Assembly: GCA_008638375.1 (NCBI GenBank)
Contig: CM018046.1
Span: forward strand, 1,640,501-1,704,500
Reading direction: 5' to 3'
DNA length: 64,000 nt
DNA from: Nyssa sinensis
Lineage: Eukaryota; Streptophyta; Magnoliopsida; Cornales; Nyssaceae
In this document: one piece after another, positions 1 to 64,000 of the stretch
How positions within the stretch are numbered: the stretch's first letter is position 1
How the letters are laid out: each line of letters starts with the position of its first letter
Program-made: the position numbers and the translations under genes
The notes under the pieces: generated by a model
What the model saw: the letters and a program-made list of their open reading frames with translations, nothing else
What the model was told of the DNA's origin: nothing
Databases searched by the model: none

Positions 1-3000
1 TAGCAATACAAGCCTCGTTCAGAGATGAAGGAAGTCTTTTCTTGATCAGGATGATACATCTGAATCTGGTTGTAGCCTGAGTATGCATCCATGAAACTCA
101 TCAACTCGTAACCAGCAGTTGCGTCAACGAGTTGATCAATTCTTGGGATGGGGAAACTATCCTTGGGGCAAGCTTTGTTAAGGTCGGTATAATCAACGCA
201 TACTCGCCATTTCCCATTTTTCTTTTTAACCAGGACTGTGTTAGCAAGCCATTTTGGGTAAAATACCTCCCTGATTAGCTGTGCATCTAGTAACCGCTGG
301 ACTTCATCATTAATGATCTTATGTCTCTCGGGAGCAAATGTTCGTCTCTTTTGCCGTACAGGGTGGTACTCAGGATTTGTTGTCAGTTTATGGCAAATAC
401 ATGAGGGGTCGATACCTTCCATGTCCTTAGTTTCCCATGCAAAGGTTGATAACTGAGTTTTCAGAAACTCAATTATCACTTCTTGTTCTGGTGGAGATAA
501 GTCGGCACCCACCTGTAAATAACGCCCTTCTTCCTCATGGCCTACCGAGATCTTCAGTGGATCTTGGACCGGAGCAGCCATGCTATCTACGCCACGCGGG
601 CTCAAAGGCGCATCAATCTCGGTAGGACAATACGTATCTTCACCTCGGTCAGACAGGTCGAGAATCATTTGCCTCCGAGATGTCTGTAATTGCTATTGCT
701 GTTTGTTACCTTTGAGTGCAACAACATGGCATTCCCGAGATGATGATTGGGAACCTCGAATAGTGCAGATTTGATCGTTCTGTACATATTTGAGACACTG
801 GTGAAGGGTGGACGTGACAGCTCCTATTTGATGTAACCATGGTCTTCCCATGATCACGTTGTAGGGAGATCGGCAATCCACAATCACATATTCAGATAAC
901 ACTGTTTTTTGTTCGTCGCCGATCCCAATAGTTGTTGGGAAGTCAATACCGCCCATAGGAGAACTTAGATGTCCATCGAAACCAGCCATTACTGCCGAGG
1001 TGTCTTTGAGGTCAGACACGTTCAGCTTCATCTTTTGGAAAGGCTCAAAAAATAAAATATTAGTGGAACTGCCGGTGTCCACCAATACTCTAGAGATGTC
1101 GAAGTTGGCGACACGAAGAGTAATGACTAGCGCATCGGTGTGTGGGTGATGTACGCCAACTAGATCCAGTTCGGAGAATTGGATTTGTGGTGAGGGTTTC
1201 AGCTTTTTCTCCAGAGTCATGATTTGAACCGGAATTGGTGCCATTTTTGCTTCTCGCGCATAACGCTTCCTCGCCCGATTTGAAGTGCCAGAGAGAGAAT
1301 TAGTGGCATGGAGGACGAGGATAACATGAGTATTGGCTTGTGATGGCTGATTCGTCCCAAGAGTGGACCCCTGATCTTGTCTTGGTGGCTGAGGCTTAGG
1401 CTCCTGCCGAGGTTGTTGGGGTTTCTGGGTCTGATTATGTGGTCCAGATTCCCGTTGAACGAATTCTTTCAGTCGTCCCCTCCGAATTAGCTGCTCGATC
1501 TCCTGTTGAAGATGTCGGCATGTTTCCGTAGTATGTCCGTGATCTCGGTGAAATTCACAATACTTACTACGATCTCGGTGGTCCGGATCAGCATATAATG
1601 GATCTGGACGCTTAAAAGTTTCATGTGTCTTGACCTGATTATAGATCTCAGATATGGAAGCAGTCAAGGGAGGCAATGGCACACTCAGAGGTGCATATGA
1701 TCTGAAACGTCCCGATGTTGTCTGATTTTGACCTCGGGATGTTTTCGTCTCAGGACTTCTTTGCCGTTTGCTGGTATTACCAGTATTCTGCATTTGTGAC
1801 TTCCCCTCATTTTGTATTTGTTCTTTGGCAAGACGAAGGGATGTTCTGGTGTCTTCCAAGTTGATGTGTTTTCTCGCCCTTTCCATCAATGATGCCATGT
1901 CGACAGGAGGATTTTTTGTCAGGGAATCATGAAAACGTCCTGGCCAGAGTCCAGCATGTAAGGCGGCCACCAAGAAGGCTGCACCACAATCAGTGATCTC
2001 GGTCAGCTCGGAATTAAAGCGAGCGATATAATCCCTAAGGGATTCTCCCTTTCGTTGTTTTATGGACAAGAGAAATTCCGGTCCCTTTCTGAACCGCCTG
2101 CTGGTTAGAAAGCGATCAAGGAAGCGCCTACTGAGCTCGTAAAAGTTGGGGACTGAATTTGGGGGGAGATTATGGAACCATCGAAGGGCTGCCCCTTTGA
2201 GACTCGTCACAAAGGTGCGACATAGAAATGCGTCAGTGGCGCCATGAAGGGCCATGGTATGCTGGTAATTTGAAAGATGATCGCCAGGATCATCCAATCC
2301 TTCATACGGGGTGAATTTTGGGACAATGAACTTACGAGGACGCTCCTCGGCTAATATAGCTGGGGTAAACGAAGTCGTAAATCTTCCGAGAAGCTTTGCT
2401 ATTTTGTCCTGTTGAGGAGGTGGAAGTCCTTCTCGAGCAGGAACTGCTTGTCCTATGGAGTCTGCCACTTCTTCTGATCGTAGTGGTACTCTGGATGGGG
2501 CAGAGTGTTGAAATCCTGGTATACCAACCTCAAGCCCAGTAGGTTGAGGATTGTTCTGACTAGGGATTGCATGCTCGGGCTGTCTTTGATTGGACACAGG
2601 TGCCGGTTGAAATGGTGGTCCGGATTGCACCAAGTTAGCACCAGCATTCGCAGGGCTAACAACATGGCCCCTGCTATAAATAACGTTGTTAGGTCGCATG
2701 TTGGGTACACCCCCTGGAACGTCATATCGAACTGGAGTTACACCCTAGGGAGAAAAGGGACGAGCGCTAGGGCCACCCTCCTCATATTGCCTCCGTTGCG
2801 GAGGATACACTAATGGATATCCGCTTTCAGGCACTCCAGAGTGAGGGAGAACCGATGGATTTTGTGTCAAAGAAGCCAAGACTTGAGATATGGCAAAGAG
2901 CTGAGCCTGCGTTTGATCGGCTTGTTTCTGCATCTGAGCTCGAATTTGATCCAGCTGTTGCTGCACAGGATCAGAAGTTGCAACTTCTTCATCCTGAGCG

Positions 3001-3044
3001 AGCGGTTGAGTGGATAGTGGTGCAGAGCGACGGTTGGAAGCCAT
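1..3044 (-). CDS. gag-protease-reverse transcriptase polyprotein (partial, two in-frame TAG codons)
   Basis: One reading frame runs from the ATG at 3,044 to the left edge. It is interrupted only by TAG at 2,745-2,747 and TAG at 693-695. The N-terminal part is glutamine-rich. The capsid core contains SLKGAALRWFHNLPPNSVP, followed by a zinc-knuckle-like CEFHRDHGHTTETCRHL and an aspartic protease active site VLVDTGSSTNILF. After the second TAG the same frame goes straight into the reverse transcriptase fingers and palm. The first TAG sits in an ordinary context (CCC TAG GGT) and is probably a decay mutation. The second (CAA TAG CAA TTA) looks like a programmed readthrough site. Some family members express this region as one open frame. 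The coding potential is otherwise well kept, so the copy looks fairly young. Confidence 0.88.
693..695 (-). promoter_or_regulatory. Candidate translational readthrough stop codon
   Basis: On the minus strand the bases around the stop are CAG CAA TAG CAA TTA CAG. CAA-UAG-CAA-UUA is the classical leaky stop context of tobamovirus replicase genes (UAG CAR YYA). It lies after the protease and before reverse transcriptase, and both sides are in the same frame. If used, most product would be Gag-Pro, with a minority of Gag-Pro-Pol. Confidence 0.6.
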
Positions 3045-3096
3045 GACTACCAAACACTTTAAATGAAGAAAAGAAAATAGAGAAGAACGCTAAACG

Positions 3097-3114
3097 TTCC
3101 CACAGACGGCACCA
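3097..3114 (-). other. Primer-binding-site-like sequence of the gypsy element
   Basis: On the minus strand TGGTGCCGTCTGTGGGAA follows the LTR end. It starts with TGG, complementary to the CCA tail of a tRNA. I do not assign the tRNA. Confidence 0.5.
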
Positions 3115-3117
3115 AGC

Positions 3118-3652
3118 TGATGCAGCTAATTTGGGCTCGTCATGGAATAATCCGTCGCCGTGAACCTGAAAAGAGATGATTTGTAAAAAGCCACCGGGAA
3201 AGGTTCCGGTGGTAACCTCTCCGATGGTTAAGTTAGTATTCTTCTGTTTTATCAAAGGTTTAGCCCTTTTCTCAGAATGTAATTTAGATGAAGATACCTC
3301 TCTTTCATACTTACTTTTCCTTGTTTATAGTGTTGAGGAGGCGGTTTAACTTGTCTGACAAGCGACGGACATCCCTTTCATATAATTTATGGCTCCCTTT
3401 ACACGTGTACGTGCAGGAATGGTTTTCCAAGCCTGTAGCTCCTTTTGACAGGACTAGGGCTCACCGCCTGTCAGGCTATTGCAGTATAATCATGAGACTT
3501 TCGTCATTCTTTTTGTCGATTTATTCAATTGTTCCGAGATCGGTATACCGACGTGTACCTCGGTATATTTTCCCATAATATGTAAGAAAAATTAGCTTTT
3601 CGGAACGTGTTTAAGTTATCTGAGTTAAGCAGAATGTTTTTATGACGTATCA
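3118..3652 (-). repeat. LTR of the Ty3/gypsy element
   Basis: It begins TGATAC and ends GCATCA on the element strand, so it has the usual TG...CA ends with short inverted tips. It is followed by 3 bases and then a tRNA-CCA-complementary TGG. It holds a TATA-like CTATAAAC at 3,323-3,330. The length is about 535 bp. The right boundary is inferred from the TG end alone, because the second LTR is not in the window. Confidence 0.65.
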
Positions 3653-3684
3653 TCCCTGATACCAATATCAGCAGCAAAACATAC

Positions 3685-3779
3685 TGCATTTGAGCGGCAA
3701 TTGATTCCGCCGATGCAACATTCATTGCAACTTTCATGCTTTTGGACATCCCACCAATAAAGTTTCCAGCCCCATCACA
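3685..3779 (-). other. Possible exon remnant next to the LTR
   Basis: A 95-bp stretch is bounded on the minus strand by an AG acceptor and a good plant donor (GTATGTTT). It encodes a peptide containing GGMSKSMKVAMNVASAES. Its composition is more GC-rich and codon-like than the surroundings. I do not recognise the protein. The gypsy LTR begins about 30 bp beyond the donor, so if the exon is real the retrotransposon landed in its intron. Confidence 0.25.
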
Positions 3780-3789
3780 CTCCAATGCC

Positions 3790-5040
3790 GATCAAATCCA
3801 AGGAAATTTTTGTTTTTGAAAAAATACGTACATTTTTTTTCATTTCATTAAGTTAAAAACTGTTTTAAGTTGATTTTATTTTTCAAATTACATACAAAAA
3901 GGTTTGTAAAAAATAATTTTGAACTATTTTCATACACATATTTTTTTTACCTTTGAAAATGTAACCCTCTTTGGACCCATAGGTTCCTTATACGTACTAA
4001 GGTGTGACACTCCTTGATGATCTTTAATTTTTGAAGTCTTATTTGTAATATCTGTAAAAAAAATATAATAGTAAAATATTTTATTTAATAGTGTTAAATA
4101 AAGGGGTTATCCGTGATCATTAAAATAAGAGTTCCCTAAAGAATATATTTAATTATTTTAAGGTACACGCTATCTTTAATTGTAAGGTAAAGGACGATTG
4201 TTTCTAATTTTTAGCTCAAATCTATTTTAATGACATGACAATTATATTTTTTCGGTAAATGATACTAATACTAGAATGAATGTTATACAAACTTCTATAT
4301 CTACTAAACTTTTGTTTTTTTTCTCCGGTCCATCCATCTCTTTCTTCTTCTCCCTTTTCATGGACCTTCCACCATCGCCAACAACTACATGAAGCTACTC
4401 AATTACCAGTCATCATTGTCGCACTCCACTCTCGGTGGTCAACAAAATCACCAACACCACGCCACCAGATGGCGTTTTCTAACACAACGCTGTATTGTTC
4501 ATGTTTTGTACGTAATTTGTTCTAGGACTCGAATATTTTCTCGCTAAGAACAAACGAGATGGCAACAATGAAGAACGATCTGGACGAGGTTGTGTCAGTT
4601 AGCCTATAGAGAGAGATGACGCGATGAGAGAGAACAACTACCAATGATTTTGCGCTCTGATTTGTGGTGAGAACTAACAACAGTGTCGAGAACTACCATG
4701 GACTCAACTTTTTTTTTTCTACACTTTCCAACAAATCTCTCCACTCAATTCTCTCTTTATTCTTTAAATCTTACCTTTATTTTTATTCTCACTCAATTCT
4801 CGAGGCATTCCATCAAACTAAGTTAGCCACAACCTTTTTTGGACCAATGAATTAAACTCAATTCTGGCCCATGTTCTAAACCCACGCCTAACTCAACCTA
4901 GCTTTTCAATTTGATCCAAATCTACCTTGATTTGAGATTAGATCTATACGCTTATTGATTCATTGTATTTGATATGCACATGACAGAGAGAAAACATAAG
5001 TAATGCCTAAACATTGATTGTTTTTTGATAAAATATTGTA
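3790..5040. other. Intergenic, no gene seen
   Basis: AT-rich sequence with a somewhat GC-richer stretch at 4,330-4,720. No frame resembles a known protein and no repeat boundary is clear. Confidence 0.6.
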
Positions 5041-5044
5041 AGGT

Positions 5045-5101
5045 TCATAAAAGTGAAAATTTTCCACCTCTGCGATTGTATGAAATTTTTCACTTTTATG
5101 A
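5045..5101. repeat. Short hairpin
   Basis: TCATAAAAGTGAAAATTTTC and, about 20 bases later, GAAATTTTTCACTTTTATGA form an imperfect stem of about 20 bp just outside the long inverted repeat. Confidence 0.55.
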
Positions 5102-5149
5102 TAGTATAATTTTTTTTTTCCAGTTTTTACAGTTTGGGTAGTTTTAATC

Positions 5150-6306
5150 ATTTGTGCTTTAATATTGAACTTTTTTGATAAATTTTCACATCTTTAAAAG
5201 TTAATTTTGAGCATCGAATATGTAGCAAAAAACTCAATAAAACTAAATACAATAAACATTTTTTTTTTTGAAATGTAAAATTTTACACTTGGTGAATGTG
5301 TTGGGATGCAGTGTTTCACTAGAAATGCTGTGATGAAATTTTACATTGAAAAAATGTAAAATTGTACATATTTGTTGAGATGGAGTTTTCATTGAAAAAG
5401 TGTAAAATTGTACATATTTGCTGAGATGGAGTTTTCATTGAAAAAGTGTAAAATTTGCACTTTTAATGAAATAAAATTTTACAGTTGAAGAACAATATTT
5501 TTTTCTCTAAGATTTTATATTTAATATGGATCTTGTTTAATACATCTCGATTTTTAGAATCAAAATATATAAATTTTATTAAAATGGATTTATAATTTAT
5601 AAGTTATTGAATTTTAAAATTTGAAAAAAATTTCTTCAAAAACTTCCTGATTTCATGGGTGTTGGTTGCTGGACATGAAAAATTTATACATTAAAGGTTA
5701 TTTTAGTCATAAAAAATTGAAGGACCTTTGGTTAATTATGTTTTAGGCTTGGACTTACGACTGAATCACCCTTTAAATAAATATAGGCACTAAGTAATGA
5801 AAAGGAAAAAAAAAAAGTCATTTACTTAGAAGTCCACAAAAAGTATAAAAATTATCATTAGATTCTAACTCAAATGTAATAACCAACCAAGTCCTTCAAA
5901 TATTTAATGACTAAAAAACCCTTGCATAATTCCTAACAGAAGACAGGCACATGAAAGGTGCCCAGGTATTAGAATTTTTTTTTCAAAAATTCAAAATTCA
6001 AAAACTCAAAAATACAAATCGGTTTTCAATAAAATTTATATATTTGAACTCTAAAAATCGAGATCTATCAAATAAAATTCATATTGCATATAAAATTATG
6101 AAGATATAAAAAAGCTTCTGAAACTATAATATTTTACCTCCTTTGAAAGAGTGAAAGTGTAAATTTTACACATTTAGATAAGATGGTAAAAATTCTAATT
6201 TCAATATGAATTTTTTAGTTGTTACCAATTTTATTCAGTATTTTGAATTATATGTTTACATGTTGGATGTCAAAAAGAGTCTGTTAAGGTAGCACAAATT
6301 ACAACA
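5150..6306. repeat. Long diverged inverted repeat (foldback-like element)
   Basis: A left arm at about 5,150-5,740 and a right arm at about 5,878-6,306 are reverse complements with many mismatches and indels, separated by a loop of about 140 bp. Clear matching blocks are the inner GTCCTTCAA...TGACTAAAA segment, the middle CTAAAAATCGAGAT segment and the outer AGCACAAAT segment. Both arms carry TGTAAAATTTTACA-type small palindromes. No coding capacity is seen. It could be a foldback or MITE-type element, or an old inverted duplication. Confidence 0.6.
5345..5460. repeat. 46-bp tandem repeat, about 2.5 copies
   Basis: Units start at 5,345, 5,391 and 5,437 (the last partial), each beginning ATTGAAAAA(A/G)TGTAAAATT. 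They lie in the left arm of the long inverted repeat. Confidence 0.85.
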
Positions 6307-6309
6307 AAT

Positions 6310-6960
6310 AAAATCAGTTTGGACAAAAAAGTAATAAAAGTATAAAATATTACACTTTTATACATTGTAAAAAATTCCCTTCCAATTCCATTGCAAAAAT
6401 TTACACTGAAAAAACTCTCTCCCAATGTGAAAATTTACATTGCATTCAAACTCTGTGATTTGCTCTTAAAAATCTTTCCATCATCATCTTTTGGTGCGAA
6501 TGAATAAAATAAGCACTTTAAAAAAAGTCCAAAAATTTAATAACTTGCATCTATGGTTTAAAACTTACAATCCAGATTACTACTGTTCAAAGTAGTGAGC
6601 CAAGGCAATTAAGATTGAAATCATTACAGAAGAGATATTCATTCACACCAAGAGATGATGAACAGATTATAAGCAAATTAAAAGGTTGTTGCGCCTGTAG
6701 CGACAGTAGATAGAGAAGCCTACAATATTGGACAACAAAGGTGCAGTGATGATGGGAAGAGATGTAGTGCCACCATGGTTGGTTGTGGAGGGGAAGAAGA
6801 GAGAAGGAAGAGCCATCAGTTTGTATCTTTCTTCAGCTCAATGACATAACTAATTTTTATATTTTATTTGAATAAATTATTGAACAAGATTTTAAAGGCA
6901 CAATTAACTAACTCAACTCAACAATATTATATAATTATAAATCACTAATTAACTAAACCG
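6310..6960. other. Intergenic, no gene seen
   Basis: Continuation of AT-rich sequence with a few more TGTAAAATTTTACA-like motifs up to about 6,450. Nothing further is recognised. Confidence 0.5.
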
Positions 6961-7135
6961 TTAAATTTAAGAGCCTATCAAATATGAGTCCTGAACTGAT
7001 AAATTAGTTCAGTTTATGACCGAATAAAAATAATACTCACAATTCTCTAACGAAACGAGTGAGACCTGAACCCACAACCTTCTTCAAACGAGAATGTCAT
7101 GGTAGCCAACTAAGTTAGCCCAGTTAGTTATCAAA
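6960..7135 (-). mobile_element. tRNA-derived SINE-like element
   Basis: On the minus strand the unit starts near 7,135. It has an A-box-like GGCTAACTTAGTTGG followed about 35 bases later by a B-box-like GTGGGTTCAGGTCTC, the internal Pol III promoter layout of tRNA-derived plant SINEs. The 3' end is not sharply defined. Confidence 0.45.
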
Positions 7136-7910
7136 TTTAATTTCTTAGAATGCTTTGCATCAAGCATCTTCCCATTAACATTTTTTTGCCTCAATTTTAT
7201 CCTCCACAAACGTGCAAGATTTTATTACTAAAAAAGAAAAGGGAAAAAATTGTGCATTTCTTTTTTTTTTTTTTATATAAAAAAAAAACCTAATCAATTG
7301 TTAGAGTCGATAGTATTAAATTACTACTAGAATCGAAGTCTTATTCAAATAGTACAAGTATCCACTCTTTATGCAATTGACATGAATACGATTCTTCCTC
7401 CTCACATTGTTATATAAAACATATATTAAATTATTATTAATCTCTCATCTAATAGTTGTCTCTAGGAAGACTTGAAGTTTACTCATTCATCTTAAAATAA
7501 GTAACTAATGCCACTAGACTTTCCTCACCTTGTTCAAAAGGGACTTGAAAAGGTAATATTAATTTTTCTTTCACAAGTTAACAAACACACACATGAAAGA
7601 AAAAAAAGAGTAATAAAAAAGGTAACTCCACTTCATCTCTTTGCTTAGACAAAAAATATGCAAAGATCATAGGATGCCACATAATTGTTCTCTCTAACAA
7701 AGTGATATGACACATGTAAGAATAAATGAATTGGTATGTCTGCATTTCAAAGTTAAAATGGAGATAATCATATTTAATTAAAGTAAAATGGAATAAACTT
7801 TACCTTTCAGAGATACCGAAACAAATATAGTCATACATTTTTAAAAAGCAAAACCCATGTATTTATTCTTCAGACTGAGATCATGCCTAAATTTTAACAG
7901 CAAACAAATT
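7136..7910. repeat. NLR upstream segment, copy 1 (left part)
   Basis: This stretch matches 17,760-18,520 in order, with blocks such as TTTGCATCAA...CATTAACATTTTT, GTGCAAGATTTTA and ATTTATTCTTCAGACTGA. It also matches 19,358-19,430 at its left end. It is part of the duplicated NLR block and no gene is seen. Confidence 0.6.
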
Positions 7911-8885
7911 CACTTACCTCCCCTTAAGTTTAGTCTAATTACATTTGGTCATATCTTATTTTGAAAATACTTAAAAACTACCCGAGTCTTGCACTGGAAG
8001 CCTGCGCACAAACCCCTTTTTGCACCGAAAATCTTTTCATATTTTGAAGGAATTGAAGTGAATAGGAATTTTTGGTACAGAGTTGATGGTGAAGCTTGAA
8101 TTTAGCCCGTTTCCGTTTCCTTTTCCGGTCTCCTCACATGCGGCGATAGCACCTGTGTATTTCTTGCGGGTGTTTGGAATTCGAACAAATGTTGGAGAGA
8201 AAAATTGGTTTTCTTTGGAAGTGTCTTCATCGACAGATTGTCAATGCTTTAATTTTCGGAAGATGAGAATCCGAAATTGGGGTTCTCTGCATTTTCTACG
8301 AAGAAATGGAGGTCGTTGAGAATCCAAAATTGGTTTTCCGTGCATTTTCTACAGTGAAGCAGACCGTTCAATTTCTGTACACGAAGAGATGATGATGCTT
8401 TTTAGTTGTTAAAGTAAGAAAATGTGTGAAGAAGAAAATATATTCAGAAACATATCACCAGCACATCTTCAAGGTAACGAACTGCAATCTTTATGGAGCA
8501 CTTGTACATCCATGTTTGTGCTGTAGGGCGCATTGACTTGTCTACCTCCCGAGCCATGCCCCGCTCTTGCTGGCTCCCTAACTGCTAAGCCTCCATTTCC
8601 ACTCTGCTAGTCATTCAAGAAAGCTTGGTTATATATTTAATTTAAAATATAAAAAAAAAATAGAGTGAAGTGAGAGTGAGAAAACAGAGTTCTAATTATA
8701 CTAGTGAGCAATTCTTGTTCAATTTAATTAATTCGTACCTGTGATGATCAGTAAATACCACAACTTTTTATTTTGAATTCTCGAATCTTCTTGAGTTAAA
8801 AATCATTTGGGAGATTGATGGGAATAGTTGGATTTTATATCCAAAAGTCTATTGCTGAACATTTGGACTGATCATTATGTGTGCA

Positions 8886-8956
<71 letters not shown>

Positions 8957-9335
8957 ATGAGCATAAATCCAAGTTGTAAATATACATTTTTTTAGGATAA
9001 ATCGAATTTGCAGGTAAATTCAATTCATGATTATAAACCCAGATTTGTGTCTAATTCTTAGATTGGTGATTTGTGTTGTGTGTTTGTGTATTTAACTATT
9101 TATGTATGTATGTATGTATATAAACCCACATTTGTGTTATATACGGTAATACATAAACTATATGTATAAATATATATTTATATACATACTCTTACTGCAA
9201 ACGTTTTACTAAAGTCAACTGGTCAAATACTTCTCTCGGAAGGGTGTAACGGAATGAAACTTTAGGGTCTAAGTTTGTATTTTTCAAACAGGGGTGGCTG
9301 AATATCATTAGGCCAAAACCTTAGGGGTCTAAGTG
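7911..9335. mobile_element. TIR DNA element inserted upstream of NLR1
   Basis: The left end reads CACTTACCTCCCCTTAAG and the right end, reverse complemented, CACTTAGACCCCTAAGG, giving an imperfect inverted terminus of about 30 bp. The paralogous upstream copy at about 18,520 lacks the whole 1.4 kb, so this is an insertion. The interior has a GC-richer part (8,040-8,480) with no recognisable protein and a GT/AT microsatellite. No transposase is seen, so it is non-autonomous. The superfamily is uncertain, perhaps Mutator-like. Confidence 0.55.
8878..8958. repeat. (GT)n(AT)n(GT)n microsatellite
   Basis: GT repeats flank a central AT run. Apparent reading frames here are repeat artefacts. Confidence 0.95.
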
Positions 9336-10124
9336 AAAATTTCCCATTTAACAACCTAGAATTATTTTTAAAAACCACTTCAGGTATTGTTGTACTGCAG
9401 TTTCGGGTGTTGTTTTGACAGTAAACATCTGGTGTGCCTTTGATTTTTCTGGAGGAGACAACTCAAGTGAATATAGCTGTTGATAGCTTCTGAGAAGCAA
9501 TAAAAGTGGCTATAACAAGGACGGCAGCACCGACGTGTTAGTTTTAACTTCATGGAATTCTGTTTACTTTTGGGATTGGTTTGGACTCATCATGATCAAT
9601 GCAGTCATAAAGTATCTGCCATTTTTGGTCATATGGTATGCTTCTTTTAATATTTTGGATTCTGCAATTGATTGTAACTTGCAAAAAGTTAGGGCAATGA
9701 GATTCTTTTCATACATATGGAGTTGGGTAATATTTTCATGCCATCCATTAAGCAGAATATGAAACTTTGTCATCACTAGATTGATCTATACGATTTGATG
9801 AAGATGGGTACATTATTCCAAATACCCATTCCAGCGAATATAGCTTTATCATACATAAATATAACTTTGAATCATTTTTTTCTTGAACTGTCAAAGTTGG
9901 CTTCGAATGTGTTTGGCTGGAAAGGTTTTCCTAAATGTTCGAATGAAACAATACACATGGCACACCTACGCTAACTTTGGCATAAATTTTTTCTGAGTGG
10001 GTTCCAAACTTCCATCAGGTGCTGTCAACTATAGATGGTACAGTTCTTGAAAATTCTTTTTTAAAGAGAGCAGAGGAAAATTGGTAGGTAAGTTGCTTTC
10101 TTGAGAGATTTTGAGAAAGAAAAT
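9336..10124 (+). promoter_or_regulatory. NLR1 5' flank (conserved upstream block)
   Basis: This non-coding block is shared with 18,520-19,302 and with 19,428-19,880 plus 26,318-26,702. Conserved stretches include GCAGAATATGAAAC, GTGTTTGGCTGGAAA and GGTTCCAAACTTCCATC. It ends in the leader just before the NLR ATG. It probably contains the promoter. At the TATA position NLR1 reads TTCTTTTTTAAAG where NLR2 reads TTCTTATTTATAG. Confidence 0.5.
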
Positions 10125-12884
10125 ATGGCTGAGGCTGCTGTGGGGTTCTTGGTTCAGACCATTGGTTCCCTTCTGGAGAACGAAGCTGCATTGTTAGGAG
10201 CAGTTCGCAGTGAAATCAGTGAGCTCAAGCTCGAGCTAGAAAGCACAAGATCATTCTTAAGGGATGCAGATAAGTTCCAGAATGACGGGGTGAGAGTTTG
10301 GATGACACAAGTAAGAGATGCAGCATTCAAGGCTGAAGACATAATCGACGAGTTCATGTATCAGATAGACTGCCTGACAAGAGTAGGTGGTGGTTTCAAG
10401 GGTTTCCTTCGTAGAGTTATTTACCTCCCAAAGGAACTTTCGTTGAAACATCGAACTTCCATCAAGTTGCAGCGAATCAAAGCCGAGATCAAGGCCATAG
10501 CAGAAAGAAGCAAAAGATATAGCTTTGGTAACATAGAAGAATTTCCAAGCACGCGTCACACTTCTTCATGGGCACAGAATATCAGCGAGTCTTCGTTCTT
10601 TACTGAGGATGATGTTGTGGGGATTGAGAAGGAGAAAGACTTGTTGATAAAGTGGTTGGTGGATGGAGAAATGCAACGCACTGTAATTTCAGTTTGGGGA
10701 ATGGGGGGCTCAGGAAAGACAACTCTAGTTTCCAAAGCTTACAGGGATCGTAACGTGAAGCGACATTTTGACTGTTCTGCATGGATTTCTGTCTCCCAAA
10801 GTTATGATATCGGGGATCTGTTTAGAAGGATGATTGAAGAATTTTTCAATGGAGAGGAGGAATTAGTTCCTACTGGTTTAAGCAGCATGGGTTACATCAT
10901 GTTGGTAAAGATCCTTATAGAGTTCTTGCAACAAAAGAGGTATGTTGTTGTTTTAGATGACGTATGGGATAACAACTTTTGGAGGCAAATAAACGTTGCC
11001 CTTCCAGATGGTAGACATGGAAGCCGAATTATTATAACAACCCGAAAGGAAGACATAGCGTCTTACCCTTATGGGGTTGGAGGCCATGTTCTCCATCCTA
11101 AACCTCTTAGGAAGACTGATGCATGGACCCTTTTTTGCAAGAAGGCTTTTTGCAATAATGCCTCTAGTGCACAATGTCCTCCAGAATTAGAAAATCTAGC
11201 TCGGGCCTTAGTTGAAAAATGTGAGGGTCTACCACTAGCAATTGTGGCTATGGGCAGTCTCATGGCTACCAAAGAAAAGTCAGAATTGAAGTGGAGGGCA
11301 ATATCTGACAGTCTCAATTGGCATTTGAGCAACAATCCCATGCTGGAAGTGGTAAAAACCATTTTGTTTCTCAGCTTCAATGATTTACCATACTACCTTA
11401 AGAATTGCTTTTTGTATTGTTGTCTTTTCCCGGAGAATCGTTGGATCGCAGGGACTAAACTCGTTCAGCTATGGATGGCCGAAGGGTTTGTGGAAGAAAG
11501 AAGAGGTCAGACGCCAGAGGAAGTAGGAAAAAGCTACCTTAAAGAACTCATTTCCCGAAGCCTGATTCAAACTGTGAAGAAGAACCAAATTTTTTTGGGG
11601 CCCAAATTATGCAAACTGCATGATCTAATGCGGGAGATTGCACTTTCAATATCTGAACGAGATAATTTCTGTTCTATATATCATCAGCCAGGAATTAACG
11701 AAGGGAGAAGAACACGTCACCTGTCAGTCCACACTGTTGATGGAACATTATTGTGCAGGGATATGTCACAGGTTCGCTCTTTCTTGGCTTTCAATTTTGA
11801 CACGAGCTCCACCTTTTACTTAAATACATTGTTATCCAGCTTTGGATTAATAAGGGTGTTGGATTTGAAAGATGCCCCAATTGATAATTTACCCAAAAAC
11901 TTTGGTAAATTATTCAATTTGAGGTACTTGAGTCTGAGAGGAACTCGTATAAAGGAGCTCCCAAAGTCCTTTGAAAGACTCAGGAATCTACAAACCCTGG
12001 ATCTCAAGAGAACAGAAGTGAAGGCACTTCCACGTGGTATAGTTAAGTTGCAAAACTTGCGCCATTTAATTACTTGTAGCGCTGCTGAAAATGAAGAATT
12101 CACTCAAGTAATAGGGATTCAAGTTCCAGCAGATGTGTGGAAGTTAAAGAACTTGCAAGTCCTAAGTTGCATCGAAGCAAACAGTGATGTAGTTAAGGGA
12201 ATTGGGAGTTTGACTCAGATAAAAAAGATTTACCTTACAAAAGTGAGAGAAGAAGACGAGTTACCATTGTGTGCCTCTATTGAAAAGCTGGAACTCCTTT
12301 GTGGCCTACTTGTAATGGTTACTGATGAGGAAGAGACCCTTCGAATGGATGCTCTATCATCACCTCCCTCGTCTCTTCGAAAGCTTGCCCTGATTGGAAG
12401 ATTGAAAAATGTGCCTCCTTGGTTTTGCAAACTTCACAGTATTGCACGTTTGCATTTGCATTGGAGCAGACTACCAGAGGACCCTATTCCACACTTAAGT
12501 GTATTGCCCAAATTGAAGCACCTCACTTTGGTTAACGCCTATGATAATGGCAAAGTGAAATTGTGCTTCAATGAAGGTTTCCCTGAGCTCCAACAATTAT
12601 CCCTTGTACTTTTACCTGAATTGATTGAAATAATAATTTCAGAGGGAGTGATGCCACAGCTCAGATGCCTAAACCTGCACGTCTGTGCTAAATTGAAGGC
12701 AGTGCCCCAGGGCATTGAACACCTCACCAAGCTCGAAGAATTGGACTTGAAAGATGTCTCAGAGGAACTCATCAAAGGCATTGAAGAAGAAGAAAGCATT
12801 GATCGTCCAAGGGTAAAGCACATCCCGGTGATCAACTATTATTTCAAGACACCAAGCGGGTACAATTGTGAAAGTCTATCCTAA
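10125..12884 (+). CDS. NLR1: RPM1-like CC-NB-LRR disease resistance protein
   Basis: A 919-residue intracellular immune receptor in one coding exon. Proteins of this class sense pathogen effectors directly or through guarded host proteins and switch between ADP and ATP states to trigger cell death. The start is ATG at 10,125 (MAEAAVGFLV), the N-terminus usual for the class. The Rx-type coiled coil spans about residues 1-180 with an EDVID-type motif AEDIIDEF at 70-77. NB-ARC follows: P-loop GMGGSGKTT at 192-200, kinase-2 VVVLDDVW near 274-281, RNBS-B SRIIITTR near 300, GLPLA at 368, RNBS-D CFLYCCLFPE near 428-437 and an LHD in the MHD position at 498-500. LRRs fill the rest. All catalytic motifs are intact and the length is normal. 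It is closely similar to NLR2 over the whole protein and both flanks. No frameshift is seen, so it is likely functional. Confidence 0.96.
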   Translation: MAEAAVGFLVQTIGSLLENEAALLGAVRSEISELKLELESTRSFLRDADKFQNDGVRVWMTQVRDAAFKAEDIIDEFMYQIDCLTRVGGGFKGFLRRVIYLPKELSLKHRTSIKLQRIKAEIKAIAERSKRYSFGNIEEFPSTRHTSSWAQNISESSFFTEDDVVGIEKEKDLLIKWLVDGEMQRTVISVWGMGGSGKTTLVSKAYRDRNVKRHFDCSAWISVSQSYDIGDLFRRMIEEFFNGEEELVPTGLSSMGYIMLVKILIEFLQQKRYVVVLDDVWDNNFWRQINVALPDGRHGSRIIITTRKEDIASYPYGVGGHVLHPKPLRKTDAWTLFCKKAFCNNASSAQCPPELENLARALVEKCEGLPLAIVAMGSLMATKEKSELKWRAISDSLNWHLSNNPMLEVVKTILFLSFNDLPYYLKNCFLYCCLFPENRWIAGTKLVQLWMAEGFVEERRGQTPEEVGKSYLKELISRSLIQTVKKNQIFLGPKLCKLHDLMREIALSISERDNFCSIYHQPGINEGRRTRHLSVHTVDGTLLCRDMSQVRSFLAFNFDTSSTFYLNTLLSSFGLIRVLDLKDAPIDNLPKNFGKLFNLRYLSLRGTRIKELPKSFERLRNLQTLDLKRTEVKALPRGIVKLQNLRHLITCSAAENEEFTQVIGIQVPADVWKLKNLQVLSCIEANSDVVKGIGSLTQIKKIYLTKVREEDELPLCASIEKLELLCGLLVMVTDEEETLRMDALSSPPSSLRKLALIGRLKNVPPWFCKLHSIARLHLHWSRLPEDPIPHLSVLPKLKHLTLVNAYDNGKVKLCFNEGFPELQQLSLVLLPELIEIIISEGVMPQLRCLNLHVCAKLKAVPQGIEHLTKLEELDLKDVSEELIKGIEEEESIDRPRVKHIPVINYYFKTPSGYNCESLS

Positions 12885-13487
12885 ATTCTTTCCAGGGGCA
12901 TCATGTTTGAGCTCGAAATATACAGGTACTCCATATAGTTTTCCTTTTTGTAGATTTTTGGAAGAGATTGAAGTGTTCTTACCTACTACTGCCAAGAAGA
13001 TATTCATTCTGTTTCAATTTAAGTTGCTTCTATTTGATGATTTGATATTTATAAAATTGTCCATCTGATGCAGATACATTAGTAAAGCATCTTCATCATC
13101 ATCATTATGATTGCTTTCTAATGCAGATTGATGGAGATTGAAAGTTGAAGGTGGTTGTCCAGTCTGGCCTAAGAACCTACTAGAAGGAATGGTTTCATTC
13201 ACTTCAGCTACTGTGTTAGTATGTCTTCTGTTGTTTGTTGTTATTACACTGGCTTTTTGATGAAGATAGATTGATTGAGGTTGCAGTTTGAAGCTTGCCT
13301 CCAGTTTGATCTAAAGTGAACCTAATTTGAACTAGAATAAATGGTTGATTGGTATGTAATTTTATGTAATGTAGCTGGAAGATCAAACTCATTGTCCCTT
13401 ATTTGTATTTTGAACTGAGTATATATGTTTATGTACTACACTGATCAAATAAATATATCTTCCTCTTTTAGTCTCCCTCTCTCTTTC
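12885..13487 (+). other. NLR1 3' flank with conserved intron-like signals
   Basis: The sequence aligns closely with the NLR2 3' flank (29,500-30,080). Both carry an AG|GTACT donor-like site soon after the coding end and TGCAG acceptor-like sites about 150-200 bases later, which suggests a 3' UTR intron. A polyadenylation-rich AATAAA-like region follows near 13,330-13,460. Confidence 0.4.
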
Positions 13488-13640
13488 TCATTGTAGCTCA
13501 CTTGAGGATGTTCTAGGATCCTAGAGGTAAGGCTCTTAAATTCAACCCCCGCCCAACCAAAAAAACCTGGATGAGTTGGTAAATGGTGCAATAACTCTTG
13601 CGTCACCATTTAAAATATATATATATATATATTGTAAATT
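13488..13640 (+). mobile_element. SINE-like repeat in NLR1 3' flank
   Basis: TAGCTCACTTGAGG resembles an A box and AAATTCAACCCC a B box about 40 bases later. The same unit is at 30,090-30,240 behind NLR2, so it predates the NLR duplication. The call rests only on these boxes. Confidence 0.3.
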
Positions 13641-13659
13641 CACTATCAATTTTGTTATT

Positions 13660-14040
13660 AAGTGCTCATAAACTTAAGATCCTTATAAATGTCCAAAAGA
13701 AAAAATCAGTGCATAATTTATTAACAAATTTACGGAAATAAATCAGCCATTATAATCTGTCTCCTTTATGATTACTCTCTTATCTCCATCCTTATTTTCT
13801 TTCCCATATTTTATCGAGTTTATACATCTTTCTCCTCATCCTTTCTGCTTAGACTGTAAATCATAACATATGGCCTTAATCTTCAAATGTTCCATTTGTC
13901 ACCAATAAGCAAAAATCCAGAAACACTTCTAAGCTTTTATAGTGGGTGAAGTAAAGAGAGTCAATATTTAAGGAAGAAGGGGAAAAAAAATGGAGAATCT
14001 AAAGTACAGTAAAAATATAAGAGTACAATTGAAAAAAATG
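13660..14040. repeat. NLR/RLK junction segment, copy 1
   Basis: It matches 30,265-30,301 followed by 38,100-38,450, and also 45,455-45,770. Shared blocks include AAATGTCCAAAA, GAAATAAATCA, CATATGGCCTTAA and CTTTTATAGTGGGT. In the other two places it leads into the 3' end of a receptor kinase. Here the match stops near 14,040 with no kinase following. Confidence 0.65.
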
Positions 14041-14917
14041 ATTTTTTTTAATGTTTTTGTAAGTTACAAATTGGAAATTAAGCCCAGTAAAATTTATTGC
14101 ATTCTAAAAATTATTTCTTATTATTATTATTTTTTTTACGAAGAAAGCAAGTGGGTTCATAGTGAAAAAATAATTAATTCCTAAAAATTGTCGTATTTTT
14201 ACGTCATTATTATTTATTTTCTTATGATAAAGTATTTGCTTTTAGTTGTCATTATTATTTTTTTACATCAAATTTTTTGTTTTTGTTTTATGGAATGGAA
14301 TGAATTTTAAGTAATAACAATTTCAAAACCACCCATAAATGATAATTTATTGTTCTTGTTGACGTGCCACATTAGTGGCGGATGATATTTACGTAGACTT
14401 TTAAAGATGGTGCAAAGTATTTTTATTTGAGAGGTGTTTTTTGATCTAAAGACCTAGAAGGACTTGGAAGTGTAGGTTTGTAGCAAACCAAAGCATACAA
14501 TACTTTTAAGTAAGGGGTGTGCTGCATGTCTAACATAGTATTAGAGTCTATATCGTGTCTGTAGTGAGGTGAAAAACTTGACAGGGACGAGACCAAGAAT
14601 TTAGGTCAGAAAGGGCAAAATTTTCCTTTGATGTTCAATCATAAATTTAAATAAGTATAAAAAAAAATTAATATTAATCGATAATATTTTTGATAAGTAA
14701 CTAAATTTATTTATACAAATCAACTTATAAATTAGACATAAGGACTAATTAAAAAAAAACACTTAAAAAACTTCAATCAATACAAAAAAAAAAAATTCAA
14801 AAAATTGATAAAAATCTTATTAAGAGATCAAATTAAAATTAAGATAAATGTAAAGTGTGAAATTTTTTAAATTTAGAGGGCAAAAACTTAAATTAAAAGA
14901 TTGTGTATAATTATTTT

Positions 14918-14952
<35 letters not shown>

Positions 14953-17755
14953 TTCAAACAAATAAAAAGTGAGAGGGGACAATTGCTCCCCCGACATGGG
15001 GTGGCCTCGTTCCTGGATGTTGGCATCTCATATTGGTGGTGGACAATATTCACGATAAACTTATAGAACAACACATCACATTTTTTGAATAAAAATGTGA
15101 TTTTTAAATTAAAATCCCAAAAGAACAACCCTACTAAATATAAGATGTAGATGTCTTTGCACTGTGTTAGTTTTCCAATATTTAGCGGTCATTCTAATGC
15201 TGATAAGATGTAGATAGTCCGTGAATATGAATAGGTAACTCGAATTAATTCGCAACCTGACTAAATATAATGGTACATCATATAATTTATTATAAATTTA
15301 TGATTCATTAGTTTTTCAATATTTAATTGTCTAAGTGCTTTTTGTAAAGTGTTTGTTTAGTGAAAAGCTTTAAATTCGACTCCTCATTTTTCATAGAGCC
15401 AACCCCCATTCACTTTGGTGAGGTTACCTAAAGATTGGTGACTTCTACTTGACCGAGAGAGAGCAATCGCTTGCAAGGACAGAACTGCAAAAGGGGCTTG
15501 GCCGGGCTCCAACTCTCCTCAAATTTTAGAAAAAAATATTTATACATATAAAATTTTTACCATTTTTAAACTAACTCATTTTAAAACTTCGGCATAACCC
15601 GGTCTTTATCTATTATTTCTCTTGTTTTTCACTCAAAATTATAACTCATCACTCAAAATTTTTGTCCGACCGAATTTTTACCTATCATTTATCTCATTTT
15701 TTATCTCAAACTTTTAACCATCTCAAAAATTTTATTTAAAAATTTCTATTCCTACCCTAACTTTTTTTCTGTTCCACCCTTGGCTGTCTCAAGGACTAAT
15801 GCGCAGCTGAGGCCAAAAATGTTGTGATCAGATACTAGAATAAGAAATTGAAGAGCAATGCCTCTTGGATTGGAGTGCTTCCAAGATATTCGTGCATGCA
15901 TGTAATTTATATTCTCATCACAACATCGAAAACAAAAAGTCATAAGATTTGATGTCACACTTTACATGATCTTATAATTTTGGCATGTTATGTAATAATA
16001 TTTGGTATCAAAACAATCATCAATTAAATACGATCGACTCTATTATAATTAATATTTAATAAATTAATAATTTTTAATAATTATTATATTTTTAAGAAAT
16101 CAACTTGGTTGTTTAGAGGATAATTAATGATTCTCTTACTTAATAGTTAATATTTTTTTTAAAAAAAAAATTATATAATAATAATTATTAGAGAGATAAA
16201 ATAGTCTATACATCCTATTTACGACATGTCTTAGTAATTATATTTATTAATTCATCATAATTAAAGTCAAAAGTATAATAAGTGAAAAAATTATGACATC
16301 AAAAAATTTAATTTTTCTTTTTTACTTGAAAATGACATTAGGAGTTTTTTCATGTCTTAAGTTGAGCATTATATTTATTTTTATGAAATACTAAAATGTC
16401 ATTTAAAAATTGTATATAAAGTCTTTTTTTTTTGTACCAAAAATCTTTTACATGTACGAAATACTTATTAATTAACAAAAATATAAAAAAATTAATAACT
16501 AATAATTTTAATAATCAATAAATTTTTAATTTTCCGTATTTATTAATTATAAAAGGGTTGCCTGCAAAAGGCAACCATTCCAATGACAAGAAGCACAAAA
16601 TTTTAAGATTTGTTCTTTTGATTTTTAAGAATTGAGAGATTTTTTTATTATGATTGGAACTATTTAATTTCCTCAAATTTTATTTGTCAAGATCATAATT
16701 TTAATAGTATGTCCTCCTTGTCTCATGTCATGGTTCTCTTTAATTTTAAATATAACTTTTTAAAAACTTAATTAATGACTAAGATGATGATATTAAATTC
16801 TTATTAATCTTTCTCTCCTTATGTCTCTTTATCTTTGAGTGACTTGAACCCTACTATTTTTTTAATAATAAGAGCAGCCTCAACACAACTTTCAAAAGAA
16901 TAATATGTGATCCAGAACGCTTGCTCAAGCATGTCTTATTTTTGACTTTTCAAGACTTCTCATACATGTTCAAATGACAAGAATGTTACGGTCAATCACG
17001 AGTAAGGAAACTTGTAATTTAATTGATGTGTGTATTTTACGTGCTCATATCATGTGTGAATACGTATGACTATACAATACATATACTAATCGTATCAGAG
17101 TGACGGTCACTCATAACTAAACCTTAACATTTTTCATCTAAAAGAATAGCATTTGTCATTCACATCAATGTCTAAGATTCTTTCCTATCTTAAAGGTATA
17201 AAAGCTTTTCAAATAGTAAAAAAAATTAACATTTTAACATTAGAATAGAAATATCAAAATATAATATTTGCAGTGTTAAAATTTAACTTTAGCATAAACA
17301 TGGAAAATGCTTAAGTAATGCTTTTGGCCACTGCTTTGACTTTAATTTTAAATGTTTTGAAAGTGAAAGATGAAGTTGTACAGGAAGAGCAAGAAAGAAC
17401 TGGCTAATCATGGATGGCAGCTTGAGTAGAATCAAATCAAATCCATGGGAAGATACCATTTCAAAAATTCAGTTAAAATAGACAAATGTAATAATATTTT
17501 CTGTTTGCCAAAATTTTGAAAAATCATTCAAAAGTCCAGTGAAATATTAGAAAAAATTGTTGTCTCATAACAAATAATTTTAATCAAAAAATGAAAGAAA
17601 AAAATGAAAAAAATCAAATTTGCATTAAAAATTTTTTAAAGAATCATCCATCAGTGCAATATATTTCTCTTTGATGGAAAAAAAAAAAAAGTAGCTATCT
17701 GCCTGACAGAGCACAAAATGCCATAACATTGCATGAGATGAAGAGACTTATGCAT
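14041..17755. other. Intergenic, AT-rich, no gene seen
   Basis: Long low-complexity AT-rich stretch with an (AT)n run at 14,920-14,949. No frame resembles a protein. Short repeated ACTCAAAATT phrases occur near 15,630-15,720. A tRNA-like box pattern near 15,340-15,410 is too weak to call. Confidence 0.6.
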
Positions 17756-18736
17756 CATTTTGAATTTTGACATATTCCCATTAACATTTTGATGCTTCAA
17801 TTTCATTAAGTATATATACTTTGCATCAATCCTATTCCCATAAACATTTTGATGCCTCTATTTCATTCTCCGCCGATGTGCAAGATTTTACTTCCTTATC
17901 GAAAAGGATGAATATATGGTTGATGTATCAGACTCAACCCTAGTTTTCGTACCACACATTCATATCTATGTCACAAGAAAATTTGGTGGGGTTTCATACG
18001 AGAGTCTTGCGTAGTGTGCCATCACCCGACTAAGGAAATAATATATAGTGCAAGATTTGTAAGAAATATATATGTATGAATTATAAGAATACAAAACTAC
18101 ATTAATATTCATAGAAATTAAATAAACAATATGTATGTACCTGTAGGGTGTGTCATGAAAAACGGCTTTTACTCTTTCTTTTGCTATATCTAACGGTGAG
18201 ATCGTAACTATATATCATTGAGCGAGAGTAAGGAGCAAGTCCCATCTTGATAATCAAACATATAAGTTCTAACCCATAAAGGAAGCTTTTCACAAACATA
18301 AAATCACTCAACAGGAAAAAAGAAAATCTTAATAGAGAATTTACATATTACAAAAAGTAGGCCAAGATGCCGTGTAATTATCCTCTTGAACAAGAAGCTT
18401 AGAGTGAGATATGTCACATTTAGGAATAAAAAGAGTGGCCCATTGTTAAAATCAAAGCTAAGCATTTATTCTTCAGACTGATCATGATCATGCCCTAATT
18501 TTAACAACCAAGAAGAACCTTAACAACACTTCAAGTATTGTTTTACAGCTGTTTCTGGTGCTGTTTGGAGGAGACAGCTCAACTGAATATAGCGGCTGAT
18601 ATCTTCAAAGAAAAGTGGCTACAGCGACGACGGCATGGAATTCTCTTTACATTTGGGATTGTATTGCACTCATTATTATCAATGCAATGATATTGGCATT
18701 TTTGGTTCATATGGTATGCTTCTTTTAACTATAGGA

Positions 18737-18790
<54 letters not shown>

Positions 18791-19302
18791 TCTGCAATTG
18801 GTTGTAACTTGTAAATTGCAAAGATTGGTGCAATGAGGTTACTTTCATACATTCCATTATATATATGGAGTTGGGTAAAATTCTCATGACATCCAAAAAG
18901 CAGACTATGAAACTCCATTTTTTTTGAAGAAGGGTACATGATTCGAAATAGGTAAATACCCATTCCAACGAATATAGCTATATATATATATATATATCAA
19001 TAATATAGCTGGATCATTTTCTCTTGAAACATCCAAGGATTTGAATGAGTTTGGCTGGAAAGGCTTTCCAAAATGTTCGAATGAAATTATACGCATGGGA
19101 CAGCTAAGCTAAACTTTGGCATAATTTTATTTTTTTCTGAGTGGGTTCCAAACTTCCATGATGTGCAATCTTGTCTTGCACATAGAGAGTGACTGAATAC
19201 AGTACAAGAGTACGAAACCGAGAGAATAAAATGAGAGAATGAGAGAATCTAAACTTTGCACCAAATGAACGAGAAAAAAAGACTTAAAATGAGAGAGAAA
19301 AT
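17756..19302 (+). repeat. NLR upstream segment, copy 2
   Basis: It aligns with 7,140-7,910 joined to 9,336-10,124, skipping the TIR element at 7,911-9,335. Two long TA runs (about 18,739-18,782 and 18,980-19,000) have expanded inside it. It leads directly into the truncated NLR start at 19,303. Confidence 0.7.
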
Positions 19303-19359
19303 ATGGGCGAGTCTGCTGTTAGATTCTTGGTTCAGACCATTGGTTCCCTTTTGGAAAAT
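19303..19359 (+). pseudogene. Truncated NLR pseudogene (N-terminal stump)
   Basis: ATG at 19,303 opens the peptide MGESAVRFLVQTIGSLLEN, which aligns with the first 19 residues of NLR1 (MAEAAVGFLVQTIGSLLEN). Homology stops abruptly at about 19,359 and a stop follows four codons later. The next bases match the far left end of the upstream block (7,133 onward). The stump therefore marks a junction between two tandem copies, where all but the first codons of an NLR were deleted. Confidence 0.88.
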
Positions 19360-19450
19360 AAAAAATCTAACTAAATTTCATTTCTTAGTATACTTTGCAT
19401 CAATCATCATTCCATTAACATTTTTGGAAGAGACAGCTAAGTGAATATGC

Positions 19451-19504
<54 letters not shown>

Positions 19505-19886
19505 CTGTTGATAGCTTCTGAGAAGCAACCAATGTGGCTATAACAAGGACGTTAACACTAATGTGTTAGCTTTAACTTAATCGAATTCTCTTTACTTTTG
19601 GGATTGATTTGCACTCATCATGATCAATGCAGTCATAGGGTGTCTGCCATTTCTGGTCAGATGGTATGCTTCTTTTAATGATTTGGATTCTGCAATTTTT
19701 TTGAGAAAATTAAAATTTTATTGCAAGGAGGGCGAGGCCTACCAAACAAGAAGAGAACCTTACAAAGTATCCCTTGGGAAAGATCCTATTAGAAATCAAT
19801 AAAATGCCACATTGCACTAGCTAAAAGTTAGTGCAAGGAGATTATTTTCATACATCCCATTACACACACACCCTGTCTCTCTCTCT
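19360..19886 (+). repeat. NLR upstream segment, copy 3 (left part)
   Basis: It matches 7,133-7,195 and then jumps to the equivalent of 9,455-9,760, with blocks such as AGCTGTTGATAGCTTCTGAG and CATGATCAATGCAGTCATA. A (GT)n(AT)n microsatellite lies at 19,448-19,502. About 120 bases of unrelated sequence (19,698-19,815) are inserted. It continues at 26,318 on the other side of the CACTA-like element. Confidence 0.7.
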
Positions 19887-20031
19887 CTCTACAAGAAAAT
19901 AGACTTTTTTGCAATGCCAGCAAATGAGTTTTACCGCATCGCTTAAAGTCTTTTGCGACACTAAGCTTGTCATTATTGAAGGGTCCCTGACGTGTTTACC
20001 AAGCGCTGCTAATAGTATTTATTTGTGACAC

Positions 20032-20241
20032 TTAATTCTGTTGATTTGCTATTACATAATGCTTCAAATATTCCTCAAATATAGCATTCATCCTTTCTGT
20101 CTTTTCATCAGTCTGTGAGTGATTGCGAGTTGAAAAATTCAGTTTTGTACTCATCATCTCAAATAAAGCTGTCCAAAACCTTCCGGTAACTCTAGCATCT
20201 TTGTTGCTAACAACGTCTAAGGGATAGCATGCTGCTCTCAT
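20032..20241 (-). pseudogene. Ty3/gypsy integrase fragment inside the CACTA-like element
   Basis: About 69 residues including DARVTGRFWTALFEMM and HSQTDEKTERMNAIFEEYL match the integrase core of chromovirus-type gypsy polyproteins. In active copies this region reads close to HPQTDGQTERMN. Nothing of the element remains on either side. It was either captured or inserted and eroded. Confidence 0.82.
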
Positions 20242-22138
20242 GTCTTGAGGTGGTGAGGAGGAAGACCGCCTTGTATATGTCTTAGGAACAATTATAAGTC
20301 CGACAAGAATATATACAATCCCTTATGACACCACAACTTAATAGAAGAGACCAACTCCCCCATATATATGCTAAATTACAATTCCTGGACCCAACAGGAA
20401 CAATCACAATCTTTTGTATAAGGTCATCAACCACCTTACTTGCTTGACGCGTCGTTAAAAGGTAAAAGAAGGCATCGCAAATAACAAACACTAAGATGAC
20501 ATCAAGCGCGGCTAATAATGAACAATTTGTGACACCCGAAAGCGTTGCTAATAACATTGCATTTGCAACGCCTTTGAAGCATTGCAAATAATACTATAAT
20601 ATTATTAGTGACGCCAGACTTGGGTCACTAATAACAAGATTTTTCTTTCATTGATAACGTCCTTATGATGTTGCAAATTATTTTTATTTTTATTTTTATT
20701 TTTATTTTTAAACTACATTTTTGTTAACAATTAACTTGCTACAATTTTCAAGAACATATCTATTAACATGTTACTTGTAACTTTTCAAGAACCAACATAT
20801 CAATGAACCGACTATATGAACCAAAAGCATCCAATCTATTTCACAATAATATTAAAGTTAACATAAGTATTGCACAAATATAGTCAATATATATTACATT
20901 CCATTGTCTAAAATCAAAACTTTGCGCATATAGTAATTGAAAGAAAAAGTCGAAATCCAAAGTCCATATAGAAAAAAGAAGAAATCGATGCCACATCAAA
21001 CTATCGGTATAGAAAGAAAAGGCAGTCCTAATGCCACGTCCATAGTGTTGGTCAATCTGAAAAAAATAAAGTATAGTTAGTAATTTTTTTAATAAAAAAT
21101 TGAGAATGTAAAAGAAACATAAAAGAAATTAATTTTGTAAAAATGAATCTCTCTACTCTTGGGCAAATAATTGATATTCAAGCATTTTATCTAGGGCCAA
21201 TAACTACATCCAGAGTCTCCAGTATACCCAATAGGAATAGTAGCAACACAGTTTGCCTACAAAACTACTATGAATATGTTGGTGTTGAATCTTATGTTGT
21301 TAAAGCTGGCAGGAAGCACTTGGCTGAAATGAGGATTGCACCCGAAGTATCTAGGAGAAGGACATAGCTATTAAACAATATACAAACCAAATATATGTAA
21401 TAAAATCAATAACCAGGGTGATCTTGGTGAAGGCTGCATTGGCTATCTGGACCCAATCAGTATCAGTGGTTTCAATATCAGAACATATTATCTATATGAT
21501 TCTAATCAATATGCACTATTTTGATTTGAAATACAAGTTTTTAACAATGAAGTTTAGTGTATTAAACATATTGTTTTATTTTGTCTCATCCTTTTATTTA
21601 TTTATTTGTATTCTCATTTTAAATTTACAGGAAGAACCATATACTTGAATTCAAATTTTCAAAAGAATTTAAAAGAAATTGAGGACTCTCGTCATTCTCA
21701 ATCCCCTCCTATCTTAGAATAAAAAATAAAATGAAAAGTATTAGAAATTATAAAAAAAAAGTCAGTTAGTACAACTCTATTTATCATTGCAGTCCAAGTT
21801 GAACCCAACATCAAATGCTTGGATATTAGAATGGTAAGTTAACACTATAAGGAATCAAAAAAATAACTTCATTACCGTATAGAGAAGGAAATTCAAGGAC
21901 AATCAGAACCTCAAATATCCATAACTGCAGAAAAACAGTAGGGATGATAAATACACATAAATTAAGGAAACATGGAAGCAATAGAAGATACTGGCAACCC
22001 TAAAACGTCGAAAAACCAACTGTTCCCGTCCTCTCAGTTATTTTGTGCAACAACTCCATTGCCAGTTCACAACCATAGAAGGAAGAAGACGCAAGCCCAA
22101 AACCCAAAAATAAGGATGTCGTGAATTTAAGAAGAGAC

Positions 22139-22273
22139 CTATAGGCCCTGATCAATAAGGTAATCTCCCATCCTCTCAACGATCATGTTACACTCTCCCA
22201 GAGTCACAGGTTCATCATAGATGCCAAAGATTAGAGCTTGGCCAGTTCTCTTGATAGGACACATCAACCAAAT
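22139..22273 (-). pseudogene. Captured profilin last exon
   Basis: The minus strand encodes [20 protein letters not shown] and then [17 protein letters not shown] followed by TAG at 22,139-22,141. This is the C-terminal exon of plant profilin, the actin-monomer-binding protein, and even ends on the family's usual DQGL or similar. The first two profilin exons were not found nearby. The exon lies inside the CACTA-like element, so it is a captured fragment rather than a gene. The frame is open and well kept. Confidence 0.85.
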
Positions 22274-23381
22274 GTCTTTTCAGACAGCATCAATGGGCTC
22301 TAACAAATTGAATTAGACGAGAAATTTACTTTAGATGTGGCTAAGAGTTTTCTGATATTTAGTCCTGCCAGTTCGCATGGCTATCTAATATCATCATGAA
22401 ACTACAAATTAAAAGCAGCCAAGCATGCTTAGTTGTTTCTGTGTGGTCATAAAAGATCATGATGGATGACATTGTACAGAAGGGACACCTAATCAGTATG
22501 GAATCCTATGGATACTTCATTAATAAGATTAAGGAAAAATCAAAGGCAAAATTAAGCAACCAGGCCCCAAGTGATTGTGTACCAGAAAATTGCAAGCAAA
22601 TGCTATTAAGCTCTGTTAGAGGTGGGTCCCTTATGTGAGCTCATGAAGGCATATTATTGTTCTTCTAATAGAGATGCCAGTTATTAAGGTCTATAAGCAT
22701 ACTTCAAAGAACATTAAAAATGTAGGTGCATTTGTGTTCTGCTTATTGGAGTCCAATTTGTGAGCCCTTATTACATAGTGACCCTGCTCATTTTCCTATC
22801 ACAACTTTGGCCTCCTTGTAATCTTGTAAGACATTCCGTAAATTCCTCAGAATTTAGACTCTTACAGTATTGATAGCATCTGGTGGAACTCAAATAGAAT
22901 AATTGCTATATTAACTGTGCAGACTCAATTGGGTTAAAGAACGTAGGTTACACTGATGTCAACATGAAGGAAGCTAGGAATGCAGGGATGCTTTCAGTGA
23001 AGGGGTTGTTGCTCATGTTCCTACAGTTTACAAACAACATAAAGAACAAACAAATAGAAAAATAAGGGTTCCAACAACTTAACAATGAGAAACACAACAA
23101 CAACACAGGTCCATTCAAATTCAGGCACCTAATAAAAGAATTGATTCTCAAATATTTTTCCCTTGCACTTGATTTGAATTAAAGTGAGGTTTTAAATGTT
23201 AGAAGAAGACATAAAAACAATTGATTCAATTGAAGCATTAGGGGAGCTAAATAAAAACGACCCCATAGGAATCTGGTTAAACATATGGACCTCAAAAAGA
23301 GAACTGCATCCCCTGAAACAAGATTGTTTTGGCTTATAAAAACACTCCATCCTGTAGTAAGCAAATGCCACCTTGGCTAAC

Positions 23382-23526
23382 CTGATGAGTAAGCAATAAA
23401 ATCCACAAATTTCTCTTCAACTAAGCCACAGTGCAGACACCTATCAATTACCTCGATAAATGTGTCGAAACCTCTATTCCACTCCATGCAGATCCTTGGC
23501 AACACTAACTCCTGGGAGGGCCTTTG
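23382..23526 (-). pseudogene. Possible second captured exon, unidentified
   Basis: On the minus strand a 145-bp open stretch is bounded by a GCAG acceptor and a CAG|GTTAGC donor. It encodes a peptide with MEWNRGFDTFIEVIDRCL and GLVEEKFVDFIAYSS. The splice-site borders and lack of stops suggest an exon. I do not recognise the family. It lies about 1.1 kb from the profilin exon in the same element. Confidence 0.35.
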
Positions 23527-25202
23527 CTGCTTATAGTCCTATATTGAAGAAATACCACCAGATTCATGAGAAACTATACCTAGAGTTGATCAATTAGTCT
23601 ACCTAAAAACAGTCAGAAGAAAATAGCAAGAGAATCACACCAAAGGCCGGACGAGGTCACGTGCCAAGACTCTAAGCCTAAGCTAAATAAAAGCTTTAAA
23701 TCAAAACTATTGTGTGAACAGCTTACAGCACACCCATAAGCAAAGGAGACACAACAAGCAACAAAGGCGCTGAGCACAACGTCAGTGGCGCAGGATGAGC
23801 CATCTGCTGCAATGCTGCCATGATTTCAACAATCAGAAAATATAAAATAGAAGGACTGAGTCTATGTGATAAGACTGCAGTAACTGAACTTCAAAGCTTG
23901 AAGATGAAAGAGTTTTGGTAGGTATATAACTGAAAATCTGATCTGTTTAGATCATTTTTACCTTGAAATTGAGGTTTTTTTTGGTAGCGTCAAAATAGGG
24001 GAAAACAGTGGACTTGAAGATTACGTTTTCAAGAAATAAACTTTCTTTTTTCCCTCAGTACATCTTATGAAAGAAAATTATGAAATTTGTTATTCTTTCC
24101 TCCCCATTTCTTCTCATAAAGGTGATTAATAAACAATCATTGTTTTATGTAGATTTTTGCTAATATCTGCATGATGAATGGGCATCTTCTTGCCATTTCT
24201 ATTAGGCAAATAAATAAATAAATAGAGCTTTATGTCTTGGTCTAGTAATTAAAACAAAAATAAAATCATTTAGAGAACAAGGTAGAAAAAGTCCAAATTA
24301 AACTAATAGCAGAATCACTCCTATGTTTTAGTAATAATTGCCAAGTTACTTTAAAATCAAAATCGATTTCTTGAAAGTTTATCCAAAAAATACAAAAAAT
24401 CATCCTAATAATTCCTGGAAAGATTAGTTTTGCTTCAGTTAACATTTCTGTTCACCAATTTATCTCCATATGGCAGCATATTTTGAAGCGTTGTATATAC
24501 ATATTCCATATTCCCATCTTCATCAATAAAAGGTAGAGGGGTCTTGTTCTGCAATGGAAATTGGACAGAGGTCAATAATGTTTTCTCATAAATGCATAGT
24601 AATAGACTCCGAAAAGCAGTGACATGCCCTTCTAAAACACAAAAAATATATATAAGTTTTAAAAAATAACAGAAAAAATGAAAATAACATTTCCAATTAT
24701 TTCACTAATCACACTATGCTACAAGATTATCAAACTAAAATAACATCTTCCATTTATTTCACTACTCAAAAGACAAATTAAATTATACCAAGCAACAAGA
24801 TTATCAAAACCACTCCAGCCTGATTGACAGGGAAGAAGGAATACCTTGAGGCACAATATGCTTACCAAAAGATACAGAGGTATGAACGTGAGAGCACTAA
24901 GATCATGATCAGACAGTGTTGTGATTTCCTTTAGAGAAGGGAAAAAAAGTACCTGATCAAGAATGCAGTTTCATATTTCACTAGAGTGAAGGCTAGTACC
25001 TGTTGAACCTGGATTGACGAGCTGGCCACTCTGCTATTTATAGATCCAATAAATTACTAGTCTTTTGGCCAATCTATATTAACAGAATATGATTTATGGC
25101 AATTAAATGTGAATTAGATGTTTCCCTCACTTTTTTTGATGTGCTGCATATTTATCTCACTTGTTTCATCTATCTCACTATACCTTGAATCTATCCAGCC
25201 TG

Positions 25203-25243
25203 ATTTGTTCCCTCCCCCCCCCCCTCCCCTCTCTCTCTCTGGC
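25203..25243. repeat. Poly-C and (CT)n low-complexity tract
   Basis: A run of C followed by CT repeats inside the CACTA-like element. Confidence 0.85.
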
Positions 25244-25544
25244 ATAACTGAAAAGATTCACTTCTTCTGACAATTGTCAGAAGAAGCAACAGAAGCAACA
25301 ACAATTATCAATTATTCAGTCTCTCTCTGAATTAGAGAAAGAAGTTAAGGAAGTGTTGAGAATGCAAGGGTATTAAGACTTCAAACCAACATGCAATCAA
25401 ACACCTTCTAGGCATATCTATTTTCTCCACATTTACATACATAATGACCACAGAACTCCCCCAGAACAAATCAAATTGGATCTCGATCGTGGATAATTTT
25501 TCTCCACATTGTGTGTGTTTGCCACTGTGTCTGCACGTATGTAT

Positions 25545-25547
<3 letters not shown>

Positions 25548-25596
<49 letters not shown>

Positions 25597-25597
25597 A
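25548..25597. repeat. (TA)n(GA)n microsatellite
   Basis: A TA run passes directly into GA repeats. Reading frames on both strands here are repeat artefacts. Confidence 0.95.
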
Positions 25598-26306
25598 CTC
25601 ACCTAGACAGATGGACCGTAATGTGAGGATGACGGAGCTCTTGAGTGAGCAAGAACAACTACAAGTGAGCATCTGTGAGAGAGAGAGAGCGTCTGTGAGA
25701 GTGTTGTGTGTGTGTATAAATGCATATATATGTGGCTATGTATTTATGTGTCACATACCGCATCAGAAAACTGCAAGGTGGTTGGAGTAGAGATCACCGG
25801 CAGTGAGAGGGAGAGAGATCAAAGAGGATTTTTAGAGGAATTACAGAATTTGCCATGAGGATTTTGGGCACGAAGGGTTAGATTTGGGGGGAACTGGGGA
25901 AATTAGAGGAAGGGTGGGCTGAGGGGGAGGGAAAATGCTTTCATTCAAAGAATTTGAGAAATTCTAAGGACAGAAAGAAAGAGAAAAAAAGGGCATCTTT
26001 TACTATTTGCGACATGTAGATGCATCGGTAGTAAATTATATTGACTATTTGCGACATCAACATGTGTCACTAATAATATAAAATTATTTGCGACACCAAT
26101 ATGCATCGCCAATAACCCGTATTTTTTATAATAAATATTGACCAAACCATTTGCGACGAAGTCAGCCCATTATTTGCGATGCAATGGAGGCGTCGTAAAT
26201 AATCTATTTTTTGTGACATTTTTTACTTCATCGCAAATACCCCATCTTTAGCAACGCTTTATTAGGCGTCGCAAAAAAGTTCGTCGCTAAAAAATGAATT
26301 TGTCAT

Positions 26307-26702
26307 ATATATATAGTCATGCCATCCAATTAGCAGAATATGAAACTCCATCATCGCTAGATCAACAAATATGATTTGATGGAGATGGGTACAAGATTCC
26401 CAATACCCATTCCAATGAATATAGCATTATAATAAATATAACTTTGGATAATTTTTTCCTTGAAGCGTCCCAGGATTAGAATGTGTTTGGCTGGAAAAGC
26501 CTTCTAAAATGCTTGAATGTAACTATATGGATGGGACGGGACACCTACACTAACTTTGGCATAATTTTTTTCTGAATGTGTTCCAAACTTCCATCATGCT
26601 CAGACAGCTGTAGATAGTACAGTTCTTTAAATTCTTATTTATAGAGAGGAAAGAAGAATTGGTAGGTGAGTTGCTTTCTTGAGAGATTTTGAGAGAGAAA
26701 AT
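26307..26702 (+). promoter_or_regulatory. NLR2 5' flank, right part of upstream copy 3
   Basis: It aligns with 9,730-10,124. It carries a TATA-like TTATTTATAG at 26,636-26,645, about 60 bases before the ATG, then the shared leader AATTGGTAGGTGAGTTGC. Only about 400 bases of the ancestral NLR promoter remain next to the gene. The rest lies beyond the CACTA-like insertion. Confidence 0.5.
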
Positions 26703-29624
26703 ATGGCTGAGGCTGCTGTGGGAATCTTGTTTCAGATCATTGGTTCTGTTCTGAAGGAGGAAGCTGCATTGTTAGGAGCAGTTCGCAGAGAAATCAGCGA
26801 GCTCCAGCTTGAGCTAGAAAGCACGAGATCATTCTTATTGGAAGCAGAAAAGCACAAAGACAAAAATGAAGGGGTGAAAATTAGGATGGAACAAGTAAGG
26901 GATGCAACATTCAAGGCTGAAGACATAATCGAAGAGTTCATGTATCACATAGACCACCTGAAAAGACTAGGTCGTGGTTTCAAGGGTTTCCTTCGTAGAG
27001 TTATTCACCTCCCAAAGGAACTTTCGGTGAAACATCGAACTTCCATCAAGTTGCAGGAGATCAATGCTGAGTTCAAAGCCATTGCAGAAAGAAGCAAAAG
27101 ATATTCTTTTGGTGGCATAGAAGAAAATCCAAGCACAAGTGGCACTCCTTCATGGGCACAGAATATAGGCGAGTCTTCGTTCTTTATCAAGGATGACGAT
27201 GTTGTGGGGATTGATGAGAAGAAAGATACGTTGATAAAGTGGTTGCTGCATGGAGAAATGCATCGCACTGTAATTTCAGTTTGGGGAATGGGAGGTTCAG
27301 GAAAGACAACCCTAGTTGCCAAAGCTTACAAAGATCATAACGTGAAGCGACATTTTAACTGTTCTGCATGGGTTCCTGTCTCCCAGAGGTATGAGATCAC
27401 GGATCTGTTCAGAACGATGATCAAAGCACTTTTCAATCGAGAGAAGGAATTAGTTCCTACCAGTTTAAGCAGCATGGGTTACATCGAGTTGGGGAAGATC
27501 CTTGTCGATTTCTTGCAACAAAAGAGGTATGTTGTTGTTTTAGATGATGTCTGGAATTACAACTTTTGGGACGAAATAAACACTGTCCTTCCAGATGGTA
27601 GGCATGGAAGCCGAATTATTATAACAACGCGAAAGGAAGACATAGCGAATTACCCTTATGGGGTTGGACGCCATGTTCTCCATTTTGAACCTCTTGCAGA
27701 TAGTGATGCATGGACCCTTTTTTGCAAGAAGGCCTTTGACAATAACCCCAGGGCACAATGTCCTCCGGAATTAGAACATCTAGCTTTGGCCTTGGTTGAC
27801 AAATGTGGGGGTCTACCACTTGCAATTGTTGCTATGGCCCGTCTCATGGCTACAAAAGAAAACTCAGAATTGAAATGGAAGGAAATACATGATAGTCTCG
27901 ATTGGCATTTGAGCAACAATCCCATGCTAGAAGTGGTGAAAACAGTTTTGCACCTTAGTTTCAATGATTTGCCATACTACCTCAAGAATTGCTATTTGTA
28001 TTTTTGTCTTTTCCCGGATGATCGTTGGATTGCAGGGAGTAAACTGATTAAGCTTTGGATGGCCCAAGGGTTTGTGGAAGAAAGAAGAGGTCTGACACCA
28101 GAGGAAGTAGGTAAAAGCTATCTTAGAGAGCTCATGTCCCGAAGCCTGATTCAAGCCGTGAAGAAGAACCATTTCTTTTTCCGGCCCAAACTATTTAAAC
28201 TACATGATCTAATGCGGGAGATTGCACTTTCAATATCTAAACAAGAGAACTTCTGTTTTGTATATGATCAGTCAGGAATGAAAGAAGAAGGAAGAGCACG
28301 CCACCACTCAATCCACATGGTTGATGAAATGCTTCAATTGTGCAAGGATATGTCACAGGTTCGCTCTTTCTTGGCTTTCAACGTTAACAAGAGTTCCATC
28401 TTTTCCGTAGATACACTGCTGTGTCGTTTTAGATTAATAAGGGTGTTGGATTTGAACGGTGCCCCAATTGATAATTTACCCACAAGCTTAGGTAAATTAT
28501 TCAATTTGAGGTATCTGAGTCTGAGAAGAACTCGTATAAAGGTGATTCCAAAGTCCTTTCGAAAACTCAGGAATCTACAAACGCTGGATCTCAAGAAAAC
28601 AGAAGTGAAGGCACTTCCACACGCAATAGTTAAGTTGCACAACTTGCGCCATTTAAATACTTGTGGTGCTCCTAAAAATGAACAATTTGCTCAAGTAATA
28701 GGCATTCAAGTTCCTAAAGATGTGTGGAAGTTGAAGAACTTGCAAGTTGTAAATTGCATAGAAGCAAACCCTGATGTAGTAAAGGGAATTGGGAAGATGG
28801 CTCAAATAAGAAAGATTTACCTTACAAAAGTGAGAGAAGAAGACGAGTTAGCATTGTGTGCCTCTATTGAAAAACTGACACTCCTTAATCGCCTACTTGT
28901 AATGGTAACCGATGAGGAAAAGACCCTTCGAATGGATGCTCTATCATCCCCTCCCCCATTGCTTCGAAAGCTTGCTCTGATAGGAAGATTGAAAAATGTA
29001 CCTCCTTGGTTTCGCTCACTTCACAAACTTGTAGGTTTGCATTTGCATTGGAGTAGACTAACAGAGGACCCTATTCCACATATAAGTGCATTGCCCAGTT
29101 TGAAGTACCTCACTTTGGTAAATGCGTATGATATTGGCAATATGCAATTGCGCTTCAATGAAGGGTTCCCTGAGCTCCAGCAGTTATCCATCGTACTTTC
29201 ACCTGAATTGATTGAAATAATAATTGCAAAGGGAGTGATGCCAGGCCTCACACGCCTAAACCTACACATCTGTGCTAAGTTGAAGGCAGTGCCTCAAGGC
29301 ATCGAACACCTCACCAACCTCGAAGAGCTGAACCTGAAAGAAGTCTCAGAGGAACTCATCGAAAGCATTCGAGGAGAAGAAAGCACTGATGGTCCAAGGG
29401 TGAAGCACATCCCAGAGATCAACCATTATTACAAGAAACCTAGCGGGCTCCAGTATGAAAGTCTATCCCAAATTCTTTCCAGGGGCACCATGTTTGAGGG
29501 TGAAATAGGTACTGATATAGTTTTCCTTTTATCTTTAGATTTGTGGAAGAGAATGAAGTGTTCAAACCTCATGCTGCCAAGAATTATTCTGTTTCAATTT
29601 AAGTTGCATCATTTGATTATTTGA
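26703..29624 (+). CDS. NLR2: RPM1-like CC-NB-LRR disease resistance protein
   Basis: A paralogue of NLR1, 973 residues as an uninterrupted frame from ATG 26,703. The coiled coil has AEDIIEEF at 72-79, with the last acid of the EDVID-type motif changed to Glu. NB-ARC motifs are intact: P-loop GMGGSGKTT at 195-203, VVVLDDVW near 277-284, SRIIITTR near 303, GLPLA at 370 and LHD at 500-502. LRRs follow to about residue 915. Where NLR1 ends in a TAA after ESLS, NLR2 has CAA and runs 50 more residues into former 3' flank. An AG|GTACT donor at 29,508/29,509 and acceptors at 29,652 or 29,702 could instead splice to a short tail. The true C-terminus is therefore uncertain. No break in the domains is seen and it is probably functional. 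Confidence 0.95.
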   Translation: MAEAAVGILFQIIGSVLKEEAALLGAVRREISELQLELESTRSFLLEAEKHKDKNEGVKIRMEQVRDATFKAEDIIEEFMYHIDHLKRLGRGFKGFLRRVIHLPKELSVKHRTSIKLQEINAEFKAIAERSKRYSFGGIEENPSTSGTPSWAQNIGESSFFIKDDDVVGIDEKKDTLIKWLLHGEMHRTVISVWGMGGSGKTTLVAKAYKDHNVKRHFNCSAWVPVSQRYEITDLFRTMIKALFNREKELVPTSLSSMGYIELGKILVDFLQQKRYVVVLDDVWNYNFWDEINTVLPDGRHGSRIIITTRKEDIANYPYGVGRHVLHFEPLADSDAWTLFCKKAFDNNPRAQCPPELEHLALALVDKCGGLPLAIVAMARLMATKENSELKWKEIHDSLDWHLSNNPMLEVVKTVLHLSFNDLPYYLKNCYLYFCLFPDDRWIAGSKLIKLWMAQGFVEERRGLTPEEVGKSYLRELMSRSLIQAVKKNHFFFRPKLFKLHDLMREIALSISKQENFCFVYDQSGMKEEGRARHHSIHMVDEMLQLCKDMSQVRSFLAFNVNKSSIFSVDTLLCRFRLIRVLDLNGAPIDNLPTSLGKLFNLRYLSLRRTRIKVIPKSFRKLRNLQTLDLKKTEVKALPHAIVKLHNLRHLNTCGAPKNEQFAQVIGIQVPKDVWKLKNLQVVNCIEANPDVVKGIGKMAQIRKIYLTKVREEDELALCASIEKLTLLNRLLVMVTDEEKTLRMDALSSPPPLLRKLALIGRLKNVPPWFRSLHKLVGLHLHWSRLTEDPIPHISALPSLKYLTLVNAYDIGNMQLRFNEGFPELQQLSIVLSPELIEIIIAKGVMPGLTRLNLHICAKLKAVPQGIEHLTNLEELNLKEVSEELIESIRGEESTDGPRVKHIPEINHYYKKPSGLQYESLSQILSRGTMFEGEIGTDIVFLLSLDLWKRMKCSNLMLPRIILFQFKLHHLII

Positions 29625-30301
29625 TATTTATAATATTGTCCTTATAATGCAGATTGTTTAATGCATCTTCTTCATCATCATTATGATTGCTTTCTAATGC
29701 AGATTGATGGAGATTGAAAGATGAAGGTTGTTCTCCAGTCTGGCCTAAGAACTTATCTTAATTCCAAACTAAAAGGGATATGGTGTCATTTACTTTAGCT
29801 ACTACATCAGTATGTCTTCTGTTGTTTGTTGTTATTGCACTGGCTTTGTGATGCAGATAGTTTGATTGAGGTTGGAGATTGAAGCTTGTCCCAAGTTTGA
29901 TCTAGAGTGAACCTACATTGTACTAGAATAAATGGTTGGTTGGTTGGTTGGTTGGTTGCTATGTAATCCTATGTAATCTAGTTGGAAGACCAAACTCATT
30001 GTCCCTTATTTGTATTTTGAACTGGTTATATATGTTTATGTACTACAAATGTTTAGTCTCTCTCTTTAGTCTCCCTTTCTCTCTCTTATTGTAGCTCACT
30101 TGAATATGTTCTAGGATCCTAAAGGTAAGGCTCTTAAAATCAAACCCCTACCCCACCAAAAAAAACCTGGATGAGTTGGTAATGGTGCAATACCTCTTGC
30201 TTTACCATTACTATTTTTTTTATATAAAAAAGGATTGTTAATTCACTATCAAATGAGTTATTAAGTTCTCCAAAACTTAAGATCCTTATAAATGTCCAAA
30301 A
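29625..30301 (+). other. NLR2 3' flank
   Basis: It aligns with 13,020-13,690 behind NLR1, including the SINE-like unit (30,090-30,240 here). It is cut at 30,301 by the LTR retrotransposon and resumes near 38,100. Confidence 0.7.
29934..29958. repeat. (GGTT)n microsatellite
   Basis: Six GGTT units stand where NLR1's flank has only GGTTGATTGGTA (near 13,343), so the repeat expanded after the duplication. Confidence 0.9.
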
Positions 30302-30358
30302 TGATGGTACCTGCCAAAATTATGCATATCTGTTTCAAAATTATTTTAGGATTCTTTA

Positions 30359-31295
30359 GGTGGCGGATGGGAACGTTTTCTGTTTTTAGTTTTCAGTTTT
30401 TTTAAAATGAAAACAAATTTCTTTTTTTTCTAATAAAAACTAAAATTGAAAACATTTTTGGTATAACAACATTATTTTTTAAAAAATAAAAAACAGAAAC
30501 AGAAAAATGCCTTTGATAACTAAAATAGTGTCAAACCTAATTTTCATAATAAATATTCTCACAAATAATTACAAATACAAAATTATGCTAGTTATTTAAC
30601 AATTAAATTTAAAATATATAAAAAAAGGGACCATTTTTGGCCTTGGGTGTAAGTATTTAATATATGTATTTATTATTAATAATGATGAGAGTGGAAATAA
30701 TTTGCGTTGACTTGAAAAAGTCCAAAAACCAAACTCTTCATGACTGATCCAACTAGAATCCTAATCCAACCAAGAAGATAAAAGCAACAAAAACACAAAC
30801 ACTGTTTGAATTCATCCCTTTGTTAGAATTGCAAACCAGTGAAGTACATTTACCCTTTATTTTAAATTTTTCTTCCCCAAATCATATGAGAATTAGTTGG
30901 CGTGGAGAATTTTTCAGCACTGTCACAATTCTCTCTAATGGAATTAGGACAGATAAAGAAGAATAGAGAAGATGATGTTACTGGTGCTTTCAAATCAGTC
31001 GGGGGGCGGTTACGGGCCGAGCTCTTATACTATAATTTTTTTGGAATATTGTAGTGTTATAAAATGGTAATCGTGTTGAGAATTTTGTATCTAATAGGGG
31101 TCAAAGTCCCAATCTCATTAAACACATCCTCCGCATGTTCTTAGTTTTTGTTTTCAAAATTTTCAAAAACTTTTTTACATTTCCAATTTTTAGTCAAATT
31201 TTGTAAATGTTTTTATAAAAAGAAAACACAACTGAGAAACCAAACATGTTTTTTCTCTTGTTTTTAAAAAAGTAAAAACGAAAACAAACATGCCC
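30359..31295. mobile_element. Harbinger/Tourist-like element in the 5' LTR
   Basis: A 937-bp insertion flanked by TTA on both sides (30,356-30,358 and 31,296-31,298). Its ends resemble each other inverted, with GG...GATGGGAACGTTTTC on the left against GGGCATGTTTGTTTTCG on the right. TTA duplications and GG-starting tips are typical of PIF/Harbinger elements. The 3' LTR lacks it. No transposase frame is seen. Confidence 0.6.
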
Positions 31296-31533
31296 TTAAT
31301 TTCCCAATTGAGCTTAATCAAATTTAGTGTTTTTTATTGTTTCCTTTTTCTAAGTAAAGACTTCTCTATTGTAGTAGGATTAGGAATTTCAAAATCGATA
31401 TTTAGGGCTATAAGTCTCCACTAGAGACATATTGGGTTTTGAGCATTAATAAAGTTTTTAGAGAATTTTTCCCTTCTTGTTGATGGATTCCAAATTTTGG
31501 ATACCGACGTGCTCGTATCCATTATTCATGTTT

Positions 31534-31545
31534 TGGTATCACAAC
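31534..31545 (+). other. Primer binding site of the LTR retrotransposon
   Basis: TGGTATCACAAC follows the 5' LTR end. It differs by two bases from the usual initiator-Met-tRNA site of plant retrotransposons. Confidence 0.6.
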
Positions 31546-31586
31546 AAAGATTTGCCTGGATAGATGACAACTGACAAAGAGGGAAT

Positions 31587-32474
31587 CATAGTTGTCGAAA
31601 CGTGTATCGAACGCCATATTGTTTTGTTTAAAAATATGTATCGTATCATGTATCATAAGATACTTGTAACTTTTTAAAAAAAATGCATTTATAAATATAT
31701 ATATATATATAATTTTTAAAAATGATATAAATAACATCTCAATTCACTAGTCATATAATTAGATATTTAAATTATTATTATTTATCCAACAATTAAAAAT
31801 CAAAGTCGTACGAAGCATAGTTGTCCCATTCTTTCAAATATATTGTATTAAGTTAGATATAGTGTTATATATATAGTGTATAAAATGTGTATAAAATGAT
31901 AAAATAATATTTCAACTCGCTTATAAAAGACAACTTTAATTCCATACAAGACAAGAATCAAAATTTATAAATACTATAAGTTTCAAAAAAAAATTTAATA
32001 ATCCAAGTTTTCAACATAATTCATCAATATCAAAATTTAAAGACAAAATTCAAAATTATTTATTTTTATAATCCATCTCACTTTCATCTTAATATCCAAT
32101 ATCAATGGCATTGATATTAGTATCATCACCATCATCATCATCATCATCATCATTCTCATCATTTTTCTTCTTTATGTGCTCACTCTTCATCCTTATCTTC
32201 TCAAAATACTTGTTTTTCTTCTTTCTTGTTTGAAGAAAGATCTCTAAGTATTATAAAGAGGTAAAATAAAATTAAACAAAACAAAAAATGTTTCCATGTA
32301 TATAACAAAACAACGAAAAAAGTGGAAAAAACGATGTCGTTTAGCCTAATTGCACGTATCGTAAGATGTATATCGCGTATCGTGTGATACAATGTAAAAA
32401 GATACAACTATAAAATACTATTGTTTTATGTCCAAATATATCGAAAAGTGTATCATAAGATACTAACAACTATG
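31587..32474. mobile_element. CATAGTTGT-type TIR element, copy A (complete)
   Basis: An 888-bp unit that starts CATAGTTGTCGAAACGTGTA and ends ACAACTATG, so at least 9 bp of the tips are inverted. Inside both ends are palindromic phrases such as GTATCATAAGATAC and GTATCGTGTGATAC. It also has a (TCA)n tract at 32,121-32,150. It interrupts the leader of the LTR retrotransposon. A second copy with the same start lies at 63,789. There is no coding capacity, and I see no target duplication. Confidence 0.65.
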
Positions 32475-32760
32475 GACGGATTTAGAAATCCTAATGATGA
32501 CGCTCGTGGGATTGAGGCTAATTGGATTACGATGGAAGAACAAAGGCAGTAAATAGTAGAATTCTATGGAATGGTTCTTAGACTCGGTCTCAATGCCAAT
32601 AGAGATCCTTCACTCGAAAAAAACCACGCTAGAGGATTCGCCAGAGACCAACGACGTCCCCAAAGGAAACCTATCTATCGAGACAATTCAAACTTTGATG
32701 AGAAAGAAGAAGACTACAAGATTCGTAAACCTGCAAGAAGAAATCAAGTGTGAATGATTT
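32475..32760 (+). pseudogene. gag remnant of the LTR retrotransposon (5' piece)
   Basis: A frame starting near the right edge of the TIR element reads GFRNPNDDARGIEANWITME and, after a stop, LRLGLNANRDPSLEKNHARG and EEDYKIRKPARRNQ. The layout and charged composition suit a retrotransposon gag. It contains stops, so it is dead. A related piece continues at 37,150. Confidence 0.4.
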
Positions 32761-32949
32761 TGAAAAGTTATTAAAAAAAGCTGAAGAAATAACAAATGTA
32801 AATAATGAACTTGAAGAAATTAAATTAGGACTCTTCATGAAGGTAGAAGAAGCTAATTTAAAATCTTGGAAAAGAGAAAATAGTTCTTTCTCTAAGAATT
32901 GAAGAAGTTGAGAAGGAAAACCAAAATCTAAATGATAAATTAAATATGG

Positions 32950-33260
32950 TTGTTCCTAAAGAGATGGAGAGTGCACCGCATGTCCAAGGGGTGTAGGAGG
33001 GTGTGGAATATGGCTCCTCTTTGCTTGATATGGTGGCTTATGGAAGGAAATAAACAGTAGACTTTTTGAGGGTGTTGAAGAGCCCATTTTTTGTATTAAA
33101 GATAAGCTTTACATTCTCTTTTCTTTTGGGCCAACGAGGCCATCCTTGTAGATGTTTACAACTTGGTTGATTTTTTGGGGTCCTTGAGGCTTTAATCTCT
33201 TAAGCCTTTTTGTATTTATGGGTTCGCCCCCTTTGGCGCTTCTTAATGAATTTCTCTTTA
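32950..33260 (+). mobile_element. LINE (non-LTR retrotransposon) 3' end fragment
   Basis: Broken frames read WNMAPLCLIWWLMEGN and FFWANEAILVDVYNLVDFLG, the C-terminal tail after the zf-RVT region of plant L1-type LINEs. These are followed by the typical GGGTTCGCCCCCTTTGGCGC 3' sequence. Compare the better kept copy at 38,540. Confidence 0.6.
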
Positions 33261-36200
33261 CATGTCGAAAAAAGAAGAGGAGAGATGACTCAATTTGAGA
33301 AGGAAAAGGGGAATGTTAAAACTCAAGTAAGGCAACCTAATGCCATTAGGATTAACAATCCTAACATCGAATGTCATTTTTTACTTAAGAAGGGACACGT
33401 GAAAAATCAATTTTATATGTTCAAACAATTAATGTCTCAAAAAGACAATAAGAACAATAATGACATGGTAAACAAGAGATCTATCCACCAATGGTTATCA
33501 TGGTTATAATCAAAAGAAATTGTTTAAGCCATGGAACCAAAGACCTCAAGAGAATTACAAATCCTTCCAAGTAACGAATATTCAAAATAGAGACCAATCA
33601 ATCAATAAGTTTCGAAGAGGTCCTACTCCTAGCATTAGCTCAGTTTCTATCTCTAATACTAGGAAACCCTCACCCCCCAAAAAAAAAAAAAAAGAGGTAA
33701 GTTTGAATTTCAAAAGGGACCAAACAAAAGTGAGAGAAGATATACTAAAAGTAAGGACAAGTAGTACATTGTTGGGAAAATAGATACAAATGTTCACAAA
33801 AATGTAGTATTTAGACGGTGGAGGTTCAATTCATATAATGGGAGTCAAGGAAAATTCTTCCTCCTTCTCTAAACCTACATAAAGAACCACCACCCTAAAT
33901 GATAATGTTAGGGGAGGAATCATTCACAAAGATATAATATGTAATCCTAACACTCCTTACCTTAAGAGAATACATTAAGTTGATGTTTGAGTAGTACTAG
34001 TTAATGTTGTGGCAAGAAAAATTGACTAATTCCTATTCACTGTCAGTTGCAATATTGAATACATCAACGAATGAGATCTTTTCACGTGAAGAAGATCAAG
34101 CATCACATGTGGTACATGGACACAAATAATTGTATACATTCAAAGTGAAGTGTCTTACTAAATAAGGATGTGACTGAATAGATTTGAACATGTTATTAGG
34201 AAACTCCTTAAATATTTTATCCAAAGGGAATTAAGGAAATGAGTTTCATAATCTGATTTTTTTAAAAACTAATGAAACATGCAAATGCAATTAAAACCAA
34301 AAATGTTAAATACTTTAAAAAAAAAAATCATCAAAGCTACTTATGTTTTAGAAATCTTGCACAGTTGAACTTGTTGGTCCTGCGAAATCAAGTAGCATAA
34401 GACCCTCTGTTGTGGATGGTTACTCTAAGATAACCACTTGATTAAGTTGTGTAGCTATAGAATTACAAAAAAAAAAAGGGTTGAGAACCTCAATAAAATT
34501 GGTGAAAGCCAATTTATGAAGATTAGGAGGGAATTAAGAGTTGGGGAGATCCCACTCTACTGATATTACTAGGAACAAAATGCATACATTGAATAAGAAA
34601 TTGCAAAGTGATTTATTTGTATGCATAAAAGTACTTAAAAACTATTAATTGGGTCAAAACAATTTAATAAGGGTAAGAATCTATAGTTTTTTACCATCCA
34701 GCGAACTGGTCATTCCCAATTGATCTTAAAGTCATGAAGTGCTGAAATATTTTAAACTAGGAGTAGAGTCAATATGAGAGTAGATTAAACTCGTGAAATG
34801 AAAATGATCATAATGATTCTATCATTACACCCGTTCATAAGTTTATTAAAATACTCTACCATTAGTAATGAACATAGAATCCTAGAGAAACTTTAGTATT
34901 ATAGAATTAACAAATGTTATCATTACTACACTAATGATGATGACTTCTATTCTAGAGAAAGATGATAATGAGGAATGTAAGAACTTAGGGGAAAGATATC
35001 TAGATTACCTCATAAGCACCCGTATACCATAAATATAGAAGGCTAAGATTTGGAAGTGTAACTACGATCATCTCTTAGGATTAGTGTCAAATCTTTATAG
35101 AGAGATAAAACTGGTATTGAAGTTAGTTTCAAAATCTAAAGGACCTTTCAATAATTGAAACAAAATGAACATTCTAAAATAAGATAGGTGAAAACATTTC
35201 TAAAAGAAAGGATTGCCTAATTGTATAAGGTTATAACTAAAAGGAAGGCATTAACTGTGAAGAGACTCATAAAAGATTATTGGCATATGAATGATGTAAA
35301 TGTCATAAGATTGTTATGCACAGTTTGAGAACTTTGCTTCCTACTAAATGGACAACAAAAGTACCTTCCTAAACAGCCTTTGGCTCTTCTAAAAGAGCAA
35401 GTATGGAAAATTTGTTAAAACTATGAATACAAAATGTGAATTAAAGGAAAATTGGAATCCCCTCTAGAATTTCAAAGAAAACAAAGGAATAAGAATCTAT
35501 AGAGTGAAGTACATTGAAGAATTTCTCAAGAAGTTTACAATATGATTTCTATGAGCATAAAATTTCGAACTTATAAGAAGGTCTATAAAAGAATGATTGG
35601 AAGCTTATTTCAAATAGACCATATATAATGCTAGGTGTGAATATATGTATCATCCATTTCTCGAAATCAAACTCAATTATTAGAAGAAGGTACATAAAGG
35701 AGATAAGTTGATGGTATTCACTATATGTGTTGATTGCTTACTAGGATCAAGATGTAATACTTACAATATATGGCACAAGTGGAATTTCTTTCATTTAGAT
35801 ATTTGTCTTATAAACAGTGTTGCAGCAACATAGCTTTTAAGCATGCCAACATTAGATACCATTGTATCTGAGAACAAGTTCAAAAAGAATGATGTCTAAA
35901 ATATATCCTTTTGAATATGAACTTATTAAAATTCTCACAAAACTACTAAGATAGAACAATTTTCAATAAATAGATAATGAATTAGGAATTGGAGAAATTC
36001 CAAATTATGAAAATCGCTTTAAAATGCGTACATATGCTCAAAATCTTCAAAATCTTGTGTATGAAATTAAGATAGAAGAAAGATAAAATAAGGATTAAAA
36101 GCTAATCCATATATATACTTCACACTTTCGAAATTATATATTCGTGTCTGCAATTATAAAATTGAAACCACAGGAACCACAAATTAGTAAATCAAATTGA

Positions 36201-37140
36201 GAATCTAGCAGGGTTGAAAAAGCATAAACAGAGGACCGGTTAACTGGATCTGATGAAATGAAAGATGATACAAGCAAGTTGGTGATCCGCTAACCGGAAG
36301 TACCATATTCGGCTAACCGAGAGATGCTGCAAGCTAATTGACGACTGGCTATCCAGAACAGAGCAATCTGGCTGACCAGAAGAGAAATTGGGAATAAATG
36401 TTGTAGACCTGGAGTGCTAACCAGCTAACCAGAAGTGCTTGACCGACTAACCGGGCAAACGGTCAACTAGCTGTTTTAAGAATTTGACTAGCCAGTTAGA
36501 CACACCTTTTCTCCTTATTTTGAATCTATTTCAGGACAATACTATATAAAAGGGTGTATGGTACATTTGAAAGGATATCTAGAGCTTACCCTTTTGAATC
36601 CAAATCAAGGTCTACACTCACTCAAGGTTTAATCTTTCGAATCAATCAAGTAAGACGCAAGACTCAATTGTAGATTCACAAGCCTCATTAAAGTGAGAAG
36701 GCGAGTCATTTTAAATCTTTGTATCTATAATCTCTCCATTGTTTTTTGTGCTTTGATTGTAATATTCCACCCTATTGTAGAGGAATTTTTGTTCTCGTAT
36801 TTGTAAACTCATTGAGTTTGTGATGCATTGGAGATCGGCTCCGTATCAACCGAGAAGTGTGGAAGTTTGTATGGTGATGTTAAGTTTGTAAGAGGTGAAG
36901 CTAGCACCAGTATTAATAGCTATAGTGGAAATGCAAATGATTGGATCAAGGGATCATCATCCAAGAGTGGATGTAGGCTAGTGTTTTAGCCGAACTACTA
37001 TAAATCGCTTATGTGCCCTAGATTTCTCCTTTAACTGCTCTTCTTGTGTGGTGTGCAAGTTTCAAAAAGGGGAAAGAGAGTTCAAATGTTCAAAACCCTA
37101 GTCAACCTATTCACCCCTCTCCTCTAGGTTGCTTCTTCAG
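33261..37140 (+). mobile_element. Ty1/copia-like remnant, heavily decayed
   Basis: The plus strand carries a decayed zinc knuckle (ECHFLLKKGHVKNQFYMFKQ near 33,370). A protease-region echo follows at 33,810-33,960 (GGGSIHIMG, NDNVRGGII, CNPNTPYLK), as in copia elements. Near 34,370 there is a GAG-pre-integrase/integrase echo (LVGPAKSSS...VVDGYSK). Many stops and frameshifts break every frame. The 3' part (36,770-37,140) ends with CAACCTATTCACCCCTCTCC, a phrase common near plant copia LTR ends. It interrupts the older LTR element's gag. Confidence 0.5.
36230..36500. repeat. Degenerate CTAACCGG/AGTGCT minisatellite
   Basis: About eight diverged units of the form GGCTAACC(G/A)GAAGTGCT, spaced 20-45 bases apart, occur here, for example CCGCTAACCGGAAG, CGGCTAACCGAGAG, CAGCTAACCAGAAGTGCT and CGACTAACCGGGC. 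They probably belong to an LTR or leader of the copia-like remnant. Confidence 0.55.
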
Positions 37141-37149
37141 ATTAGAGGG

Positions 37150-37740
37150 GTAAAAAAAAGATAACTACGAGATTTGTAAACCTAATGAGAAGAAATCAAG
37201 GAGCATGTGAATGAATTGAGTGATGAAGAATTTGAAGATTTTTCTGTAGGATCCAAAAGAGACATATATCATAAGACTCATGGTATATAATACAAAGGTC
37301 AACTTTTCAAAATTATTGTATGAAATTTTTTTTTTTTTGATCGGTTGAAATTATTGTATGAAAATTGATAGACCATCTTTCAATAATCATCTTCATATGA
37401 AGACAAAAACTAAAAACCTTCAGTCTATGGTAACAACTCCTATTGTAAAGAAAGAAAGAGAAAATAGTTCAGAACTAGTACATTAAATTAAGTGGCACAA
37501 ATAGATTTCCCTAGCTCTTGTCGAGGAGAAAATACTAATTTAATCACTCTTGTAGAGAAGCAAGAAATTCCCATAAGTGTAGTCAACGCTACCAATAAGA
37601 ACGAATATGAAGTATTATTGGATGATTATGAGAGGTTTGAAATTGTAGTATTGGATCAAGGAGATGATTTTTCTTATTTTGTTAAGATATTATTATTGTT
37701 ATCAAAAGAAGAACCTAAAATTATAGACTTGTGAAAGCAC
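37150..37740 (+). pseudogene. gag/pol remnant of the LTR retrotransposon (3' piece)
   Basis: It begins with a segment resembling 32,700-32,755 (GATTTGTAAACCT...AAGAAATCAAG). It includes an open stretch at 37,492-37,734 with FPSSCRGENTNLITLVEKQE and VVNATNKNEYEVLLDDYERF. The protein is not identified with certainty. Placement before a purine tract and the 3' LTR marks it as retrotransposon body. Confidence 0.35.
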
Positions 37741-37869
37741 AAATTTTTAAAATTTCAATTGTTCTTGAAAAGATTCAACTATTGTTGCCAAGTTACGGAC
37801 AAGTTCGAGATTGAGTACATTGGTACATCCGGTTAGCTTGATGACGAGTTCTTTTCAAGTGGAGGAGTC

Positions 37870-38097
37870 TGATATAAAATAGATATGGTGCCCACTAAAA
37901 TCATGCATATTTATTTCATAATTATTTTAGGATTCTTTGATTTCCAAATTTAAGCTAAACTCAAATTTTATTATTTTTAGTAATTTTTTTTACTTTCTTT
38001 ATTTCGCTTTTTATCATTAATAAATTTGAGAACTTTTCTCTTATTGTTGTTGGATTCTGAATTTTGAGTATCAACGTGCTCAAATCCATCGTTTACA
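37870..38097 (+). repeat. 3' LTR of the old LTR retrotransposon
   Basis: It starts TGATATAAAATAGATATGG and ends GTTTACA. It aligns with 30,302-30,355 and 31,296-31,528, with an internal deletion of roughly 80 bp and a small insertion near its start. Confidence 0.6.
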
Positions 38098-38540
38098 CTT
38101 TGTGCTACGTCATTTTGTTAATTAATTCATGGAAATAAATCATCCACTACAATCTATCTCCTTTATTAACACTCTTATCTCCATTCTTATTTTCTTTCAC
38201 ATAGTTTAGCAAATTTATATATATTTTTCCTTATCCCGTCTTAGAGTGTGAATCATCACATAGCCTTAAGCTTCAAACACAAATAAGTTCAAAGCAAGTT
38301 ATTCTAGTTATAAATAAGTTCAAAGCAATTAACCAAAAATCCATAAAAACTTTTAAGCTTTTATAGTGGGTTAAGTAAAGAGAGACGCAATTTAAGGAAG
38401 AAGAAAAAAATTATAGAGCATCTAAAGTAAAGTAAATATAAGAGTATAATTAAAGAGAGTGAAATTAGGGTTTACATACAAACTACTTTGAAATATGAAA
38501 CCACTATCTGACCTCAATCACTAAAAGTGTTAAAAGTATT
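38098..38540. repeat. NLR/RLK junction segment, copy 2
   Basis: Right half of the NLR2 3' flank, matching 13,700-14,040 and 45,490-45,840. It runs into the 3' end of RLK1, linking the two genes. Confidence 0.65.
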
Positions 38541-38935
38541 TACTATTTAGGGCAATTTCCTTCGAACTTCGGCATTGACTGGGTTATGCCGCATTCTGCT
38601 AGAGATTTGCTTTTGACTTGGTCCGGTTGCCAGCTTGGTAAAGACACCATTTCTGTATGGAAATTGGCTCCTAACTGTCTTATGTGGAGCATTTGGAAAG
38701 AAAGGAACCAAAAAGTTTTTGAGGATAAGGAGCTGTCCTCCTTTTGTTACAAAGATCTTTTTTTGCGTTTGTTATTTCTTTGGGCCAAGGAGGCTTTGCC
38801 TATAAATGCTATTTCTTTAGTCGATTTTTTGGGGGATCTTAGGCATTAATTTTGTAGCCAATCCCTTCCTCTTGTCTTTTTTGGGGTGCCCTTCTCAGGC
38901 CCTTTTTATACATATTACTTTTACTGATAAATAAA
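38541..38935 (+). mobile_element. LINE 3' end, 5'-truncated, inserted in RLK1 last exon
   Basis: An open frame (38,586-38,849) contains LLTWSGCQLGKDTISVWKLA and CLMWSIWKERNQKVFEDKEL. This is the zf-RVT C-terminal region of L1-type LINE ORF2, ending in a stop and the usual AGGCCCTTTTTATACATATT tail. RLK2 has no such insertion at the equivalent place. The frame is intact, so this is the youngest of the three LINE tails in the window. Confidence 0.8.
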
Positions 38936-38937
38936 TT

Positions 38938-41238
38938 GAAATTGTGCTCATCACACTTCAGTTGGTAGAAAAGCAGGATTTGCAGGTGTTGGTGGTAGAG
39001 GAACAAGTTCATTGCTAAGCATTGAGACAACATCGGACATAGTAGGTCAATCAGTACCTCAACAGAGTAGATGTAGAAGAAGGATATCCCAGTATTGGAT
39101 CAGTCAAGTCCAACCCTTGATCAGCATTCCACAACTCCCATGCCTGCATTATTCAGTTATATGTAACTATTGCATTGTTATATCTCATATCAACAACACT
39201 GCAATGCCTAAACAACAAGAAAAGGAAAGGTATATCAGTTGCTCACATATCCAAGAAGATTGAGACTGTCACCATGACAAAAACCAGTATTCTTCTTGCC
39301 GCTCACAATCTCAAGCAGCAATATTCCAAAGCTAAATACATCAGAGTTTATCAAGAAAAGGCCTTCCATTGCGTATTCAGGAGCCATATACCCACTAAAT
39401 TTTAAAATACAGCAGAACCATTGTTAGTACCTCAGGGCAGCTTATGTTTCTTTTTTGCTACAATGTGAGTTGTGTATGTATCAGCAGAGGTTTTTGTTTT
39501 TACTTACTAAGTTCCAACAATCCAATTTGTGTTTGCCTGTGAGTCATTGCCACAAAATATCCGCACCGTGCCAAAATCTGATATTTTGGGGTTCATTTCA
39601 TTATGTAATAGAATATTACTGGCCTTTAGATCTCAATGAATGATATGCAATCTTGAGAATTGATGCAGGTAAAGAAGCCCTTGAGCAATCCCTTCAATGA
39701 TGTGAATGTGTGTCCCCCAATCCAACATCTCTTTTTTGTTTGGGTCTACATTGAGTTTACATTAGACAAAAAGGATTTAAATAGAAAAAAATGTTGAAAA
39801 TAGTGATCAAATATGGGAGAACACTAACCAAATAGGAAGAAATCCAAACTTTTATTGGCCATGTACTCGTATACTAATATATTATCTTCTTGCTCGATGT
39901 AGCAACCTAATAGTCTAACAAGATTCCGGTGCTGGAGTGTGGCTATTAGTATTGTCTCATTTCTGAACTGCTGGAGCCGTTGACCAGATCTTTTAGAAAG
40001 CCTCTTCACTGCTATTTCTTGCCTCTTGCATGACTTACCCTATCAAATTACACAGATCAGTAACCTTATTTAAACTGTCACTTGACTAGTCAAATAAATT
40101 CCAAGAATGAAAAAACATTTGAGTGCCACAGAGAAAACAATTTTGCCAGAAATTTTTTGGGGAGGTCAAATCAAGAAGTGTCACTAAAGAAGATGAGAAA
40201 ATTTTACATAAATTAAAAGGTAGAGTTTTTGGGCATTGTTGGCATTCTTAATTACTTGGCAACAAGATTTTACCTGTACATTTTCCTACAGTAGAAATTC
40301 AATGTTACCTTGTAAACAGGTCCAAGGCCTCCCTCTCCAAGCTTATTGGCTTCCGAGAAGTTAGTTGTTGCAGCAGAGATACTTGCAAAGCTAAACAATG
40401 GCAACTCAATGTCCTTCCCTCCCTTTCTCATGTTATTCCCAGCGTTTTTTTCATCAGTTGTATTAGTACTAGCACTAAAATCAAATAACAATAAATCCTC
40501 ACTTGAATCCCTCTATCCTGTTTATTATCATAGAATGGCAAGACTGTCAACTTTCTGGAAATCGAAGTGATTTCTAATGAAAATTTACTTCCAAGAGGTC
40601 ACAATTTATGGTTTATTTCAAAATAGTCCAAGTCAGTCCACAAAACATGTTCTTAAGTATTGCTTTTCAAAAAGGATATGATTTAATTGTTCTATATTGA
40701 TGTAAATACTGCTTATATGTTTGTGAGAATGCAAGCTCTGAGATTTGTGGCTAAAACTTACAAGTAACCATTTGTTTGAGCTTTCTCATGCATAAACAGC
40801 TATGATACCACCGGAAATTAGTACTGTAAGTGAAACCAGCACTGATATGATCACCCAGAAATTCTTCCTGTTCCCTGAATTCATACACTAGAATCATCAT
40901 TAGTTAATAATTTAAAAAATACAAAACTACTACGTAAATGGACAAAAAGAAGACATTAGGTTTTCAGTAGAAGTTACTTTTGTAGCCACATACCTCCACC
41001 ATTATGAAGCTCAGAAGCTGCAAGTTTCAGATAGAGATCTTGTTTAGTGTTGTTGCCATCTGAGAGTTGTAGATTCGGTAAAGCTCCTTACCATACTAAA
41101 CACCCACTACTATTATAAGCATAGGCTGTGCAGGAACAATTTTGCATACAACCCAATTCGCACCATTTAGGGCTCTTAGCAGGAAATGTTTTTGCATTTG
41201 CTGGCAGTTTCATGTTTGAAATTTTCAAAAACTTATCA
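38938..41238 (-). pseudogene. RLK1: S-domain (G-type lectin) receptor kinase pseudogene, 5'-truncated
   Basis: Pieces of all seven exons align with RLK2: E1 end 40,994-41,238 (PAN region only), E2 40,768-40,874 (transmembrane), E3 40,309-40,517 ([10 protein letters not shown]), E4 39,829-40,039 ([10 protein letters not shown]), E5 39,508-39,745, E6 39,247-39,394 ([11 protein letters not shown]) and E7 38,938-39,143. The lectin and S-glycoprotein domains are missing. Lesions: GAA to TAA in E1 (VW*GA), a 1-bp loss and a ruined donor (GT to TT) in E2, TAG at the start of E3, TGA replacing the catalytic-loop Arg in E5 (IIH*DLK, 39,633-39,635), a deletion with frameshift in E7, and a LINE in E7. 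It cannot make an active receptor. Confidence 0.92.
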
Positions 41239-43360
41239 ACAGACTTAACTGGGGGTGGGTGTTGGCTGAGCTTGAATAGAAAAAATTAATATAAAAATAA
41301 TTTTGAAAACTTGATCAAATAGTTAAATACATTTTCTAAATCAGCTTTTACCTACTGCAAAAACTTCCCAAACCATAATCTTTTACAGGTCTGTTTTTTC
41401 GCTCAACTGTGGATTTTCAGGTTGACGGACACCCACAATTGGTGGAAGCAACGGCAAACTACCGCTGTATACGGTGGAGTGAGGGTTATAGTTATAGATT
41501 TTTGACTACTCAATGGAAAACATTGAGGGAAACAAAAGAGGCTAGTAGGCTGATCGCAACAGGAAGCTTCAACATTAGTGCAATTAGAAAAAACGAGGTG
41601 TGCTTCTGTCAGACATCCGCGATCTCAACTGTGCCTAACATTTTTCATCGAAAGATTATCAGCACCACCATACATGTAATCAACATTGCTCAATCTGTAA
41701 AAACTAGTGGGTTTTTTTTTTTTTTTTTTTATAGTTTCTTTGAGTAAAACTTTCTAACTCACAAGAATCTGGCAGAAAAAAAGTGCTTAGACATACCGAA
41801 TCAGCAAGAATCAAATGGGCTATGGACACCATTATCCATTATTAGGAATTTGAGGCATGTCGCCTAGCAACGATGCCATGCAGGCGTGTAGCCTTGCTGA
41901 GCAACATGGCTTCAGTGACGTGATCAGGTCAAATCTTGATTCTATTAGCTATTTTGTCGAACACATAAAGCACACATTATGACTAACTTTTTTATCTGTT
42001 GAAATAAGAGTATAGGGCAAAGGCTCGGCCCTCTAATATTATCAACCAAATTACATGGGCAATCAAAATTCTACTAATTTTTCTTTTCTTTTTTTTGATA
42101 TAATAATGTGGAGAAAAGAATTGAAATCATGTTAATTGTATAAGAAATGGACAAGAAAAAAAATTTAAAATTGAACAAAGAAATTTCATAGTTATGTATA
42201 TCAAATTCAAATAAACATGTATCATAAATTATGTCATGATAATGTTTTAAATTGAAATATATGTAACATGTACTATCATTTTTTTTCCGTATATCCTTAG
42301 CACTGGATTTTTTTTTCCAACGGACAGTGTAACATCGGGTGCGAGGATAATATTGCCTTGCAGTTCGTTTAGCACTCTCTAATTGAGCGTAAAGATGATA
42401 ATTAATTTTTATTTTTTTGTTAGAATTTACTATATCTTACTCCTAAAAAGATGAATTTAAAAAAAATATATATCTATTTATTAGAATTTGAGACAAATTT
42501 AAAATAAAAGCAACCTGTCTTATGATATAAAAGATGAGTTTTGTGCTATAATATTGCCTTGCAGTCCGTGGAGCACTCTCCAGCTAGGCATCATGGTCTT
42601 CAATGCCGAGGGCTTATGAGCCAGCCCTTTATTGCTTCTTCTTGATGGTAAATCAGGGAGGGTTGGAATTGTGGACCCGGGAAAACTAATCCAAAGGCAT
42701 ATATAGTCATCCTGCCAATCTGGGGTTTGACATACCTTTGTTTTTTTTATACAATAATGTGGAGAAGGAATGAACTTATGTCCATTGCAAGGACGGAGTA
42801 AAAAAAATATTAAGGGGCAAAAAAAAATTTGAATAAATTTTAGAAGATTTTTTTTTCCAATTGGAGGAAAATACTTTACAAAATTGATTCTAAATTTACA
42901 TGTAAAAAACAAGTTTTCCAAATTTTGAGGGGACAAAAACTTTTTTTCTCTCAAATCAGGAGAAAAAATTTCACAAAATTAGTCAAAAATTACATGTGAA
43001 AAAAAAAATTCTCAAATTTGGGGGGTTACAGGTCCCTTTAATCTAAACTAAGTTCCTTCATTGAGAGTGGGTATTTGTACCACTTACATAAGATCTTCAA
43101 TTCTAACCGACCTTTGTTAATACTTGCTTTTGCAGATAAGAAAAAATTTCATAAGTTTGATTATGATAAAAAAAAGTTTAGTGGTAAAGATGGATGAATT
43201 TTTTTATGATTATGTAAATTAATTTTTAATATGTGGCTTATCTTTTGAAATAATAATCATCATAACATTATTTATACCATATGTCAGAAACTGATTTGCA
43301 TGACTATAAAAAAAATTTCATGCATCCTTACCACCATACTTTTTTCCCTACTTTATGGCT
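41239..43360. other. Intergenic with small duplications
   Basis: No supported gene. An open stretch at 41,409-41,747 has no recognisable similarity and ends in a poly-T artefact. Two direct duplications are visible: AATATTGCCTTGCAG(T)...AGCACTCTC at 42,349 and 42,549, and an 80-bp AT-rich unit at about 42,860-42,935 and 42,955-43,025. Confidence 0.55.
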
Positions 43361-43640
43361 AGGCCCTGTAAACGGGTCGGGTCTGATCCGAACTCGGATC
43401 TGGACTCGTTTACATAAGACCCGGACTCGTTAACAAGATATGATCCAGACTCGTTAAAAACTAATTAAATGGTTGGGTATAGATTCATTGGATAATACCT
43501 GTTAAAGACCCGACCTGCTAAATCATTAACAAACACACACACATATACTCTCTCTCTCTAATATAATATTGAAGTTAGAGTATTTAATCTCCTAACAAAG
43601 TCGTATATACACACACACACACACACAAATACGTAAAAGT

Positions 43641-43680
<40 letters not shown>

Positions 43681-44334
43681 CTTAATAAAGTTATTGTCTT
43701 CAACCTTCTAGTACCGTCTTATGATATGAAAATATTTTGGAGATCACTTTATGGAATTTTTTATGAATATGACTATCAATATCCAATTTCATTGAATGAA
43801 CATTCTATTAAAAATCATTATAAGCATTTTTTTGTCTTGAATGAGTAATCTTTATTTCATTTTATTTCATTTTTATTCTATATTATTTTTATTCTATTTC
43901 TTATTATATTTAGAAGTAAGGCAACTTTTTGTAGGCCTAAATTCTTGATAAAAATTAAAAAATTTCTAGATGACTATTATTGTCATTTTACCATTTATCA
44001 TGTATTCGATCGTAAGAATGAAATATACAAATAATAATGGCTATCACATGAAACAATTTCAATCAACAATGACATAATGAAGGCCAATAAAATCTTTTAT
44101 TTGTAACGCCAAATTAGACTACTCCAAATAAAAAAATTTAGTTCTTAATTTTTTATTTTTTGCAAACGGACCAATTTTCAGAGTCGGAGACCTAGATCCG
44201 GCAGATTCAAATCCGGGTCCAGTTGAGGCGGATCTTAACGAATCCAGATCCGAATCTACCTGTTTAAACCTGACGGGTCCAAAGTTAAATCTTAAAAGAG
44301 TCTATCCAGATCTGATCCATTAACAGACGTACCA
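43361..44334. mobile_element. hAT-like non-autonomous element
   Basis: The left end AGGCCCTGTAAACGGGTCGG and its continuation GGTCTGATCC...GGATCTGGACTCG resemble, inverted, the right end with GATCTGATCCATTAACAGAC. Many GGATCTG/CGGGTC phrases at both ends are typical of short plant hAT relatives. The interior contains (CA)n and (GA)n runs and no transposase. Another fragment of the same type lies at 54,085-54,290. Confidence 0.5.
43609..43679. repeat. (CA)n and (GA)n microsatellites
   Basis: A CA run at 43,609-43,627 and a GA run at 43,643-43,678. Confidence 0.95.
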
Positions 44335-45454
44335 GTGAGCACCGAGGAAAATCTGATCCTGGATGTTCGAACTATTCCCAGGAGAATTTAGGCTAGCGTT
44401 GGATTTGTGTTGTCACTGTTGTGCATTAGAGCTCGGTGGATTTGAAATTCCAGGCCCAAATCTGAAAAAAAAAGAAAGATGCTTTCACTTCTAAAATGCG
44501 GATTTGAAATGAAGGCATTATCTGTTCATGGATTTGACAACCCAAGATTTGTGAGAAGGGACTCAAGTCTAAATAATAATGCTTTTAACTTTTTCATTCG
44601 AGAGGGAAATTTTTTGAATAAGTCTGATATAATGATAATATATTATTTTAATAATATTTTATTATGTATAATATAATTCATTTATTTTAATAAGACATAA
44701 TATATATGGTAAAGTTTTATTAAAATACTACATTGACACATGACATGCCGGATCCATAAAAAAATACCTTAACTGTGTAAGATGCGAGGACTAAGTTAGA
44801 TATAATGAACAGATTAGATAAGGCCATGAAACATCTACTGGGCCGCAAATCCAAGTAAAATTAGTCTTTATCTTCTCCTTTCAAAAGGGGCAATCGAAAG
44901 TTGTCACCACTTATACCGAGTTTCTTAGAACATTTTTAACGATTACTCAAATCTAAATTTGAGTTGAAATTTATAAAAAAAATCTTTTCTAACTTTACAT
45001 TCAAATCCATACCAAATATGTTTTTACTCAAATTAAAGCCCAAATCTGTACTTTACTATTCATAGAATTAAATTTATAAATATAACTTAACTTGAGTAAG
45101 ATTATTGGAGAGTATAAAACTCAAAATCAATTTTTATTCAAATTTTAAGTTAAATCTGAATTAAATTTTAAGTCACTGGAGATGAACTTGGTATGTACAA
45201 AGTGCCCGTTTGTAAATCCTTTTGGTTATAAGCCTTCTATTATATAGAGAGGATTTGAAATGCCTGCAGTATATATTTTGCCTTCATGTAAGCAGCATTC
45301 ATTAACCCATGGATTGAATTATGTTTTCACCTTATTCCATCCAGAATTAGAACGTTGTATTTCCTATATTCTTGGCGGATGATGAGTTTGGGTATTTTTC
45401 CTATATCATTTTCTTAAACGTCCGTTTCTACCGCCGATCCAAAGGAACACTATA
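44335..45454. other. Intergenic, no gene seen
   Basis: AT-rich sequence without recognisable coding or repeat structure. Confidence 0.55.
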
Positions 45455-45838
45455 TGAACGTCCAAAAGAAGAAGAAAAAATAGTATATAATTATATAACT
45501 AATTTATGAAAATAAATCATGCACTACAATCTGTCTTCTTTACTACCATTCTTTTGTTTCCATTCTAATTTTCTTTCCCATATTTTAGCAAGTTATATAT
45601 ATTTCTCCTCATACTTTCTGCTTAGAGTACTGCAAATCATCACATACGGCCTTAAGCTTCAAATGTTGCATTTTGTCACAAAAAAAGTTGAAAGCAAGCA
45701 TTCTAGTTATAAATAAGTTCAAAGCAATTAACCAAAAATGATTTGTATAGCAGCATCTAAAGTAGAGTACATATAAGACTACAGTTGAAGAGAGTGAAAT
45801 TATGGTTTAGAAACAAACTACTTTGAAATATGAAACCA
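45455..45838. repeat. NLR/RLK junction segment, copy 3
   Basis: It matches 13,675-14,040 and 38,100-38,520 and runs into the RLK2 3' end. To its left the NLR-side homology ends near AACGTCCAAAAG (45,458), with no NLR present there. Confidence 0.65.
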
Positions 45839-48800
45839 CTATCTGGCCTCGATCACTGAAAGTGTCAAACTATTTACGGAGCCATTTCCTGCATTGCTCA
45901 GTAATGAATTTGTGTTTATCACACTTCGGCTAGTAGAAAAAGCAGGTTGCTTAGGCTTTGGTAGAGGAACAAGCTCATTGCTAATCATTGAGACAACATG
46001 GGACATAGTAGGTCGATCAGTTGGATTTTCTTGGACACAGAGAAGCCCTATGTTAATGTACCTTCAACAGAGTAGATGTAGAATAAGGATTTCCCAGTAT
46101 TGGATCCATTAAGTCCAACCCATCGATCAGCATTCCACAAATCCCATGCCTGAAGTATTCAATTATACAAAGTTTCAAGCATCTTTGTATCTCAAATCAA
46201 CATTGTAAGGCAAAAAGAATAAATTAAAAGAAAAAGAAAGTTAAATTAGTCACTTACATATCCTAGAAGATTGAGAGAATCTGTATTATAAAAACTAGTA
46301 TTCTTCTTGCCACTCACAATCTCAAGCAGCAATACTCCAAAGCTAAACACATCAGATTTTATTGAGAAACGGCCTTCCATTGCGTATTCAGGAGCCATAT
46401 ACCCACTAAATTTACAAAAAAGCAGAATCATTGTTAGTGCCTCAAGGCAGCTTATGTTGCTTTTTTGCTACATCAATGCAAGTTGTGTATGTGTCCGCAG
46501 AAGTTTTTGTTTTTTTTTTACTTACTAAGTTCCAACAATTCGATTTGTGTTTGCCTGTGAGTCATTGCCACCAAATATCCGCGCCATGCCAAAATCCGAG
46601 ATTTTGGGGTTCATTTCACTATCTAATAGAATGTTTCCAGCCTTTAGATCTCTATGAATGATACGCAATCTTGAATATTGATGTAGGTAAAGAAGTCCTT
46701 GAGCAATCCCTTCAATGATGCGAATGCGTGTCCCCCAATCCAAAATCTCTTTCTTGCTTGGATCTAATATAGAGAGTTTACATTAGATAAAAAAGGATTT
46801 AAATAAAAAAATAATAATAGTTGAAAATAGAGTTCAAATATGGGAGAAAACTAACCAAAAAGGAAGAAATCCAAACTTTTATTGGGCATGTATTCATAGA
46901 CTAATATATTTTCTTCTCGCTCGATGCAGCAACCTAACAGTTTAACAAGATTCCGGTGTTGGAGTTTGGCTATTAATACTGTCTCATTTCTGAACTCCTG
47001 GAGCCCTTGTCCGGATCTTTTAGAAAGCCTCTTCACTGCCATTTCATGCCCCTTGCATGATTTACCCTGTTAAAAATTATACAGATCAGTAACCTTATTT
47101 GAACCATCACTTGAGTAGTCAAATAAATTCCCGCTGAGAAAAAAAAAAATTCCAGCAAGTTTTTTGGGAAGACAAATCAAGAATTGTCACTAAAGAAGAT
47201 GGGAAAATTTTTCCATAAATTAAAACGTAGAGTTGGGCACTGTTGGCATTCTTAAATCTTAATTACTTGGCAACAACATCTTAACTGAACATTTTCTAAC
47301 ATTGGAGGCCAAAAAATTGTCAATGGTTCTAACAGAACTTAATTCAAATATTCAATGTTACCTTGTAAACAGGTCCAAAGCCTCCCTCTCCAAGCTTATT
47401 GGCTTCTGAGAAGTTAGCTGTTGCAGCAGAGACACTTGCAAAGCTAAACAATGGCAATTCAATGTCCTTCTTCCCTCCTTTTCTCATATTATTCCCAGTG
47501 TTTGTTCCATCGGTCGTATTAGTACTAGCACTAAAATCAAATAACAATAAATCCTCACTTGAATCCTTCTCCCCTGTTCATTTCATGGAACGAAAAGACT
47601 CTCAACTTTCTGGATATCAAAGTGATTTCTAAAAAAAATTATGTTCCAAGAGCTCACAATTTATGGTTCATATCAAGATAGTCCAAGTCAGTTCCAAATG
47701 TATATGTTCTCAATTATTTCGATTCAAAAAGATAGATGTTTTTCATTGTCCTATATTGAAGTATATATTGCTTATATGTTTTGTTTGAATGCAAGCTCTG
47801 ACATTTGTGGCTAAAACTTGTTAAGTACCCATTTGTTTAAGCCTTCTCATGCATAAACAGTATATGATGCCGCCTGAAATTGTTACTGTTAGTGGAACCA
47901 GCACTGATAAGATCAACCGGACTTTCTTCCTGTTCCCTGAATTCATACACTAGAATCTTCATTAGTTATAAGTTGTAACTTAAGAAACACAATGGACAAA
48001 AAAAGAAGACATTAGGTTGTTGGTAGAAGTTAATTTTATCTATTGCAGCCACATACCTCTACCATTATGAAGCTCAGAAGCTGCAAGTTTCAGGTAGAGA
48101 TCTTGTTTAGTGGTGTTGCCATCTGAGAGTTGTAGATTCAGTAAAGCTCCTTCCCATACAAAACACCCACTACTATTATAAGCATAGGCTGTGCAGGAAC
48201 AATTTTGCTTACAACCCCATTCGCACCATTTAGCACTCTTAGCAGGAAATGCTTTCGCATCTGCGGGCAGTTTCATGTTTGAAATTTCCAAAAACCCATC
48301 TCTTTTCCCATTGGCAGAGGTACTATTTTCGCACTGCAAAGGAGTTTTCCTCTCACAACCTCCTGGCCAATCATTTAGTTCTGTGTCTTTGATTACAAAT
48401 GGTTCAAAACCCTGCAAACACTCGCAGAACATTGAATCATTCTGATTAAAGATGCCGAATGGCCCGCAAAAATTTATAGGTTGAGACCATAATATCTTGC
48501 TGCCCAAAAACCCGCTAAACCTTGTTAGCACCTTTAACTGTCCCGCCAAATCCAATACAATTAGTGCCAATGAAGGACTACGGTTAGTAGAATAGACAAG
48601 ATAAGTTTCATTTTCATTGGAGACAAAACTGAAATTGGAGAATAACAAAGCTTCCCATTCAGGAATCGAGCTGAAAATTTGTCCATTCCAAACTCCACTA
48701 CTCCAATACTTTCTGGACATGTTCCACTCTAAAACAAATTGCTTTCTTTCATCTGGGTCTATACGAACTGAGAAAATTCCAGGAGCGGGATCCTCTGAAT

Positions 48801-49359
48801 TTTTCCATGAAGTAACGACCTGGGATGCACCAGTCAGTTTATTGATTCCGAGCTTTGCACCCGGCAGCCATGTATCTGTTGGGTGATCAAAACTCTGCCA
48901 ATATATAATAGATGGTTTTGAAACATCTCTTATCACAAAATTTCCATTATCAAGAAGCACTGCTTCAGTAGAATTTTTTGCCGGTAACATCAACTTTGTT
49001 GACCAAAGTCGATATTCAAACCAAGTGAGGATTAAATTATTATCTACAGAGAATGTAAGTTTCCAATTTTCTGGCTTAGTCAATGGTTGTTCTCTGTTAG
49101 CTACCCAAACTATGATTTGATCAGCAAAATTTGTATACCATATGCCAAGGTAGACGTTATAATTACCTTTTTTGAAGAAGCCCAGTTCAAAAATACTACC
49201 TTGAGAAATTAAGGTCTGGCTTACCGAGAGAGAATGGCCTGGTGAAAGAGTATCACCTCCAATAGAGAAACATGACTTCTGCAACTTGAATAGAAGCAGA
49301 ACACACAGAAAGACCCATAATCTTGTTGCATTGCCAGTATGCATCTTTAGTTGCCACAT
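45839..49359 (-). CDS. RLK2: S-domain (G-type lectin, SD1-type) receptor-like kinase, last exon frameshifted
   Basis: A plasma-membrane receptor kinase of the S-locus family. Exons: 48,057-49,359; 47,829-47,936; 47,362-47,573; 46,856-47,066; 46,526-46,763; 46,258-46,405; 45,839-46,149. All junctions are GT/AG and phases fit. Starts at ATG 49,359 or 49,344 precede a signal peptide ([10 protein letters not shown]). Then come B-lectin, S-glycoprotein and PAN ([16 protein letters not shown]) domains in exon 1, a membrane segment in exon 2, [10 protein letters not shown] in exon 3, catalytic Lys AVKRL in exon 4, HRDLK and DFG in exon 5, and [11 protein letters not shown] in exon 6, about 740 residues. 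Exon 7 carries two 1-bp insertions relative to RLK1 (near 46,121-46,124 and 46,061-46,064). It would stop at 46,048-46,050 after about 33 foreign codons, losing the last kinase subdomains. Otherwise intact. Confidence 0.88.
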
Positions 49360-51210
49360 TTGCAGATATCTCAACCACGAAAAAAAATGATCATAATGAA
49401 GAATAAGAAGGAGAAGAGCAATCCGAATAGAAAGGCACCTTTATCAGTTATTACAAAGACCCATAGTCAATGAGAGATGGGGGGCGGAGATGTTTTGCTC
49501 CACACTTTTTTTTTTTTTTTGATGACAGTGGAACCCTTCGAAGGACATAGTCTATCCGCAGCCTACGGACGGCTCGACCTCCACATATTGGTCTTCAGTC
49601 TTCGCCCTTCTGCATCCAGTTGATCTGGCATGGATCTAACTTGTAACATCATTTTTTTGTTTTCAAGATGCACAAAAGTAACATCTTATCTCGGGGCAAA
49701 AGCACATTTGGCCAAGCTACGACTTTACAAACTATAAATTTTTTTTCTTTATACACATTGTAGGTACTTGAAATAGTCAGTCACCAAGAAAGAAAGGTTG
49801 AGGATTCGCAACCCACATGACACGTGAAAGTCTTAAACAATGCCACGCTAAATATGTCACCTCTAAAAAGACGTGACTTAACATCCAAAGACCTCTCCCT
49901 TAAATCGTCTCTTGAACTATGGCAGGAAAATCTCGCTGAGAATGTAAGTTTACATTTCAAAAAGGAGACTTGGCTCGAAAAAGATAAAAAGACTTACTAC
50001 GTCCTGTTATCTCAGTGATTGACCAAAACTAATCCTACACTCCTATCAGAGTCTTCTACGATGTTCCGTAACTACGTTTTATTTTAGACACAAGCTGACC
50101 ACCACGTAGAAGGTCATCCCGAATATTTGAAAAACCCTAACATACTCACACGTGTCAACCCTACTATAAATAAACCCTAGCGTCATTCATTTGACTAGGA
50201 CAAAAAAATCAAGATCCCAATAATTACAAATGATAAGAGTAACCTTGGATTTGATAGAAAAATAAAAGAATTAAGATAAAATTTTAGTATAAAAAAATAC
50301 AAAAATGAAGGTAAAATTGTATAACGTGAGAATAAGACATCTAATTGTATAACGTGAAAAATTGCTAACTATTTATGTTTCGTTTTTTACTTTTTATACT
50401 TCACATTGTGGCCGTAGGAATAAATTATGAGTTCATATAAGATAGAACTATATTTGCCTAAATGTAAGTCACAATTAAAGCTACTATATTAATAAAATAA
50501 CCTTTTTTAAATTTGTTATCATTCAGGAGCGGCTTAAGATAATTGGAAACTTAAAGTGACCATTTCAAATGATTTTTTTTTTAAATTTTAATAATAATAT
50601 AAAAAATTATTTAATATTAATATATATAATAAAATTCTAATAAATATATAATATATAAAAATATTTTTAATGCTTTGTTCAAATATGTATATATAATATA
50701 TATGCATATATTTTTGTAATATAAAATTATAATAGTATTTAAATAGGAAGAGGTGTATATATAATCTAACAATTGAGCAATTCTAAGAAAATCTATAAAA
50801 TATAAATTAGGTAATACAAAAAAAAAAAATGAAATAAAGCTCTTGTAATATAATTAATTTTTTTTGGAGTATTTATGGAATCTTATTGGTAAAATTAGAA
50901 TTCTATTAAACTTAGATTTTTAATTTGAATTATACTATAAATATAAAATTTGGAACACTTTTTATAAGTGGAGATAAAGTGATTGTTTTATTTTATATAT
51001 TAATATTAAGGTCTAAGGCATATTTTAGCCTTTTGTGGAACTAAAGAGTTTAGCTTATTGGCCATACAACAAATTGATTGTCACGACAAAAGCGACATTA
51101 CAAGTTCGCAATGGGCACTAACCCTTATGCAGTGCAATACAACGTAACCAACTACAGTGTCCCGGGGTACTCCAATCACCGTCCAATGGAAACAACCCAG
51201 CACAAAACAT
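49360..51210. other. Intergenic between RLK2 and the DOG1-like gene
   Basis: 49,500-50,230 is a GC-richer stretch ending with CTACTATAAATAAACCCTAG, which looks like the promoter half of an LTR, but no second boundary was found. 50,240-51,060 is AT-rich with no gene seen. Confidence 0.4.
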
Positions 51211-52005
51211 TCACACATTCTCCCGCTGACGGTCCTGATTCAAACCCCACTCGCGGACCCCAAACTGCAACTCGGCCGCTGCAATCAAGAACTCCACAGC
51301 TTGTCGCGGCGTCAACAAATCCACCACTCTCCGGATCGTCCTCAGCCGTAGATCATCAGCCTTTTGCTCAATCCTCACCAGCTGTTCGATCTTCCTGTCA
51401 AGACCTGAACACACTCCAATCAGATCACTCGCACCATCCTGTAAACAAAGTTCATATACACATTTGGATGTATATATATATATATATATATATATGAGTA
51501 TTCTTTTCAAAATGAGGATCGGGTTAAATCAATCAACAGGATTGAAGCATACCTGCCATTCAGACAACTCATCAGTGATGGCATTCTCTTCTTCGACCGT
51601 CTCACACTGTAGATCGCTGACTCGCCGGAACTGACCTGGGGAGAGATCGCCGAGGTCGCCGGTGCGGAGGCCACGGAGGATGTCGGTGATGCGAGACTCG
51701 AAGAGGATGCTGGATTCGGTGTAGACAAGGTGGAAGACGGTGGTTGGACGCCAGCCGGCGATCCAGTGGAGGGAGCGCTCGAGCGAGGTGGACCAGGGGG
51801 CGGAGAAGACGGAGAGGACGTCGTGTTCGGCGGCGAGGGACTTGACTCGGTAGTACTCGGAGCAGTGAGTCATGACCTTGTGGACTAGCTGGAGGAGTTT
51901 GTGACTCTCTTCTTGGGTGGTGGCCGGCCTAGGGGCCTTGGTGAGTTGATCCACCAGATGGTGCAGGTGGTCGAACCAGGTCTCGTAGAAGCGCCGGAAT
52001 GTCAT
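51211..52005 (-). CDS. DOG1-domain (TGA-like, DOG1-like) protein
   Basis: Two exons: 51,553-52,005 and 51,211-51,438, joined in phase 0 (CAG|GTATGC donor, TTTACAG acceptor). The 226-residue product starts MTFRRFYETWFDHLHHLVDQ, the canonical DOG1-domain opening. It has the central HWIAGWRPTT motif and ends LRTIRRVVDLLTPRQAVEFL then IAAAELQFGVREWGL, the family C-terminus that resembles the non-bZIP part of TGA factors. Family members act in seed dormancy and ABA signalling or as TGA-like regulators. The specific role here is unknown. An upstream in-frame ATG at 52,128 would add 41 residues without domain similarity, so I prefer 52,005. The gene is clearly more GC-rich than its surroundings and appears intact. 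Confidence 0.93.
51467..51496. repeat. (AT)n microsatellite in the DOG1-like intron
   Basis: The TA run lies within the single intron (51,439-51,552). Confidence 0.9.
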
Positions 52006-52128
52006 TTGTTGGGTGGCAGAGAGAAAACAACGGAGGCAGTCAGGCAGAAGGATTGGATCACTGGGTTGGGTTGATTTAATACTTGCGTTGTGTGTATCTG
52101 AAACGGTTGAGATTGGGCTGACTTGCAT

Positions 52129-53236
52129 GCTCGGTTGTCAGCCGCGTGGAGACCACTTGGAATAACATGATTGGATATTGTAGGAGATTCTTGGTAGTTC
52201 TAGTTGATCTCTTAGAACCAAAAAAAATAATAGTTGATCTCTCTCAAAATATATATGTAATTTAAAAATTATTATTTAATTTAAATAATTAATTTATTAA
52301 TTATATGAATATACACAGGCTATTTTAAGTCATATAATTTAAATTTAGATAAATTATACTATTTTTTTTTTAAATTTTTGATAATTACACTGAATTCTAG
52401 TGACAGTTTTAAAATTTTATTGATCTTTTCTATTTACTTACAAATTATAAATATCTCATTTTAGTTAATTTTTTTAAAATAATAAAACTACACCTTTCTT
52501 TTTTTTACATTTTTTTTCAATTTTCACCAGTTTTTAAAACTCTTTTAAAGATTTTTTGTATTTTTTAATTTAAGTTAAATAACTTATTTTCATTTCATAT
52601 AAAAATAAGTTTAAGGTTACAATTAATATTTATTTAAAAATAAAATAAATTAAAAAAATTGGTCATAATTTTTTTAAAAAATGTATATTAAAAAAAACAT
52701 AAAAAATGACAAGTGTATAATATGTAAAATTTAAAAAAATAAAAAATACATTTATATACATTACGGTTTTTGATTAATTGAATCTTATTACTTAGTTAAT
52801 TTTTCGAGATCATTTAATAATTTTTTTTTCAGTTGATGAAGTTAGGTCTACTTTTGGACAACAAATTGTCTCTTAACCATCACCTCAAAACTTACCATTA
52901 TTTCAAAATAAGGATGTCACTTGAAGGCCAAAACTTCATAGCTACATAAGCATAATAATCAATACAAAAACATAAAAATTTAAAATAGTTAAATTGAAAC
53001 ATATAAGAATAAATTTTTTTAATATAAAACTATGTTTTCCTTTTCCAATAATCAAATAAAATATAAAATTTCTTATATGTTATTTTTTATTTTTATTTTT
53101 TTTCATGCTTTGAGCTAAGCACGATCTTTTTCTTATTTAAAATATAAGTGTCATTGAGTAATCAAATATTTTTATTTGAATTTTAATAAGATTTGTAAAG
53201 GTATTTCACTACCTTGCGGTGATTTGACACATTTTT

Positions 53237-53275
<39 letters not shown>

Positions 53276-54080
53276 ACAAAGTCAAATGAAACACACTTTT
53301 GATTGATTTTATTATTTTATGATTTGTAATTAGGTTACATCAAATTTACAAAAATGGTTTGGACAGTGAAACAAAAGTATTATATACATATATATATATA
53401 TATGTATATATATAAATAAATTCTCCATCATGATTACTCATCAATATTAATACCTATTATATTAAAATTAATGTTCTGTTTTAATCTAAACTAATAATTC
53501 AATTCAATTTTAACGAAACACCATTACCATTGTAGATAAACATAGAGATACAATTTTAGGATCAATATTCTACTAAGATGATAAACTTTTTTTTTTTTTA
53601 ATACGCGATTTAAATTCGACACTCTAACAAAAATATGCACAAATTAGGTAAAACTTTCTCCACCCGTGCACTAAAAAAAGAAGAAGAAATAAATGCATTT
53701 TTAGATCCAAAATTACCATCACCCACACAACCAAAGCAACCCCCCTCGCCTCCGGCCAAAATCTCTATCACAGTCATCGGCATCCCCTTCCTCAAAGGTA
53801 TCGCCTTCCAGTGACGAAACGGATGTCAACGAATTTTCGATGGGATTGTTAATTTTCATTCTAATTTGGGGAAACAGTTGCCGATGGTTGAGAGTTCAGA
53901 TGGATGAGCAAGAAGAGTGGTGGGAAAGATAATCGGAGGAAAGAATTGACGGACTCTGTGAATCGAGCAAGCGACGCGGCGAGTGCACTGGAGAGAACTA
54001 TCAAGGCCGCTTCGTCAATGATTTAGTTGGATTTAGCCTAATTACATTTCCAGACTTCTTCTGATACAACTTAAAATACT
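52129..54080. other. Intergenic, very AT-rich
   Basis: No gene seen. (TA)n runs at 53,239-53,267 and 53,385-53,412. 53,690-54,030 is GC-richer, with no recognised protein in any frame. Confidence 0.6.
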
Positions 54081-54084
54081 TTCC

Positions 54085-54290
54085 ATAGTTGGATATAGGC
54101 CTGCCAATCCACCGGTCTAGATCTGACCCTAGCCGAATCCATTAGCAACATATCCAGATTCGTTAGGAGACCCGTTTGTCTGGACCAATTCAGATCCGCT
54201 AAACTCTTTAGTAAATGGGTAGGTTCAGGTCCGCTATCCGTTACACAAAGACCAGTTAAGGACCCGTCAATTTAAATATAATATTAGAAT
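54085..54290. mobile_element. hAT-like element fragment
   Basis: It begins TATAGGCCTGCCAATCCACC and carries GATCTGACC, CCAGATTCGTTAGGA and GGACCCGTCAAT phrases like the element at 43,361-44,334. Only one end is recognisable. Confidence 0.35.
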
Positions 54291-55165
54291 TTATCTCAAC
54301 CGTTGATCTTTAGATCTTTAGGATTTCGACATCATTGACGATTGTTTTGAAGAAGTTTCAGATCGATTCAAGACCAGGAAAGCTTCCGATTGTCAGCATC
54401 ATCGCCGATTGTTCTCAGGTAAGCTTCCGATCACACACGAGACACATATATAGACACCGATCTCTCTCCGTTCGTCTTTCGATATCTTTCTGTTCGTCTC
54501 TCGATCTCTCTCTTTTCACTCTCCTTCTCTCTGTTGGTTTTTTTTTTTTTTCTGGATTTTTTTTGAATTTCTGGCATTTTGTTCACCTGGATCTATTTTT
54601 TTGTTCGTAGATTGAGTTGGTTTATTCTCTTCTATTTCAAAAGAATACCCAGATCGAGGTGCTAATTCAGCTTCAGGTACCCACTACCCAGCTACCATTT
54701 CTTCTCTTTGCTTCATGAATTCGTAATAAATATTGTTCTGTTCATTTGATTACCGTTGGCTCACATAATTTGATGAACATTATGTTTAATCAGCTCATTA
54801 GGTTTTGATAATTAGCATTGCTTCTGTTTTGAATTGGGTTGTGCATGGTTTCTATTTCAATGTTTGTTTTTTTTTTAAAAGGTTCTGTGGCTGGTTTTTT
54901 ATGTTGGGTTCAGTTGCTTTGAAGCCGTGCTTTTATATATGTAACTGTTCTAAAAGGTTCTGTGGCTGGTTTTGTTTGGATTTCGTTACTGTCTGCTATT
55001 ATTTATGTACTCAGTTGGTCAATGGTTTAATAAATGTCAGTTGCATAATGTTAGTGCCATGTTATTTCTTCAGTAAATTTGAGAGGCCTAGTGTCATTGA
55101 GGCTAGTGCCGTACAAATTATGATAAGTTTTTATGTGAATCAAGTTTATGGAGCAGGCCAATGAT
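54291..55165 (+). other. Unassigned GC-richer stretch with splice-like sites
   Basis: TTCTCAG|GTAAGC near 54,420 and CTTCAG|GTACCC near 54,678 look like donors, followed by long T-rich stretches and an AAAAGGTTCTGTGGCTGGTT phrase repeated near 54,878 and 54,953. This could be the leader of a non-coding transcript or a gene whose body is not here. No protein is recognised. Confidence 0.25.
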
Positions 55166-55581
55166 ATATTGTCTTTTTGATAAAAAATTTGGTGGCAAAA
55201 TATTATTGGTATGGTTCATGAATTAATTTAATTTACATAAAATGTTAATGACCATTAAATTTACTGATAATGTCTGATAATGGTTGCACCCCTGACATGG
55301 AAACAAATGCAAGGTTTCATTACGATATTTTCAAAAATGCTGCTCTGTTTTGGGTTGGATTTTGATGAATTAGATTACAGATTTTTCTTTTTTTCTTCCC
55401 ATCTACTTTGAATGAACTGTTTCATTACAATCCCTCACTAAACTTGGCTGAACCAATTGAATTGGGATTGGGTTGGCAGATGAGTCCAATTTATAGAACT
55501 CCTTAATCTAGGCCATTTCACTGCAGTTTAGGCTTAAAGATTGAGCATATATGCTGGGGTGATTTGAGCAACATTTCTCTA

Positions 55582-55705
55582 CAAGAAACCTTCTGAAATG
55601 TATTGATGAATCTATATGGTTTATTGTAAAGATCACCATATATAGAAGCAGCTTATAAGTAGCAGGAATGGTGCAAGAAACCTTCTGAAATGTATTGATG
55701 AATCT

Positions 55706-55708
<3 letters not shown>
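55582..55708. repeat. Perfect 35-bp direct repeat
   Basis: The same 35 bases (starting CAAGAAACCTTCTGAAATG) occur at 55,582-55,616 and 55,674-55,708, 92 bases apart. An (AT)n run follows at 55,714-55,742. Confidence 0.9.
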
Positions 55709-55744
<36 letters not shown>

Positions 55745-55745
<1 letters not shown>

Positions 55746-58690
55746 CTTTGACTGGTTGTTAAAAAATAAGGAGTATAGTTGAGGAGATGTAACCAAAAAA
55801 AGACATGTTAATGGCACAAAAAGAAAAAAAATAAGAGAAAAAAGAACAAGAGTTTAAATTGAAATTAAGATAAGAGTAAAATGTAAAAAACTCCAGCTCT
55901 TTAATAGATTGAATCAATTAATTCGGGGACCCGTTATTACATAACCTATTTAAACTTTGTTGAATCCATTTAGTGATGATAATAACTTGGAATTGTTGAG
56001 TTATGACTTAGGAAACCAACTTTAGTTAACTATAACCTAATTCCACTTGAGATTCTATTTTTTTTCTGCTTATTGTGCTCCACAGATGGTTTTCTGGAAT
56101 GCCAATCAAAATGCAGAGATGCAAAAGGGCTGAAAATATGAATAGAAAAAAATTATAATGCACAAGGTGCTTGATTCCACTATTGTACAAGGTGCATAGA
56201 TGACTTCTTGTAAAGAACATATTAGCTTAGTCATTTGGGTGGTGAGAAAATAAGAAGTCAGGTTCTCTTTCTGACATGAATTATAAACCAAAACTTTTCA
56301 GCATGGTATGTGAATTGAATTTGAATCTCGTACTTTCCAAAAATCAATCAAACTTTTACTCAAATATTCTTTGAAAAATTCCAATTTCATCTCAAAAACT
56401 ACTTTATTTCATTTCTTTACCAAAACCATTTTTTTGTAAGAATTTGAATCACCACTAGAGATACTCTAAATAAGATGAAAATATCCCTACTATAATAAAA
56501 ATAAAGTTTTAAAAGAACTCTAAAATGGTTAAAAATCCTAATATATTCAGAAGTAGAAGAACAAGAACAGTGCAACTTACTCTAAAGTAGTTAAAAATTC
56601 AAAGTTTTTTTTGTCAGACCTTAGTAACTGGAAAAATATTTGGCGATCCCATGTTGTTTTAAAAGTATTTGGGAGATGCTTCCTAGATAAAAATACTTAA
56701 TTACAAACTATTCCTTTAAAATAAAGGAATGAATTTAAAATGCATTTCACTTTCACAAAAATAGTAGATTTTTACTGTTTTAATGAAACTAATTTTAGTT
56801 TATTTCATTTTTTAAAAGAAATAGTGAAATTTTACGTAAAAAGTTTGGGCCACAGATGGCACCTATAATGGGTTGTGTCCCGGATTACTATAGGATTGGG
56901 ATTGTTACCTTCCTTGTGAATATTTAAATGTAATTGACTACGTCAAGGAACTCGTGGAGCTTATATCCTTGTACTGTGTTCGAGGTGTATTGCTGCCCAA
57001 CATAAATTGTTTATTGTGTCAAGTCTGGACAGATCCAGTTGTGGCCCTAGGCCCCTAGCTGGTCTGCTGTTGACCTTCGTTCGAGATTTTCCAGGCAGGA
57101 GTAGTTGAGTATTATGCCTTTAGCTGTACATGTGGCGCAAGGCTTATTTGGTGGGTGAATTTATGCCCTTGCGAATGCAACATAATCAAAAGACGATGAC
57201 TTTATAAAAAATCTATTACATGGATTGTAGTTTCTTAACATGTTTAATGGGAGTTAGAAATGGGTGACATGAAGTGAATCCTAAGTATCAAAATTTAACA
57301 AGTACACATGAGTTGTAAGCAAAGGCGGAGCCGAAAAAAATTTTTGAGGAAGGTTGAGATTTTTTTTTTTTTTTGGGAGGTTAGATTTACATGTAATTTT
57401 TTTCTTTTGCAAAATTTAAAAGAAGTTTGAGCATCTTTTTTTATAACTCGATTTAGATATAATACATATTTTTGCAACAAAAATTTATCATGCTTAAAAA
57501 TTTGCCTACTTGTTTTTTTTTTTTATGCTAAAAATATGATCGCAATTTTATTTTTTTCACTCAATTAATAATCTAATAATTAATAATTTTCAAGTCTCCC
57601 AAAATAATCAATTACTAGAGTTTGTCAACCATAGAAAATGTAAACTTATTTTCCCCCTCTCCCATTGTTTGTATTAAAAAATGTAAACTTATTTTACTTC
57701 GAATTATGTTACACTGCCTAAAAAAATTACCTAAAAGATGTGACATTATTATATTAATTTTACCACATCCTTTGATAGGCTTACTTCTCCACTAAAATTT
57801 GGATAAAATAATTATACTGTTTTACTCTACACCATAATTCCCCCAAATACATAATCCCCCGCCCCCAAAAGAAGAATGAGACTTCATAAGATGCAGTAAC
57901 AAAAATAAAAGATGAAGCTATCAAAGTGTAGATTAAATTTCCCTCTGTTTGATTACAAATAACAGAAGAAACTCAATGCTTCTACAAAATCTCACTGGCA
58001 CAATTGTGAGAACCAGCAAAGAGAACCCAAATCAATTGAACTATGCGAATGGTACTTCTTGATGACGCTCCCTAGGGCCACTTTACACTTGACGATTTCA
58101 TGGATCAGAATGTCATGATGTTTTCTCCTCATTCATACAATCGGGAGCCAATGGTCCTGATTAATCATGAGCAGAAAAAAAAAAAAAAAAACTTTCAAAT
58201 TAGTCCAATCAAAACTTTCAAAATCAACCATAAAATTTAACTAGCTACCCTTGGAAAATTTTGATTGAACAGTTGTACAACAGTTTATGATAAGTAGAAA
58301 GAAATTTATTGAAGTAGGAAAATTTTGAAAAATAAAATACAGCAAAACAAAAATAATGTAGTCAGCAGGCGAATAGTTAATTTCCTTTTTTCTTTTAAAA
58401 AAAGAACTTAAGGAGATACCTATATACCTATATATTTTTTTTTGGGTAAGTAAGGAGATATCTATGTTAGGCTTCAACTCTGAAAGAGATGGTTCAGCTA
58501 AAAAGAAGTGTGGTTATCTCAAAGGATTACTTTGAAAAGGAAATGGTTGTTTGAATACCCAATTTAGTAATAGTAAACTTGCAGTGAGGCCCTTCTAAGT
58601 GTGAAATCAGTTGTTATTTTCCTCACAAGTCATTGCATGAACCATATGAATGCCATTTCTCTTACCAATCTCAATGTTGGAATGATTTGA
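55745..58690. other. Intergenic, no gene seen
   Basis: AT-rich with a GC-richer part at 56,860-57,190 and another at 57,960-58,160. Neither shows a recognisable protein. Phrases near 57,310-57,430 (GGCGGAGCC, TTTACATGTAA) resemble the small duplicated unit at 42,850-43,020. Confidence 0.5.
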
Positions 58691-58699
58691 AGTCGAACT

Positions 58700-59714
58700 T
58701 GCTAGAATCATACCAAAACATCTATCATGGATTGAAAATATTATTTTTATTAAGATTCATTGCATAGGCGTGAGCCCGGCCTCTTTTGTTTTTGGCCAAA
58801 TTCGATTATTTAAGCTTCCAAAATTGTGTTTTTCTCATTTTAGAAAAAATTTGTTATTATTATCACTTTAATTGGGCATTATCGATTTTATTTTATTTTT
58901 TATTCTCAAGTAATTCTCTCTCTCTCTCTCTCTCTCTCTCTATGAAGTGCCTATTGTCTTTGTTTGATCTCTTTCAAAATTGGGGATTCTTTCTAGCACA
59001 AAATTAGGGCTTATATCTCTCTCTGCGCTCACACACACAAAATTTGGGCGTTTTGCTATCCAGGGATTTTGATCTTATTCACGGCCAAAACTAATTTTTT
59101 TTTTTCTTCAGTTTTTGAGATTCCTTCCAACTAGTTTTTCTTTTTGAGAAGTAAGATTCCTTCCAACTTTATTTGTTTGCTGCAATAGATTCGTGTTTGA
59201 TGCTGCAATAGATTCGTTGCATTTTTTGCACGTTCTTTTTATTTTTTTTATAATTACACTAACCCCTCCTGAGTTATCTGACAATTTACAGGACCTCCCT
59301 TGTGTTTTTTAAAATTTGTACCGACCTCTCCTCTGATATAATGACTATATACCAATTCTCCACAAAATCTGTCATTAATGGTGTTATAGTTTCAATCATT
59401 TTTTTATATGACTAAAATTACTCTTGTATATTACACTAATCTCTCCTATTTTTTTTCTCCATAAATAGCAAGGGAGGTCCCTGTAATTATAGGATATCAG
59501 AAGAAGGTTAGTATAATTATTTATATGGTTAAACAGTAAATTCATGCTCTCTCTTAATAGACAATTATGACAACAAAGTTTAATGTAATATCATAATTCA
59601 CAATTCAGAGTGAAGGTTAGCGTAATTATTAGTTTTTTAATATTTGAACCACACTCAAGGGTTGTCTCGAGATTAGACTTTTGACATTTTCTTGCAGGAG
59701 GGACATAGGAAGTG
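58700..59714 (+). promoter_or_regulatory. ALG2 5' region
   Basis: It contains a (TC)n tract at 58,916-58,942, a feature often found in plant leaders, and ends with TTTTCTTGCAG directly before the coding exon (59,700). The leader may therefore contain an intron. No TATA box is called. Confidence 0.35.
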
Positions 59715-62700
59715 ATGGAGACGAAAGGAGGCTCAAAGATGAACATCGCGATAATCCATCCCGACCTTGGAATCGGTAATTATGCATATTGTATTATGAA
59801 TTATATCGTTATTCCATCTGTTTTGTACCTTTTATATGCTTCTATATTTATACATAGAGACATGTCGAAACAATTGGTTTGTTTGCTCTATGAATTAATT
59901 GATCACATTTTCTAACACTTTTGGATTTATGGATCCCGAATACTTGTAACAATCAGGTGTGTTTGATCCGAATTCTTATACCTTAATCTGATTTTGATGT
60001 GTATGTGTTTCCAAATGGTGATAGGAAACATGTTCTATTTGTAACCCTAATTTTGATGGGAAATTAAACAGATAAAAGACCCTGTCGGACAACTGAGCCT
60101 ATATAAAAACTTGTATGAATTGGATTTTGTTAAGTTGATGGTGAAGATTTGTGGAAGTTCAAAGTTAATGGTTAGAACAGTATATATGTAGTTAGTGGAC
60201 TGAGTTCTCTGGAGTATTTTATGTCATTTAGTTGAACTTGATTTGTTCAAAAAATGTATTTGATTTAAATTGTGTTTGCTCAAATTTATGGGGTAGATTA
60301 AACATGAAATGCTGAGGCAAAAACTTTTGAACCTTTAAGGTTACATAGCACGAGCCTTCGGTCATAATGAATAACTGTTGTGAAATACTCATTCATTTGG
60401 AATTTGTTTTGCAGTTTCTTAGATTTCTTGAATGATGAATTCAACATTATCACACATACACAAGATGTTCAGAGAAAATAAAAATGTATTTGTGTTACAC
60501 TAATTTTGGTGTTTACAAATTTCTGGATGATGCATCTGATCTAAGTATTTTATTTGTTCAATCTTCTCAATCTTATAGTATTCTATAAAATGATATTGCA
60601 GACCTTTAGACTATAAGATTGTTGTAGTTTGAGATATATTAGGACTAAATGCATGGACAGTTTAAGATGACGGTACTGATGACTTGTAGCTTAGACATAG
60701 TATTTCTCTCGTGTTCTCACATCTGGATTTCAAACCAACTAAGATTTAACCGAAAATGCATAAAGGACAGCCGGTCAGCCACTATAAGATGCCAGCACCT
60801 TCTTTCCTCTACAACCCAAATTATTAATGTAGGCACATCTCCCAGACTCGTGCCAATGGAAAAGATTTGCCTAAAGGCATCTTAAGTTAAAAAAAAAAAA
60901 TAATAGGTGTTGCATAGGAAGCAGTCGTGGGGGGCCATATTGACTAATGACTATAAACAATCCGTAGGGGTTTCCACATGGTTAATAGGTGTTGCATGTG
61001 CAAGAGAGGAGGAAGGTGTTGATCACCCTACTAGTTCATTGTATATGGGCTAGGGATGCTTGGAGTATGGTGTTCTCTATTTTCGGTTATGCTGGGGTGA
61101 TGCCGGCTTCCTTGAAGAACCTCTTACTTTCTGGAAAGGGGGAAGGGTGAAACGGGAGACTTGAAAAGTGTGGAATATGGCATTCTTGTGCTTAATTTAG
61201 GTGCAGTCTGGAGGGAGTGAAACCGGAGGACTTTTGATGGGGGAGGAACTCCCTTCTTTTGCTTTCAAGGCTAAGTTTTTGAGGTTATTCTTTTTTTGGG
61301 CTAAAAGAGCTCATCTTGTGAATTTAGGCTCTTAGTAGATTTTTTGAGGTCTTCAGATCTATTATGTAGAGTTTTTCTATTATAAATATGGGTTCACCTC
61401 CCTCGGGCACTTTTGAAGACAATTACACATTACTTATAAAAAAAAAAGTTTAATAACAAAAATAAAATGTTAGAGCATATGTTCTCTCCCTTGCTCACAC
61501 CTTGTGTCTCAAAAGAAGAGATTATCATAAAAAAAAAAAACTAAAGATGTGTGTTGCAGAGCTTCGGTACCCGTCAAAGAGCCTTCTACTAATCCAGCCT
61601 TCTTGTTGAATCAGTGCCTTAACATGCACTACAGAAGCACAGAGAAAGGATCACCTTATCTGATACCTTGAGGTCTCATTTTGTTATTGGCTAAAAAGAA
61701 AAAAAAAAAAAAAAGAGAGATTACATTTCCTATATGTATTTGGTTTACAGGAAAGTTCACTGTAAAATATAACTTAAAAACTTTCCCGTAATGCAGTAAT
61801 TCTATATAAGGGGCATCTATTATTGAATTCACCCGACCCTCCCAGTTTGGGAATGTTCAGTGCCAAAGTCATTGAAAGGGTAAGTTGCCTATCCTCCCTA
61901 AAAGGGACTATGATTGTAGGGCTTGATTTGAGGAAAAAAATTCTTGTTGGAAAATAGTTAGTGGTGGGTTCCTGCAACAATCAAACACCCAAACAATTTA
62001 ATGAAGCAGTTTTTTTTTTCCTTTCCATGGCCTTTCCCATCAATCAAATTGAGCCTTAGAGCTTGCAAAGAAGTATGTGGAAGTCCTGTTAAATGATGTT
62101 CAAGAGAGAACTGGATGATAGACATGAAAGAATCCACTTCTTCCATCTTGTCGTAGAACCAATCTGTCTCATCAAATAAAGCACGAAGTCTAGTTGACAT
62201 GATCTAATGCCTTCCCCATATTACTCTTGCATATGACTCTTGGAACCTGGCTCTCTTGCCTTGACTCGGTATAATTCAATAGGTGCCAAAGAATTATTCA
62301 AAATCTGGCTACCCAAAATGACAGCATATCCGTGTGGAAGTGAGCACACTGAGGAGGATCTTATACGGAGTGCAGACCAAATAAATTGGATGAAAAATTA
62401 AAGCATTTTGTAGAAAGTGAAAGCAACTGGGGCTGCATACTCTAATTCTACTTCCATTTGTGAATTCATAAAAGCAAGGTTTGGGGGTCCATTGTGGTAT
62501 TGCATCATTTGATTCATTTATCAATTGACTGAAATCCTTAATTTTCCTTGTATGAAGATATCCTGGCTTATTATGAGATGTTATTGCCATTACCCATTAT
62601 CGATAGACTCATTCCATGGTTGCTATTATGTATAGGTGGAGCTGAAAGATTAATTGTTGATGCGGCTGTGGAACTTGCATCCTATGGGCACAATGTTCAT

Positions 62701-62752
62701 ATTTTTACTGCACACCATGACAAAACTCGATGTTTTGAGGAGACTCTTGCTG
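59715..62752 (+). CDS. ALG2: ALG2 alpha-1,3/1,6-mannosyltransferase, first two coding exons (partial)
   Basis: ALG2 adds the second and third mannose from GDP-mannose to the dolichol-linked N-glycan precursor on the cytosolic side of the ER. Exon 1 is 59,715-59,775 ([20 protein letters not shown]...). A 2,860-bp intron (GT at 59,776, AG at 62,634-62,635) follows. Exon 2 is 62,636-62,752 and reads [20 protein letters not shown] and then [20 protein letters not shown] across the phase-1 junction. The donor GTGAGA follows at 62,753. This matches the N-terminus of the GT4 glycosyltransferase family, including the GGAER loop. The rest of the protein (about 370 residues) is not in the window, so intron 2 must exceed 1.2 kb. 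No lesion is seen in the two exons. The start ATG is supported by the conserved [11 protein letters not shown]. Confidence 0.93.
60985..61450 (+). mobile_element. LINE 3' end fragment in ALG2 intron 1
   Basis: Broken frames echo the LINE tail at 38,541-38,935, for example [14 protein letters not shown] followed by ATTTTTTGAGGTCTTCAG. The 3' end reads ATGGGTTCACCTCCCTCGGG and finishes in a short poly-A (61,440-61,449). It is on the same strand as ALG2. Stops throughout show it is old. Confidence 0.6.
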
Positions 62753-63788
62753 GTGAGAATTTGATTCCTTTAATACTTTGGTTAAAGGGGCTACTTGTGA
62801 TTTTGTTGAGGCATGCACTAGCAATGTGGAAGATGGTATTCCCATGAGTTGTCTTATTTTTCTTGCATGTTATTATTTAGAAGCATTGCATCTATAGTGC
62901 ATCTAACATTACAGCAGATATGTGCTCTTTTCCCCCCAAAGTAGCACCCTTGGAACTTTTTCTTTTGGTCAAAGGTGGATACATTTTTTTAAGCCATTCT
63001 TTAAGCAGATGTGCTATGCTTAAGCAGCAGTAAATGATATATAACGTATTTCCACATATACAAGGAAGATGGAAATCTGTAATATTATAGAAAGTAAGGG
63101 TTTGATGAACTGTAGCCAATTCCTAACAAAGGAGTAGTTGAAGGATCACTATAAATCAGTAATTATTTTCGTATGGTGAAAATGGAGCTGTATGGGGTGT
63201 TTTCTTTGTTTCTGTTGAGACTCATTAGTCATTCCTTGTTCTATTCTAGTTTCACATCAGTGTGAGTGTACCTTCCGATATGCTAGGTGGAAGGTGTTCT
63301 GTTTGAATGTTGACTGTTGTAGTCTTTGTATGAATCATTGTTAAGAAATGAAAGCAAAATGAAATTTCTTAGAGTCCTTGGATCAAAATTTGTTTCGTTT
63401 CAGTTGAAACAACCAATTTTTTTCAGCTTTGGAGGAAATTTACACGAAATAGCGGTGTTTTTCAGTTTTGGAAGAAATTTGACATGAAATAGTGGTGGAT
63501 TTTTGAAATTCCATGGTTTCATATGAAACGATGTCGTGTCAGTGTGTTTACAGAAATGACATCATTTTGAATGAAAAAATGGGATGGGGTGACACCCATC
63601 ATATTTGGCACAAAATCATTTTTAATTCAAAAATTAAAAATAAAAAGAGATTTGATGGTGCAAAGGATGAAGTCTCATTCTGGTCTAGATTCTAAGAGAA
63701 GAAAGGTGAAGAAAGAGAGAGATGGAGGAGAAGACAAAGAGGCACTGACTGATGGAGATCGGAGCCTCCATATATGTTCATTTACAGG
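62753..63788 (+). other. ALG2 intron 2 (part)
   Basis: Starts with GTGAGA. No later ALG2 exon is visible. The sequence is ordinary intron-like DNA with no other gene. Confidence 0.6.
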
Positions 63789-64000
63789 CATAGTTGTCAA
63801 AATGTGTATCGGAAGCCATATCGTTTTTAAAAAAATGCATATTGTATCGTGTATTGTAGATAGGTGTAATTTTTTTAAAATACATTTATAAATATATAGT
63901 AATATATATACATGAAGATATATAATGCTTAAATTGATATAAATAACATTTCAATTTACTTGTTATACAAATTAGATATATAGATTATTATTATTTATCC
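63789..64000. mobile_element. CATAGTTGT-type TIR element, copy B (cut by window end)
   Basis: It begins CATAGTTGTCAAAATGTGTA and follows copy A (31,587 onward) through GCCATAT(C/T)G, TATCGTGTAT and ATGATATAAATAACAT-like blocks to GATTATTATTATTTATCC at the right edge. It lies in ALG2 intron 2. Confidence 0.7.

Follow-up and report, generated by a model that had tools for sequence, protein, structure and literature searches.

In the genome of Nyssa sinensis, a family of Ty3/gypsy retrotransposons carries a UAG stop codon, followed by CAA UUA, between the protease and the reverse transcriptase (RT) of a single reading frame, and this junction is conserved throughout the family. Judging from sequence comparisons, it is very probably a programmed readthrough signal of type I, the tobamovirus type, through which a population of Tat-lineage elements would make both Gag-Pro and Gag-Pro-Pol. 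Readthrough had been proposed in a preliminary description of one copy, and the analysis reported here supports that interpretation.

The stop codon and its surroundings in the window

One copy lies at the edge of the window, by which we mean the whole 64-kb stretch of DNA that was analysed. Its features are the following.

693..695, minus strand: UAG stop at the boundary of the protease and RT frames (window sequence; a stop is found in 89/92 alignable copies sampled by RT)
686..697, minus strand: conserved context AATAGCAATTAC, a candidate readthrough signal (type I: UAG CAR YYA); the best conserved of all 12-nt windows over 1,040 nt among the representatives of 15 clusters, with codons CAA and TTA invariant in 15/15
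696..3044, minus strand: gag-pro frame, from the ATG at 3044 to the putative leaky stop, interrupted in the window copy by a private stop at 2745-2747
1944..2216, minus strand: Gag domain (PF03732), E 2.2e-13
1065..1079, minus strand: motif DTGSS (1079-1065), which we take to be the aspartic protease active-site motif, 128 codons 5' of the stop
3..692, minus strand: pol frame 3' of the stop, an open reading frame in the same frame that ends at the window edge
24..230, minus strand: reverse transcriptase domain (PF00078, partial), E 3.9e-09
2745..2747, minus strand: second in-frame TAG, a private decay of the window copy outside the signal (sense codon in 15/15 other copies examined)
644..679, minus strand: possible downstream hairpin at the place of an aligned 7-bp stem, with 5 bp in the window (CUCGG/CCGAG, by eye); weak and optional

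On the minus strand the junction reads CAG CAA TAG CAA TTA CAG ACA, with the TAG at 695-693 and the ATG at 3044-3042 in the same frame, 783 codons upstream. The exact context CAA TAG CAA TTA and its frame from the ATG at 3,044, as first described, are thus confirmed. No Pfam protease match was obtained for the window protein, and Asp_protease_2 in the relative L065 fell below its cut-off.

The window copy ends before the RNase H part of pol. Two relatives, L065 and L063, contain RVT_1, RT_RNaseH and RVT_3 in that order, that is, RT, RNase H and an extra RNase H (aRH). According to the available text of PMC6317226, an extra RNase H after RT-RNase H marks the Tat lineage, so the domain order supports the placement in the Tat lineage of Ty3/gypsy that had been suggested from the window copy.

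Taken alone, the window leaves room for chance. The TAG could be an ordinary nonsense mutation that happens to lie in a leaky-looking context: this copy carries another, private stop (2745), and TAGCARYYA is not rare in the window, where 5 matches were found and 4.4 are expected. The case for a signal therefore depends on other copies.

Elsewhere in the window, two long frames on the plus strand (10092-12884 and 26670-29624) encode similar proteins of the CC-NLR disease-resistance type (Rx_N, NB-ARC, LRR); they sit in a duplication of about 4 kb with 84.5% identity. On the minus strand, an exon at 48040-49440 with B_lectin, S-locus glycoprotein and PAN domains overlaps one copy of a 2.3-kb duplication (38937-41232 and 45905-48295, 82% identity), and an open frame with a DOG1 (seed dormancy control) domain is found at 51529-52137.

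Conservation of the junction among genomic copies

Family copies were searched for in the 1.0-Gb assembly. The published N. sinensis assembly comprises 1,001.42 Mb in 22 pseudo-chromosomes, and recent proliferation of LTR elements, particularly Ty3-gypsy, is described in the available part of the same paper (PMC6877568). A 15-nt motif spanning the stop, with up to 2 mismatches allowed, occurred 8,560 times in the genome, compared to 1,395 times for the reversed control. All 30 exact matches fetched (L001-L030) adjoin gag-pro and RT of related elements. As these loci were picked by the motif itself, this sample alone proves little. A second sample of 30 loci (L031-L060, L031 being the window copy) was found with protease DNA alone, the junction being excluded from the query: TAG was present in 30/30 and was followed by CAATTA in 28/30. 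These copies are 97-100% alike over the query and represent one young subfamily.

A third sample was obtained with the RT motif FMDAYSGYNQI, written as a degenerate DNA pattern. Since this motif lies 600 nt from the stop, the stop had no part in the choice of copies. The pattern occurred at 3,717 places in the genome (control, 0), and a sister motif (FMDAFSG...) at 4. The first 100 listed places, all within the first 31 Mb of chromosome C1, were taken, 30 of them as loci of 3 kb and the other 70 as 151-nt windows placed at the distance expected for the junction. At the junction, 92 of the 100 could be aligned; L061, L071, L104, L105, L107, L109, L135 and L148 were dropped.

Among these 92 copies the junction codon was TAG in 85, TAA in 4 and AAG in 3. 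The following hexamer was CAATTA in 79 copies, TAATTA in 7, CAATCA in 3, CAGTTA in 2 and TAATCA in one, so that the type I arrangement, CAR YYA directly 3' of UAG, is found well beyond the window copy. Departures most often consisted of a C-to-T change in CAA (8) or a G-to-A change in TAG (4). Among the points that speak against readthrough are the AAG of those three copies and the 8% of copies that could not be aligned. The AAG arose through an indel in L106 and has TAA as the next codon in L092. The third copy, L108 (G000:C1:19899727-19899877), has sense codons at both positions and is the sole clear sense copy of the 92.

The preliminary description had suggested looking at whether TAG CAATTA is conserved in other copies, and had named a majority of copies with a sense codon as the outcome that would overturn its reading; the result was the opposite, and CAA TTA is held at the nucleotide level. 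One part of the description did not extend to the family. While TAG CAA TTA is family-wide, most of the 92 copies read AAA TAG CAA TTA, and the CAA that precedes the stop belongs to the window's clade. Over the whole genome, AATAGCAATTAC followed after 228-252 nt by TTYGCNTGG was found at 3,233 places, and its reversed control at none.

Chance decay is refuted by this family-wide conservation, with a stop at the junction codon in 89 of 92 copies chosen regardless of it, and we give it a probability close to nil. Moreover, at each of the other codon positions examined, at most 3 of 27 oriented RT-sampled loci carry a stop; only these other positions are informative here, because the 27 loci were retained only if they had a stop-like junction. 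The TAG at 2745 was also considered as a second programmed stop and discarded: the contrast drawn earlier between the two TAGs holds, since this one is a sense codon in all 15 other copies examined and thus a private decay.

Constraint on the signal and on the flanking proteins

Clusters and codons were analysed on 86 of 90 loci plus the window, oriented by a loose stop-like pattern (L055, L061, L071 and L080 had no match to it and were left out). The 87 entries include at least 11 duplicates, where one element had been reached by two routes, which leaves about 76 distinct elements. The set fell into 15 clusters below 88% nucleotide identity, 14 of which hold an RT-sampled member. In the 1,040-nt alignment of protease to RT for the 15 representatives, AATAGCAATTAC ranks first of all 12-nt windows, with a mean conservation of 0.989, compared to 0.956 for the RT motif used for sampling. 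The flanks diverge strongly among copies, as in AAGGAGAAGGCTCCTAAA, AAAGCTAAGGCCCCCAAA and AAAGGTAACAAACAGCAA before the TAG. A single codon is used throughout in only 6 of 186 conserved-residue columns, and the CAA and TTA after the stop are two of those six: among the representatives, this CAA is the only invariant column of 11 for Gln, and this TTA the only one of 17 for Leu, a residue that elsewhere is spread over all six codons. These conservation and codon figures come from copies screened for a stop-like junction, whereas the 92-copy tally is free of such screening.

Downstream of the stop the frame is open and continuous with the upstream one, and both parts are constrained as proteins. 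Between the main clades, pS is saturated (0.76-0.95) and pN far lower (0.08-0.26), alike in protease and pol; low pN against saturated pS on both sides indicates that both halves behave as translated proteins. The 85-codon linker directly 3' of the stop evolves faster (pN 0.18-0.37 between main clades), and the conserved signal stands out within it. Many copies are intact apart from the stop. In 10 of the 30 RT-sampled 3-kb loci, the roughly 1.5 kb preceding the RT motif contain no in-frame stop other than this TAG. The whole fetched length is open save at the junction TAG in 8/30 motif-sampled loci and in 5/24 protease-sampled loci (one of them the window; L055-L060 are outside this tally), and 8/17 loci of a further listing are open on both sides with the same exception.

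If the UAG were a true terminator, pol would have to be translated from a second start, by reinitiation, leaky scanning or internal entry. An in-frame ATG does occur 9 or 10 codons 3' of the stop in the window's clade. It is not conserved: in L063, L065, L069, L076 and L085 the first in-frame ATG is codon 91, adjoining FAW..DM at the RT N-terminus, and restart at a downstream ATG was rejected on this lack of conservation across clades. In the window, the 2.6 kb that precede the stop contain 42 ATG triplets (in any frame), so that scanning is unlikely to reach a downstream start. Independent initiation would also leave the shared frame and the invariance of CAA TTA unexplained, and we regard it as very improbable.

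Removal of the stop by splicing deserves the same scrutiny, as the related element Ogre has an intron at this very junction, between Gag-Pro and RT (PMC6317226, in the text available), and in one Nyssa gene model, P0181, protease and pol are fused over the stop. The spacing in the Nyssa elements argues against it. In 87/92 aligned copies the stop deviates by no more than 5 nt from the position expected for it, 600 nt away from the RT motif, and the protease motif, seen in 17/30 loci, is 983-994 nt from the RT motif. This near-constant spacing leaves no extra region for an intron, and the intron was rejected on that ground; the intron region between the Gag-Pro and RT ORFs that characterizes Ogre among Tat elements is thus not found in the Nyssa elements. 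Nor is there a conserved splice-site pair: GGTAA is found only in the window's clade, and TTACAG is TTACTG in another clade. Splicing, too, is therefore highly improbable. The P0181 model (Nyssa sinensis F0562_013405) lacks the conserved C-terminus of the protease and is likely a gene-prediction artefact.

A different question is whether readthrough could be driven mainly by an RNA hairpin downstream, and not by CAA UUA. A 7-bp stem that begins 13 nt 3' of the stop is paired in 77% of cells across 16 diverged copies, compared to 36-49% when slid; it is the best of 1,316 arm placements and was beaten by 4 of 1,000 column shuffles, and a G-C to U-A change stays paired. On the other hand, it was the fold of a single copy that first drew attention to the arms, which makes this a test after the fact. 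In a 9-copy test pairing was 69%, with 16/1,000 shuffles, and RNAalifold, applied to nine copies, predicted 2 pairs but not this stem. Single-copy z-scores were only 0.1 to -1.7, and the stem is weak in the window's clade, with 3 of 7 aligned pairs forming in the window copy. As CAA TTA is far better conserved than the stem, a leading role for the hairpin appears very unlikely.

Predicted mechanism, known systems and spread of the signal

With the hexamer as the favoured signal, we infer that readthrough does occur in these elements, and the account of its rate, products and purpose given here is a prediction. Most ribosomes would terminate at the UAG and release Gag-Pro. A minority, aided by the CAA UUA 3' of the stop, would read the UAG as sense, the parallel with tobacco mosaic virus (TMV) suggesting Tyr as the probable residue, and continue into RT, RNase H, the second RNase H and (integrase), yielding Gag-Pro-Pol. 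With the stop located after the protease, the ratio of the two products would set the protease at the level of a structural protein and the RT at that of an enzyme.

A close parallel is the replicase of TMV, a tobamovirus, and of similar plant RNA viruses, whose stops belong to the same UAG CAR YYA class (available text of PMC2754532 and PMC11166343); in the window's clade the likeness extends to the CAA before the stop. In plant tissue, readthrough of the TMV context is reported to reach 32%, the inserted residue being Tyr and CAR YYA being essential (PMC2754532, in part); this rate was measured on a reporter with the TMV context and not on Nyssa elements, most of which have AAA, not CAA, before the stop. 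In the same source, readthrough remained significant when the 5' codon was replaced and fell by more than half when one 5' and one 3' base were altered together; according to the accessible part of PMC2194720, the hexamer alone directs readthrough in TMV. Unlike that of tobamoviruses, the Nyssa signal is part of a chromosomal LTR retrotransposon and separates protease from RT.

Among plant LTR retroelements, stop suppression has likewise been reported for SIRE1 of soybean (PMC2829016, available portion). The SIRE1 stop lies between pol and an envelope-like gene in a Ty1/copia element, whereas that of Nyssa lies between protease and RT in Ty3/gypsy. The SIRE1-type arrangement is not seen in the Nyssa elements, where RT is followed directly by the RNase H domains and no integrase appears in the 300 codons seen upstream of RT.

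In Moloney murine leukaemia virus the stop follows gag, and the protease is on the pol side. UAG readthrough also makes a Pol fusion in this virus (PMC2194720 and PMC5009743, available text), though with a type III signal that consists of a purine-rich spacer and a pseudoknot.

Within the Tat lineage, Ogre has the same boundary, which splits Gag-Pro from RT-RH-INT (PMC6317226, in the text available); it uses a partly spliced intron there, and no intron fits the Nyssa elements. Retand, also of the Tat lineage and a non-chromovirus, has one gag-pol ORF in 59% of clusters and two in the rest, and the available portion of PMC11963269 names no recoding signal for it, while the Nyssa elements have a specific candidate leaky stop. 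Retand elements are further characterized by an antisense ORF with a Transposase_28 domain, located between pol and the 3' LTR; the window copy ends before this region. Type I readthrough, two-ORF Tat elements and the stop suppression of SIRE1 are thus already known. In the open literature, judged by titles and the beginnings of abstracts and with longer result lists covered in part, we found no earlier report of UAG CAR YYA at a Ty3/gypsy protease-RT junction.

Relatives of the Nyssa elements in other plants do not all have a stop. Among 120 listed of 5,929 protein matches, 52 Tat relatives from other plants have protease and RT in one uninterrupted protein, 30 of the 52 lying outside named gene models. 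The Tat lineage at large therefore does not require the stop. In a 44-protein subset of the 120, the protease motif was present in 25 proteins. Twelve of the 25 end 129-147 residues after the motif and 9 of these 12 end in Lys, as expected from AAA TAG, although this range was chosen after looking and several of the proteins are alike; with the range widened to 124-147 residues, 9/15 end in Lys. One of the nine, P0060, ends in ALKEKAPK exactly at the stop; it is a close relative and may itself be from Nyssa. Such C-termini, taken as hints, suggest that the signal is older than Nyssa.

A further protein, P0268, is alone among 299 proteins in crossing the junction as ...VAK-Y-QLQ... within one frame, Tyr occupying the position of the Nyssa stop. 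Tyr is also what plants are reported to insert at the TMV stop (PMC2754532, available text).

Searches of other sequence collections gave little. Viral contigs searched by protein contained no relative. Two exact-motif scans of viral contigs brought up at least 120 loci each, and among the 240 loci taken from them no relative of gag-pro or RT was found at E 0.01. One search of genome contigs gave nothing and another gave one distant RT relative, L417, in a bacterial assembly, and the 10 plasmid records were all below 60% identity. As no DNA copy from another plant was found, the spread of the signal beyond Nyssa is drawn from protein sequences only. UAG CAA UUA after the protease may be an old switch that Tat/Retand elements have in common throughout the flowering plants: some lineages would have kept it, Ogre would have an intron in its stead, and single-ORF elements would have exchanged it for a sense codon. 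This we put forward tentatively, thinking it somewhat less probable than its contrary.

For plant Ty3/gypsy elements whose gag-pro and pol are separated by a break, the literature covered explains the production of Pol only in the case of Ogre. The answer proposed for Nyssa is a short signal common to plant RNA viruses and kept in thousands of copies, in a family that includes near-identical, recent-looking members (97-99%). For annotation, this implies that elements with a leaky stop may be misread as broken; at least one gene model, P0181, spans the stop at the cost of part of the protease. The finding also suggests that UAG CAA UUA is translated as sense in a plant host at a frequency sufficient to sustain a mobile element with thousands of copies.
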